Positions 1 through 42,980 of a DNA stretch of 42,980 bases are shown piece after piece. The notes beneath the pieces were generated by a model. It was not told the origin of the DNA. It saw only the letters and a program-made list of their open reading frames with translations, and ran no database searches. Positions within the stretch are counted from its first letter, which is position 1; every line of letters begins with the position of its first letter. The DNA comes from a virus. The translations under genes and the position numbers were made by a program. The DNA lies in IMG/VR virus record IMGVR_UViG_3300027754_000180, positions 1 through 42,980 of that record, one strand, 5' to 3'.

Positions 1-250
1 AGATGGCCAGAATGACAGCGCAGACGCCAGCCCCAAAAGCGCCCCACTTGGTCTGCATACCTGCCAGCGCCCGAAGCTCGACCTGAATCCCGTCCATGCG
101 GTCGTGCGCCAGTTTTATGGACGCAGCCTGCGCCACGTTTGAGGCTTTTACGTCCTCGCGAAGTCCACGAAGTTCCTCCGGCACCGATTCGACAACCCGG
201 CAGATTTTTGCCCAGTCAGGCGTGAACGTTACGTGCGTATCTTCGATCAT
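1..250 (-). CDS. XhlA-like membrane-anchored protein, partial
   Basis: This gene runs off the left edge of the window, so only its first 83 codons are seen. It starts at an ATG that overlaps the stop of the holin-like gene (ATGA), which implies translational coupling. The visible protein has an acidic and basic helical middle that looks like a coiled coil. A hydrophobic run (GAFGAGVCAVILAI) begins just before the edge. That order of a helical segment followed by one C-terminal membrane span is the layout of haemolysin XhlA-type phage accessory lysis proteins. The position in the lysis block supports this. The call is an inference from topology and context, because no catalytic motif is visible. 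Confidence 0.6.
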   Translation of the reverse strand, partial: MIEDTHVTFTPDWAKICRVVESVPEELRGLREDVKASNVAQAASIKLAHDRMDGIQVELRALAGMQTKWGAFGAGVCAVILAI

Positions 251-498
251 GCGGGCGGCTCCTGGCTTTCTGGTGTGACCGCAGGTGTTTTGGGCTTCGC
301 CCCCGGCAGCGGCTGAGTCTCGATTCCGAGCGACTTCGTGGCGAACCCGAGGAACGCGCCGGCAAACCCTGCCAGCAGATTTGAGAACACTTGAAACGTC
401 TGCCCGTCGTTCGGGAAGTACCGCTGGGTGTAGATAATGACGGCGGTGAAAAACACGATGCCGCCAAGCAGAAGTTTTAAGATTGGATCCAGACTCAC
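247..498 (-). CDS. Holin-like small membrane protein
   Basis: The product has 83 residues and starts with GTG, overlapping the stop of the upstream lysin gene as GTGA. Two hydrophobic segments are visible, at about residues 7-24 (LLLGGIVFFTAVIIYTQ) and 38-55 (VFSNLLAGFAGAFLGFAT). The C-terminus is Pro/Thr/Lys-rich and hydrophilic. Two spans, a charged tail, small size and a position next to a peptidoglycan enzyme fit a class II holin. Holins are too diverse for a motif-based proof, so the role is inferred from topology and neighbours. Confidence 0.6.
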   Translation of the reverse strand: MSLDPILKLLLGGIVFFTAVIIYTQRYFPNDGQTFQVFSNLLAGFAGAFLGFATKSLGIETQPLPGAKPKTPAVTPESQEPPA

Positions 499-899
499 GC
501 TACCACCTCGATTTCAGTGTACTTCTCAAATGTCATCTGCTGACGGAAACTACGCCCGATGCAGATGCATCCTTCCGACGCCGTACCGTGCCCGTCATCT
601 CCATGTACCAGGAAACCCGCACGCCCGAACATCTCGTTGCTGTCAGCGGGGTGTAATCGCAGCACATACGGCCCGTGACGATGCGCCGTGGCTCCGTGAC
701 AGTCAGGGCAGGGGAACGCCGTCCCGACGCACTCAGGCCCGGTTATGGTGTATTTGCCACGCGGTAGCGGCCCAACGTTCTTCACGTCCTGCATGGCTGC
801 GTTGTTCTTGCCCGCGTCAGCCCCAGCGTAGCCGGTCGCCAGAAAACCATCCTTGCAGGAGAGCACCCCCAGCCCCTGCGCGTAGGTCAGGCACTTCAC
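495..899 (-). CDS. YkuD/Tlde1-like (DUF2778-type) cell-wall enzyme, putative endolysin
   Basis: The product has 134 residues. It contains VGPLPRGKY at about residue 42 and, at about residues 97-113, a segment with HG (His99), then Ser108, Gly110 and Cys111 in a S-x-G-C-I arrangement. That HG...SxGC signature is the active site of L,D-transpeptidase (YkuD) and Tlde1/DUF2778 enzymes, which cut or exchange peptidoglycan peptides through a catalytic Cys. Here it sits just before a holin-like gene, so a lysin role is likely. There is no signal peptide, so release would need the holin. Cys64/Cys67 (CPDC) and several His residues could bind metal. It starts at an ATG overlapping the previous stop (ATGA). 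The fold call is fairly secure; the substrate is inferred. Confidence 0.7.
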   Translation of the reverse strand: MKCLTYAQGLGVLSCKDGFLATGYAGADAGKNNAAMQDVKNVGPLPRGKYTITGPECVGTAFPCPDCHGATAHRHGPYVLRLHPADSNEMFGRAGFLVHGDDGHGTASEGCICIGRSFRQQMTFEKYTEIEVVA

Positions 900-1150
900 T
901 TCGCAGGCGCTTTCTTCGCGAACAACCCCGCGATATTGAACGCTGCGACGATGGCATCATTCACAACCCCAACCGCCGCCTTCTGTTTCGGTGGTAGCGG
1001 GATTGTGGCAATAGCGGCACCAATCGCCAACGCCTTTTTCTTTGCGCCAGATAGCGTTTTGCCCCCCGGAAACGTCGCCGCCTCCGCGATGCGGATGGAT
1101 GCTGGCAAGTACTTTAGAACCTTCTCGATGTTGGTAAGTTTGCTTGCCAT
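896..1150 (-). CDS. Small hydrophobic protein of the lysis block
   Basis: The product has 84 residues and is not recognised. It has a basic N-terminus, an Ala/Ile-rich middle (KKKALAIGAAIATIPLP) and a second hydrophobic stretch (VVNDAIVAAFNIAGLFA) followed by a Lys-rich tail. The two short apolar helices could be membrane-interacting, so a second holin or antiholin is possible, but the helices are weak. Its ATG overlaps the upstream stop as TAATG, and its own stop overlaps the lysin start, so it is part of the same translation chain. Confidence 0.65.
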   Translation of the reverse strand: MASKLTNIEKVLKYLPASIRIAEAATFPGGKTLSGAKKKALAIGAAIATIPLPPKQKAAVGVVNDAIVAAFNIAGLFAKKAPAK

Positions 1151-1578
1151 TATTGCCTCGCGTTGTTGATTGTAACGCCTGTGTAGACGGCTCCGGTTAT
1201 TACGTTAAGAACGATGTTTTCGCGGTCCCAGAACGCGCTGTGCGGGAGTTTGTGCATGAGTTCCTGTCCCGGCCCCAGCCAGATAAACAGGCCGATCTTG
1301 ACGCGATTGAACCGTGCCTTGTTGAGGCTGCACCCGTCCGCCAACTGGAGGAACGGGTTCAACTCGCAACCGCCGCGCCGAATACCCTGGTACGTGGTCG
1401 TTATGTCTCCAACCGATGCAGCCGCTGCGAACGCAGCCGTAGCCCTGCGCCATTTTACCCGCGCCGGGATTTGATCGTGTCGCGCCTTTACCGCTTTGGC
1501 GACCTGAACGAGGTCAATTGAGAATGACGCAGCGAATGACGGGGCTGCCAGCAAAGCGGCCAGCAGCAGCCGTTTCAC
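1150..1578 (-). CDS. Secreted or membrane protein of unknown function
   Basis: I chose the GTG at 1578, not the in-frame ATG at 1596. The GTG overlaps the upstream stop (GTGA), as many genes here do, and leaves a clean Sec signal: basic KR, then LLLAALLAAPSFAA with a small-residue cleavage site. The mature part has GDITTTYQGIRRGGCELNP and a more apolar C-terminal half (NIVLNVITGAVYTGVTI) that may span the membrane. The combination of D-x-TTT and ELNP resembles small bacterial membrane proteins of unknown role. The product would be 142 residues. A periplasmic location is inferred from the signal peptide. Confidence 0.65.
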   Translation of the reverse strand: MKRLLLAALLAAPSFAASFSIDLVQVAKAVKARHDQIPARVKWRRATAAFAAAASVGDITTTYQGIRRGGCELNPFLQLADGCSLNKARFNRVKIGLFIWLGPGQELMHKLPHSAFWDRENIVLNVITGAVYTGVTINNARQ

Positions 1579-1841
1579 TTGGCTACCGCCTTGCAAGCCA
1601 CTTCAGCGCCTGATTCGTCTACAGCGTCAGTGCCGCACGCGGCCTTGATGTCGGCCATAGCTTTCTCGTAGGCCGCTTTGCTCTTCGTCAGTTCAGCCTG
1701 AATCTCCAGATACCGAGCCGTGTTTGAGTGGTAGCCAGCCAACGCCTTCCAGCGTTCTTTCAACAGCGCGTCGGACAGCTTGGGCGGATCAGCTGCAAAC
1801 ATCGAATTTGCCATCAAAAGTCCTGCAACGAAGGTTCTCAT
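1575..1841 (-). CDS. Small secreted protein, hypothetical
   Basis: The product has 88 residues and is not recognised. It opens with an evident Sec signal peptide (MRTFVAGLLMANSMFA, then ADPP) ending in a Met-Phe-Ala cleavage site. The remainder is helical and charged, with two cysteines (KAACGT and VACKA) that could pair in the periplasm. Position and signal suggest a lysis accessory such as a spanin-like protein, but no lipobox and no outer-membrane motif are present. The role is left open. Confidence 0.6.
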   Translation of the reverse strand: MRTFVAGLLMANSMFAADPPKLSDALLKERWKALAGYHSNTARYLEIQAELTKSKAAYEKAMADIKAACGTDAVDESGAEVACKAVAK

Positions 1842-1858
1842 AGTGTTCGTTTTTGCCT

Positions 1859-2821
1859 CTAGTTAATTATGAAATAGCTAAAGCAGGCTGGATTCGTTAC
1901 AGGCGACACATTGGCGTGGATCGTAAAACTGGTCCCGGCTACTCTGGCTCCAATGTGAGGGTTTGCTGTAGTAGAGTTGCACGTAACGCCAAGCTTAGTG
2001 CCTAAGCTCTGGTCAAAGATAGCGAAAATCTGACTATTAGCCGTTACTGCTGTTGTATTAACAGTTACGTCTGTTCCAGCGGCAGGGATAATAACTGACC
2101 CAGCAGCAGCCGCAGCACACACAGCAGGCCCAGCTGAGGAAGAGCAATTAGTTTCTGAGCCAAATAGCGTAGATGACACTTTGCCACCCGAAGTCACCCT
2201 TGTAAGAATCGTAGTGCCGTCGTTAGCCTGCCACTGATTCAAATCTGTTGTAGATTGATTAGCACCTGCCCTCACGATTGCAGTTGTAACACCAGTTGAG
2301 GCGGTCTGGTCGTAAAAGCGTGCCGTACCGCTGGTTGTTGAACTGGTTACGTCAAGTTTATAACCAGATGCAGGGGTATTTGAGCCAACCGCAACATAAC
2401 CTGTTCCGCGTGGAAACAAATTAATACTGCCGTTAGTGGCACCGCCGTTAACTTCCGTAAAAGTGCCATCCCAATTGAGAATACTTATGCCACCAGCCGA
2501 CCGCACACTAGCTGAGTTATTGTAAAATGCAAGGGACCCAGTGATAGTGCCTGTTTGCAAATCAATAGCGGTTGTCGGAGAATTATTGCCAATCCCAAGC
2601 CTGTTGTTCGTTGCGTCCCAGAAGAACTGACCAGCGTCTTGGTTGAGAATTCCAGAGGCAGAGACATACGGCACCGAGCCGACGGTAGTCAGGTTGCCTG
2701 CCCCACCAACAGGGCTGTTATCAGCAGCAGCAACAACTGGAACCTGCCCAATTTGCCCCTGAACAGCCTGCGCGTTCAGGCTTGCCGCTACTACGAAAAT
2801 GAGCAGAATCAGCTTCTTCAC
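1859..2821 (-). CDS. Tail-fibre-like protein with N-terminal signal peptide
   Basis: The GTG at 2821 overlaps the upstream stop (GTGA) and is preferred to the ATG 30 bases upstream. From it the protein begins with a Sec signal (KK, then LILLIFVVAASLNAQA). The mature part is Gly/Asn/Ser/Thr-rich and contains FWDATNNRLGIGNNSPTT, the beta-repeat style seen in phage tail fibres and surface adhesins. The product has 320 residues. The C-terminal part has Cys pairs (NCSSSAGPAVC) and beta-rich sequence. Virion fibres are normally cytoplasmic, so the signal peptide is odd and is shared with several neighbours. It is likely a receptor-binding or surface protein. Confidence 0.65.
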   Translation of the reverse strand: MKKLILLIFVVAASLNAQAVQGQIGQVPVVAAADNSPVGGAGNLTTVGSVPYVSASGILNQDAGQFFWDATNNRLGIGNNSPTTAIDLQTGTITGSLAFYNNSASVRSAGGISILNWDGTFTEVNGGATNGSINLFPRGTGYVAVGSNTPASGYKLDVTSSTTSGTARFYDQTASTGVTTAIVRAGANQSTTDLNQWQANDGTTILTRVTSGGKVSSTLFGSETNCSSSAGPAVCAAAAAGSVIIPAAGTDVTVNTTAVTANSQIFAIFDQSLGTKLGVTCNSTTANPHIGARVAGTSFTIHANVSPVTNPACFSYFIIN

Positions 2822-3270
2822 AGGACACCCCACGTTGCGTAAAAGGTGCAACCAGACCCCGTAGCTTGCTGAATCTTAAACCCGCCCGGTGCCCAATACC
2901 ACGGGAACGTCAGAGAGTACACCGTGTTCGCAGTGTTTGCAATCGTCGGCACCAGCAGAATCGGAGTGCTTTGGAAATCCTGCACAATGATAGTCCCGGC
3001 TGAACCTGTCGGGCACGAGATTACCAGCGTATTGATGTAAACGCCGCAGCCTGAGACAAGCGTGCCTGCAGTGCCGCCAGTGATCGCGCTGGTACACCCC
3101 ACCAGTTGCGTCACAACCGCCGTCAGGCTCGTCGGAACGGCAACGGGGAGTACCTGCTTATATCGCGTAAACGGAGGCGTGCTGCCGTTGGCGCGTGGCG
3201 CGTCGTAGGCCGTCAGGTCTGCGTACATTGGGGAGCACAGCAGCAGTAGTGTTGCGAGTATTCGTTTCAT
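2818..3270 (-). CDS. Secreted hypothetical protein near fibre genes
   Basis: The product has 150 residues and opens with a Sec signal (MKRILATLLLLCSPMYA). The mature part is Thr/Val/Ser-rich and predicted beta. Four cysteines are visible (GCTSA, SGCGV, ISCPT and GSGCTF), consistent with disulphides outside the cytoplasm. A strong AGGAGG lies about 12 bases before the ATG. It overlaps the following fibre-like gene as GTGA, which suggests joint expression. I do not recognise the family. Confidence 0.6.
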   Translation of the reverse strand: MKRILATLLLLCSPMYADLTAYDAPRANGSTPPFTRYKQVLPVAVPTSLTAVVTQLVGCTSAITGGTAGTLVSGCGVYINTLVISCPTGSAGTIIVQDFQSTPILLVPTIANTANTVYSLTFPWYWAPGGFKIQQATGSGCTFYATWGVL

Positions 3271-3279
3271 GGGATTTTG

Positions 3280-3846
3280 TTATCCTCCTATTGGCAATCT
3301 TACAGGCCCACCCGGTTTGGGCCATCTGTCGCCACGACGCCGGGTAGCCGCCGCAACTGTATTCTGCACGTTCATTTGTGGGATGTCCACGGCCTGAGGG
3401 CCACCAACATCACCCGCTGAATCAATCGCTTCCTGAAGTTCAACGCCCTGCGGCATCGGCTCTGGGGACGCTTCTTCCACTTCTTCCTCAACTGCAACAG
3501 GGGCGAGAAGTTCCTCAGTATCGTGGTCCCGAATCGCAGCCATAATCTCCTGCGGACGAATCACCTGCGGGTCATAGAAGTAGGTGCCGGAAGGGAGCGT
3601 GAGTTTTTTCATGCCATAATCCGCAGCGTTTGGATTATCCTTTGTGCCTCGAGGGACGAACACCACCCGGCGCATACCAGATTCAAGTTCGTCAAACTTC
3701 GACTCAAGCTTGCTGGCAGGTTCGGTCTGGTAGAAACCGGGGTACTTCGCCTGAAGCGTCATGCCGAGTTCGCGGTCGGGCACGCTCTTGTATTGCGGGT
3801 GGATCAGCTTAAGCTGAGCGCCCAACTCTTTTAATGTTAACGGCAT
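3280..3846 (-). CDS. Virion-region hypothetical protein
   Basis: The open frame extends to 3969, but the ATG at 3846 has AGGAC just upstream and starts a natural-looking sequence (MPLTLKELGAQLK), so I chose it (188 residues). The N-terminal half has a helix-turn pattern (LTLKELGAQL, then DRELGMTLQAKYPGF). The middle has DPQVIRPQEI, followed by an acidic stretch (VEEEVEEASPEP). The C-terminus is basic and Arg/Gly/Pro-rich. It is not recognised. It lies at the end of the ejection-protein run and may be an internal virion protein. Confidence 0.6.
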   Translation of the reverse strand: MPLTLKELGAQLKLIHPQYKSVPDRELGMTLQAKYPGFYQTEPASKLESKFDELESGMRRVVFVPRGTKDNPNAADYGMKKLTLPSGTYFYDPQVIRPQEIMAAIRDHDTEELLAPVAVEEEVEEASPEPMPQGVELQEAIDSAGDVGGPQAVDIPQMNVQNTVAAATRRRGDRWPKPGGPVRLPIGG

Positions 3847-3925
3847 TTTTGTCCTATAATTAAGGCAGCCCGCTTCGCTACGGAAGGTGGCAACGACGCG
3901 CCCAACGTGGATGCTTGAGCTAATG

Positions 3926-4933
3926 TCATTTGTGGAATATCCCCAATGGATCAAGAAGTTTCTTGGCAATCGTCAGTGCTGCTCCACCGCCGATTGCAGC
4001 CAACGCGCCTTTGCCTACAGTAGTGGCCGCTTCCTTCATTTGTTGCGCCTGACGGTATTCCTTCATCGCGGCCCTGTATACTTCGCCAAGTCCAGCTTGT
4101 TCTGCTGCTGATTCATTGGCACTGTTGAGTGCTTTGGCCAGCAACGCGACCTGACGTTGCATCACTGGATTAGCATTCTGCTTTTCCTGTGCCGACAACC
4201 GCCCGGCTGCGCTTGAAAAGTCACGGGCTGCGGAATATGGCAACTCTTGAAGTGGCCCACTTGACCCCGGCCCTGGACTCTTGAGTGTTTTAGCTAAATC
4301 AGTTATAACCTTGACTGGGGAAGAACCGCGCCCTGGCGTCCCCCGCACGCCACTTAACTCTTGCGCCCGATCAAGTATTGGGCGAATCTCAGATGTATCG
4401 ACGGGAACATTCCCAGCGCCCCGCATAACCTTCTGGAAGTTCTCCCCCGCTCTCCGCGAACTGGGGATTACCGCATCAATCTTGTTAGCGGTCGCGCTAA
4501 CTCCAGATCCGCCCATGAACGCTCCGGGTATCTGGACAGCATCCAATGCGCCCATGACGACGTTACCCGCGCCTTCGGCTACCTTGCCTTGTGGAATCTG
4601 TGCCATCCCCCTAGCCACACGCAATGGTCCTTGAATTGGGCTTGCCATGTAGTCGCCAACGGCTTTAGGTGCCCCGTAGCTGGTTCCCTTCGCGCCGAGC
4701 GCCTTCAGTCCCTTGCCGACGACAGTAGAGTCAGTGCCCTCTCGAATGTCATCCCCAGCGTTACCTAGCCACTGTTCGGCGGCCTCCAGAAAGCTGTTCG
4801 GCCTACGCAATGCCGATACTTTGGCGTCTTCCAGGCCCAGAAATTGTCGATCTGGCTTCGCTGTGCGGTACTGGTCCCATTCGTCAGCAGGTTGCGCTGG
4901 CTTAGTGCGGTACTGGTCCCATTCGTCAGGCAT
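3926..4933 (-). CDS. Putative ejection/internal virion protein with DEWDQYRT repeat
   Basis: The product has 335 residues. The N-terminus holds two copies of DEWDQYRT (residues 3-10 and 17-24) joined by a Pro/Ala linker. Short W-D-x-[FY]-R motifs like this are common at the N-termini of phage ejection and large polyvalent proteins. The rest is Ala/Gly-rich, with amphipathic segments (VAEGAGNVVMGALDAV) and a C-terminal apolar helix (LAAIGGGAALTIAKKLLDPLG) that could enter membranes. It follows the 671-residue protein with a 1-base gap. Packaging in the capsid and ejection with DNA is inferred from composition and neighbours. Confidence 0.6.
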   Translation of the reverse strand: MPDEWDQYRTKPAQPADEWDQYRTAKPDRQFLGLEDAKVSALRRPNSFLEAAEQWLGNAGDDIREGTDSTVVGKGLKALGAKGTSYGAPKAVGDYMASPIQGPLRVARGMAQIPQGKVAEGAGNVVMGALDAVQIPGAFMGGSGVSATANKIDAVIPSSRRAGENFQKVMRGAGNVPVDTSEIRPILDRAQELSGVRGTPGRGSSPVKVITDLAKTLKSPGPGSSGPLQELPYSAARDFSSAAGRLSAQEKQNANPVMQRQVALLAKALNSANESAAEQAGLGEVYRAAMKEYRQAQQMKEAATTVGKGALAAIGGGAALTIAKKLLDPLGIFHK

Positions 4934-4934
4934 G

Positions 4935-6950
4935 TTATTTAAGCCCCTTCGCTACCTTAAATGCCGCAACTTTCTCATTCGGGATGTCGTATGGCTGACC
5001 GTTAATCTCGAAGTGCGTAGTCGGCCCCCCACCGCTGCGCCCCGGCCCTGCGTTCCCGCTGTTTTCAGTGGTCACCTGATTATTGCCATACGGCCCCATC
5101 TGTTCTGTCAGCGAACTGCGCTTTCGTGCGATGAACGGGACAACTACGTCATTGATAGCCGCCTTGAAATTTTCGGGGCTAAAGTTTGGGTTTGTCAAAT
5201 CCAAACTCATCTGCTTCGCCATATCGGTCGCTGAGCCATATCCAAGAGCGCCTGAAAGTTCGTCTGCAAACGCTACCTGTGCAGTATGAAAGTTGGTGAA
5301 GTTTTTGTTTCCCAAAGCCACTCCACCTGGCAGAATCGCTTTATTGAGGATGGTGAACCCGCTTCGTCCGGCTTTGTCGGAAAACTTCAGTAGATCATCA
5401 ACGCCCTTATCCACGTTGTTCAACGACGCGATCTGTGCCCTAACCTTTGGACTCTTCGCAAAGCCATACCCTGCTTCAAATGATGCCGGGTTAAATGACG
5501 GGTTGATTTCCCGAGCGGCATCGTAGATCGCCAGCCGCTTATTCGCATCTGTTGACCGCGAGAACAGCTTAGTGAACTGAGAGAATGTCAGGTCGCCACT
5601 CGCCATGTCCCGCGCCACACTGTATTCCTTAGACCCGCGCTCTACTGGTTTTGAGGGCGCAAGATTCGGATTGGCGGCGTTCACGCTGACTCGGACTGCC
5701 TGCTGTGTCGCCGCGTATTTCTTAATCTTCGCTTCCGCGATAGCCTTTTGTTCAGGTGGGGTATTGGGGTCGGCAGCTAGGGCTACCCAGTGATTGATGT
5801 TTTCTTGCTCAACCGGGGGCTTTTTGCTATCGATCTCCAGCTTTCTTAGCCGAAACTCCATCACACGCTTGACGCCTTCTTGATACAGCGTGTCTGAAAC
5901 AGAATCGCCAACATCCATGCCAAGAGCATCGGCAATATCCTTGTCTGTGATTTTGCGCGACTCATTTTTAGGCACAATATCCACGACCGTCTTGCCTGTC
6001 TTATCCAATGGGTTTGGCATTCGGATTGCGCCGGTAGTAACTGGCGAATCAGCAGGCAAAGTTTTGCCGCCATCCCGCGCCATGCCAATAGAGAACTGAA
6101 AATTCTTAAGCCGTTGCGCTTCATCCCGGTCTTCATCAGCGCGGCGACTATTTGCCGCCAGCGACTCGCGATATGCCCGGTTGGTTTCAACCTGTTCCAC
6201 CTCCCCGGCCAACTTCACATTTTCCACGGCCTCCTTGCGCTTCCGCTGGTACTCGCCCATTGCGTCGAGGTACTTGCGCCCAAACGTAAGGTTCTGGACG
6301 GCTTCGCTGGCGTCGATAGGTCTGGCATTCGGATTTGCAGCGTTGTAGTAACCCTGTCCTGCTCCGAGTGCAACAGCCGCAAGTTTGGCCCACTTGCTGA
6401 CGGGACCGCGCTCAGGTGCCTTAAGTTCGTCCAGTTCGCGCTGGTAACGGCGAACGGGGTTCTCGGGAGGCGGAGCAGTTGGCAGTTCCTCTGAAGGTTG
6501 CGACAACCGCCCAGGGCCTATCTCGGGTTCGCCTTCAATCTGCTCTATCGATTTTGCGGCCCTTGATGGCATCGTTGGGGGCTGGAAAAGCTTCCGCTCC
6601 CCACGTATCGGCGCTTCAGGGTCGTAGTTGAGGTATGGGTCGTTGACGGGTGCCGGTAGATTCGGTTTCGTTGACGACCCGTATTGCGGCTGTATGAACT
6701 GGCGGGCACCAGCGTCATTTCCGCTTTCAGCGCCATAGTTGGCGTATGGATCGTCGGCTGCCACCATCGAATCCTTGGTCATCAACGGCTTGGTATCTGG
6801 CTGCTCAAACAGACGCTGGCCCTCGTTGTCTCCCAGTGGAAGCTCACCATAGGCGGCATCAGGATCGTCGCGCAACGCGGCTCTAGCGATAGAGTCTCTG
6901 AATGGCGGTGGTTCGCCGAATCGCTGAAGATACCGTTGGTTCATCGCCAT
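4935..6950 (-). CDS. Putative large ejection/internal virion protein
   Basis: The product has 671 residues. The first 120 residues repeat a short acidic-aromatic motif three or more times (DPDAAYGE, DDPYANYGAE, NDPYLNYDPEAP). There follow a Pro-rich linker, a short apolar helix (LAAVALGAGQGYY), a long charged helical section, and a C-terminal module with DAAREINPSFNPASFEA and a later SLNNVDKGVDDLLKF. That module is one I associate with widespread phage virion proteins of unknown function. The length and composition match podovirus ejection proteins that extend the tail across the envelope. No lytic motif was recognised. The start is uncertain by two codons (ATG GCG ATG). Confidence 0.6.
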   Translation of the reverse strand: MAMNQRYLQRFGEPPPFRDSIARAALRDDPDAAYGELPLGDNEGQRLFEQPDTKPLMTKDSMVAADDPYANYGAESGNDAGARQFIQPQYGSSTKPNLPAPVNDPYLNYDPEAPIRGERKLFQPPTMPSRAAKSIEQIEGEPEIGPGRLSQPSEELPTAPPPENPVRRYQRELDELKAPERGPVSKWAKLAAVALGAGQGYYNAANPNARPIDASEAVQNLTFGRKYLDAMGEYQRKRKEAVENVKLAGEVEQVETNRAYRESLAANSRRADEDRDEAQRLKNFQFSIGMARDGGKTLPADSPVTTGAIRMPNPLDKTGKTVVDIVPKNESRKITDKDIADALGMDVGDSVSDTLYQEGVKRVMEFRLRKLEIDSKKPPVEQENINHWVALAADPNTPPEQKAIAEAKIKKYAATQQAVRVSVNAANPNLAPSKPVERGSKEYSVARDMASGDLTFSQFTKLFSRSTDANKRLAIYDAAREINPSFNPASFEAGYGFAKSPKVRAQIASLNNVDKGVDDLLKFSDKAGRSGFTILNKAILPGGVALGNKNFTNFHTAQVAFADELSGALGYGSATDMAKQMSLDLTNPNFSPENFKAAINDVVVPFIARKRSSLTEQMGPYGNNQVTTENSGNAGPGRSGGGPTTHFEINGQPYDIPNEKVAAFKVAKGLK

Positions 6951-6956
6951 TTCAGT

Positions 6957-8018
6957 TTACGCTCCGTATCCGAATCTTTCGCGCCGCCGTCTTGATTGTC
7001 CCTCAAGTGAGGACATCGGTTGCCTGAGCGAGGACTGCCCCGTCTGGAACGTGTCGCGAGGTTGCATGTCGTCAGCTTTTAGCTGTTCTGGTGCTGCGGG
7101 AGGTGCGCCAAAACGCATCATGCCAAACGGCGATGCGAAGCCAGAAGGCGCGGGTTGCGCCTGTGTTGTTGTTGCAACCGGAGGCGACTGCTGCCCGCCC
7201 ATGTTCTGCGTGTTCTGCACTGGAGCAACGGACGGCTGCGCTTGCGTTGTAGTGGCAGTCGGCATCGGCTGGTCCGAACCCATGTACTGAGTGTTTTGCA
7301 CTGCGCCAACAGGTGCGCCCTGCGCCCGCCGCTTTGCTTCACGGTTGGCGACTATTGTGGGGTCTGTGGACGCGGCATCGCTCACGGGCTGTTGATCGCG
7401 GTCATACTGGCCACCGCTTACTACCATAGACCCGGTGCCGCCGACATCGAAAGCGATGTCGTCATCCCCGCCGAATGGGTTGGCCGATGCACGCGATTCC
7501 ATTGCCCCTGCGGCTGGACCCGGAGCGAAACGCCCGTAGTCGGCCTGCTGCATGGGCTGTTGCGTCGCGTTAAACAACGTCTCACGTCCTGCTACAGCGT
7601 CATCCTGCATACCACCAGCACGATCACGGTCGTATTGGCCACTGGACCTGTAGCTGGACGATGCGGGCTGCCCCTGCGACTGCTCGATGCTACGCAACTG
7701 CTGCGAGTACGCTTCGCGTCCCTGATCCTGTGATCTGTCAGCTTGGCGAGCGTTGGACTGCCCGCTGCCGCCTGTCATCCCTCTGACGTTGTTGTTCTGC
7801 ATCTGGCCCATGCCGCTGGCCTGACGCATCCCTCCACGCTGCTGGCGCTGACCGCCAAAGCCTCGCCGCATCCCGTCAACCTTCTGACGGAACCCCTGCG
7901 ATGGCTGCTGGCCCGGAGTCTGGCCGAACCGCCCGTACATGCCGTTCGCCCCGCCCGGTTCGTTCCCCGGCTGCTGGCTGGATTGTGGTTTGGGCATTCC
8001 GCCCGGTGTTGGTGTCAT
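6957..8018 (-). CDS. Gln/Gly/Arg-rich low-complexity virion protein
   Basis: The product has 353 residues and low-complexity composition, with runs of Gln, Gly, Arg, Met and Pro (GGQRQQRGGMRQ; repeated QAQPS and QNTQ). A near-repeat occurs in the C-terminal third: VGAVQNTQYMGSDQP and VAPVQNTQNMGGQQS, each followed by a TTTQAQP segment. The ATG overlaps the metallopeptidase stop (ATGA). It appears largely disordered. It lies among ejection-type genes, so it may be a packaged, flexible virion protein, but no family is recognised. Confidence 0.55.
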   Translation of the reverse strand: MTPTPGGMPKPQSSQQPGNEPGGANGMYGRFGQTPGQQPSQGFRQKVDGMRRGFGGQRQQRGGMRQASGMGQMQNNNVRGMTGGSGQSNARQADRSQDQGREAYSQQLRSIEQSQGQPASSSYRSSGQYDRDRAGGMQDDAVAGRETLFNATQQPMQQADYGRFAPGPAAGAMESRASANPFGGDDDIAFDVGGTGSMVVSGGQYDRDQQPVSDAASTDPTIVANREAKRRAQGAPVGAVQNTQYMGSDQPMPTATTTQAQPSVAPVQNTQNMGGQQSPPVATTTQAQPAPSGFASPFGMMRFGAPPAAPEQLKADDMQPRDTFQTGQSSLRQPMSSLEGQSRRRRERFGYGA

Positions 8019-8941
8019 TTTGCCCTCTTTGGCGTTATAGTGCGGCGTAACATGGATACCAGACTTTCTTCTTCTGGCAACTTTAGCATTGGGCCAGGTT
8101 TCTGGATGCGCCGATCTCTAAGGCTTTGTAGCGTCATCCCGTAAGCATCGGACGGAAGGATCGAATGCATTGTCTCATTTCCTTTTCGCAGGCGAGAGAT
8201 TTCATCAGCTATTTTGGGATTTGCCCTGCTTCGATAATAGTTGTCTAACTCCTTTTGGTACTCTTTGGTTTCGGCGGGAGAAAAAAGATTATCGCTATCT
8301 GGAGCGAAGCCGGGGATTTCGGCCAAAGAAGCGTAGGCTGGGACCTCCTGTAGGGGGTCACCTCGGTAGTATTCGCCAGGTGTCGCCCAAATCTTAGCCA
8401 TTTTATTAGTCAGTTCATTCAGTCGGCGAGAACCGGCGTATCCTGATTGTTCTCCAGAATCACCAAAAAGCCTAACGTCAAAGTTGCCTCCGGGTTGCCC
8501 CGGTAAAGTCGTCCCCGCCAACGCTTTGTGGATCATTTCATGCCGCAATGTGGCGTCGAAAGGGGCACCTGTAGCTCGGACAGCAATACCACCTGTTCGG
8601 GGATTATACTCCCCTGCTGCGCCGCCATTGTATACAATATTCGATATAGGTGTTTTATCTCTACGTAAGTATGCTACTGTGCCCTCTGGGTCTGAGGTAG
8701 AACTGCCCCACCCGTCCTCGGGTGAGTCGCCGAGGGGGAAAGAGAATGCAGTGGACGGCTTGTTTTTGACAGTGGATGGCCATAACTTTTCGCGCAACGA
8801 ATCAAACCGCCCCTGAGTTGATGGATATAGCTCAGATAGCAGATACTCGCCATCGGCGTTAGCCCTCACGGCATCAACGCGCTTGCGGAAATCGCGGCTG
8901 CGGTCCACATCGCCAGCATCGAACCGTCCGAAGTTAGCCAT
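8015..8941 (-). CDS. HExxH metallopeptidase-like protein of the ejection cassette
   Basis: The product has 308 residues. DATLRHEMIHKAL at about residues 129-141 contains HEMIH (His134, Glu135, His138), the zinc-binding helix of zincin metallopeptidases. A downstream Glu199 in LQEVPAYA is a good third ligand, giving a gluzincin-like layout. The preceding segment has a strand pattern (NPRTGGIAVR) often seen before such helices. In phage genomes these domains occur in ejected polyvalent proteins, where they may process virion or host proteins. I chose the ATG at 8941. It has no clear Shine-Dalgarno site, but a TTG at 8953 is in frame and a short leader ORF with a good one overlaps it. Confidence 0.65.
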   Translation of the reverse strand: MANFGRFDAGDVDRSRDFRKRVDAVRANADGEYLLSELYPSTQGRFDSLREKLWPSTVKNKPSTAFSFPLGDSPEDGWGSSTSDPEGTVAYLRRDKTPISNIVYNGGAAGEYNPRTGGIAVRATGAPFDATLRHEMIHKALAGTTLPGQPGGNFDVRLFGDSGEQSGYAGSRRLNELTNKMAKIWATPGEYYRGDPLQEVPAYASLAEIPGFAPDSDNLFSPAETKEYQKELDNYYRSRANPKIADEISRLRKGNETMHSILPSDAYGMTLQSLRDRRIQKPGPMLKLPEEESLVSMLRRTITPKRAK

Positions 8942-8966
8942 GATGGCACCCAAGTGTTGGTGTCAT
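8934..8966 (-). CDS. Possible 10-residue leader peptide
   Basis: An ATG at 8966 follows AAAAGGA at good spacing and opens a 10-codon frame that ends at TAA two codons into the metallopeptidase gene. The first 13 bases (ATGACACCAACAC) match the start of the next-but-one gene at 8018 exactly, which suggests a duplicated start region. It could couple translation into the metallopeptidase ATG, or be a relic. The evidence is limited to the start signals. Confidence 0.3.
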   Translation of the reverse strand: MTPTLGCHHG

Positions 8967-8982
8967 TTAGGTTCCTTTTCTC

Positions 8983-10722
8983 TTAAAAGCGGGGGATCAA
9001 ACTTTTACTCATGGGGGCCAAAGCCGCAGCCCCCGCAATTGGTGCAGTGAAAGACCCTGGTAGCTTCTTGGGTATCATGCCCTTGATTGTGTTAATCGCG
9101 CCGATACCAGGAACCACCGCACTCGCAATCCCTGTCGCGGCCCCAATCAGTTTCGAGAATCCGCTGGGCTTGTTGTCCTGGAACTGAGCGCCACGCATCC
9201 CGGTCTGCGTTGCATCGCTGACCAGCCCGCCCTGAGTGCCGTAGTTCTGAATCCGCTGCCCCTGCGTAGCCTGACCGCCCGCCTGCGCCGTTTTCTGCGC
9301 GTCGGTGAGGTAGCCACGGTAGTCTGCCTCTCCTGCTCGCCGCGTGTCGGCAATCCGCGTATTCCGCGCAACGCCTGCCGCATCAGCCCCAACCGCCAAT
9401 TCCTGCCCGGTCGCCTGGTTGCCTCTGGTGTTGGCAAGTCGGATATCGGAACCGTAGCGAGTGGCGTCCATCACCGCCCGGTTGCCCTGATCCGATGCCC
9501 GGTAATCGTAGTCGCCTGAATCAGACGCCGCCTTGTACCCGAGATCCGCGCCGCCCTGTTCAGCGTTGTAGCCGTAGATCCCGCCCGTCTTAGCCGCATC
9601 CATCCGCGCCTGTCCAGTTGCGTCCGCAGCCTCGTAACCGTACTTCGCCAAATCGCCAGCCGTCTTCATGCGGTTTCCGGTAGCAGATTCAATGCCTTGC
9701 ATCTCCATGTTTGCGAGATTTTGAGAGCCGCGAGTTCTACCTTCGTACAAGTTGCCAGCGTTGGCTGTTTGCCGCCCAGAGATGTCGCGTTCCGTACCAA
9801 GCCGCATACCTTCGATATCCTGCACTCGTCGCGCACGTTCCTGATTCGCAGCCATTGCAGCCCGAGTTGCCGCATCGCCAGCTTCCGCAGCGCCTTGCGC
9901 TCCGAGGTTGGCCTCAATAGCAGCCATTGCAGCAGGCGATGTATTGCCCTGCGCCGCAGCGCGAAGCCGCGCCTGATCGCCCATCTTGCGGTACTGCCCA
10001 GCCGTGGCCTGTGCCGCAATGTCCTTCATGTTCTGGCTATCGGTATCGGTAAAGGCATAATCCGTGGCAAAGTTCTTGGACAGCCCAAGACGGTCGCGAG
10101 ACGTTGCGCTTTCCAGCTTGTTGCCGTACTCATCCAACCCGCCTTCGTTCTCGCCCTTGAGGTAGTTGTAGACGCCACCCTGCCACGCAAGTTGGTCATT
10201 CGCTGGCGCTTCCATGCCGGGACGCATTCGGTCCACTGCCGAACCAAGGCCAGCCCCGTATTCGTCAGCAGCCGTCCGCATCCCAGTGCCAAGACTTCCT
10301 GCCGCACGCCGAAGCCCTTCAGTGCCAGTAGATGCAGCCCCTCGAACGCCAGCAGACGCTCGATCCGCAGATTCGCGCAAGCCGCCGCTGTAGCCAGTAG
10401 CTGCGTTGGCCGTGTCACCAATGCCCTGCCCTGTGTCGCGGCTTAACTGATCAGGGTCGTAATACTTAAACCCTGCTCGTGGGTCACCGTAGATTCCGCC
10501 CGCCTCAGCCTCTGAATAGCCCGGTTCGTTGCGAAGTTCCTGATATGCTTCATCGGCCTGTTGCTGGTAGGCGCGTTCGTTAGTGTCGTAGTACCCGCCC
10601 TCATCCTTCAGGTACTGCCCGATTTCGTCACCCTGACGGTTGAAACGGTCGCGGTTCTGGTTCGTCTGTTCCAGGTATTTTTTAGTCTCGTTCGAGCCGT
10701 TGAAGAATGTGCCAAGTCCCAT
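8983..10722 (-). CDS. Ala/Gly-rich helical ejection-type virion protein
   Basis: The product has 579 residues and begins after AAAGGA. It is dominated by Ala, Gly, Arg, Asp and Gln, with repeated helical units of the pattern GxRxAA or GYxAAxxxG. Examples are ADRASAGVRGAASTG, KYGYEAADATGQARM and DLGYKAASDSG. The C-terminal 60 residues switch to an apolar Gly/Ala/Ile-rich part (LIGAATGIASAVVPGIG) that could insert into a membrane. This repeat-plus-apolar-tail layout suits a channel-forming ejection protein. No enzymatic motif was recognised. Confidence 0.6.
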   Translation of the reverse strand: MGLGTFFNGSNETKKYLEQTNQNRDRFNRQGDEIGQYLKDEGGYYDTNERAYQQQADEAYQELRNEPGYSEAEAGGIYGDPRAGFKYYDPDQLSRDTGQGIGDTANAATGYSGGLRESADRASAGVRGAASTGTEGLRRAAGSLGTGMRTAADEYGAGLGSAVDRMRPGMEAPANDQLAWQGGVYNYLKGENEGGLDEYGNKLESATSRDRLGLSKNFATDYAFTDTDSQNMKDIAAQATAGQYRKMGDQARLRAAAQGNTSPAAMAAIEANLGAQGAAEAGDAATRAAMAANQERARRVQDIEGMRLGTERDISGRQTANAGNLYEGRTRGSQNLANMEMQGIESATGNRMKTAGDLAKYGYEAADATGQARMDAAKTGGIYGYNAEQGGADLGYKAASDSGDYDYRASDQGNRAVMDATRYGSDIRLANTRGNQATGQELAVGADAAGVARNTRIADTRRAGEADYRGYLTDAQKTAQAGGQATQGQRIQNYGTQGGLVSDATQTGMRGAQFQDNKPSGFSKLIGAATGIASAVVPGIGAINTIKGMIPKKLPGSFTAPIAGAAALAPMSKSLIPRF

Positions 10723-10733
10723 GATGTTGTCCT

Positions 10734-11936
10734 TTAGGTCGGGTCAACCGCGCCAGTAATAATCCCATCTACAACTGTAATAGATCCGTTGGTTGTTGGG
10801 CCAATTAAAAGAATGCTGCCAGTGAATCCGCCGCCGGGGAATGGTGCCGTATTCGTAATAGTGGACCCAACCACGCTAATGCCAGTCCCGGCAGTTAGTG
10901 ACGTGATGCCTGTATTTGTGATCGTGACGCCGCCAGTGGACCCAGAGACGCTAATGCCAGTCCCGGCAACTACCGAAGTGACCCCCGCGTTGGAGATAGT
11001 GACATTCCCTGTTGCGCCAGACACAGAGATCCCGCCGCCTGCCACGTTTGACAGAACGCCTGAATTAGCGATGCTGGTAGCCCCGAGAGTGATCCCCGCG
11101 CCAGCCGTCGCCGCCACCAACTGCTGAGATGCGTTTGCCGCCAATGGCCCGGTAATTGGGATAGTTGCGCCATTTAAAAAAGGCGTCACAACGTTGGTCC
11201 CCGTAATGACCCGGCTGGAATCAACAACCGTAGTGCCAAACACGGAAAACGGGATACCCGGCGACATGCTTACCGTCCCTGCCGCACTGGTGATGCTCAA
11301 TTTTGGAGCGCCGCCGCCACCTGTAATTAGGTTAATTGTGTTTGTCGCGGCGACGTTGGAAAGGTCCAGATGTCCGCTTCCACCGCTTGAGCGCAGCGAC
11401 CCAAGCGAGTTGCCAAGATTGTCGAGAAGCTCAAAGCCAGTAGGCGTTGCACCTGAGTAGTACAACGTACTGTTGCTGAGCGACTTAATAGAGAGCACGC
11501 CAACGGCGCTATTTAGGTTCTCAATGCTGGTTGTAACGCCGTTAAGGTTCAACTCAAACAGCGTGTTGACAATTTCTGCGCCGTCAATGAACACGTCGCC
11601 AATGCTGTCGGAGTAGATTTGCGCGGTCGCCGGACTCGTGCCGCCAAGCCAGAAGTTCTGAAACCACATGCCCAGATAGGAAACGGCATTCTGAACTACC
11701 GTGCCGATCCACCCGATCTGCCCCCCATCTTCGCCGCTGACAGTAATCGGGTCACTGACTGTCTGATCTGCCAGCGCCACGGTCACCACAGCATCAATCT
11801 GCCGCTGTACTGAGGTAATGCTGTTTGCCACGTCAGTAGGCGACACCTGAGCTGAATTACGGACCCTGGCTGCGTCAATTGCGGAACTACCGGGGTTGCG
11901 GGTCAATAGCTTGCGAACTGTGGCGTTCAGGCCCAT
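10734..11936 (-). CDS. Tail fibre / adhesin-like protein with beta repeats
   Basis: The product has 400 residues. The N-terminal 60 residues are helical (virion-attachment-like). The C-terminal half carries imperfect repeats of AGTGISVSGSTGGVTITNTG, with about 20-25 residues per unit. The corresponding DNA repeats GCTAATGCCAGTCCCGGCA near 10877 and 10950. Such Gly/Ser/Thr/Val repeats form beta-helices or trimeric fibres. The last residues (ILLIGPTTNGSITVVDGIITG) are of a type common at phage fibre tips. Its ATG overlaps the previous stop as TAATG. It has no signal peptide, unlike the fibre-like gene at 2821. Confidence 0.65.
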   Translation of the reverse strand: MGLNATVRKLLTRNPGSSAIDAARVRNSAQVSPTDVANSITSVQRQIDAVVTVALADQTVSDPITVSGEDGGQIGWIGTVVQNAVSYLGMWFQNFWLGGTSPATAQIYSDSIGDVFIDGAEIVNTLFELNLNGVTTSIENLNSAVGVLSIKSLSNSTLYYSGATPTGFELLDNLGNSLGSLRSSGGSGHLDLSNVAATNTINLITGGGGAPKLSITSAAGTVSMSPGIPFSVFGTTVVDSSRVITGTNVVTPFLNGATIPITGPLAANASQQLVAATAGAGITLGATSIANSGVLSNVAGGGISVSGATGNVTISNAGVTSVVAGTGISVSGSTGGVTITNTGITSLTAGTGISVVGSTITNTAPFPGGGFTGSILLIGPTTNGSITVVDGIITGAVDPT

Positions 11937-13876
11937 TACCTTGAAGGACTCCCCGGCGTGAAATAGTGGTCAATTCGTGCAAGGTTAAACCACTCATCTA
12001 CTGCGTTCGTCGCCATCCGCCCTGAAGCGTATTCGCTACGAATGAAGAACCGCTGAAGAATTTCAGCATCAGGAGCGGTTGCCAGCGTCAGGCTGAATGG
12101 CCCAGCGGAAACCACCTGATCGACTGAGTACATCGTCAGCGTAGCCGTACCAGCCCCGCGAACGCGGATCTGCAAGCCGTGGTGCATGATGACGTTGCCC
12201 TGAAAGCCACGCGGCAAAGGAGCGTACTCATAGGCCGAATCAATCGCAGCCGATACGTCCCGATAAGGGTTTGCTTCCGTCCCGTCGTTCTCGCGGATAA
12301 TGCTGTACGCCGAGCTGGACGGAGCAAGCCACGGCTCTACGTGCTTCGTAGTATTGTTCTGAACCATTGCAATTGCCCCTGAAGAATAGGAAGCAATGGA
12401 GTTAATCGAGTACTGAATGAGTTCCGGGGTAAGCCCGAGAGAGTAGTCGAACGTGAGTTGATGAGTCGGCGTTGAGGCTCCATCGAGCGGAGCTAGAACG
12501 ACAACCCGTTGGTTTGACTTGTGATCTACAACCTGAATCTTGGTCGTGGCTGCAAAGTTGATTCGCTGCCAATCTGTCGTTTGCCAATACGACACCGGAC
12601 GCGACGAATACGAGCCACCCTGAAACAGATACAGACCTGCTTCGTCGGCGACCCACGCAAAGTTCATTGTTGCGTTAAGGGACACGCAGAACGGCCCGAT
12701 AGCGCCGATAGCGCCGTCTACCAGTTGTGGCTGCGCCCACGTTGAAGGAGTGTCGTTGGAATCAGTGACTGCGTAAGTCCAGTGCGGTCCAAGGATATAG
12801 AACGTCTCGCGCAACGCAAACCCGGTCGTAGTTGAAAGGTTGCCTGGAAGATACACTGCGGAATTAGCAGCGTTCAGGGATTGCGGCTGCGATGAATCCG
12901 AGAAGTACGTCACGGGCGTGCCAGCCGAATCAAGGCACTGATAAGCAAGACGTTGGCCGTATGGCGCAATAACGGACGGGTTGATAGGGGCCGTTAATGA
13001 GACGGTCTGGCTCAATTGCGTCAAGTAGGGCGTAGCGTCAATGCCGTTTTCAGCAAGGTACGAATCCGAAACGTTCATGTAGATTTTGGTAGCAGCTGCT
13101 ACGACGATGGGCACAAACGGGCTATTGCCGAGGAACGTAGACGGCACAATGTAGTAACGATTTGGGTTGGCCGTTGTCGTCGCAATCATCGCCACATTAA
13201 CCGCATACGTTGGCCACACAAATGATGGAGGCGAGATCGACATTTCAATGATCCCGGTTGCCGATGTGTACGAGACGGGGGTAAAAACGTCCGATGGCGC
13301 AGGCGACGGTCGCGTGATGAACCCGTTGCTGGTCTGGATGAGGTAGCCGAACTTCTTCGCCCCGGCTGTCGTGATGCCCGTACCGACCTCAGACATCGTG
13401 GGCGTCGTAGCGATGGGTGCAGCGAACAAAGGCTCTGCCGTACCGCCAAACGCGCAGACCTTGCCCGGTGCTACGCCAATACCGTTGGCATCCATGAACC
13501 CTGCGTACATCTGCTTGCCGAGAGAACAAAGCGAGGCCGTAGTGCCGGTCGTTTCTGCGATCAACGTACTGGCCGTTGGTGATGCAAGGTTGGCAATTCT
13601 AACCCCGGTACCCGGCACGTAAAACGCGAGATAGTTTGCGGGCGTTGTCCCGTCGAGGAACAGCCAGTTAATCATCGACGTGACCGATGCAGACGGGTTG
13701 AACACTGCGGAATAGCCGTACCTAGTGGCCACGTTTTGGCCGAAGAATGACACGTTCCGAGCCAGGCGACCTTTGTTTATAGAGATTTTTGTCGGGTCGA
13801 TGAGCGATGGAGACGGCGTCCAGGCTCCGTTAAAGTCAGCAAGTTCAACTGATAGCGCGTCGCTCAGGAATGCCAT
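11936..13876 (-). CDS. Virion structural protein (tail hub/stabilisation-like)
   Basis: The product has 646 residues and a strong GAGGAG before the ATG. It is beta-rich throughout, with regular Val/Thr/Ser strands and turn motifs (VATRYGYSAVFNP, YGQRLAYQCLDS, AGLYLFQGGSY). These suggest a beta-propeller-like or stacked-sheet body. Length and position next to fibre and neck genes fit a tail hub or DNA-stabilisation protein of P22-like phages, but no diagnostic motif was identified. The structural call is fairly safe; the specific role is a guess. Confidence 0.6.
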   Translation of the reverse strand: MAFLSDALSVELADFNGAWTPSPSLIDPTKISINKGRLARNVSFFGQNVATRYGYSAVFNPSASVTSMINWLFLDGTTPANYLAFYVPGTGVRIANLASPTASTLIAETTGTTASLCSLGKQMYAGFMDANGIGVAPGKVCAFGGTAEPLFAAPIATTPTMSEVGTGITTAGAKKFGYLIQTSNGFITRPSPAPSDVFTPVSYTSATGIIEMSISPPSFVWPTYAVNVAMIATTTANPNRYYIVPSTFLGNSPFVPIVVAAATKIYMNVSDSYLAENGIDATPYLTQLSQTVSLTAPINPSVIAPYGQRLAYQCLDSAGTPVTYFSDSSQPQSLNAANSAVYLPGNLSTTTGFALRETFYILGPHWTYAVTDSNDTPSTWAQPQLVDGAIGAIGPFCVSLNATMNFAWVADEAGLYLFQGGSYSSRPVSYWQTTDWQRINFAATTKIQVVDHKSNQRVVVLAPLDGASTPTHQLTFDYSLGLTPELIQYSINSIASYSSGAIAMVQNNTTKHVEPWLAPSSSAYSIIRENDGTEANPYRDVSAAIDSAYEYAPLPRGFQGNVIMHHGLQIRVRGAGTATLTMYSVDQVVSAGPFSLTLATAPDAEILQRFFIRSEYASGRMATNAVDEWFNLARIDHYFTPGSPSR

Positions 13877-13940
13877 TTACGATACTCCTCTCACTGCGAT
13901 AAAATAAAGAGAGGCCGCGCTGTTCAAGCAGCAACGGCCC
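13876..13940 (+). promoter_or_regulatory. Promoter and 5' hairpin for the HNH gene at 13973
   Basis: TTTACG (13876-13881) and TAAAAT (13900-13905) are spaced by 18 bases. Eight bases after the -10 an imperfect hairpin begins: GGCCG (13913-13917) pairs with CGGCC (13935-13939), and inside it GCTG (13919-13922) pairs with CAGC (13929-13932). The predicted transcript would therefore start with a stem-loop. TAGGAGG follows 8 bases before the ATG. The HNH gene at 23792 has the same arrangement. Confidence 0.5.
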
Positions 13941-13972
13941 CATGCAAAGACGGGCGATAGGAGGCCCGCAAG

Positions 13973-14476
13973 ATGCAATCTAAGGGTACCAGTTATAAGC
14001 TGCTTTTGAAGTTGCTTTCCGATCCACGTGATCATAATGATGAGTGCTGGGAATGGCCAGCCGGCAAAAACAAGGCAGGAGTCGGAGTCGGAACGTACGG
14101 GAGAATATGCGTGCCATCCAAATCTGGAGGACCGGGCCACCGTTCCCTTGTTCATAGGGCAGCATACGAGGCCGCAGTAGGCCCTATCCCTGACAGGCTT
14201 TGCGTTCTTCATCGGTGTGATAATCCTCCATGCTTCCGGCCATCCCATCTATTCTTAGGAACTGCGCTGACCAATGCGCTGGATAAAAAAGAGAAAGGGC
14301 GATGCCAAAAAACTAGCGGCGAGGCCCTGAGTTTCAGTAGGCTCACGGATAGAGAGATCATCGAAATCAGATCTCTCTATCCGGGCATGACGCAACGGCG
14401 GATTGGGGCCATGTTTGGTGTGAGTCAAGCCCATATTTCATCCATCATATTGCGTAAATGGTGGAAGCATATCTGA
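13973..14476 (+). CDS. Free-standing HNH homing endonuclease
   Basis: The product has 167 residues. It has the HNH_3-type core: CWEWPAG near residue 25, a GTYGRI turn, the HRAAYEAAVGPIP helix, then LHRCDNPPCFRPSHLFLGT with the catalytic and zinc-binding His/Cys/Asn pattern, and DKKEKGR. The C-terminal 45 residues form a helix-turn-helix (TQRRIGAMFGVSQAHISSI), the usual DNA-binding tail. AGGAGG lies 8 bases before the ATG. It is the only plus-strand gene between two minus-strand virion genes and ends one base short of the next stop, which is typical of an inserted selfish gene. It probably cuts phage lacking the insertion. Confidence 0.88.
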   Translation: MQSKGTSYKLLLKLLSDPRDHNDECWEWPAGKNKAGVGVGTYGRICVPSKSGGPGHRSLVHRAAYEAAVGPIPDRLCVLHRCDNPPCFRPSHLFLGTALTNALDKKEKGRCQKTSGEALSFSRLTDREIIEIRSLYPGMTQRRIGAMFGVSQAHISSIILRKWWKHI

Positions 14477-14477
14477 C

Positions 14478-15812
14478 TTACATCGGGCGCAGCTGTACAG
14501 TGATGGCGACGAGAGACGTGCTCTGCGCCAAGCCAGCTGGAAGTAAACCAAGGCGATCACCAGCAGAGAGAAAACGCAGGTGGCGACTTGCCGAAGTCAT
14601 CCACTGAACCGTCCTTGCAGTCGAGTTCAGGTTAAACCCGGCGCTGGAGTTATCAGTTTGCACTACGCTGCCTGCCCCAGGTGTTGCCGTCCCCTTGTCG
14701 ATGGTTACGGCAAGAGTAGAAGTTCCACCCGCCGCAACATCAAACACGCAGGACGCATCAACAACCTCATACGCCCGGTCGGCGGTAAAGAAGTTCTGCG
14801 CGATCTGCTGCTGGGCGTTAAGCGCCAATTGATATGTCACAGCCATTTCTGCTGCAACCGGCGCAAACGTCACAATAACGCAAACCCCGACGCCCGTGGT
14901 GGTAGCCGAGAACTTGACGGAAAGACGGTCGCCAGCAGCGCCAGAAAGTTTCAGCGTAGCCGCTGAAGTTGCGAGGGTTGGCGTAATAACAGTGTTTACC
15001 GTGCCATCTCCCGCCATTGCAGCAGCCAGGATTGACGTACCAGCGCCAGCCGCTGTAGTGCCAGTATCCTTGGTAACGTCGATAGTCACAGCCGCTGCAA
15101 ATGCGGTCTTATAGATGCACTTAACACCCGTAATGACCCGGTCGCGGTTAGCGATGTGGAACGTCTGCGTCTTGATGTCAGCGTTGAGGTTGCAGAAGTA
15201 GACAGCAGTATCGCTGGCTGCATTCGGCGTCATTGTGACGGTGACAGTCACGCCTGCAAGCGTGCTGACGGTGCCAGTGAACAAGATAGCCAAGCGGTCA
15301 CCAACAGCAGTTGTCAGGTCTGCGGTAGTCGAGGTAAGCGTGCCGGTCGTGACCGTGTTGTTGACGATAGTGACGCAGTCAAACGTGCCGGACTGAAGCG
15401 AAACGCCAGCGCCCGGAGCCAGAGTCCCGGTGTCCTTTGTCACGTTACACGTCAGTGTGCCAGTTCCCTGCGTTTTAGCAGAGTAGGTGATGTTTGTGAT
15501 CGTGTAGATGTTATCGCAGATGAAGAACGTCTGAGTGCCCAAAGAGCCGTTAGCCGTCAGATTGAAGGTGACGGTTTTTGATCCCTGCGAAAGCGGCCCG
15601 GTGATCGAAACGCCGTTTGGGTTGTTAAGAACAGTAACCGCATCCGCCGTTCTGGCTGGAATGCGTACAGGGACTGTGGCCCCGGCTGCGTTGAAAGCGT
15701 ACTCTTGATAACCGTTATCAACTGCGATATCGGCAGCAGGCCCACTGTACAAACCAGATCCGAGAACCTTGTTGAACGGTGCCTTAAGGGCAGGCCAAAT
15801 GCTGAAAGACAT
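14478..15812 (-). CDS. Virion protein with three tandem beta domains
   Basis: I chose the ATG at 15812 because AAGGAG lies 8 bases upstream; the frame opens at 15836. The product has 444 residues. After about 85 residues it shows three imperfect repeats of about 100 residues. Each begins with Q-T/N-F-[FH] (QTFFICDNIYTI, QTFHIANRDRVI, QNFFTADRAYEV) and continues with V-T-K-D-T-G-T or I-D-K-G-T, a PGAG turn and GDRL. This indicates three copies of one beta-sandwich. Such repeats suit a capsid decoration protein, head fibre or tail appendage. The family is not recognised. Confidence 0.6.
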   Translation of the reverse strand: MSFSIWPALKAPFNKVLGSGLYSGPAADIAVDNGYQEYAFNAAGATVPVRIPARTADAVTVLNNPNGVSITGPLSQGSKTVTFNLTANGSLGTQTFFICDNIYTITNITYSAKTQGTGTLTCNVTKDTGTLAPGAGVSLQSGTFDCVTIVNNTVTTGTLTSTTADLTTAVGDRLAILFTGTVSTLAGVTVTVTMTPNAASDTAVYFCNLNADIKTQTFHIANRDRVITGVKCIYKTAFAAAVTIDVTKDTGTTAAGAGTSILAAAMAGDGTVNTVITPTLATSAATLKLSGAAGDRLSVKFSATTTGVGVCVIVTFAPVAAEMAVTYQLALNAQQQIAQNFFTADRAYEVVDASCVFDVAAGGTSTLAVTIDKGTATPGAGSVVQTDNSSAGFNLNSTARTVQWMTSASRHLRFLSAGDRLGLLPAGLAQSTSLVAITVQLRPM

Positions 15813-15899
15813 GATGTTGCTCCTTATTTTCCGCATGATTCCGCCATGCGGTGCGGTACTACCGAAGTCGTTAGTTGAATGCCGTTGAACGGTTCCAGG

Positions 15900-16085
15900 T
15901 CAGGGATGCACCTGCGCCACAAGGTCAGGATCTGCCCCGGTTCGGTAATAATCACCAACCCTCAGGCCACCAGCAAGAGCCGCCGCATTATTGGCGTATG
16001 CCCCCAATGTGAGCGGGTACGAAATGCCAGCAACTGACGGCGTCCACCAGGCGTTCTTCGTCCCAAAGTAGTTCTGGATCGTCAC
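15900..16085 (-). CDS. 3' part of a frameshifted fibre-like gene
   Basis: This fragment encodes NYFGTKNAWWTPSVAG and ends in GLRVGDYYRTGADPDLV. That C-terminal style is common in phage tail and fibre proteins (GDxYRTGxDPD). It is in a different frame from the upstream 5' part. Removing one C from the CCC at 16171-16173 joins the two into one coherent protein of about 179 residues. The fragment alone lacks a credible ribosome site, so it is read as the tail of the gene that starts at 16437. Confidence 0.5.
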   Translation of the reverse strand: MTIQNYFGTKNAWWTPSVAGISYPLTLGAYANNAAALAGGLRVGDYYRTGADPDLVAQVHP

Positions 16086-16437
16086 ATTGCCGGTGAAGAC
16101 CCACTTGATGTAGTCGTGGTAAGGGTGCGATGCGGTTGCCGGGTCTATGCCGTAGCCAATAGCGCTCGACGGGCACGATTGCCGTCGAGCCGTAGCTTGT
16201 CAAACTTGTGTTCGTATCAGCCCAGAACATCTCGACCTGCCAAGTGCCGGTGCCGTAGGCGCGGAAGGCGTGGTAGTTGGACTGGCGCGTGAACTGCGAC
16301 CGGTTGTCAATGTACCCATTACCGTCGAGAAGGCTGGTTGATCTGATGTTGCTGTAAATCACCGACTGGAGGGGGACCGGCGGCGCCTGGGCGGCTAATG
16401 AAAACACAAACACAATAGATGAAAAAGTAAGTTTCAT
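15988..16437 (-). CDS. 5' part of a frameshifted, signal-peptide-bearing fibre-like gene
   Basis: The product starts with a Sec signal (MKLTFSSIVFVFSLAAQA), followed by a beta-rich domain (SNIRSTSLLDGNGYI, GTGTWQVEMFWADT). After STAIVPVE the sequence becomes Arg/His/Pro-rich and unlike a natural protein, because the true reading continues in the next frame (SSAIGYGIDP onward). The shift maps to CCC at 16171-16173. A sequencing or assembly error, a real mutation, or a +1 frameshift at a CCC proline codon are all possible. Probably one tail or fibre protein. Confidence 0.5.
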   Translation of the reverse strand: MKLTFSSIVFVFSLAAQAPPVPLQSVIYSNIRSTSLLDGNGYIDNRSQFTRQSNYHAFRAYGTGTWQVEMFWADTNTSLTSYGSTAIVPVERYWLRHRPGNRIAPLPRLHQVGLHRQCDDPELLWDEERLVDAVSCWHFVPAHIGGIRQ

Positions 16438-16446
16438 AATCTTCGG

Positions 16447-18303
16447 TTATGGCGCGATGCACAGTCCGTTTTTGAAAGAAGAGCAGGCGCCTGCGGTAAC
16501 GCCGGCAGATCCGTCAGAAGCCTGGTATCCCTGGTACGAACGAATGCCGCCAGCGTTGGTGATGCACATCCGAGGAGTTCCGGCGCTGACAGTGTCATCG
16601 TAAATACACAAGCTATTCCCCCCACCAGCCGAGGCACTGTCAAATTCCCAAATATGGCCACCGATCATAACGAGTGCGGCGGTTCCACCATTTGCCGTCA
16701 GCTTGATAACTGGGTTCACCTCGCCGTTGTTGATGTCAACTGCTGCACCGGGAGAGCATGAACCATAAGCCAAAATGCCGATCCTTCTCGTGCTTTCGTC
16801 AAAGCACAGGCTTGTAGAGCTGGCTATCTCGATCATTCTGGAGCCAGTAGGGTCGTACCAGAACCTGAACCCACGCTTTTCGCCATTCGCTAGAGTCTTG
16901 GTCGCCGTACCGGTAGCAAGTTTCCAGGCCGCGTTAAACGTAACCGTCGCCCCGGCACCGGATGCGTTATCCACCACCATCATGTACTCCTGCCCGTCCA
17001 GCATCCCGGTCGGCGCTCCGATTGTACAACCTGCGCCTGCGAGAACCATCGTGTATCCAGTCGGTGAGTTTTTGAAATCTGGGGTCAGGGTTCCAGATCC
17101 GCATGTATCTCGCGTGTTCTTCGTGGCGAAAGAGGAGGCTCGCTGGTTGAAAAACGGGCCGTACCCGTAGAGCTTGGTAGTAGACGCCATAAACGGGAAG
17201 GCGTTGAGGGCGAACTCTCCAACCGGGTTTCCGGTCAGGATTACCTCTCCGGTGTTGGCGGTAGTGGACATCAGTCCATCAGGAAATACGTTTGGGTTCC
17301 AAAGCGCATAAATGCTGTCGATCCGCACGTTGGCGTAGCCAGCCATCACCAGTACGGTTGGGGATTCCTGCGTTGCCACAGGAGCCGATGCAAGTATTTG
17401 GTTATTTGTCAGCGTCAAATAGGAAAAACTAATGGAACTTCCCACGTCGCCAACCCGGAACGGATTCAGCCCGGTCGTGCTCCCGTTCCCTTCCGTATGC
17501 CCGTTAATGAACGCAACTGAGGCGACTATAGTATGCCCAACATTCATCACGCGACCAGCGTTCGATTCGACAGTGCAACCATCAAAGACTGTCGAAACAG
17601 TACTATCGGCGGAAATACCGTCACCGCCATTGCTTCCGATGTAGCACTTTCCTCCATGAAATCTGGTGGTCGTGCTGACCCCAACCGGAGAGGGGTTCCA
17701 CACCACCCCAGTCCCGGTTCCGTTAGTAACGCGGGTGTTTTCGTAATCATTCACCTGAAGGTAATCCAGATACAGCGGGTTCGTTCCGCCGCTCAGGTGG
17801 ATATTGCTTGTGCTGAACCTGTTCTGTGCGCGAACGAAAAGTAAATTCGTAACTTTAGAGTTCGGTAGCGTGTTGTAAATCTGGAGATCCTGAATCCGAT
17901 TCTCAGACTGATACCCGCCACCAGTTCCCCCGTCAAACGAAACGCATTTCGTACCTGCATTCGTTGGATCGCAAAATATCTGAGTCGCAGACAGACTTTG
18001 CCCTTTCCATGTGCAGTTGGTCCCGGCCCAACTCAATGTCCCGGTATTCCGATACGTCCCATTCGGCCAATACAGTCCACTCCCTGTACCGCAGACCGTG
18101 TTGATGGCCCTCTGCAAATTTGCCGTATCGTCTGTTGTCCCATCCCCGGTCACGCCGAAGTCCTTTACGCTTATGATGTCGTTTGCCTTGGACTGAGTGT
18201 TGCGCAACACCGCCCCGGTTCCGGTCTGCTTGGTGGTGATCTGAGATGCGCCGGTTTGAGCGATCAAAGCAACTGGGATGAGCAATGCAATTAAGAATTT
18301 CAT
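16447..18303 (-). CDS. Pectate-lyase-fold tailspike with signal peptide
   Basis: The product has 618 residues. A Sec signal (MKFLIALLIPVALIAQ) is followed by IISVKDFGVTGDGTTDDTANLQRAI, the hallmark N-terminal segment of right-handed beta-helix tailspikes and polysaccharide depolymerases. The middle is regular beta-helix (repeated Asn/Gly/Thr turns to about residue 350). The C-terminal part (LCFDESTRRIGILAYG onward) looks like a separate receptor-binding or trimerisation region. The ATG overlaps the neck gene's stop (ATGA). A secretion signal on a tailspike is unusual. The active-site residues cannot be assigned by eye. Confidence 0.75.
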   Translation of the reverse strand: MKFLIALLIPVALIAQTGASQITTKQTGTGAVLRNTQSKANDIISVKDFGVTGDGTTDDTANLQRAINTVCGTGSGLYWPNGTYRNTGTLSWAGTNCTWKGQSLSATQIFCDPTNAGTKCVSFDGGTGGGYQSENRIQDLQIYNTLPNSKVTNLLFVRAQNRFSTSNIHLSGGTNPLYLDYLQVNDYENTRVTNGTGTGVVWNPSPVGVSTTTRFHGGKCYIGSNGGDGISADSTVSTVFDGCTVESNAGRVMNVGHTIVASVAFINGHTEGNGSTTGLNPFRVGDVGSSISFSYLTLTNNQILASAPVATQESPTVLVMAGYANVRIDSIYALWNPNVFPDGLMSTTANTGEVILTGNPVGEFALNAFPFMASTTKLYGYGPFFNQRASSFATKNTRDTCGSGTLTPDFKNSPTGYTMVLAGAGCTIGAPTGMLDGQEYMMVVDNASGAGATVTFNAAWKLATGTATKTLANGEKRGFRFWYDPTGSRMIEIASSTSLCFDESTRRIGILAYGSCSPGAAVDINNGEVNPVIKLTANGGTAALVMIGGHIWEFDSASAGGGNSLCIYDDTVSAGTPRMCITNAGGIRSYQGYQASDGSAGVTAGACSSFKNGLCIAP

Positions 18304-19616
18304 ACTGGTCCGTAGGTTACTCCAAGATAGGTGATGGTGAGGTCGTCAGTGACAACCAGCGAAAGCCGGGTTGTCATGCCCACGGTTACGCCTGTACCGC
18401 TGAACGCAGTCGGGTCGATGCCGATATAGTCAGCAGAGAACGTGACCGCATACTCGCCAGAGCCTCCCTGAATCAAGACAATCCAGAATGGGCCTGGTTG
18501 CAGGTTGGTCGGCGTTGAAATGAGCGTGGCTTGCGTTACGGTCACTTCCTGCACGCTGCCGAGGCTGAGGTCCAGTGGCGCTACACCAGCCGCAACAGGG
18601 ACCACGTAATACCCGCCTGAAGGGTTCACGCCGCCCCCCGAACTTGCTGAACTGCTGCCGCCGTAGCTGAAAGATCCATAAATGTAGTCCCCTGTCAACG
18701 TGCTAAGTCCAGCCTTTGATCGGAACATTGGCTTAACAAAAATGGTGCGCTGAAGGTTTTGAACCTGAAGGTTTAAAAACGAGCGGAGCAAGCCACCGGA
18801 CCCGTCTGCTTCACCCTTCGGCCCCAGTGCTCTTGCGGTCAGCCTGTTGGCCATCTCGTACCATCCGCGAGATTCAGCCGCAAGGGACGCGACCCTAGTG
18901 GCAAGGAACGCCATGCAGTCATCAATCCCAAGTTCGGTATTCACGTTGGTCGGAGGTATTGCGGATGCCCAATACGTGATGTGAAGCTGAACCGGCTGAG
19001 TTGCGCCAAGAAATCGCAGTTGGCTATCCTGCCACTGCCAGATCCGCAAATACGAACTGATTGGCTGGTTGTACGGCATGTCCCGCACCGCGCCCATCAT
19101 TAGAAACCTGTCGCCGCTCCACATAACCTTGCCGCCTGTACCGGCAACGCCCGGAGCGGTAGACCCGTTAAGCGAGAACAACGTAGGCGAAAGGTACGTT
19201 ATGTACCACATGCCCCACGGAGCCGTTGTCCCGGTGACGTCCGCAATCTGTACCGAAGCGTTATTCGCCAGACCGCCGGTGCCCGAGGTCGCCACCCGAA
19301 TCGGCGTGGTATCGGTCGTGCCGGTAATCGTCAGGGTAGTGACGTTCCCGCGCTCCTCGATCTGCTCCGGTTCTGCAAAGTCGTCGATGCCGATAGCGAA
19401 CGGGTCAAATAGGGTGGTGTACGACGGAAGGTAGTGGAAGAAATCCCGACGTACACGCGGAGTCTGGACCTGCGCCATGATCTGCCACAGTTCAGGGTAG
19501 GCGATATTAAAGAACTGCTGCATTTGCGTATTAGAGAACCCAATAGACGCACTGGTGTCGCCACCTTGAAGTTGTGCGCGGGCCGTATCAAAGACGTTGA
19601 GCAGCGTGTTTTTCAT
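18300..19616 (-). CDS. Putative neck / head-tail adaptor protein with FCCH-like insert
   Basis: The product has 438 residues. The N-terminal helical part (FSNTQMQQFFNIAYPELWQ) and a central segment with RLTARALGPKGEADGSGGLL then LNLQVQNLQRTIF are typical of phage adaptor proteins that follow the coat gene. Between them, at about residues 92-170, lies a beta domain (TTLTITGTTDTTPIRV, later GMWYITYLSPTLFSLNGS). It resembles the FCCH-type domain found in many phage virion proteins. A Ser/Gly linker precedes a C-terminal beta-sandwich of about 110 residues. The adaptor role is inferred from position and helical core. Confidence 0.55.
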   Translation of the reverse strand: MKNTLLNVFDTARAQLQGGDTSASIGFSNTQMQQFFNIAYPELWQIMAQVQTPRVRRDFFHYLPSYTTLFDPFAIGIDDFAEPEQIEERGNVTTLTITGTTDTTPIRVATSGTGGLANNASVQIADVTGTTAPWGMWYITYLSPTLFSLNGSTAPGVAGTGGKVMWSGDRFLMMGAVRDMPYNQPISSYLRIWQWQDSQLRFLGATQPVQLHITYWASAIPPTNVNTELGIDDCMAFLATRVASLAAESRGWYEMANRLTARALGPKGEADGSGGLLRSFLNLQVQNLQRTIFVKPMFRSKAGLSTLTGDYIYGSFSYGGSSSASSGGGVNPSGGYYVVPVAAGVAPLDLSLGSVQEVTVTQATLISTPTNLQPGPFWIVLIQGGSGEYAVTFSADYIGIDPTAFSGTGVTVGMTTRLSLVVTDDLTITYLGVTYGPV

Positions 19617-19622
19617 GTTGGT

Positions 19623-20330
19623 TTACGCGAACACAGGCTTCAAGGGGGGTGCAATAGGGGGGCGTCCAGCCTTGCGGGGCGCTTCCTGTTCAGCAACCGG
19701 GGAGGCATTGAAGTCGGGCTGAACCGACCGGCACACCTTGCAGATCGTGGCCAGCGCGTTGATCTTTTCAAAGCACGCCGTACATTCTTTCCAGCCCTTA
19801 TGCTGTTCGCCAATGTTGGCAACCCACTTCGCGTCAACGCCGAGCCACACAGCAGCCGCACGGTGAATCTCGTTGATTTGCTTGAAATCGTGCTTTTCCG
19901 CGTATGCCTGACCTTCGAGAAACAGCCCCTCGAAATAGCCTTTCTGTTGGGCGTTCATGGTGGCGAGTTCGGCATCGGTGGGTTCGTCACCCGCGATAAC
20001 CATGATGCCGGGGAGGAATCCATTGCCCGTACCGATGCGTTGAACGGCCCAGTGCGTGTGTAGATCCTTCGCGAGCGACCCGACGTCAACAAAGAAGTCC
20101 TTGTTGCTCTGACGCCCGGATGCAGTCATTGCGTCCACGTCCTGAATCCGCTGAAACATATCGGAAACCTTGAGCGTAGAATAGTTGCCTTTCTTTGCGG
20201 CGGGGAGAACGAACTCCGTCATGCCGCCGTTTCGCGTAAATCCGTAATCACGCTGGAGCTTGCACTCCAACGGGTAAACGGAAGCGATAGTAAGAGTTCG
20301 TGCTGTAAATCTGTCAAATGTATCTGCCAT
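19623..20330 (-). CDS. Virion-region protein with C-terminal zinc ribbon
   Basis: The frame is open to 20504, but the ATG at 20330 has AAGGAC upstream and begins a natural sequence (MADTFDRFTARTL), giving 235 residues. The N-terminal two thirds are helical and acidic, with no recognised motif. Near the C-terminus CTACFEKINALATICKVC gives two CxxC pairs, a zinc-ribbon spacing. A basic Pro-rich tail follows. It lies between the neck-type gene and the 194-residue gene below the coat gene. Function unknown. Confidence 0.6.
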   Translation of the reverse strand: MADTFDRFTARTLTIASVYPLECKLQRDYGFTRNGGMTEFVLPAAKKGNYSTLKVSDMFQRIQDVDAMTASGRQSNKDFFVDVGSLAKDLHTHWAVQRIGTGNGFLPGIMVIAGDEPTDAELATMNAQQKGYFEGLFLEGQAYAEKHDFKQINEIHRAAAVWLGVDAKWVANIGEQHKGWKECTACFEKINALATICKVCRSVQPDFNASPVAEQEAPRKAGRPPIAPPLKPVFA

Positions 20331-20340
20331 ATCAATGTCC

Positions 20341-20925
20341 TTATTGCGCGAGCAATGCCGCGCCGACTGATGGAAAACTTGTGCTGCTGGAACGTGAACC
20401 GGGAAGAGCGCCAAACGCCGGGACTGCATCACCAAATGCAGCGTCCTGTTCGTCTTCAGCGTGCTTATCGATTCGGTCCTGAATGTCCTGACCTTCCTTG
20501 GCAATATCGGCTTGCGTCATTGCCCTACGAGTCTTGACAAGTTCGATTAACGTGTCGGTCAGCGTTTCGGTGGGCAGTTTCCCTTGTTCAGCCCAAGCGT
20601 CAACCGGAGTCCAATACCCCTCACGCGGCCAGAGAGCGTCGGCACCGTACTTGATGCGCCAGCTCACTTCGTTGTCCGCTTCGTGCCAGTGAGCGATGAC
20701 CCAAACATCGTGATAGTGCGGCATCATCTTCCGGCGCTTGTAAATCGGCTGCTGAACAATTAAGCCAGACGGCATAGTCACCGATTCGTACCCGGTGATG
20801 TCTCGCATCCAGTGCCAGAAGTCTTCCGAATGGACCCACTTGTACAGCGGTTCTCCATGCGGGTTACGCCCGAGGCTGGCCCCGATGCGTTCGTTCATCT
20901 TCTTGATCTGCTTTGGAATTTCCAT
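20341..20925 (-). CDS. Hypothetical protein downstream of the coat gene
   Basis: The product has 194 residues and begins MEIPKQIKKMNERIG. The first two thirds look folded, with many aromatics (SEDFWHWMRDITGY, HYHDVWVIAHWHEADNEVSW, GYWTPVDAWAEQGKLP). The last third is helical, then Ala/Gly/Ser-rich. I do not recognise the family. It sits directly after the coat gene, separated by a terminator-like hairpin, so it would be expressed at a lower level than coat. Confidence 0.6.
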   Translation of the reverse strand: MEIPKQIKKMNERIGASLGRNPHGEPLYKWVHSEDFWHWMRDITGYESVTMPSGLIVQQPIYKRRKMMPHYHDVWVIAHWHEADNEVSWRIKYGADALWPREGYWTPVDAWAEQGKLPTETLTDTLIELVKTRRAMTQADIAKEGQDIQDRIDKHAEDEQDAAFGDAVPAFGALPGSRSSSTSFPSVGAALLAQ

Positions 20926-20945
20926 AAACTCCGATTCGGTTAAAC

Positions 20946-20983
20946 GTGGGGGCCGTTCTGATTTGCACCAGAGCAGCCCCCAC
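20946..20983 (-). terminator. Hairpin terminator or attenuator after the coat gene
   Basis: Read on the minus strand, GTGGGGGC pairs perfectly with GCCCCCAC across a 22-base loop, 13 bases after the coat stop codon. A short GTTTAA follows, so the U-tract is weak. It may reduce read-through from the highly expressed coat gene or protect the coat mRNA 3' end. Confidence 0.5.
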
Positions 20984-20996
20984 CAAGGGGAGAGAC

Positions 20997-22298
20997 TTAC
21001 ATACCTGTCGGGATGGTCAGGCTGGAGATGATGCCGCCGGAGCCAGGATCAGCGCAGAACGTGTTCTCGCTGGAGACGAGGAAGAAGTTCATGCTGGTCT
21101 TGACTGCGCCGTCGCCGTTACGACCCTCGAAGATGTACTTGCCATCGGGAGTGGAGAAGTACTCCAGTTCCTTCAGGTTGACGCGACCCCAGTCATCCAT
21201 CACGACCTGGTCGAGACGGCTGCGGTCAGCTTTCTTGCTGACGAGGTAATCCACGCCACAGAACGGAACCTTGTCGTTTTCCTTGCGATTGCCGGGAATC
21301 CGGTCAAGGTTGCGAGCGATGTCGGGACCGGGGACGTTCCACATCACCACCTGATCGCCGGTGTTGAAGATTGCCTGACGCTGTGCCATGTGGCAAATGC
21401 CAAGAGTCTTGCCGATGACCGATTCGTCACGGCGCTGGATGCGGTAATCGTTGAGGATCAGCCCCATTGCAGACGTGAGAGAAGCGGAAGCAGTGTAATT
21501 CGGGGTCACCAGTTCAGGAACGGTCACGCGGCTCAAGCCGAGCGTCGAACCAGACGTGGTGGACGAATTGTAGTTGTACAGGCCATACCGCGTGGTGCCT
21601 GCGGCCAGAGTGGCTGCGTAGTTGGCAACCGCGATAACGTCGGTGTTCAGGGGGCTGGTGACGGTGCCGACCAACTGCGCTGTTTTGTTGACCGGGTCAA
21701 TGGCGGTGACCTGAAGGCTAATGCCCTTCTTGGTGGACCCGGCAGCGTTATAAACGTCAACAATCTGACCGAGTTCAAGGCGCTGCGGGCCGAAGTTGGC
21801 CTCGAGGTAGTACAGAGGATCGGTGCCTGCGGGAGTAGCGCCCGAGCCAATGCCGGTCGCGAGAACCGCATTGCCGGAAGCAAACGCCAGAGAGTCTTCG
21901 TAAGCCGTGAAGGTTCTGATGGCGTCCTTCATGGTTTTCTTGAACACGTTGACGACAGCCTGAGAGCTGGTCGCAGTACCGTCGATGGAGATTGTCGGCA
22001 GCAAGAACGAGAGAGACAGCGCAGTGTAACCAATGGTCATGTACTGCGTGGTCATCTGGTTGCCGTCAAGGAAGGCCGCGTTGTCGAGCGAAATGCCGCC
22101 AAACGCGCCGCCGACGTACTGTTCAACCGGGATACGATAGCCGAGCACTGCGCCCGAACCAGCGTACCAGGGAGAGACTTTCTCCACGTCGGTTTTCTTC
22201 AGTTCTTTGAGAAACGCCGAGTGCGAAAGAGATTGCAGGTAGGGGAGCTTGCTCCGTACCTTTTCCATGCTGACTGCATAAATCTGAGAAACGCCCAT
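20997..22298 (-). CDS. Major capsid (coat) protein
   Basis: The product has 433 residues, close to the length of P22-type coat proteins. AAGGAG precedes the ATG at ideal spacing. The N-terminal region is helical (SMEKVRSKLPYLQSLSHSAFLKEL), followed by SPWYAGSGAVLGYRIPVEQY and a long alternating helix and strand body. ICHMAQRQAIFNTGDQVVMW and VMDDWGRVNLKELEYFSTPDGKY resemble the spine-helix and A-domain parts of HK97-fold coats. It sits directly after the scaffold, followed by a terminator-like hairpin, as expected for the most abundant virion protein. The fold is inferred, not shown. Confidence 0.78.
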   Translation of the reverse strand: MGVSQIYAVSMEKVRSKLPYLQSLSHSAFLKELKKTDVEKVSPWYAGSGAVLGYRIPVEQYVGGAFGGISLDNAAFLDGNQMTTQYMTIGYTALSLSFLLPTISIDGTATSSQAVVNVFKKTMKDAIRTFTAYEDSLAFASGNAVLATGIGSGATPAGTDPLYYLEANFGPQRLELGQIVDVYNAAGSTKKGISLQVTAIDPVNKTAQLVGTVTSPLNTDVIAVANYAATLAAGTTRYGLYNYNSSTTSGSTLGLSRVTVPELVTPNYTASASLTSAMGLILNDYRIQRRDESVIGKTLGICHMAQRQAIFNTGDQVVMWNVPGPDIARNLDRIPGNRKENDKVPFCGVDYLVSKKADRSRLDQVVMDDWGRVNLKELEYFSTPDGKYIFEGRNGDGAVKTSMNFFLVSSENTFCADPGSGGIISSLTIPTGM

Positions 22299-22322
22299 GA
22301 TAGGCTCCTTAAAATTTTGGGA

Positions 22323-23669
22323 TTAGCCGAGAAGAGCGTCCAGCCCTTCACTTGCGGACTTCCAGTTTGGTTTTGGGAAGATGTCCCTCGGAGTTGGCTT
22401 ACCGCCAGCACCTGGTGCCATCTTCTGCGACCCGGTAGCCAGACGGTTATGAGTCGCCTGACTTTGCTGCACTACGCCTTTCGTGGCGTCTCCGATCAGA
22501 GGTTTCACGATGCCGGGAAGGATGCGGTTTACCCGCGCCTTAAACTCCTCGACCAAACGCGCTGCGCGTGGTTCAAGGTTGGTTGTTTGACCGGACCTGA
22601 TGGCCCTTACGAGATCCCGCTGGATGTCGCTGGTTTCCACCTTCTGATTGCGATTGAACTCAAAGTTCTTCTCGATTGATTCGTTGATCTGTGCGATTGC
22701 TTCGCGTTTTGCTGCTTTGAGGATGCCAGCAGGGAATGCCTGTTCGGCCCCCCTGAATGCTGCATCAACTGCGCTGGTGAGGACGGTGTCCCGCGCCCCA
22801 CTAATGTAGTTCCTGTCAAACTCCTGCCAGCGTTGGTTGGCAAACTGAGTTTCGCGCTGGTCAATCTGCTGTTCGCGCTGCCGCATTTCAAGCTGTGGAT
22901 CAAATTGCCGCAGACGGCTGGGAATCTTCTCCATCGTCTCGATGTATCGCCCGTTGATGGCGTAATCAAGCGCCTGAGCTGACAGGAAATCGTCCCTGTC
23001 GCCTGTTTCCCTTGCCCTGTCGTAAGCCCGGTTAATCGTGACGCGGTGAACCTGCGCTTCAATCTGCCCCAACGCCTGCGCTGCCATCGGGTTATTGCTG
23101 GCCTGAGATGCAAGGTAAGCGGGGAGGCGCTGCGCCATCGACCCAAATGCCTCAGGCGAACCTTTCTGCCAGTAGTCCATGAACTGAGTCAAGGATTCCG
23201 GTTCCGCAGAGTCAAACATGCTCTGCATGGCGCGGAAGTCGCTGGCACCTTCGTAGTGCGATTTGGCGTCTTCTACGGTCGGAGCAAACTCTTCAATGGA
23301 CTTTACAAAGTTCTTGGCGTTGACAAAGCCGCGCATCCGGTCGGGCTTGACGTTGTAATACTTGCGACCCGCATCGTCGGTAAACTGCTCATCTCGTCCG
23401 TCTTCGTCAATAACAGGTTCATCGCTGGAGGCTTCGGCTTCAAGCGGTTCAGCGCCGTCTTCTGCCTGATATTCCTGTTCAGCTTCCGGTTCACTCTGCT
23501 GCTGCGAAAGTTCCGAAGATGACTGCTGAGTTGATGCTCCATCAAACATTGAATCAAGCGCATCGGAGGTGTTGCCGTAATCGCCCGCGTCTGCTGACGA
23601 GGACATGGGTGCTTCTGGTGTCATGTGGTCCTTTGCCCGACTGCTGCCGGGGTGAGATTTGCGGGGCAT
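22323..23669 (-). CDS. Scaffolding protein
   Basis: Two starts are plausible: ATG 23669 with GGGAG, used here, and ATG 23624 with AAAGGA. The product has 448 residues from the first. The N-terminal 120 residues are very acidic and Gln/Ser/Glu-rich (LSQQQSEPEAEQEYQ). The rest is almost entirely charged helix (EMRQREQQIDQRETQFANQRW), and the C-terminus is basic. This composition and the position between portal and coat are those of P22-type scaffolding proteins, which guide capsid assembly and then leave. The free-standing HNH gene at 23792 lies between it and the portal gene. Confidence 0.72.
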   Translation of the reverse strand: MPRKSHPGSSRAKDHMTPEAPMSSSADAGDYGNTSDALDSMFDGASTQQSSSELSQQQSEPEAEQEYQAEDGAEPLEAEASSDEPVIDEDGRDEQFTDDAGRKYYNVKPDRMRGFVNAKNFVKSIEEFAPTVEDAKSHYEGASDFRAMQSMFDSAEPESLTQFMDYWQKGSPEAFGSMAQRLPAYLASQASNNPMAAQALGQIEAQVHRVTINRAYDRARETGDRDDFLSAQALDYAINGRYIETMEKIPSRLRQFDPQLEMRQREQQIDQRETQFANQRWQEFDRNYISGARDTVLTSAVDAAFRGAEQAFPAGILKAAKREAIAQINESIEKNFEFNRNQKVETSDIQRDLVRAIRSGQTTNLEPRAARLVEEFKARVNRILPGIVKPLIGDATKGVVQQSQATHNRLATGSQKMAPGAGGKPTPRDIFPKPNWKSASEGLDALLG

Positions 23670-23719
23670 TACTGCTCCCGCGTGCCAACGATCAACGCTG
23701 GCGAACTTGGCACAAAACT

Positions 23720-23764
23720 TGGTAAAATAGAAAAGGCCACGCAGTGTGCAACCACTGTGCGGCC
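23720..23764 (+). promoter_or_regulatory. Extended -10 promoter and 5' hairpin for the HNH gene at 23792
   Basis: TGG-TAAAAT (23720-23728) is an extended -10 element; no -35 at normal distance is convincing. A hairpin starts seven bases downstream of the -10: GGCC (23735-23738) pairs with GGCC (23761-23764), and inside it CGCAGTG pairs with CACTGTG, including one G-U pair. The transcript would begin with this stem-loop, as at the other free-standing HNH gene. AAGGAGG lies a few bases before the ATG. Confidence 0.5.
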
Positions 23765-23791
23765 CAAGCAATGCGATCTAAGGAGGATCAC

Positions 23792-24430
23792 ATGCCTAAC
23801 CAATATCTTAAACAGTCGCCGCTACTACTTGACCGATTCATGGCGAAGGTGTCGCCCGAACCAAATTCAGGGTGCTGGCTTTGGACTGGATCAATCCAGC
23901 AATCACCGTTCCCCAAATACCCCGGATACAACGGCTACGGATCTTTTGCGAGGCCAGGGAAAAGCAAACTGGCACATCGCGCATCCTATGAACTATTCGT
24001 TGGCGAGATACCGGATGGGCTACATATCGATCACCTTTGCAGGGTCCGATCATGCGTAAATCCAAAACACCTTGAGCCTGTAACGCGGGCGGAAAACGTT
24101 CGGCGAGGCAACGGCGGCGCTTATTTTCGCGACAAAACCCATTGCCCGCAAGGCCACGAGTACTCTCCCGAGAACACTACAGTAAAGCCAATCTCAGGGA
24201 AGCCTAATCGCTTCAACAGAATTTGCCGTACCTGCGCTATTGAATACGGCCATCGAAAACGGCAGGCGCAACGGGCGGCTGGGCTGTTTCACGCACGGCC
24301 CGGTCGGCCATCACCGGAAGCACAGGCCGCTGTGGCGGAGGCACTTCGATGTTGGCGTCTTTCAAAACAGCCATCGTCTGATTTGGATCAAGATCCTTTG
24401 AACTCACTGATACCGAGACTTTGGGAGTAA
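23792..24430 (+). CDS. Free-standing HNH homing endonuclease overlapping the portal 3' end
   Basis: The ATG at 23792 follows an ideal AAGGAGG. The product has 212 residues. The core is HNH_3-like: GCWLWTGS near residue 28, GYNGYGSFARPGK, the AHRASYELFVGEIP helix, and HIDHLCRVRSCVNPKHLEPVT with the catalytic His and zinc Cys residues. A Cys/His zinc knuckle follows (THCPQGHEYSPEN, later ICRTCAIEYGHRKR). The last 64 or so residues are read antisense to the end of the portal gene and look arbitrary, so the gene probably lost its own stop when it landed there. It lies between scaffold and portal, whose frames are intact. Confidence 0.85.
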   Translation: MPNQYLKQSPLLLDRFMAKVSPEPNSGCWLWTGSIQQSPFPKYPGYNGYGSFARPGKSKLAHRASYELFVGEIPDGLHIDHLCRVRSCVNPKHLEPVTRAENVRRGNGGAYFRDKTHCPQGHEYSPENTTVKPISGKPNRFNRICRTCAIEYGHRKRQAQRAAGLFHARPGRPSPEAQAAVAEALRCWRLSKQPSSDLDQDPLNSLIPRLWE

Positions 24431-26597
24431 TCGGCGTTGGGGGCGGTGCAGGAGGCTCCAGCATTTTCTTATACTGCATGCCATACGCGATGACATTGGC
24501 GTAAGCATCCGGCATCGTCTCTCGAATACCACCCGACAGGCTTGCTTTCTGCGCCCATCCCTGAATAAGCTGAACCACCGTTTCCGGGTTATCCTCAAAC
24601 GTGTCAGCGGGGATAGATGGCATCAACTGCATTGACCCATCTGGCTGCTGCTGCTCAATCGGAGCCGCCTGCAAAAGTTTCTGGATGGTGTCATGCACCT
24701 TGTCGGCATCATCAAGGCCGGGTGTATACCAGCCTTCCATCCCCATCAATTCCTTGTTCGATGCAATGTTCTCAGGGCGCGTTATGCCCCAAGACTGCTG
24801 AACTTGTTCCGGTTGCCCCAGCATGAACATCAGGAAGTCGCGGCGCTGCCCCCACGTTGTAGGGATAGCTTCGTTCGCTTCAAAGTGCCAGTCACCAGCC
24901 GTCAGTTCGTCCAGGTCTGCGCTGTTGCGGCCTTCTCGAATCTGCGCCGGTCCGTACTTGATGAGCTGGCGAACGCCATTCATCTTGGCGCGTTCCCACC
25001 CTTTACGGATGAACGTCCAGATGATCCCCAACTGCATCATGGCCGCGTTCTTGTTGATTTCAGCTTCACGGGCCGTTGACGCATTACCGCCGCCAAAGAT
25101 CTGAGGCTGGGTGCCTACGTCCTGCACTGCGCCAGCTTCGACGGAAGCCATCCACGGCTCCATCTGCTCGCTAAAGCGGGACGGCTGCGTCTGGTGGAAC
25201 GCATCGGCCAGTGTCGCGCCCACAGCGGCCAGCGTGGGGATAACCTGATTGGGCCGGGACTTCTGTTTGTTCCAAGCGGTCAGGTTCACAACGCGGGGAT
25301 CAACAAACGTCAGAGGGTTGCCGCGCTCAATAGTTTCTGCCGCAATGTTTAGCGCGTGGTTGGTCAGCAGTTGCGCTGACACAAGATCCTGACCTACGGG
25401 GTCAGCGTTTAGCGTAGCTGAAGCTGACGGCTGAATCGCAGCCCAAACGTGATCCAGTCGTTCGTTCTCGATCTGCATAATCTCACCGTTGACGCGGGTG
25501 ATCTTGATGCCATCGGGAAAATTTTCTTCAAGTACTTTGCGAATCTCTTCGCTCTTGACGCCAGAGTACTGATTGGCCTGAATCCATGTGCGGGCAAACG
25601 CCCATCGGTTCTTGGCAGTCGTCCGCATCGGTGCGCCGGTCGGGGAGATGATCGAGTCGCGGACTTGTCGCCCACGGTCCCCTGCAACTCCGGTATTAGG
25701 CGTTCCAAAGTCATCGCCCTTTTCTCTTAGTTTTGGATACAGGCTGATAAGCGTTTGGCGGTTCTCTTCGTACTTGTATTCCAGCCAAGGGCAAAACCGC
25801 AGGTCGCTCTTAATGAAGAAGGGCGTTGTTATCATCGTGCAATCAAGCACATAGCATTCAACGCGGCCATTGGCGTACTTCTGCACGCCTGACTGAACAG
25901 GAACGTCCGCCATCTCTGGCTCAACCAGCGACTCAGGCCCAAGCGGAGCGCCGCATTGCTGGCACTTACCTGGTTGCGGGGAAATTGCACCGCACTGAAT
26001 ACACCGATACCCAGGCTCCCCCATAGGTTTCTGTTCAACCGAGTAGGTCGGCTCCTCGCGGAAGCCGTACATCAGGCCGTCAGCGTTCCACGGAGTGTAC
26101 AGGTACGCTGGCCCCGTAATCCAGGAGTAGGTGGCAACTTCGATGTTTTTGACATCAACGTCCCACCACGAATTAAGAATCGCGTTGCACTCGTTAGCTG
26201 TTCGGCACGCCCGAACGCTTTTGTCATCGTCGGGGTCGTCCGCCAGCGCAATGACGTTTGGAGCACGCTGGCCAAGTACAGCAATGAACTTATTCCCGTA
26301 CCCACGGAAAATGTTACGGGTGTAGTCGTAAGCCCCGTCGTCATCGCCGCCTGCGCCAAACGGACCGTAGCTGCTGCCAATTGGAGCGTAGGAAGAAACG
26401 CCGTCGCGCATGACTGGGGCAACGAACTGCATCCCCCTGAACATCAGGTAATTGCGCTGTGCAAGGTTGTACTGATAAATCTTCTCAGGGGCAGATTCAG
26501 CGTCAACGTCACTCGCCAGCATTTCCATAAGCGGTTGCTTCAGTCGCTGAAGCAGTTGCTCCTCGGGCGTTGGCGGTGTTTCGGCAGATGGCGTCAT
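24237..26597 (-). CDS. Portal protein with inserted zinc ribbon
   Basis: The product has 786 residues, similar to P22-type portals (about 725). The N-terminal region has the usual helices and an aromatic stretch (YNLAQRNYLMFRGMQFVAP). The core includes RACRTANECNAILNSWWDVD and SWITGPAYLYTPW, and a long C-terminal helical barrel-like part. At residues 199-215 there is CIQCGAISPQPGKCQQC, a four-Cys zinc ribbon (Cys199, 202, 212, 215) inserted in the wing or clip region. Portals form the dodecameric vertex through which TerL pumps DNA. The ATG overlaps the upstream stop (ATGA). Its last 194 bases are also read in antisense by the HNH gene. Confidence 0.8.
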   Translation of the reverse strand: MTPSAETPPTPEEQLLQRLKQPLMEMLASDVDAESAPEKIYQYNLAQRNYLMFRGMQFVAPVMRDGVSSYAPIGSSYGPFGAGGDDDGAYDYTRNIFRGYGNKFIAVLGQRAPNVIALADDPDDDKSVRACRTANECNAILNSWWDVDVKNIEVATYSWITGPAYLYTPWNADGLMYGFREEPTYSVEQKPMGEPGYRCIQCGAISPQPGKCQQCGAPLGPESLVEPEMADVPVQSGVQKYANGRVECYVLDCTMITTPFFIKSDLRFCPWLEYKYEENRQTLISLYPKLREKGDDFGTPNTGVAGDRGRQVRDSIISPTGAPMRTTAKNRWAFARTWIQANQYSGVKSEEIRKVLEENFPDGIKITRVNGEIMQIENERLDHVWAAIQPSASATLNADPVGQDLVSAQLLTNHALNIAAETIERGNPLTFVDPRVVNLTAWNKQKSRPNQVIPTLAAVGATLADAFHQTQPSRFSEQMEPWMASVEAGAVQDVGTQPQIFGGGNASTAREAEINKNAAMMQLGIIWTFIRKGWERAKMNGVRQLIKYGPAQIREGRNSADLDELTAGDWHFEANEAIPTTWGQRRDFLMFMLGQPEQVQQSWGITRPENIASNKELMGMEGWYTPGLDDADKVHDTIQKLLQAAPIEQQQPDGSMQLMPSIPADTFEDNPETVVQLIQGWAQKASLSGGIRETMPDAYANVIAYGMQYKKMLEPPAPPPTPITPKVSVSVSSKDLDPNQTMAVLKDANIEVPPPQRPVLPVMADRAVRETAQPPVAPAVFDGRIQ

Positions 26598-26959
26598 TGC
26601 GTGGCTTCAGATTTCGGAGGCGCGTTGTATTGCGCGAAGAATTCGCGTTCAAGTTGCTGCTGGATTGCGGACTGTTGCGGCTTGGCGGTCGGAATTTCGT
26701 TCAGGTCGGGCTGCACCGGGACCGGCGATGCCAGATTAAACACAGGGCGTCCGGTTCTGCCGATGGCCACAAAATCAGTAAAACTTCGAGTTGCTTCAAT
26801 CTCTGACCGATGGGCGGTATCGATGCGGTCCATCGCTTCGGACAGTTGCCCGAGCAACGCCGCACGCTGGTCCATCAGGTGATCGTTCTGCACTTCCAGT
26901 TCGGCGTTTCGCGCTTCTATCCTGCGGAAATCAGCAAACAGCCGCAAGAACCCGATCAA
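26594..26959 (-). CDS. Small coiled-coil protein upstream of portal
   Basis: The product has 121 residues. Residues 1-60 are a charged heptad-like helix (LRLFADFRRIEARNAELEVQ, then MDQRAALLGQLSEAMDRI), suggesting a coiled coil. The second half is Pro/Gln-rich. It overlaps both neighbours as ATGA, so it is translationally coupled between the acidic 94-residue gene and the portal. No family is recognised; an assembly chaperone or head accessory role is possible. Confidence 0.6.
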   Translation of the reverse strand: MIGFLRLFADFRRIEARNAELEVQNDHLMDQRAALLGQLSEAMDRIDTAHRSEIEATRSFTDFVAIGRTGRPVFNLASPVPVQPDLNEIPTAKPQQSAIQQQLEREFFAQYNAPPKSEATQ

Positions 26960-27240
26960 TCTTCGTACTCCTCGGATTCTGCTTCTTTACCTTCAGCCAT
27001 CTCATCTTCAATGCCCATTGACTCGGCTACCTTTTCAAGAAGTCGTTCAATGCGATCCAGACGTAATTCGGCGCGGGCGGCGCGGGCGTCTTCCGCAGCC
27101 TGATCCATCGGAGTCTCAGTTTCAGCTTCAGCTTCAGGATGTTTGTCGCCAAACATGCGGGACGGCAGTTCTGGGCGTTTGGGCTTGCTCAGGCCAATAA
27201 CAATTTCCATGCCGGGTTTCTTGTTCATCATGTGGCTCAT
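26956..27240 (-). CDS. Small acidic protein, hypothetical
   Basis: I chose the ATG at 27240 (TGATG with the upstream stop); a GTG at 27243 is an alternative. The product has 94 residues. The N-terminus is basic (MSHMMNKKPGMEIVIGLSKPKRP). The remainder is strongly acidic and helical (EAEAETETPMDQAAEDA, RIERLLEKVAESMGIEDEM), ending in EEYED. It resembles disordered or coiled accessory proteins found between terminase and portal genes. Function unknown. Confidence 0.55.
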   Translation of the reverse strand: MSHMMNKKPGMEIVIGLSKPKRPELPSRMFGDKHPEAEAETETPMDQAAEDARAARAELRLDRIERLLEKVAESMGIEDEMAEGKEAESEEYED

Positions 27241-27572
27241 CACTTTTTGCCGCCTTTCTTTTTGGTTGTTTGGGTCACAATCACCGCTTCGACCTGTGTT
27301 GGCCCATCAAGAGTAAACACGGCAAGTTCTGGCTCTGCTTCTACTTGAAACTCAGTGTTGCCGGAAACTGCGGCGTCAACCGCTACGGCAGGGTTGATCC
27401 ATTCCGCAATTGCTAACTCAACTTCCTTTGCGCTAAAGCCGATTGGTCTATGCCCCACCAGAAACGTGTAATCCTGCGATGCGTTAGCCAGAATGCCCGG
27501 ACGGCATCCGCCCCATTCGGGGTTGATTCCATGCTTTGCGGTCATCGCCGCGATGATGATGTCAAATGTCAT
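27240..27572 (-). CDS. Small protein between terminase and portal
   Basis: The product has 110 residues. The N-terminal half reads as a compact domain (MTFDIIIAAMTAKHGINPEW, ANASQDYTFLVGHRPIGFSA) and ends in a helix with EWINPAVAVD. The C-terminal half is beta-rich and acidic, with a Lys/Gly tail. It is coupled to TerL by ATGA. I do not recognise it. Confidence 0.6.
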   Translation of the reverse strand: MTFDIIIAAMTAKHGINPEWGGCRPGILANASQDYTFLVGHRPIGFSAKEVELAIAEWINPAVAVDAAVSGNTEFQVEAEPELAVFTLDGPTQVEAVIVTQTTKKKGGKK

Positions 27573-30500
27573 TTGCGCTTCCTTGAAAAACTGATCGGCC
27601 CCATGCCGTGCTGACCGCCCCAGTCCTGTTCGGCTTTCATTGCCGCCATGTGCCGCGCTGTCCCCGAAGCCCCCAAAGGCAACGCCGCAAGCTTGCGGCC
27701 TACAAACTCTTGCATTGGTTCTCGCGAAGCATCTTCACGAGACGCCAACGCGCCTATTCTCAAAGACTGCAATACGAACGAACCGCCGCCCATTGCCAGC
27801 GCCGAATCATCATTCGTTCGCACCGCACCGCTCATGGCCTGGATCACCCCCTTGCACTGATTGGAGATCAGGAGTTCGGGAAGAACCTCAACATCCGGTT
27901 CCTTGAATTCAGATATGTAGCGTTCGTAGGCCGGGTAATCCGTCAGCACCAACTGACGGGCGTAATCCCAATCCGGCCCTTCAAGCCTGCCGCTTGCGGC
28001 TGGACGCCAGCGAAGCATTTCTCGCACAACATCCCACCCGTCCGAATCCTTGCCCTTGATCGGCTGCACCGACAGGAACCCGGTCGGCATCCGGTCCATA
28101 CGTGCGCTAAATGCACGCCATCGCTGCTGCGGATCAACTATGCCGCGCTCTTCATCGTCGTGAACGAACAGGAACGCTTTGTGCTGCCCCAGCGACCGCT
28201 GTATGCCCTCAGCAACCGCTGCCGCTACTGACTTGCCCTGAACGCCACTGAACGCGCTCTCAGTGAGCCACACGGGCAGGATGCGGGATATCTTGGCTTC
28301 CTGCTGACTGCGTTGGGCTATCTGCGCTCCGAACTCTTCAGGCGTCATGTCCTGCGCCAGAAACTCGCGATAGATCCGCGACCGTGACCCGACCTTGCCC
28401 GGTTGTGCTGGTTCCCGGCACCACCAATGCGCCGCGCTTGAACTGCCCATCGTAACCGAAATCCAGCGGGTCCACCAGTCTTTCAAATCGCCCATATCGA
28501 CAACGTGAACCGCTTGCGCTGGTTCGCCGTTACCGCGATGTGCTGCTCGGAAATCGGGGAACATCTGGACCGTCGTGCCGCCCAGCATGACTTCACTGGC
28601 ACCCCAAACCATCGCATCACAGTTATGGACTAATACGCCATTGGCGTAATACTCGTGAGCATCAGCGACCGTCAGGTTGTAAACCGGGGCGGTTCCTGCT
28701 GCGCATACTGACCTCACACGCCCGCGAGCATGTCTTTTGCTTAGATGACCGCTTAACCTTGAACGAGACGTGGCATGCGGGGCATTCCCGCTGCTCAAAA
28801 TCCTTGCGGATTGTTTCGCCGTACCGCCCTTTACATAAAGCGGAACAGAACCTTCGGGCGCGGAGAAAGGCCAGGCACTCAGCGCCACAAACGACGCAGG
28901 CGCTTTTGATGGTCGGGGCCTTTCCTTTCCATCCTTCAATGCTTTGCAGGCTATGCCACGCACGCCCTTCCGCCGAGGAATGCCACTTATTGGCCCCGAT
29001 CCGAGCCTTGGCGATATTGACCCGGCACTGCTCGATCCGGTCCGGGCCATGTATTCCGCCGTGTTTCTTTGTGCTGATGCACTCCAGATTGGAAACGTCG
29101 TTATTCCTGGCGTCTTTGTCTTTATGGTGGATGACAAATCCTGACGGAATTTCGCCGTACTTCTTGGCCCATATGTACCGATGCAAGCTGTGGTGGCCAC
29201 TTGCAATCCTGGTTGCCCGACTTGCAACAAAGTACGGACTTTTTGATTCCAGGGATCGGTAAAAGCTGAACCCGTCGATAGTGACTTTTTCGCTTGCGGC
29301 CATGTAACCAGTTTATCATCCCGGCGCAAGCCACTCAACGAAACATAGCCAATATTTTCAACAAAAACTGGATGGTTTCCTGTCCCCGTTAAAGACCCGC
29401 CGACAAATCTGACGGTACTGACCATCGCAGCTTTTTCGGTTAGCCCTGCGGCGATCACAGGCCGAAGCCCTGCCCGTGTATGGACTAAATCCCCCACAAG
29501 AACATTTTCGATAGGGATATCGCCGTATTCAGTACGAATCAGCGTGCCAGCAACAAAACACCTATCTGGCGAACCATGACCAGAGTAGCCATCACTCGAC
29601 ATGGAACACATCTGCTCTTCAAGTTTCGGAAAATTCCCGACCAGATGAAACCGCCCCTGTTCCGACAACAGCGAAATCGGTTCAGCCCGGAGATGTTTGC
29701 CCCGCGAAGCCGTTACCTTGCGGAACGGGACGCCGGGGTCCAGCGCAAGAATCGTGTTTCCGACCAGATCGCCACCGTTGTTCGTTTCGCCAACGATCAC
29801 ATCTGCCGAATGCCGATGGTAGGCCGAAATCGCCGCCATCGCCCATTCGTTCGGGGTCATGACGCCGGAAAGGTCTTCCAGCATGTACCCGTCCCCGTTA
29901 ACGCCCTTTCCGACTACGGCAATGCCGCATTCATCGGATCTCGCGTTTGACGTTACTGACGGGTCAATCGCCACCACAATTCGGGCCATTGGGGGAAGGT
30001 CTTCCCGCTTAACCCGCGTTCGGTCAATCAGTAGCGTATTCCATAACGCACCGGGGGTGTCTTCCAGCAGTTCGCCTTCAAGTTCCTGACGGCCAAGGCG
30101 GGTGCCCTCGTACTGCCGAATGATTTCAGTGAAAAACTCTGGGGCCAGGTTCTTCCTGTTGTCGTAGGTGGAACCGCGAGTGATGACCACCCGCCCATTA
30201 CCCTCTTTGGACTGCTTTACCAGCTCCCGAATTGCGGCGCACGGTTTCGGAGTCGTCCCAATCACGCAACGAACGTCATTGCCCAATCGCAGGCCAAACT
30301 TCAACTGCGTAAATGATTCTGGGTATTCGTAGGCCGCAAGTTCATCTACAACTGCCGCATGATGTTGTGGACCTCTCAAACGGTCAGGCTCATCAGCAGA
30401 ATACGTCTTGGCAATTACTCCATTTGGCCAAGTAAGTTGCCGCTTTGACGGTTCGTACAGCGGCATGAAATCGGGTGGTGAAATTGCAATGATCCCCGAA

Positions 30501-30790
30501 TCGCCTTCAACAATAACGTCCCGAACGTCCGCTGCGGTTGCCCCAAGAATAGCGATACGCCGATGCTTGCCAGCAAATGCGAGCATTCGCAAATACTCGG
30601 CGATGGTCCTGGTCTTACCCCACCCGCGCCCAGCCATTATAAGCCAGAATCGCCATTCTCCAGCAGGCGGTAATTGTTCTGGCCTTGCCTGCAACTTCCA
30701 GTCGTAGCGCCGCTTTTCCTGCTGCCGCTCGATTTCGCGGCTGATCTCGCCAAGATCCAGCCCCGCGATGTCAAAACCAGCAAGGCTCAT
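27569..30790 (-). CDS. terL: Terminase large subunit, intein-containing, with extra C-terminal domain
   Basis: The precursor has 1073 residues. Walker A is AGRGWGKT at residues 53-60 and Walker B is AAVVDE near 145-150, giving the packaging ATPase. The nuclease follows: AIDPS near 276, GETNNGG near 335, and the SPDR...CDAMVWG motif, which is split at residue 411 by a 313-residue intein. After splicing, 760 residues remain, much longer than usual (about 450-600). The last 330 or so carry WTRWISVTMGSSSAAHWWC, GRSRIYREFLAQDMTPEEF, DGWDVVREMLRW and NDDSALAMG. These resemble a second TerL nuclease domain that lacks the first catalytic Asp. TerL pumps DNA through the portal; a nested HNH gene overlaps the intein. 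Confidence 0.88.
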   Translation of the reverse strand: MSLAGFDIAGLDLGEISREIERQQEKRRYDWKLQARPEQLPPAGEWRFWLIMAGRGWGKTRTIAEYLRMLAFAGKHRRIAILGATAADVRDVIVEGDSGIIAISPPDFMPLYEPSKRQLTWPNGVIAKTYSADEPDRLRGPQHHAAVVDELAAYEYPESFTQLKFGLRLGNDVRCVIGTTPKPCAAIRELVKQSKEGNGRVVITRGSTYDNRKNLAPEFFTEIIRQYEGTRLGRQELEGELLEDTPGALWNTLLIDRTRVKREDLPPMARIVVAIDPSVTSNARSDECGIAVVGKGVNGDGYMLEDLSGVMTPNEWAMAAISAYHRHSADVIVGETNNGGDLVGNTILALDPGVPFRKVTASRGKHLRAEPISLLSEQGRFHLVGNFPKLEEQMCSMSSDGYSGHGSPDRCFVAGTLIRTEYGDIPIENVLVGDLVHTRAGLRPVIAAGLTEKAAMVSTVRFVGGSLTGTGNHPVFVENIGYVSLSGLRRDDKLVTWPQAKKSLSTGSAFTDPWNQKVRTLLQVGQPGLQVATTACIGTYGPRSTAKFRQDLSSTIKTKTPGITTFPIWSASAQRNTAEYMARTGSSSAGSISPRLGSGPISGIPRRKGVRGIACKALKDGKERPRPSKAPASFVALSAWPFSAPEGSVPLYVKGGTAKQSARILSSGNAPHATSRSRLSGHLSKRHARGRVRSVCAAGTAPVYNLTVADAHEYYANGVLVHNCDAMVWGASEVMLGGTTVQMFPDFRAAHRGNGEPAQAVHVVDMGDLKDWWTRWISVTMGSSSAAHWWCREPAQPGKVGSRSRIYREFLAQDMTPEEFGAQIAQRSQQEAKISRILPVWLTESAFSGVQGKSVAAAVAEGIQRSLGQHKAFLFVHDDEERGIVDPQQRWRAFSARMDRMPTGFLSVQPIKGKDSDGWDVVREMLRWRPAASGRLEGPDWDYARQLVLTDYPAYERYISEFKEPDVEVLPELLISNQCKGVIQAMSGAVRTNDDSALAMGGGSFVLQSLRIGALASREDASREPMQEFVGRKLAALPLGASGTARHMAAMKAEQDWGGQHGMGPISFSRKRK
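28622..29560 (-). mobile_element. Intein in terL
   Basis: The insertion runs from Cys411 to Asn723 of the precursor and is followed by Cys724 as the +1 nucleophile. Block A is CFVAGTLIRTEYGDIPI. Block B is LTGTGNHPVFV with the TxxH motif (His at intein residue 63). Blocks F and G are VYNLTVADAHEYYANG and VLVHN, ending in His-Asn. All residues needed for splicing are present. The host site is the conserved SPDR/CDAMVWG nuclease motif, a typical place for terminase inteins. The linker of about 200 residues between blocks B and F has no endonuclease in this frame; an HNH ORF occupies the same DNA in another frame. Confidence 0.88.
28662..29303 (-). CDS. HNH endonuclease nested out of frame inside the terL intein
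   Basis: The product has 213 residues and is encoded on the same strand as terL but in a different frame, wholly inside the intein. An in-frame TAA lies three codons before its ATG, so it cannot be a fusion from upstream. The protein starts with an AP2/HNH-like N-terminal segment (VTIDGFSFYRSLESK) and has HRYIWAKKYGEIPSGFVIHH, KDKDARNNDVSNLEC and HGGIHG (HNH core, residues 41-86). Two four-Cys zinc ribbons follow, around Cys136-157 and Cys174-196. It is complete by homology reasoning, so the same 642 bases appear to encode both a nuclease and the intein linker. The ribosome site is weak (GGGAT about 15 bases upstream). Confidence 0.82.
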   Translation of the reverse strand: MAASEKVTIDGFSFYRSLESKSPYFVASRATRIASGHHSLHRYIWAKKYGEIPSGFVIHHKDKDARNNDVSNLECISTKKHGGIHGPDRIEQCRVNIAKARIGANKWHSSAEGRAWHSLQSIEGWKGKAPTIKSACVVCGAECLAFLRARRFCSALCKGRYGETIRKDFEQRECPACHVSFKVKRSSKQKTCSRACEVSMRSRNRPGLQPDGR

Positions 30791-30793
30791 GGG

Positions 30794-31150
30794 TTAGGCA
30801 AACGCGGTTCGGTCGCGTTTCACAAATGCCCAGCACCAATGTCCCGAGTCGCCAACAACCTCGCGATAGACTTCGCGGGATGCCATCGACGTAATCGAAC
30901 CCGGCGACTCTTCGGGAAGTTTGTCCATCGGGACGGCCTTCATGCGCTCCACCGCAATTTCGTGGGTGACGGTGATACGCAGGATATCGATGCGCCCAGA
31001 CCGTGGGCCTACGCCTTCAACCACGCCAGCCTTGACCATACGCAGCACCTCTTCAAGGTTGTCTTCCATGTACGTCGTGCGGTCCTCGCGTTGAACGCGG
31101 ATCGGCAACGCCGGGAGCCTTTCCAGTAGATTTGGGGCTTGCGTAGTCAT
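30794..31150 (-). CDS. First gene of the late operon, hypothetical
   Basis: The frame extends to 31273, but that start would lie in the promoter hairpin. The ATG at 31150 starts a natural sequence (MTTQAPNLLERLPALPIRVQ) of 118 residues. Helical segments (TTYMEDNLEEVLRMVKAGVV) precede a DILRITVTHEIAVERMKAV strand-helix part. The C-terminus has GHWCWAFVKRD. No strong Shine-Dalgarno site is visible. It precedes terL by 3 bases and may help packaging, but I do not recognise the family. Confidence 0.55.
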   Translation of the reverse strand: MTTQAPNLLERLPALPIRVQREDRTTYMEDNLEEVLRMVKAGVVEGVGPRSGRIDILRITVTHEIAVERMKAVPMDKLPEESPGSITSMASREVYREVVGDSGHWCWAFVKRDRTAFA

Positions 31151-31229
31151 TTTTGAGCGTGGGTTCAAACGGTTTGGTGCGGTGGTGCCAGGGGTAAGCG
31201 GCCCAGACCGTGTTACGAATCTCAGCAAC

Positions 31230-31270
31230 CGTAGCACTTTCAGCATACCTTGCGGCTGAATCGTGCTACG
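31230..31270 (-). promoter_or_regulatory. 5'-terminal stem-loop of the late transcript
   Basis: CGTAGCAC (31230-31237) pairs with GTGCTACG (31263-31270), and inside it TTCAGC (31239-31244) pairs with GCTGAA (31255-31260). This makes 14 base pairs with a 10-base loop. The arm at 31270 lies at the expected start of transcription from the minus-strand promoter. It may stabilise the late mRNA, bind a regulator or act as an operator. Confidence 0.55.
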
Positions 31271-31275
31271 CATTC

Positions 31276-31304
31276 ATCTTAGACCCGAAATTTCGCCACG
31301 TCAA
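31276..31304 (-). promoter_or_regulatory. Late-operon promoter (minus strand)
   Basis: On the minus strand TTGACG (31304-31299) and TAAGAT (31281-31276) are spaced by exactly 17 bases, a good sigma70-type match and the best in the window. It points into the 31150 gene, terL, portal and the rest of the late operon. The sequence resembles host promoters, so late expression need not require a phage RNA polymerase. Confidence 0.65.
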
Positions 31305-31342
31305 ACATTTATTTTAATTCCGTACGTACCGAAACTATCGTA

Positions 31343-31368
31343 GTCCATGTTAAGATGTGGTCATGGAC
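31343..31368. promoter_or_regulatory. Inverted repeat upstream of the recombinase
   Basis: GTCCATG (31343-31349) and CATGGAC (31362-31368) form a perfect 7-base inverted repeat with a 12-base spacer, between the divergent promoters and the recombinase start. About 20 bases upstream there is the palindrome GTACGTAC. It could be an operator or part of a recombinase-binding site. Confidence 0.4.
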
Positions 31369-31394
31369 AGCAAAAAGCCACAGATGGAAAACGT

Positions 31395-32105
31395 ATGCGC
31401 TTAATCGGATATTGTCGCGTTTCGAGTCAGGCTCAGGCCGACTCCGGGGCTTCCATCGACGCCCAGATTGAGAAGATCAAACTTCAGGCCGCGTTGCTTG
31501 GGCACCCGCTGATCGACATCATCACCGACGCCGGGGAGTCCGCAAAGGATCTCGACCGCCCCGGTGCCCAGCGTGTTCTGGAGATGGTCAAGGCGCGTCA
31601 GGTGGATGCCGTTATCGTCAAGCGCATGGACCGCATCACCCGCAATGTCGTTGACGGCGGAAACCTGATCTCGCTGTTTGAAAAGCACGGCGTTCGGCTC
31701 GTCTCAATTGATGAGGGCTTCGACATGGGCACCATCATGGGCCGCGCCATGATCGGGATCATCACCGTGTTTGCCGCAATGGAGCGCGAACTGATTGGGG
31801 AGCGAACCCGCCTTGCGCTTCAGCAGATCAAACAGTCCGGGTGCCCCGCTGGCCCCGCGCCATACGGCTACCGCTCACAGGAACGGCCCGTGATTGATGG
31901 GAAGAAAACGCGGATGCCATTGCTTGAGGACGAAGCCGAACAGCACACGATCCGCGTTATCCTCGACATGCACAGCCGGGGTGAAAGCTACCGGGAGATG
32001 GCCGACGCGCTGAACGCGGCTGGCTACCGGACGCGCAAGGGTGGCAAGTGGACGTTTCCCGCGATGGGGCAGATCATTAAGGCTAACTCGGTGGTGGCAC
32101 AGTGA
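31395..32105 (+). CDS. Serine recombinase (resolvase/invertase-integrase family)
   Basis: I chose the ATG at 31395 (MRLIGYCRVSSQAQADSG), giving 236 residues. The catalytic domain has YCRVSSQ with the nucleophilic Ser, then SAKDLDRPG, VKRMDRITRNVVDG and MERELIGERTRLALQ, all typical. A short Recombinase-type DNA-binding part follows (PAPYGYR, then SYREMADALNAAGYRT). It lacks the zinc ribbon and coiled coil of large serine integrases. It could integrate the phage, resolve multimers or invert DNA. It is a plus-strand island between the minus-strand packaging genes, with its own upstream region. Confidence 0.85.
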   Translation: MRLIGYCRVSSQAQADSGASIDAQIEKIKLQAALLGHPLIDIITDAGESAKDLDRPGAQRVLEMVKARQVDAVIVKRMDRITRNVVDGGNLISLFEKHGVRLVSIDEGFDMGTIMGRAMIGIITVFAAMERELIGERTRLALQQIKQSGCPAGPAPYGYRSQERPVIDGKKTRMPLLEDEAEQHTIRVILDMHSRGESYREMADALNAAGYRTRKGGKWTFPAMGQIIKANSVVAQ

Positions 32106-32147
32106 AACTCTCGCGCTCAACATCGCACATGCTGAACCGCCCCGCCG

Positions 32148-32426
32148 TTATCGCTCTGGCCTTGGCGGCGCTCCGGTTGAAGCTTTACCTTCCAGCGGCC
32201 CCTGTTGCGGCCCAACCGGAACAACTTCGCCTTGCTGTCTCCTGCCCATCGTCTGATTGTCCACCAACCGAATGTCTTTGTTCAGGTAGGTCCAGCACTC
32301 CCCGGTTGCCACGATAAAACATACCCATTGCAGGTCATGGTCGATTCCTGGGTCGATCATGACGTGGGCGTGGGCAAAGCCTTTCGGCGTCCATAACGGA
32401 ATGGGCGGGGAAAGCTGGATGGTCAC
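32148..32426 (-). CDS. Small conserved-looking phage protein
   Basis: The product has 92 residues and starts with GTG directly after the upstream stop. The core (IPLWTPKGFAHAHVMIDPG, then DLQWVCFIVATGECWTYLN) looks like a folded small phage protein seen in early regions. The tail after KDIRLVDNQTMG is Pro/Gly-rich and disordered. Its 3' end faces the recombinase 3' end. No function is known to me. Confidence 0.65.
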   Translation of the reverse strand: MTIQLSPPIPLWTPKGFAHAHVMIDPGIDHDLQWVCFIVATGECWTYLNKDIRLVDNQTMGRRQQGEVVPVGPQQGPLEGKASTGAPPRPER

Positions 32427-32687
32427 TTATACGCCAAGCTCCCGCAGCGCCCGAATCACCGCATCGGTAAACTTTTGGCGGATGTCCTTGTCAGGGATCT
32501 CGACGACACTGGTGTATTTCTTTTGCCCTTCGCTGTTTGTCCACGAAGTTTGCGGCAGGCCGATAAAGTCGCCGTTGTCGCCCTTTACCAGACTGCACTG
32601 TTTTAGCAGCATGCCGCTTGGCATCGTCAAGTCAAAGGTTCCAAGTCGTTTGCCGCCTGTTGTCGGCTTCCAGTTTTCGATTGTCAT
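32427..32687 (-). CDS. SpoVG-like small protein
   Basis: The ATG at 32687 has AGGAG upstream and overlaps the previous stop (ATGA). The product has 86 residues. It contains GTFDLTMPSGMLLKQCSLVKGD, GDFIGLPQTSW and YTSVVEIPDKDIRQKFTDAVI. This is the strand and helix order of SpoVG-like phage proteins (DNA- or RNA-binding domains). A role in nucleic-acid binding during early infection is inferred. The family match is by eye. Confidence 0.6.
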   Translation of the reverse strand: MTIENWKPTTGGKRLGTFDLTMPSGMLLKQCSLVKGDNGDFIGLPQTSWTNSEGQKKYTSVVEIPDKDIRQKFTDAVIRALRELGV

Positions 32688-32920
32688 ATCCAACTCCTGA
32701 TTTTTTGCACTGCTTTTGTCTCGGTGACAGTTTCGCCCCGTTGCGTTTCCTGCTCAACGCTGTTAACGCCTTTAACGCGGTCTTTCGCTTCGTTAACCTT
32801 TGTGGCAAACCGCTGCCACTGGATGCGGGACTCAAGCGGGAGGTCGTCCCAGTGAACGTGGCCGTACTTGCCGCCACCGACCGTTTCGCAGTGGAGGTCG
32901 TAGATTTGTTCAGGCGTCAT
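32684..32920 (-). CDS. Small protein, hypothetical
   Basis: The product has 78 residues and begins MTPEQIYDLHCETVGG; a GTG two codons upstream (32926) is an alternative. The helical sequence contains GHVHWDDLPLESRIQWQRFA, then a charged tail. The stop overlaps the next start. It belongs to a chain of coupled small genes of the kind phages use in early or middle expression. Not recognised. Confidence 0.6.
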   Translation of the reverse strand: MTPEQIYDLHCETVGGGKYGHVHWDDLPLESRIQWQRFATKVNEAKDRVKGVNSVEQETQRGETVTETKAVQKIRSWI

Positions 32921-32922
32921 AT

Positions 32923-33084
32923 TCACTTTTCCCGTTTACTGTCGTTGAATGCGCGTAACCGCTGAACCACCTTCACGATCTGCTTTGGGCGGCTGGGGCA
33001 CACCGCGAAGTGCTTCCGGTCCTCTCGGGCCGACTGAAGTTTTCCGCACCAGCCACAGGGCCGCAGGATAGGTTTAGCTGGCAT
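32923..33084 (-). CDS. Small zinc-finger-like protein (53 residues)
   Basis: The product begins MPAKPILRPCGWCGKLQ and ends in a basic helix (IVKVVQRLRAF). CxxC plus a later Cys in FAVCPSR suggests a zinc knuckle. Its start overlaps the end of the 33334 gene by 11 bases and its stop sits just before the next start, so it fills the chain exactly. A DNA- or RNA-binding role is possible but unproved. Confidence 0.55.
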   Translation of the reverse strand: MPAKPILRPCGWCGKLQSAREDRKHFAVCPSRPKQIVKVVQRLRAFNDSKREK

Positions 33085-33334
33085 CAGGCACGCAGGATCT
33101 GGCCTTCATCATGGCGTCGGCCTGAGCAAGCGCCAGAACAGCAATCTCGTCATCGCTATATGGTGAATCCTGCCACGGCTGCGATGCCAGAATTCCTGTC
33201 AGTGCCGCCATTGAAAAACTGTTGCGGCATTGTGGGCACTTCGCAGGGGTTGCATCTACGTCGCCGCCGTTCATCACGCTAAACTTGCAGAACTTGCAGT
33301 ATGCGTCGCCACCGCGTTGAATCCAATCGCTCAT
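33074..33334 (-). CDS. Zinc-ribbon protein
   Basis: The product has 86 residues. It has AYCKFCKFSVMNGG and KCPQCRNSF, giving CxxC...CxxC with about 20 residues between the pairs, a zinc-ribbon spacing. The C-terminal half is helical. GGAG and GAGGA precede the ATG, which overlaps the stop of the 29-residue membrane peptide (ATGA). Likely a nucleic-acid-binding or regulatory protein. Confidence 0.65.
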   Translation of the reverse strand: MSDWIQRGGDAYCKFCKFSVMNGGDVDATPAKCPQCRNSFSMAALTGILASQPWQDSPYSDDEIAVLALAQADAMMKARSCVPDAS

Positions 33335-33420
33335 TCCTCATCTCCTTTTGTTGCCGCCAATAGAATTGCAACCAGCACAATAAACCAAAACATCGCCCAT
33401 GAGACTTCCGCTGCGGTCAT
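33331..33420 (-). CDS. 29-residue membrane peptide
   Basis: The product begins MTAAEVSWAMFWFIVLVAI and continues LLAATKGDEE, a single transmembrane helix with a charged C-terminus. It is linked by ATGA overlaps to both neighbours, which argues that it is translated. Small single-span phage peptides often alter the host membrane or exclude other phages; no specific role can be given. Confidence 0.55.
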   Translation of the reverse strand: MTAAEVSWAMFWFIVLVAILLAATKGDEE

Positions 33421-33650
33421 CGCCACGCTCTTTCGTGAACGCACCCGCAACCGCAACGAATGAGAACCGCTGTGGACAAGCAACATGCGCCGCAATCGCA
33501 GACAGACTCAAACTCAGCCACCTTGCGGGGGCGTGGCAGGTTGGACGGCTGCGGAAGGGCGATGCGCTCGTCTTCAGGCAACGGCGACGTTTCGCGGTAC
33601 TCCCGCTGCCGTTCGATCCGCTGAAGGTGTTCTGCTTCGGTGACTGGCAC
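33417..33650 (-). CDS. Small Cys-rich protein, hypothetical
   Basis: The start is GTG at 33650, the only start after an in-frame TAA. The product has 77 residues. The first half is charged helix (EAEHLQRIERQREYRETS). The C-terminal third is Cys-rich (VCDCGACCLS, IRCGCGC), a probable metal site. Not recognised. Confidence 0.6.
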   Translation of the reverse strand: MPVTEAEHLQRIERQREYRETSPLPEDERIALPQPSNLPRPRKVAEFESVCDCGACCLSTAVLIRCGCGCVHERAWR

Positions 33651-33659
33651 CTCTTCACT

Positions 33660-33722
33660 TTACCGTGAAGGTGGCACGAACGCAACAGGGAAGGTCAGCG
33701 TAGCCCAATAACGTCCGCTCAT
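33660..33722 (-). CDS. Possible 20-residue peptide
   Basis: A short frame reads MSGRYWATLTFPVAFVPPSR. The natural-looking sequence continues upstream in the same frame into the neighbouring gene without a start, so this could be a tiny gene or a remnant. It fills most of an 88-base gap between two better-supported genes. Confidence 0.3.
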   Translation of the reverse strand: MSGRYWATLTFPVAFVPPSR

Positions 33723-33738
33723 CTGGCCGCGCTGAGTT

Positions 33739-33936
33739 TTACCGGGAAGCGGAAGAAACCGTGGCTTGCGCCGTTTTGAGTTTAGCCCATGTGTCCCTGA
33801 TAGCAAGCTGCCGCGCAGCCTCGGGGGCTAAGTGCCCGTCAAACTCGCAGATATTCAGCCGCTCAAAGTACAGCACTTTCAGGTCAACCGGCCAGCTATC
33901 GACGGGCGGAATTTTGTCGAGGTCAAAGAGTGGCAT
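33739..33936 (-). CDS. Small protein, hypothetical
   Basis: The ATG at 33936 (MPLFDLDKIPPVDSWP) has AGGGG upstream and overlaps the previous stop as TAATG, so I prefer it to the longer frame. The product has 65 residues. LYFERLNICEFDGHLAPEAA is a helical motif of a kind frequent in small phage proteins near replication genes. Not recognised. Confidence 0.6.
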   Translation of the reverse strand: MPLFDLDKIPPVDSWPVDLKVLYFERLNICEFDGHLAPEAARQLAIRDTWAKLKTAQATVSSASR

Positions 33937-34046
33937 TATCCCCTGTAGTGATAGTCGCAACACGTTCCGCACTGGTACCACCGATTCGGCAGTGCGTGCG
34001 GGTTGATGGCGTGGCCGAACAGCCAGCAGATAATCCGTCCGATCAT
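33936..34046 (-). CDS. 36-residue Cys-containing peptide
   Basis: The product begins MIGRIICWLFGHAINP and ends RWYQCGTCCDYHYRG. It has a hydrophobic start and a CxxCC end. It is locked between neighbours by ATGA (start) and TAATG (stop) overlaps. This supports translation despite the size. Function unknown. Confidence 0.55.
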   Translation of the reverse strand: MIGRIICWLFGHAINPHALPNRWYQCGTCCDYHYRG

Positions 34047-34282
34047 TGGGTCCACTTCACTACAAATCTGTCCGAGTAGAAGTTATCCTCGTCCTGTTCC
34101 GTGCGGATACCGTTGCTCAGGCCGCTTGCGTTGGCGGTTGACCACTGCCAGCACCCGAAGTACTTTGACCTGATCCACCGCACTCGGGGCTTCAAGCCGC
34201 ACTCAACGATTTCGTGTGCCATCGACATAGCCCGGTGGATGCCTCGCTGGAGTTCAACGACTTCTGGCGTGAATGGATTCAT
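34043..34282 (-). CDS. Small protein, hypothetical
   Basis: The ATG at 34282 (MNPFTPEVVELQRG) overlaps the upstream stop (ATGA) and has GGAG at good spacing, so it is chosen over the longer frame. The product has 79 residues, with helices (EVVELQRGIHRAMSMAHEIV) and an aromatic, Trp-rich middle (RWIRSKYFGCWQWSTA). Not recognised. Confidence 0.6.
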   Translation of the reverse strand: MNPFTPEVVELQRGIHRAMSMAHEIVECGLKPRVRWIRSKYFGCWQWSTANASGLSNGIRTEQDEDNFYSDRFVVKWTQ

Positions 34283-34473
34283 GGCTTTAGCTCCATTATC
34301 CATCGCATCTGGCCATCCGTGATCTCGACCCGCCCGGCAGGGTGCTCAAGTTTCAGGAGTCTTTGCTGCCGGTCGCAGGACTGCCCAATGTTGCCATACT
34401 CCGACAGCACGGAACTGCCTTCAGTGTGCTCCATGCAATCCATAAATGCGGCGAACGCAGAAACTTCGTTCAT
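34279..34473 (-). CDS. Small protein, hypothetical
   Basis: The ATG at 34473 (MNEVSAFAAFMDCMEH) lies after GGGAG and a second AGG; the frame opens at 34554. The product has 64 residues, with a helical start and a C-terminal part HPAGRVEITDGQMRWIMEL. It is coupled to the next gene by ATGA. Not recognised. Confidence 0.55.
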   Translation of the reverse strand: MNEVSAFAAFMDCMEHTEGSSVLSEYGNIGQSCDRQQRLLKLEHPAGRVEITDGQMRWIMELKP

Positions 34474-34498
34474 CCTGATCTTCTCCCGGTTTTCAGGT

Positions 34499-34891
34499 CT
34501 ATCCTCCAGCCGATTCCCGCGCATCCGCAGCCCTTTCAATCCATCGCAAGACATGGGCCACTAACTGAATTGATTCATCTTGCAGCATTGTTGCCACGCC
34601 CGATGGATCATCGAACATCTCGTTGTAGTACCAATCCGCGACCCACTTGCTTCGTCGTCGCCTTTCTTCTCTGGTCAGCAAGTGGAGCATCCCCTCCATC
34701 TGAAGAATTTCTGGAAGTGCCCGAACATCTGCCAATGTAGCCGGGTTAATCTTCTCAACGCCCAAGCTAACAGCGTCAGAAACCGAACTATCGATGCCAC
34801 TGCCGTTCATCCCGGCGCGTTTTTTAGCTGAAATAAACGCAGCCCCACAATTTGCGACTTCAACGATCTTCGGGATCAACTTCCGGTTCAT
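34499..34891 (-). CDS. Hypothetical helical protein
   Basis: The product has 130 residues. It has MNRKLIPKIVEVANCGAAF at the N-terminus, a basic middle (LLTREERRRRSKWVADWYYN) and a helical C-terminal part (SIQLVAHVLRWIERAAD). It overlaps the excisionase-like gene by ATGA. I do not recognise it; the basic helix suggests nucleic-acid contact. Confidence 0.6.
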   Translation of the reverse strand: MNRKLIPKIVEVANCGAAFISAKKRAGMNGSGIDSSVSDAVSLGVEKINPATLADVRALPEILQMEGMLHLLTREERRRRSKWVADWYYNEMFDDPSGVATMLQDESIQLVAHVLRWIERAADARESAGG

Positions 34892-35094
34892 GGCTTTGCC
34901 TTGCTGGTGTTGTCCTCAACCCACTGCTGCAACGCGGCAACAGGAACCCGAATCGCCTTGCCCACTCGCATCGACGGCAGTTCGCCTGATTTCAGCATTT
35001 TGTAGACCGTGGGGCGGCTTAATCCGAGGGCGCGGCACACCGCATCCGGCCTTAATAGCAAAACATCCGTTTCGTTATTCTGTGTAGTATCCAT
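34888..35094 (-). CDS. Excisionase / MerR-type HTH DNA-binding protein
   Basis: The product has 68 residues. LLLRPDAVCRALGLSRPTVY is a helix-turn-helix, and the following KMLKSGELPSMRVGKAIRVP and ALQQWVEDN give the winged part of the HTH_17/excisionase (Xis-like) family. Such proteins direct recombination or regulate transcription. With a serine recombinase 3 kb away it may be a recombination directionality factor, though a plain regulator is equally possible. Confidence 0.75.
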   Translation of the reverse strand: MDTTQNNETDVLLLRPDAVCRALGLSRPTVYKMLKSGELPSMRVGKAIRVPVAALQQWVEDNTSKAKP

Positions 35095-35135
35095 GCCAAC
35101 ACGATACCACAGGTTGGCTTTGATTGTGCCACCCG

Positions 35136-35726
35136 TCAGGCAGACCGCGCCACAACCGCCGTAGCTATCCGTCGAATCCGCGCATCCAGCGCCACGTCAG
35201 CCTTGCATCCCCGACACCATCCCGTAGTCCGATCTGGCCGACACGGCTTTCGGCACTTCAAGCACGGCGATAATTCTTTGGCTGTTATCAGTCGCTCTGT
35301 CCGCGTTTGCCGTGGGATCTCCGCAAACACATCCGAGCGAATAGCATAGGCGTTGGCTTGCCCCTGTTTCCGCTCTACCGCGATGACCCCGAGCCGCAGC
35401 AATTCCGCAACGCAATACTTCACCTTGCGTTCTGACCACCCCAGCGCCGCCCCTATGTCCGGTGCCGACATAACCGACTTCCCATTGCCAACACCAGGCA
35501 CAGCCATAAACGTCAACAGGCGATGCGCCTGATCTGAAATCGCCGGATTCAACGTTGCCAGCACCGGGACTTTGCTGAACCGCCGATCCGCGCCAGCCCC
35601 CACGAGACGGTCTAAAACCGGGGCAAGTTTTGTATCCCTACCCGTGCAAGTCTGTGCATGGTTCTTTACTTCAGAAAAAGAAAGACCCGTGCAATTCTTT
35701 GCATGGGTTACCTTTCCCTTACTCAC
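35136..35726 (-). CDS. Winged-helix replication-type protein with zinc ribbon
   Basis: The product has 196 residues and starts with GTG (GTGA overlap). Residues 65-130 form a winged helix: QAHRLLTFMAVPGVGNG, APDIGAALGWSERKVKYCVA, then RLGVIAVERKQGQANAYAI. This is like phage and plasmid replication-initiation or DnaD/RepL-type N-terminal domains. Near the C-terminus CLKCRKPCRPDRTTGWCRGC is a zinc ribbon. It is probably the origin-binding or loader protein; no polymerase, primase or helicase gene is visible in the window. Confidence 0.65.
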   Translation of the reverse strand: MSKGKVTHAKNCTGLSFSEVKNHAQTCTGRDTKLAPVLDRLVGAGADRRFSKVPVLATLNPAISDQAHRLLTFMAVPGVGNGKSVMSAPDIGAALGWSERKVKYCVAELLRLGVIAVERKQGQANAYAIRSDVFAEIPRQTRTERLITAKELSPCLKCRKPCRPDRTTGWCRGCKADVALDARIRRIATAVVARSA

Positions 35727-35950
35727 GCCATTCTCCCCTGCGCCAATAGACGTTTAGCGTCAGCCACAATCAACTGCATCGTCCGCCGCGCAGCGTCCCG
35801 ATCTCCATCGAAGACGAAAGTGTGTTCCGCCCGAACACATTTCCCGCAAACCGCATCGCCCGACGAACTCCCCGGAACCTCGCACAACCGCTGACACTCG
35901 CGGCACTTCACCGCCACCGTCCCGTCCCGCCGATGCAACATCAACGCCAT
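35723..35950 (-). CDS. Small zinc-ribbon protein
   Basis: The product has 75 residues. CRECQRLCEVPGSSSGDAVC then GKC gives a four-Cys zinc ribbon; the rest is helical (DAARRTMQLIVADAKRLL). The ATG at 35950 has GAGG very close; a Met at 35941 is an alternative. It is coupled to the winged-helix gene by GTGA. It likely binds nucleic acid or partners with the replication protein. Confidence 0.6.
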   Translation of the reverse strand: MALMLHRRDGTVAVKCRECQRLCEVPGSSSGDAVCGKCVRAEHTFVFDGDRDAARRTMQLIVADAKRLLAQGRMA

Positions 35951-36485
35951 ACCTCAATTTTACCCCATTTTTTTTCAGCCCCTACCCCCGTTTTTCAACC
36001 CGCATCCCCCAAAACGTTTTTCAAAATCAGCAACCTGCCCCTAACCCGGAATTTCAGCCTACGCGATCCTCACCCCCTGCGTTGCACTCCCAACTACCGT
36101 AAACGCCTTAACAATCGCTTGAGCGGCCTCTCAGCTCCCAAAACGCCCCCCCACACCACAAGCTCAGCGTGGAAAGCAGAGGGAAACGGATTTCTGTAAA
36201 TTTCAGCCGGATTCAGAGCACCACCCCGGTATCGTCGCCGCGCCGCGCCGTTTGAGATTTGGCCAGACCCCGGGGCTGGGTAGCTGACGGAACTGGCGCG
36301 GATTGCGTCCGATCTCGCGCTAACAGGCCCGCGGTACCGCCGCGGTTCACGTAACCTCAATAGAATCAACAACATAGAGCGATACAATGGCGCGAGAGTG
36401 TACGGTAACCGAACGGTTGAGGTACGGGATAGATACACCTACAGAAGGTGCCGTGCCATGCCATGCCAGGTATCGGGTATCGGGC
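35951..36485. other. Non-coding stretch upstream of the replication-type genes
   Basis: No credible gene is seen in these 535 bases. On the plus strand 35955-36180 is C-rich and G-poor. Read on the minus strand, it has G-runs (GGGGG, GGG, GGGGG, GGGG, GGGG) between about 36015 and 35965. Further on are the palindrome GCGGTACCGC near 36331, AACC-GAAC-GGTT near 36405, and direct repeats (GGTATCGGGTATCGGG, GCCATGCCATGCC). An origin, a pac site beside TerS or a regulatory leader are all possible. Confidence 0.4.
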
Positions 36486-37049
36486 CTATGCCTCTATTGA
36501 TGCGGGGGCATTGGCCAACATGGCAGCTACTAGTGTGGACAATGCCTGAAGCTGCTCAGGTGTCGCGTGTTCTAATGCGCGTTTCATCGCGATGGTAGCT
36601 TCGCTATCCTCGATTCGCGTGACCGTCTCAACTTCGCTCTTATCTTTCCACCCTGCGAGATTTTTTGCGACGAACGAAGCTCCGGTTGGATTGTAGGCAC
36701 CAGATGCCAGCCCCTGCGCGAGATGTTGATCCATGATGTCTCTCGCACGCGCGACGGCCATACCGAATGCCGCGTGCCGATTCTCCCATTCCTTGAGTAC
36801 TTTTGTGCTGGTGCCGATGGAACGCGCGAAACCTTGCAAGGTAGGCATGTGAGTGTAGATACGTTCGACGGCCTTTTGGTTATTGTCCTTTGCTGGTGCG
36901 AGATCTCCGGGTAGTTGAGCGGACTCAAAGTAGTCAATGATTGCTTGCGCGTATTCCGGTTTGTAGAGTGTCGGGCTGCCGATGTGACGGTAACCACCTG
37001 GTATCGCACCGGAGGCGATTGTAGGACGTGCAATGGCCATAGCTTGCAT
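36486..37049 (-). CDS. terS: Terminase small subunit
   Basis: The product has 187 residues from ATG 37049 (a second ATG at 37040 is possible). It contains PTLQGFARSIGTSTKVLKEW, a helix-turn-helix, then HAAFGMAVARARDIMDQHLA and GLASGAYNPTGASFVAKN, which match the TerS arrangement (DNA-binding HTH, then an oligomerisation helix pair). The C-terminal tail is Ala-rich and helical. TerS recognises the pac site and loads TerL. Here it lies about 5.7 kb upstream of terL, separated by the small-gene cluster and the recombinase, which is unusual. Confidence 0.78.
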   Translation of the reverse strand: MQAMAIARPTIASGAIPGGYRHIGSPTLYKPEYAQAIIDYFESAQLPGDLAPAKDNNQKAVERIYTHMPTLQGFARSIGTSTKVLKEWENRHAAFGMAVARARDIMDQHLAQGLASGAYNPTGASFVAKNLAGWKDKSEVETVTRIEDSEATIAMKRALEHATPEQLQALSTLVAAMLANAPASIEA

Positions 37050-37100
37050 ACCCTGATTTTACCCATTTTCCAGCGCCCCAAAAAAAAGCAAACAAAAAGC

Positions 37101-37129
37101 TTGCGTTATCCTTTGTAGTGTACTATCTT
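37101..37129 (+). promoter_or_regulatory. Early promoter P1
   Basis: TTGCGT (37101-37106) and TATCTT (37124-37129) are spaced by 17 bases, followed by AGTAACAG. The -35 and spacer start are repeated at P2 (TTGCGTTATCCTTTG). A hairpin AACAGA...TCTGTT (37133-37153) begins four bases after the -10. Confidence 0.5.
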
Positions 37130-37237
37130 AGTAACAGATCACATGATTCTGTTTGATCAACTTCGCAAGTGCTGCGGACATTGCGCTCCGACTCCTGCTT
37201 GGCTGATTCATTCGGTTCTGGGATCTGGTAGAAAACT

Positions 37238-37408
37238 ATGGAAATGAAGAACTACAGCAAGGATGTCGCGGGTTTTCGCTGCGAGAAAAATGGCAAGTGT
37301 GTTTTTGTGCTCGAGCGCCAAATGGCGCACGACCCGCAATACAAGGTCGGCTCAAAAATCCCGGGCCGTGGCAAAGTCGTTGAATGTTTTGGCAAGGGGC
37401 AGCAGTAA
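37238..37408 (+). CDS. 56-residue early protein, hypothetical
   Basis: The product begins MEMKNYSKDVAGFRCEKNGK and ends with a short basic tail. It contains VFVLERQMAHDPQYKVGSKI. It lies between promoters P1 and P2, so it is the first gene of the plus-strand early region. There is no strong Shine-Dalgarno site; an ATG two codons later is an alternative. It has a compact, charged composition and is not recognised. Confidence 0.55.
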   Translation: MEMKNYSKDVAGFRCEKNGKCVFVLERQMAHDPQYKVGSKIPGRGKVVECFGKGQQ

Positions 37409-37415
37409 TCGGCCC

Positions 37416-37444
37416 TTGCGTTATCCTTTGCAGTGTGCTAAAGT
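37416..37444 (+). promoter_or_regulatory. Early promoter P2
   Basis: TTGCGT (37416-37421) and TAAAGT (37439-37444) are 17 bases apart, followed by AGTGAATG. The -35 and most of the spacer match P1. GTTCC/GGAAC (37459-37474) makes a small hairpin downstream. Confidence 0.5.
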
Positions 37445-37872
37445 AGTGAATGTAGTTTGTTCCTGTCACGGAACGTGAGATAGTCTGGTGCGCTCACGCA
37501 AAGTGATTCGGTTCGATTGATCTTTAACATATGCGGCTCAAACCGCAATCTCTCGGGGAGACGAACCCCGACACCACACGTCGAATACCTCAAAATTTCA
37601 CGTTGCGGTGGTTTACGATATCCCAGACAGTCTAGTGCGTTGGGAGCGGCGGGCCACGGCAAATAGATATCAGGGTATGGGGCGAAGTGGGGAGTAGTCG
37701 AAACGTGGTGGTAGGCGTTTTGGCGAAGGGGAAAATGGGACAAGTAAACGCTCACCGATAGCGTGCTGATAGCAAGGCGAATTGATCGGGAACGTGGTAT
37801 CGAACGAATACCCTACGCTGTAGCCATACGTGGCCATAGCGCAGGATATCGGATTGATCCGGTAATTTTTGA
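37445..37872 (+). other. Intergenic block with RNA-structure potential
   Basis: No convincing gene is seen here, apart from a weak 34-codon frame at 37529. TCGGGG (37553-37558) pairs with CCCCGA (37566-37571). ACCGCAA just upstream can pair with TTGCGGT downstream, so a branched structure is possible. The block is transcribable from P2. Whether it is a leader, an ncRNA or an origin is unknown. Confidence 0.3.
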
Positions 37873-37901
37873 TTGCATTCTGACGAAGTAAGCTATACAG
37901 T
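37873..37901 (+). promoter_or_regulatory. Early promoter P3
   Basis: TTGCAT (37873-37878) and TACAGT (37896-37901) are 17 bases apart. The 18-base sequence TTTTGATTGCATTCTGAC at 37867-37884 is repeated exactly at P4 (39738-39755). An alternative -10, TATACA, overlaps at a shorter spacing. Confidence 0.5.
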
Positions 37902-37907
37902 GGTATC

Positions 37908-37926
37908 TGACACTTTGGAGGTGTCA
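37908..37926 (+). promoter_or_regulatory. Leader hairpin with Shine-Dalgarno loop, H1
   Basis: TGACAC (37908-37913) pairs with GTGTCA (37921-37926) around the loop TTTGGAG. The GGAGG Shine-Dalgarno site for the GTG at 37930 lies in and beside that loop. It starts six bases after the P3 -10. P4 has a different stem around the same loop. Confidence 0.5.
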
Positions 37927-37929
37927 CAA

Positions 37930-38631
37930 GTGACAACAAAAATCGAACTATTGTCGGTCGAATCCGACGCCAAGACAATCAAAGGCAACAAGAAAGGGTA
38001 CCTAACGGGTATCCTGTATTTGGCACCATCTACCGAAGCGGGCGGACGTGATTTGTGCCCTATGGCATCCGCAGAATGTCGTTTGGCATGCCTGTATGGC
38101 GCGGGTATGGCAGGGGTCTTTCCATCCATCAAGCGGGCCCGGATTGCGAAAACTTTGTGGTACCTGCGAGATCCGAAATCGTTTATGGCAGCACTTGAGA
38201 CCGATATCTATCGGTTGATCGTTCTGGCTGCCAAGCGCAATCTCAAGCCCTGCGTCCGTCTCAATGGCACTTCAGACGACCCGAAATTGGCTCGGGCCTT
38301 GGCTGCTAAGTTTCCGGAAGTTCAGTTCTACGACTACACGAAGTTGCTCAAACCGTGGAAACGTGTGACGGCAAATTATCACCTGACGTTCTCATTTTCA
38401 GGTACTAATTTGCCAGCGTGCATGGATGCGCTCGCGCATGGTATCAATGTCGCGGTCGTTTTCGCTGGTACGCTGCCTGCTACATGGAACGGGTACCCGG
38501 TTATCAATGGCGACGAATCTGACCTCCGTTTCCTCGATCCCGTTGGCGTCATTGTCGGGCTGTCAACCAAAGGTGACGCGAAGAAACTGGACACGGGTGG
38601 GTTTGTTCAGATCGGAGGCGCGGCAGCGTAA
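37930..38631 (+). CDS. Gp88-like phage protein
   Basis: The frame is open from 37873, but GGAGG at 37917 sets the GTG at 37930 as start, giving 233 residues. GYLTGILYLAPS, LCPMASAECRLACLYGAGM and PSIKRARIAKT are the conserved N-terminal features of Gp88-family proteins found in many actinophage and other phages, with a Cys motif (CPMASAECRLAC) that may bind a metal cluster. VRLNGTSDDP and FYDYTKLLKPWKRV follow, as in the family. Function unknown; it is the first gene behind P3. Confidence 0.78.
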   Translation: MTTKIELLSVESDAKTIKGNKKGYLTGILYLAPSTEAGGRDLCPMASAECRLACLYGAGMAGVFPSIKRARIAKTLWYLRDPKSFMAALETDIYRLIVLAAKRNLKPCVRLNGTSDDPKLARALAAKFPEVQFYDYTKLLKPWKRVTANYHLTFSFSGTNLPACMDALAHGINVAVVFAGTLPATWNGYPVINGDESDLRFLDPVGVIVGLSTKGDAKKLDTGGFVQIGGAAA

Positions 38632-38642
38632 TCGCAGAGTGG

Positions 38643-38656
38643 AGCCCCACGGGGCT
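38643..38656 (+). terminator. Weak hairpin after the Gp88-like gene
   Basis: AGCCCC and GGGGCT form a short stem with a tiny loop, followed by TTTAAT. A second hairpin, ACAGG...CCTGT, lies at 38669-38686. It could be a weak terminator or mRNA 3' end. Confidence 0.35.
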
Positions 38657-38707
38657 TTAATGCGGCGGACAGGTCACAAGCCCTGTTAGAGCATTTGGAG
38701 GCAATAT

Positions 38708-39064
38708 ATGGACAATAGTTTTTTTACGAATCAGCTACTTCAAATCGGGAAAAATTTGGCTGTACCGCCAAAAACTGGACCATTTCCTGGCCACGCTCGC
38801 TGTTCTGAATGCGGCACAGGAAACAACAACGACTGGCTTACCGAACTGTTCGCCAATTCCCCTATTCGTTCAACTCAAGAAATTGCCCGGTCTAACGAAG
38901 CGGCTCACGCTGCCCACGTTGCAATGGTTGCGGCCAGCAAGAAGGAATCAGACGCAAGGAAGTGTGGCAAGTGCAACGGTACGGGCACTGTCTACTACTA
39001 CGCGCACCACAAGGGCGGTGAGTGCTTCCGCTGCGGCGGCACGGGCCGTAAGGCGGTGGCGTAA
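38708..39064 (+). CDS. Protein with DnaJ-type zinc finger
   Basis: The product has 118 residues. CGKCNGTGTVYYYAHHKGGE and CFRCGGTG give two CxxCxGxG motifs, the DnaJ-type zinc finger. An earlier CSECGTG may add to it. The N-terminal part is unremarkable, and the middle is helical. TTTGGAGG precedes the ATG. It is probably a zinc-binding accessory protein; a chaperone role is not implied by the finger alone. Confidence 0.7.
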   Translation: MDNSFFTNQLLQIGKNLAVPPKTGPFPGHARCSECGTGNNNDWLTELFANSPIRSTQEIARSNEAAHAAHVAMVAASKKESDARKCGKCNGTGTVYYYAHHKGGECFRCGGTGRKAVA

Positions 39065-39255
39065 TGACGAACATGAAAACGAGCTACGAAACGAAGTTGG
39101 AGAAGTACCGTGCCACCTGTATCAATATGGCGCGGCTGGAAGTGGTAACCCTCAAGTTTTACATCGCGAGCGGTTGCCCTAACACTGCGGCACAGTTCGC
39201 AGCACGGGCAGCACGCTGGTATTTTTCAGCGTACCCGGAAGCTCGGGAAAATTAG
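39064..39255 (+). CDS. Small hypothetical protein
   Basis: The product has 63 residues and overlaps the previous stop as TAATG. It is helical, with aromatics (ARLEVVTLKFYIASGCP, RAARWYFSAYPEA). Not recognised. Confidence 0.6.
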   Translation: MTNMKTSYETKLEKYRATCINMARLEVVTLKFYIASGCPNTAAQFAARAARWYFSAYPEAREN

Positions 39256-39267
39256 GAGATCAAGACA

Positions 39268-39657
39268 ATGGCCTACATGAATCAAGACAAGAAAGCTGTT
39301 ATCGCAGCGCAACTGAAGAAAGTAGTTCCGGCGGGGTGGAAGTACTCGCTGCGGGTACACAACCATTCAACCCTGGTACTCACTGTGCAATCCGCTCCGG
39401 TGGATCTGTGTAATACAGTCCCGGCGGTGGATCGGCGGTACCCAATCGACAACGCTAACGGGTATCGGCAACTCAATACGTACCATCTCGACTATGAAAT
39501 GTCCGGCGAATTGCTGGCCACCTTCGAGGCTATCAAGGATGCCATGAACCTGGGCAACCATGACAACTCAGATCCTCAAGTTGACTATTTCGACGTGGGC
39601 CACTACGTCAGCATCCATATCGGCGCGTGGGATAAGCCGTTCAGGGTGGTAGCGTAA
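39268..39657 (+). CDS. LPD29-like domain protein
   Basis: The product has 129 residues after GGAG. It contains SLRVHNHSTLVLTVQSAPVD, a central Asn/Tyr-rich part, then NLGNHDNSDPQVDYFDVGHY and VSIHIGAWDKPF. These are the elements I associate with LPD29, a large-polyvalent-protein domain (a small alpha-beta fold with a DNSDxxxDYFDVG motif). Here it is a stand-alone protein. Its role in phages is not known. Confidence 0.65.
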   Translation: MAYMNQDKKAVIAAQLKKVVPAGWKYSLRVHNHSTLVLTVQSAPVDLCNTVPAVDRRYPIDNANGYRQLNTYHLDYEMSGELLATFEAIKDAMNLGNHDNSDPQVDYFDVGHYVSIHIGAWDKPFRVVA

Positions 39658-39737
39658 TGCTCCGCGCCATCGCATATGTGGCCCTCTGGGCCGCGGTAGT
39701 CGCCACCTGGGCGACGGTATTTTATATCATCGACTAG
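39657..39737 (+). CDS. 26-residue membrane peptide
   Basis: A single hydrophobic helix is evident (MLRAIAYVALWAAVVATW, then ATVFYIID). It starts by TAATG overlap with the previous gene. It has the same form as the 29-residue peptide at 33331. A role in host membrane modification is possible. Confidence 0.55.
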   Translation: MLRAIAYVALWAAVVATWATVFYIID

Positions 39738-39743
39738 TTTTGA

Positions 39744-39772
39744 TTGCATTCTGACATCTCAGGGTGTAACGT
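39744..39772 (+). promoter_or_regulatory. Early promoter P4
   Basis: TTGCAT (39744-39749) and TAACGT (39767-39772) are 17 bases apart and followed by AGTAACGG. The 18-base upstream sequence is identical to that at P3. Confidence 0.55.
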
Positions 39773-39779
39773 AGTAACG

Positions 39780-39796
39780 GGTACTTTGGAGGTACC
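39780..39796 (+). promoter_or_regulatory. Leader hairpin with Shine-Dalgarno loop, H2
   Basis: GGTAC (39780-39784) pairs with GTACC (39792-39796) around TTTGGAG. The ATG at 39800 follows at normal spacing from GGAGG. The stem sequence differs from H1 but the pairing and loop are preserved. Confidence 0.5.
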
Positions 39797-39799
39797 AAC

Positions 39800-40045
39800 A
39801 TGGTCGCAATAACAGGCAATACATCCGTACGGGCTGAACTGCACGCACTGGGCGGACAGTGGGATAAGGCGGCAAAGGCGTGGATGGTACCGGAGCATAA
39901 CGCGGCTGCCGCTGCTGCCCTTGCTGCTGGGGGGCTGCGGAAAGTTGGCGGACGGTCGCGGGGGTATCTCGGCACCGACCGTTATGGCTGCGCTCATTTC
40001 GGCACGCCCTGCCGCTGCGAAGACTATCCGTGCTGCGGACATTAG
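39800..40045 (+). CDS. Small protein with GGxWD/AWMVP-type domain
   Basis: The product has 81 residues. TSVRAELHALGGQWDKAAKAW then MVP is a domain seen repeatedly in phage and plasmid proteins (a short alpha-beta module with ALGGxWD and KxWxVP). A Cys/His-rich C-terminus (CAHFGTPCRCEDYPCCGH) probably binds zinc. GGAGG precedes the ATG in H2. Function unknown. Confidence 0.65.
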   Translation: MVAITGNTSVRAELHALGGQWDKAAKAWMVPEHNAAAAAALAAGGLRKVGGRSRGYLGTDRYGCAHFGTPCRCEDYPCCGH

Positions 40046-40053
40046 GAGCGGAC

Positions 40054-40293
40054 ATGGAAACATTTACAGTTCGAGTTGGCGACCGTGTCGCCTATAGCGC
40101 GAAATGGTTGCAGTCTACCGGGCAGGTTGCCGGGGACATTGGGCACGCTCGTGGTGTGGTGGTGGCTCTCGAGTCCACCACGCCCGACTGGACCTTGGCA
40201 ACAATCCAGTGGGGTAACGGGGAATTCCCTGACCGCGTCAATGTGGCGAACCTTGCCATCGTTGGGGCGAACTCGAGGTTCTGCGCGATATGA
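40054..40293 (+). CDS. KOW/SH3-like small protein
   Basis: I chose the ATG at 40054 (METFTVRVGDRVAYSAKW) because AGGAG lies upstream; the frame opens at 40030. The product has 79 residues. VGDRVAYSAKWLQSTGQVAG, RGVVVAL, LATIQWGNG and RVNVANLAIV form the five-strand pattern of small SH3/KOW-like phage proteins. It is coupled to the next gene by ATGA. Role unknown. Confidence 0.62.
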   Translation: METFTVRVGDRVAYSAKWLQSTGQVAGDIGHARGVVVALESTTPDWTLATIQWGNGEFPDRVNVANLAIVGANSRFCAI

Positions 40294-40487
40294 CACACGA
40301 GAGCTACATCTACCACGATTACAGCACCAACCACGCGCCACAGTCCGGCATGCTGCGTTTCCAGCACCATCAGCAGGCGGAGCAGTGGGCTTCACGGGCA
40401 AACCTTGACGGCCCCGTGTCGGTGCTGGTCTATAACTGCATTTACGGGTTCGCTCCGGCGGCTCAGATGACTTTGGAGGTGAGGTAA
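40290..40487 (+). CDS. Small hypothetical protein
   Basis: The product has 65 residues and overlaps the previous gene as ATGA. Its His/Tyr/Gln-rich N-terminal half includes YIYHDYSTNHAPQSG and FQHHQQAEQWASRA. The C-terminal half is beta-like (VSVLVYNCIYGF). TTTGGAGG near its end serves the next gene. Not recognised. Confidence 0.6.
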   Translation: MTHESYIYHDYSTNHAPQSGMLRFQHHQQAEQWASRANLDGPVSVLVYNCIYGFAPAAQMTLEVR

Positions 40488-40754
40488 ATGGAAAAATACA
40501 GCGTAGTTGTCGAGTCCGGCTCATGCAGTCAGGACTATAAGAGATGGGAGGAGCGGGCGCACTGCGGCCATGCTCACCGCACTATCGAGGCGGCAACAGC
40601 CTGTCTGGCCAAGCTCACCCGGCGGTTCTGCCAGCACGGCAGACCGCAGGGTACATCGTGCCGCCACTGTCTCGGTCGAGCGCAGGGGTCCAGCATGTCG
40701 GCGCAGTGGTTTGGCGCAACTCTGCACAATCAGGATGGGGAGCGGGTGTCCTAA
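40488..40754 (+). CDS. Small Cys/His-rich protein
   Basis: The product has 88 residues. RAHCGHAHRTIEAATACLAK, FCQHGR and SCRHCLGR provide Cys and His residues suited to zinc binding. The first part (KYSVVVESGSCS) is a strand. TTTGGAGGTGAGG precedes the ATG. Not recognised. Confidence 0.6.
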   Translation: MEKYSVVVESGSCSQDYKRWEERAHCGHAHRTIEAATACLAKLTRRFCQHGRPQGTSCRHCLGRAQGSSMSAQWFGATLHNQDGERVS

Positions 40755-41038
40755 TGCAATTCCCCCTGATCCACACCAACGGCACCTGTGGTGATGACCT
40801 GCTGGCTGATCAGTGCGACATCGCCCGTGCGCTGCGCGATGCCCTCGAGGTGATGGCAGCTAACGGGCCTAACGCACGCGACTACTATCCTCTCGAGGCT
40901 GGGGCATGGGAGCGGGCCAGAGAGCAGCACACAGCCCGTCTCAGCGCGATTAGAGCGGTCTTGACGGACGTGGAACGCATGGCAGAATACCTCGCGGCGG
41001 AGCCGTGGACACAGTTGGAGATGAGGGAAGCACAATGA
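40754..41038 (+). CDS. Hypothetical early protein
   Basis: The ATG at 40754 overlaps the previous stop as TAATG. The product has 94 residues. It is helical and acidic, with GDDLLADQCDIARALRDALE, ARDYYPLEAGAWERAREQH and LSAIRAVLTDVERMAEYL. It is coupled to the next gene by ATGA. Not recognised. Confidence 0.6.
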   Translation: MQFPLIHTNGTCGDDLLADQCDIARALRDALEVMAANGPNARDYYPLEAGAWERAREQHTARLSAIRAVLTDVERMAEYLAAEPWTQLEMREAQ

Positions 41039-41208
41039 CGAACACAACGAACAAATACCACCGCGACGGCACCGTGACATTCTGGAGCGTCTATCAGCAG
41101 TCATGGACGCGCTGCGATGCAGCCCGGATTGATCACGCCGAGCTGGCGGCGATGAACGACGGCGAACGCAAGCGGATTGCCCGGTTGGAGATGAGGAAAA
41201 CACAATGA
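41035..41208 (+). CDS. Small hypothetical protein
   Basis: The ATG at 41035 (MTNTTNKYHRDGTVTFWSV) overlaps the upstream stop; the frame opens at 41005. The product has 57 residues. The strand-like first half (DGTVTFWSVYQQSWTRC) precedes a charged helix. Not recognised. Confidence 0.6.
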   Translation: MTNTTNKYHRDGTVTFWSVYQQSWTRCDAARIDHAELAAMNDGERKRIARLEMRKTQ

Positions 41209-41426
41209 ACCGAGATCAACTAAACGCGCATCTGGCAGAGCGCATGGGCGATGTCACGACTAACGCAGAGGCGGCGTCAATGGCATCTATGCTGGAGGCT
41301 CACGGCTACGTGGGCCGCGACCACAACGGCGGGTTCACCGTGGACACGGAGGCCGTGCCTGAACGCCTGTGGTTTGAGCTACTGGCAGACGTTTGCGAGA
41401 TGCACCCAGAGGAGGCAGCACAATGA
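41205..41426 (+). CDS. Small acidic hypothetical protein
   Basis: The product has 73 residues and is coupled by ATGA on both sides. It has helices (LNAHLAERMGDVTTNAEA, ASMASMLEAHGYV) and an acidic tail (EMHPEEAAQ). Not recognised. Confidence 0.58.
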   Translation: MNRDQLNAHLAERMGDVTTNAEAASMASMLEAHGYVGRDHNGGFTVDTEAVPERLWFELLADVCEMHPEEAAQ

Positions 41427-41665
41427 AGCATCAACGTAAACCGATTTACACGCTGTACTACTCGCAGTTCCTGCCAGCGTTGGGCAAGCCTGCATTCGTC
41501 GCCAACTGCGTACAGTCACTCACCTTGGCTCGTCGCATGGCCACGGATGCAGCGTGCATATGCGACCTGAAGCACCCGTCCGGGCTGCGCGTCGGCTATC
41601 TGGTGCCACATGCCAGCGTGCCACTGACGACGGTGATGGGGCTGATGCTGGCGGTGCCCTCATGA
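41423..41665 (+). CDS. Small hypothetical protein
   Basis: The ATG at 41423 overlaps the previous stop. The product has 80 residues. It starts MKHQRKPIYTLYYSQFLPAL and has CICDLKHPSGLRVGYLV. The strand/helix mix suggests a small folded domain. Not recognised. Confidence 0.58.
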   Translation: MKHQRKPIYTLYYSQFLPALGKPAFVANCVQSLTLARRMATDAACICDLKHPSGLRVGYLVPHASVPLTTVMGLMLAVPS

Positions 41666-41829
41666 TTAGCCGGGGCAGGCCTCGAGTCAGCATCATGCCT
41701 GGGCAGGTGCGGCGGCTGGCAGATGGCCCGACGCCCACCACCTGGAAGCAGATCGCAGCCACGCTGGGCATTTCAATTGCCACCGCGATGCGGTTGTACA
41801 AGGCGAGCAAACAGGACACGGGTGCCTAA
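41662..41829 (+). CDS. Stand-alone resolvase-type HTH protein
   Basis: The ATG at 41662 overlaps the previous stop; the product has 55 residues. SRGRPRVSIMPGQVRRLADG then TTWKQIAATLGISIATAMRL reads like the C-terminal helix-turn-helix of Hin/resolvase recombinases, without any catalytic domain. It may be a small regulator that binds DNA, possibly at recombination or promoter sites. Confidence 0.65.
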   Translation: MISRGRPRVSIMPGQVRRLADGPTPTTWKQIAATLGISIATAMRLYKASKQDTGA

Positions 41830-41883
41830 CGCACCAACGCCCACGTTCCGGGCAGGAGCATGGGCGTCAGGTGTGCCGGTTAA

Positions 41884-41904
41884 GGCTGCGCTTTGGAGGC
41901 AGCC
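41884..41904 (+). promoter_or_regulatory. Hairpin with TTTGGAG loop, H3
   Basis: GGCTGC (41884-41889) pairs perfectly with GCAGCC (41899-41904) around GCTTTGGAG. It is the third hairpin presenting TTTGGAG with an unrelated stem. No promoter of the P3/P4 type is seen just upstream, and the next ATG is 18 bases past the Shine-Dalgarno site. Confidence 0.4.
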
Positions 41905-41917
41905 CCAGCATAGCATA

Positions 41918-42010
41918 ATGCAGCATGATGGCGTGGCAGCGGGTAATTTGGAACTGTTGCACGCGCAACGTTTATGTGGTACCGTTAGACACAGGAGATA
42001 CAGACGATGA
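41918..42010 (+). CDS. Possible 30-residue coupled peptide
   Basis: A frame from ATG 41918 (MQHDGVAAGNLELLHAQRL) ends by ATGA overlap with the large gene at 42007. It also covers promoter P5. The overlap argues for translation, and the promoter argues for a leader only. Undecided. Confidence 0.3.
   Translation: MQHDGVAAGNLELLHAQRLCGTVRHRRYRR
41957..41985 (+). promoter_or_regulatory. Early promoter P5
   Basis: TTGCAC (41957-41962) and TACCGT (41980-41985) are 17 bases apart, matching the TTGCRY and TAMMGT pattern of P2-P4. It sits directly before the AGGAG and ATG of the gene at 42007. Confidence 0.45.
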
Positions 42011-42980
42011 CAACCAAACAGCAGATCATAGCCAGAGCGCAGGCCGCAGGATCAGGCGCAAAAACTTTCCGGGGCGCAGTCAAGGCGCTGCGTGCCGCGA
42101 TCAAGCCTGGTGTGATGTACAGGCAACAGCGGCGGATTAGCCGGGGGCCGCAAGAGGCCAGCAACTACGTTACAGCTGCGCGAGCGGCACGGCTGTACGC
42201 ACGCTACGCGCCATTGGCCACCGCGCAGTGTGCTGCATTTGGATTGCTGCCACGAGATACGGCAATTGCACTGGAGCAATGCGGCGTCTCCGCGACCGCC
42301 ATCCGGGCGCTATCGCGTCTCAGGGTTGATCGGCGTGCCGCACGTATTGCTGCATGGCTGACCGCGCCGGATCAGGCCAGCTATGCAATGATGCCACTGC
42401 TGGCACTGGCTCATGACGCTGCTGAATCTCTGCACGCTATCAGCTCGCAGTACAGCAGCCAGCGGGCGACGTGGCACAACGGCAGAGAGACGAGGGAGCA
42501 AACTGACTGGCAGGCGTATGCCAAAAGCTATGGGCGTCCTGCGAACTGGATCAACCCGGCATACGATGTCACTGTGAAATATGCAGACGGCATCTATACC
42601 GTTGCCGCCCGTATCGTGTCGGTGCGGGGCAAAATAACGATGCTTCCGCTTGATTCGCGCAACAGGTACAGCCACCCGGCAAAACTTGCCAATGATCTGT
42701 TTTGCAGAGTCACGGCAGACGCTGATCTGGTGGAGCGGTACGATGTGCGGGGGCGCATGGTTGGCGTTGCTCTTAAGGTGGGCGCATCGTGGGAGCACGG
42801 CGCAGACCGGGCCGAATGCGAGGCTGAAACGCTACGTAAAACGCGGCTTGCGGGTGAGCGTGAATTGCTGGCAAAACGTGCGGCTCTCACTGCGTTGCAG
42901 ACCGCTCGCCGGGATCGCAGGGCGCGGCTGTTTGCGCGGCTGTCTCAGGTGCAGGTGGGATTTGCCGACGTGCGCGGGGC
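42007..42980 (+). CDS. Large early protein, partial
   Basis: The gene has AGGAG upstream and is open to the right edge, with 324 residues visible. The N-terminal part is basic (RAVKALRAAI after KTF, then YRQQRRISRGPQ) and helical. A middle region has WHNGRETREQTDWQAYAKSY and GRPANWINPAYDVTV, followed by a strand-rich part (YTVAARIVSV, ITMLPLDSRNRYSHPAK). The C-terminal visible part is charged helix. I do not recognise the family. It is the last gene in view and lies behind P5. Confidence 0.65.
   Translation, partial: MTTKQQIIARAQAAGSGAKTFRGAVKALRAAIKPGVMYRQQRRISRGPQEASNYVTAARAARLYARYAPLATAQCAAFGLLPRDTAIALEQCGVSATAIRALSRLRVDRRAARIAAWLTAPDQASYAMMPLLALAHDAAESLHAISSQYSSQRATWHNGRETREQTDWQAYAKSYGRPANWINPAYDVTVKYADGIYTVAARIVSVRGKITMLPLDSRNRYSHPAKLANDLFCRVTADADLVERYDVRGRMVGVALKVGASWEHGADRAECEAETLRKTRLAGERELLAKRAALTALQTARRDRRARLFARLSQVQVGFADVRG

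Follow-up and report, generated by a model that had tools for sequence, protein, structure and literature searches.

Short hairpins around the Shine-Dalgarno sequence recur before unrelated early genes of mosaic phages

Two early genes of a phage are each preceded by a short perfect inverted repeat that holds the Shine-Dalgarno (SD) sequence around the same seven bases, which raises the question of whether these repeats work as RNA, as DNA, or not at all. The window, meaning the whole stretch of DNA that was analysed, is a linear viral (phage) contig of 42,980 bases in which the terminase genes lie on the minus strand and small plus-strand open reading frames (ORFs) run from about 37.2 kb. Both inverted repeats around TTTGGAG given in a preliminary description of this DNA are present on the plus strand: hairpin H1 (TGACAC-TTTGGAG-GTGTCA, positions 37908-37926), with a perfect 6-bp stem, and hairpin H2 (GGTAC-TTTGGAG-GTACC, 39780-39796), with a perfect 5-bp stem. 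A start codon follows each after 3 nt. Behind H1, GTG at 37930 opens a plus-strand ORF of the GP88 family (37930-38631; PF17338, 128.9 bits; phrog_1617), and behind H2, ATG at 39800 opens a plus-strand ORF of 81 aa (39800-40045), the product of which has weak similarity to DUF5710 (PF18974, E = 1e-4, below the cut-off).

An 18-nt block, TTTTGATTGCATTCTGAC, is found in identical plus-strand copies upstream of H1 (37867-37884) and H2 (39738-39755), at equal distance from TTTGGAG (45 nt from TTGATT), and each copy includes a -35-like TTGCAT (37873-37878 and 39744-39749). The -10-like hexamers read from the sequence, TACAGT (37896-37901, +) and TAACGT (39767-39772, +), each begin 17 nt after TTGCAT and end 6 nt before H1 and 7 nt before H2, respectively. 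The earlier placement of both hairpins 6-7 bases after a -10 element is therefore correct as to spacing, but the elements themselves are weak, and a consensus promoter scan found nothing at 9/12 or better. With promoters so weakly consensus-like, locating the hairpins at +1 is only a guess.

Bare TTTGGAG is not enriched, with 7 sites in the window against 5.7 expected. When the motif is required to be closed by at least five perfect pairs, two sites are found against 0.017 expected from Markov-shuffled windows, in a test that is post hoc, its pattern having been picked after the fact. As an internal contrast, the SD of the ORF at 40488-40754, ACTTTGGAGGT (40470-40480, +), has no hairpin. An Rfam search returned no family for H1 or H2, comparison with sequenced phages found no DNA similarity for the H1/H2 region, and the two 51-nt elements gave chance-level matches only against the same phages.

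Relatives were collected by three routes. An exact 16-mer of the upstream block had 13 matches in viral contigs, one of which is a true relative, G001 (contig L052); a scan for the hairpin core identified G005 (L071) together with G006 (L078), which is a close copy of G005; and protein-based scans added G010 (L106) and G011 (L108), neither of which has the hairpin. G001 and G005 contain five further copies of TTTGGAG within inverted repeats, for a total of seven in three phage lineages, with few relatives bearing the hairpin. G001 has GACAC-TTTGGAG-GTGTC followed by ttacATG and GGTAC-TTTGGAG-GTACC followed by agaaATG, while G005 has TGACAC-TTTGGAG-GTGTCA followed by caaGTG and, in two copies termed H2a and H2b, GGTAC-TTTGGAG-GTACC followed by aaaaATG. 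Thus, the same two stems, GACAC/GTGTC and GGTAC/GTACC, are used throughout, and the start codon lies 3-5 nt downstream in all seven copies. The exact 19 nt of H1 are common to G005, with the 5-bp version in G001, and the exact 17 nt of H2 occur once in G001 and twice in G005. G001 is also identical to the window over the 30 nt preceding H2, and the -10-like TAACGT is retained in G001 and in G005 H2a.

The genes behind the hairpins differ. At least five unrelated ORFs are preceded by the element, which each genome has on two or three early genes. The 81-aa ORF behind H2 has a homologue in G001 with the same hairpin ahead of it, and in G005 the genes behind H2a and H2b are different again. In the H1 slot, the GP88 gene of the window is replaced in G001 and G005 by a gene for a protein without significant BLASTP similarity to GP88, the two replacement proteins being 87% identical to one another. 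None of 46 viral loci with other GP88 genes has a TTTGGAG hairpin ahead of the gene, so the hairpin is not a feature of the GP88 family. Beyond the relatives, occurrences of GACACTTTGGAGGTGTC and GTACTTTGGAGGTAC in viral contigs are mostly not ahead of a start codon. Two related phages contain GTAC-TTTGGAG-GTAC with a 4-bp stem (L081 803-817, plus strand; L084 5271-5285, minus strand), four bases ahead of the ATG of an ORF that begins MALKV; this may be an independent occurrence.

Conservation is confined to the hairpin itself. The 19-nt core of H1 is 100% identical in the window and G005, whereas the flanking 30-nt blocks, compared without gaps, are about 13-40% identical (13-23% upstream and 37% downstream), and G005 H2a and H2b likewise share a 100% identical core between unrelated flanks. 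In an alignment of the seven leaders the stem is retained in 88% of cells: three pairs are invariant, two have both partners substituted (A-U to G-C and C-G to U-A), and the outermost pair is retained in only 2 of 7 copies. The pairing score of 0.381 compares with 0.212 in shuffles, 3 of 500 of which scored as high, and the pairing is lost when the register is shifted by one to three columns. The preliminary description took the change of stem with pairing kept as covariation-like evidence. Retention of pairing is borne out by the seven copies with their two stems, but the covariation is thin: both changed pairs split the same two stem classes and could reflect a single event, and with two pairs and one class switch the covariation appears supportive but weak.

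The predicted folds of the isolated hairpins have energies of -7.3 kcal/mol (H1) and -5.8 kcal/mol (H2), with z-scores of -2.8 and -2.9, and persist when 45-50 nt of downstream sequence are added. RNAfold places a U-A pair and a U.G pair across the 7-nt loop as drawn, leaving a UGG triloop. Only GGAG of the SD lies within the drawn loop; the full GGAGGU spans the loop and the 3' arm, and in 7 of 7 leaders its GG is predicted to be open, its A partly paired, and its last GGU mostly paired. The suggestion that the loop presents GGAGG was therefore overstated, as the fold exposes mainly UGG(A). With the SD half paired, the fold does not predict simple enhancement of initiation through a GGAGG presented in the loop.

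Self-cleaving ribozymes are predicted in the same junctions. In the window, a Twister-P5 ribozyme (RF02684; 38633-38685, plus strand; 58.7 bits, gathering cut-off 37.6) lies directly behind the GP88 ORF and upstream of an SD, TTTGGAGG, at 38694 and an ATG at 38708. In G005, a Twister-P5 (54.4 bits) is immediately upstream of H2b, with no recognisable promoter. Because H2b stands behind a ribozyme and not behind a recognisable promoter, this copy argues for a role as RNA over one as a DNA operator. G005, G001, G011, and G010 have predicted type-II hammerheads that overlap the SD or lie directly ahead of it. The G005 hammerhead scores 38.2 bits, above the 37-bit cut-off, and those of G001 (36.8), G011 (33.0), and G010 (31.2) fall slightly below it with E values of 0.0004-0.013 but retain the CUGAUGA and GAAAC core; the cleavage-site triplet in G011 is GUA. 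The SD is part of the hammerhead core, CUGAUGAGGAG, behind which the start codon follows, and stem II (CUCC/GGAG) pairs with the SD, so that cleavage could free it. Ribozymes of these two classes before starts map to L071 135-187, L071 2003-2059, and L101 4303-4359 on the minus strand and to L108 2663-2718 and L106 4162-4218 on the plus strand. Cleavage by Twister-P5 and hammerhead ribozymes leaves a 5'-OH end. In prophages, single genes flanked by multiple hammerheads are known, and the role proposed for these ribozymes is to divide long transcripts into mRNAs of gene length (PMC3088659).

Comparison of the early regions gave 27 short homology islands of 110 nt or less, of which 12 coincide with a hairpin or a ribozyme; 0.6 would be expected, and none of 2000 random placements reached as many. 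The hairpin islands are partly ascertained, since it was the hairpin that first led to G005, but the hammerhead islands of G010 and G011 are free of this bias because both contigs were identified from their proteins. In the H1 slot, the gene bodies of the window (37930-38631) and L071 (2294-3052, minus strand) are without significant similarity, and the two genes have in common the hairpin on the 5' side and, at the 3' end, 20 nt that encode QIGGAAA; one gene appears to have been swapped for another between these short conserved borders. It is possible, though we regard it as doubtful, that the early region of this phage group consists of gene cassettes with interchangeable small RNA leaders at their junctions, be it the SD hairpin, Twister-P5, or the type-II hammerhead, the core of which encloses the SD. 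Each leader would then supply the gene behind it with a separate mRNA 5' end and a site of initiation, and the shared leaders would double as places of cassette exchange.

The hairpins are real, and from their unchanged recurrence before unrelated genes in relatives they are probably working pieces of mRNA. The best-supported reading is that H1 and H2 act as RNA, as leader hairpins that carry the SD and are used repeatedly ahead of genes unrelated to each other. The earlier claim of RNA structure at the ribosome-binding site finds support in the seven copies from three lineages, the two stems, the unrelated flanks, and the ribozyme-linked copy. A more specific proposal, which we favour only tentatively, is that H1 and H2 are copies of one portable leader and ribosome-binding hairpin that would protect the mRNA 5' end and standardise initiation. 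On this proposal, the element would be a short hairpin making up most of the leader of unrelated early genes in mosaic phages, and in the copies with a promoter the transcript would start at or beside the hairpin's first base. Hairpins at the 5' end can make an mRNA more stable, and they impede RppH (PMC3997798). An mRNA structured in this way at its 5' end would be a poor substrate for 5'-end-dependent decay by RppH and RNase E, and the hairpin would keep the initiation site constant and locally folded regardless of the coding sequence behind it, with the 30S subunit capturing the exposed GGA and melting the stem of 5-6 bp. Elsewhere, a self-cleaving ribozyme would stand in the hairpin's place at the junction and give a 5'-OH end before the SD, in keeping with a separate, protected mRNA 5' end for every early gene. 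As the hairpin would impede RppH and the ribozyme would leave a 5'-OH, both leader types would blunt 5'-end-dependent decay. Several points count against the proposal: the promoters are weak, a half-paired SD would by itself be expected to lower initiation, H2b of G005 is not 5'-terminal, there are two stem classes only, with one effective covariation event, and relatives with the hairpin are few.

The main rival to a leader function is that the hairpin is the target of an RNA-binding regulator. In this translational operator, a phage or host protein would read the loop UUUGGAG on a generic stem and block or time initiation of several early genes together, in the manner of CsrA/RsmA or phage translational repressors. 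In favour of this are a strictly conserved loop on a variable stem, an SD inside the site, and the sharing of the element by two or three early genes in each genome. The hairpins also resemble CsrA/RsmA sites in holding GGA in a small hairpin loop with AC/GU closing pairs and in overlapping the SD. However, the CsrA SELEX consensus is RUACARGGAUGU, with an ACA-R-GGA core mostly in a 6-nt loop and an ACA that is 100% conserved among the selected ligands (PMC7652899), whereas the hairpins have ACUUUGGAGGU, with ACU in place of ACA, in a 7-nt loop on a longer stem; extra loop nucleotides lower RsmE affinity. No CsrA-family gene is present in the five phage records, and the conservation of the loop is explained simply by its being the SD. 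We therefore consider a translational operator conceivable but rather improbable.

The remaining readings fare less well. Perfect dyads 6-7 bp after -10-like hexamers, near a duplicated 18-nt promoter block, could be a DNA operator that overlaps the transcription start and is contacted on both arms by a dimeric regulator, and symmetric changes in the arms would fit such a site. This is made less likely by half-sites that vary (GACAC and GGTAC) around an asymmetric centre, TTTGGAG, that never does, and the fixed start-codon spacing of 3-5 nt and the position of H2b also speak against it; we judge it unlikely. Much the same weight goes to the idea that the shared junction sequences are landing sites for gene exchange, with RNA structure a by-product. 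The homology islands do sit at cassette junctions, and the body of the H1 gene appears to have been swapped between conserved ends, but recombination leaves perfect pairing with two different stem sequences and the tight placement around the SD unexplained, and 17-27 bp is short for host recombination. Least probable by far is chance, in which two instances of a common SD, TTTGGAGG, happen to have inverted-repeat flanks. In bacterial genomes, 8 of 80 matches to G..ACTTTGGAGGT..C....ATG are fully paired against 5 expected, a rate near chance, which indicates that such hairpins are no general feature; this is compatible with coincidence, but the excess of paired TTTGGAG in the window and the exact recurrence in two more phage lineages before different genes already disfavour it.

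H1 and H2 are best described as a variant of known leader and ribosome-binding hairpins. Like the leaders of ompA and papA in Escherichia coli and aprE in Bacillus subtilis, they are short stem-loops at a presumed 5' end near a strong ribosome-binding site. In textbook E. coli stabilising leaders such as that of ompA, the ribosome-binding site is free and the SD lies outside the hairpin, whereas H1 and H2 hold the SD in the loop and 3' arm and occur as one hairpin type ahead of several unrelated genes. They share with the type-II hammerhead and Twister-P5 ribozymes of phages and prophages a position ahead of the starts of unrelated genes in mosaic regions, although the SD hairpin has no catalytic core. 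Short conserved sequences between exchangeable genes also mark the boundaries of lambdoid mosaic phages, but in the present phages a paired RNA element that surrounds the SD forms the boundary. Two other kinds of element, N4-type hairpin promoters and lambda boxB/nut-like sites, were set aside for their different loop size or position, and because H1 and H2 have a ribosome site inside. Interest in the element grows if its interchange with ribozymes at cassette junctions holds. If the leaders are interchangeable, these phages would be a small natural experiment on how unrelated, freely exchanged genes stay translatable in a mosaic genome, with a short RNA module standardising the 5' end and ribosome site, and the many orphan ribozymes beside phage genes would gain a concrete job. 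As a protein target, on the other hand, the element would mark an undescribed post-transcriptional regulon in phages.

Several other features of the region were observed. Between a 57-codon ORF (37238-37408) and H1 lie about 500 nt without an obvious gene (37409-37907); this stretch contains inverted repeats rich in GC and matches no Rfam family. A duplicated promoter-like block, CTTGCGTTATCCTTTGYAGTGTRCTA, with TTGCGT-17-TATCTT or TAAAGT, occurs at 37101-37132 and 37416-37447, and a related version is found upstream of H1 in G001. The ORF at 40290-40487 (region 40285-40476) is absent from G001 and lies between two ATGAC repeats, with ATGACTTTGGAGG at the start of the second; we read this as gene gain or loss at an SD. 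A hairpin at 41884-41904 around GCTTTGGAG was not counted as a further copy, as it has no good nearby start (the next SD-bearing ORF begins at 42007), a predicted fold no better than shuffles, and a stem mismatch in G001 and G005. It is the second of two successive hairpins at 41838-41904, CGCCCA..TGGGCG and GGCTGC-GCTTTGGAG-GCAGCC, in the gap before that ORF, and this double hairpin is largely conserved in G001 and G005.
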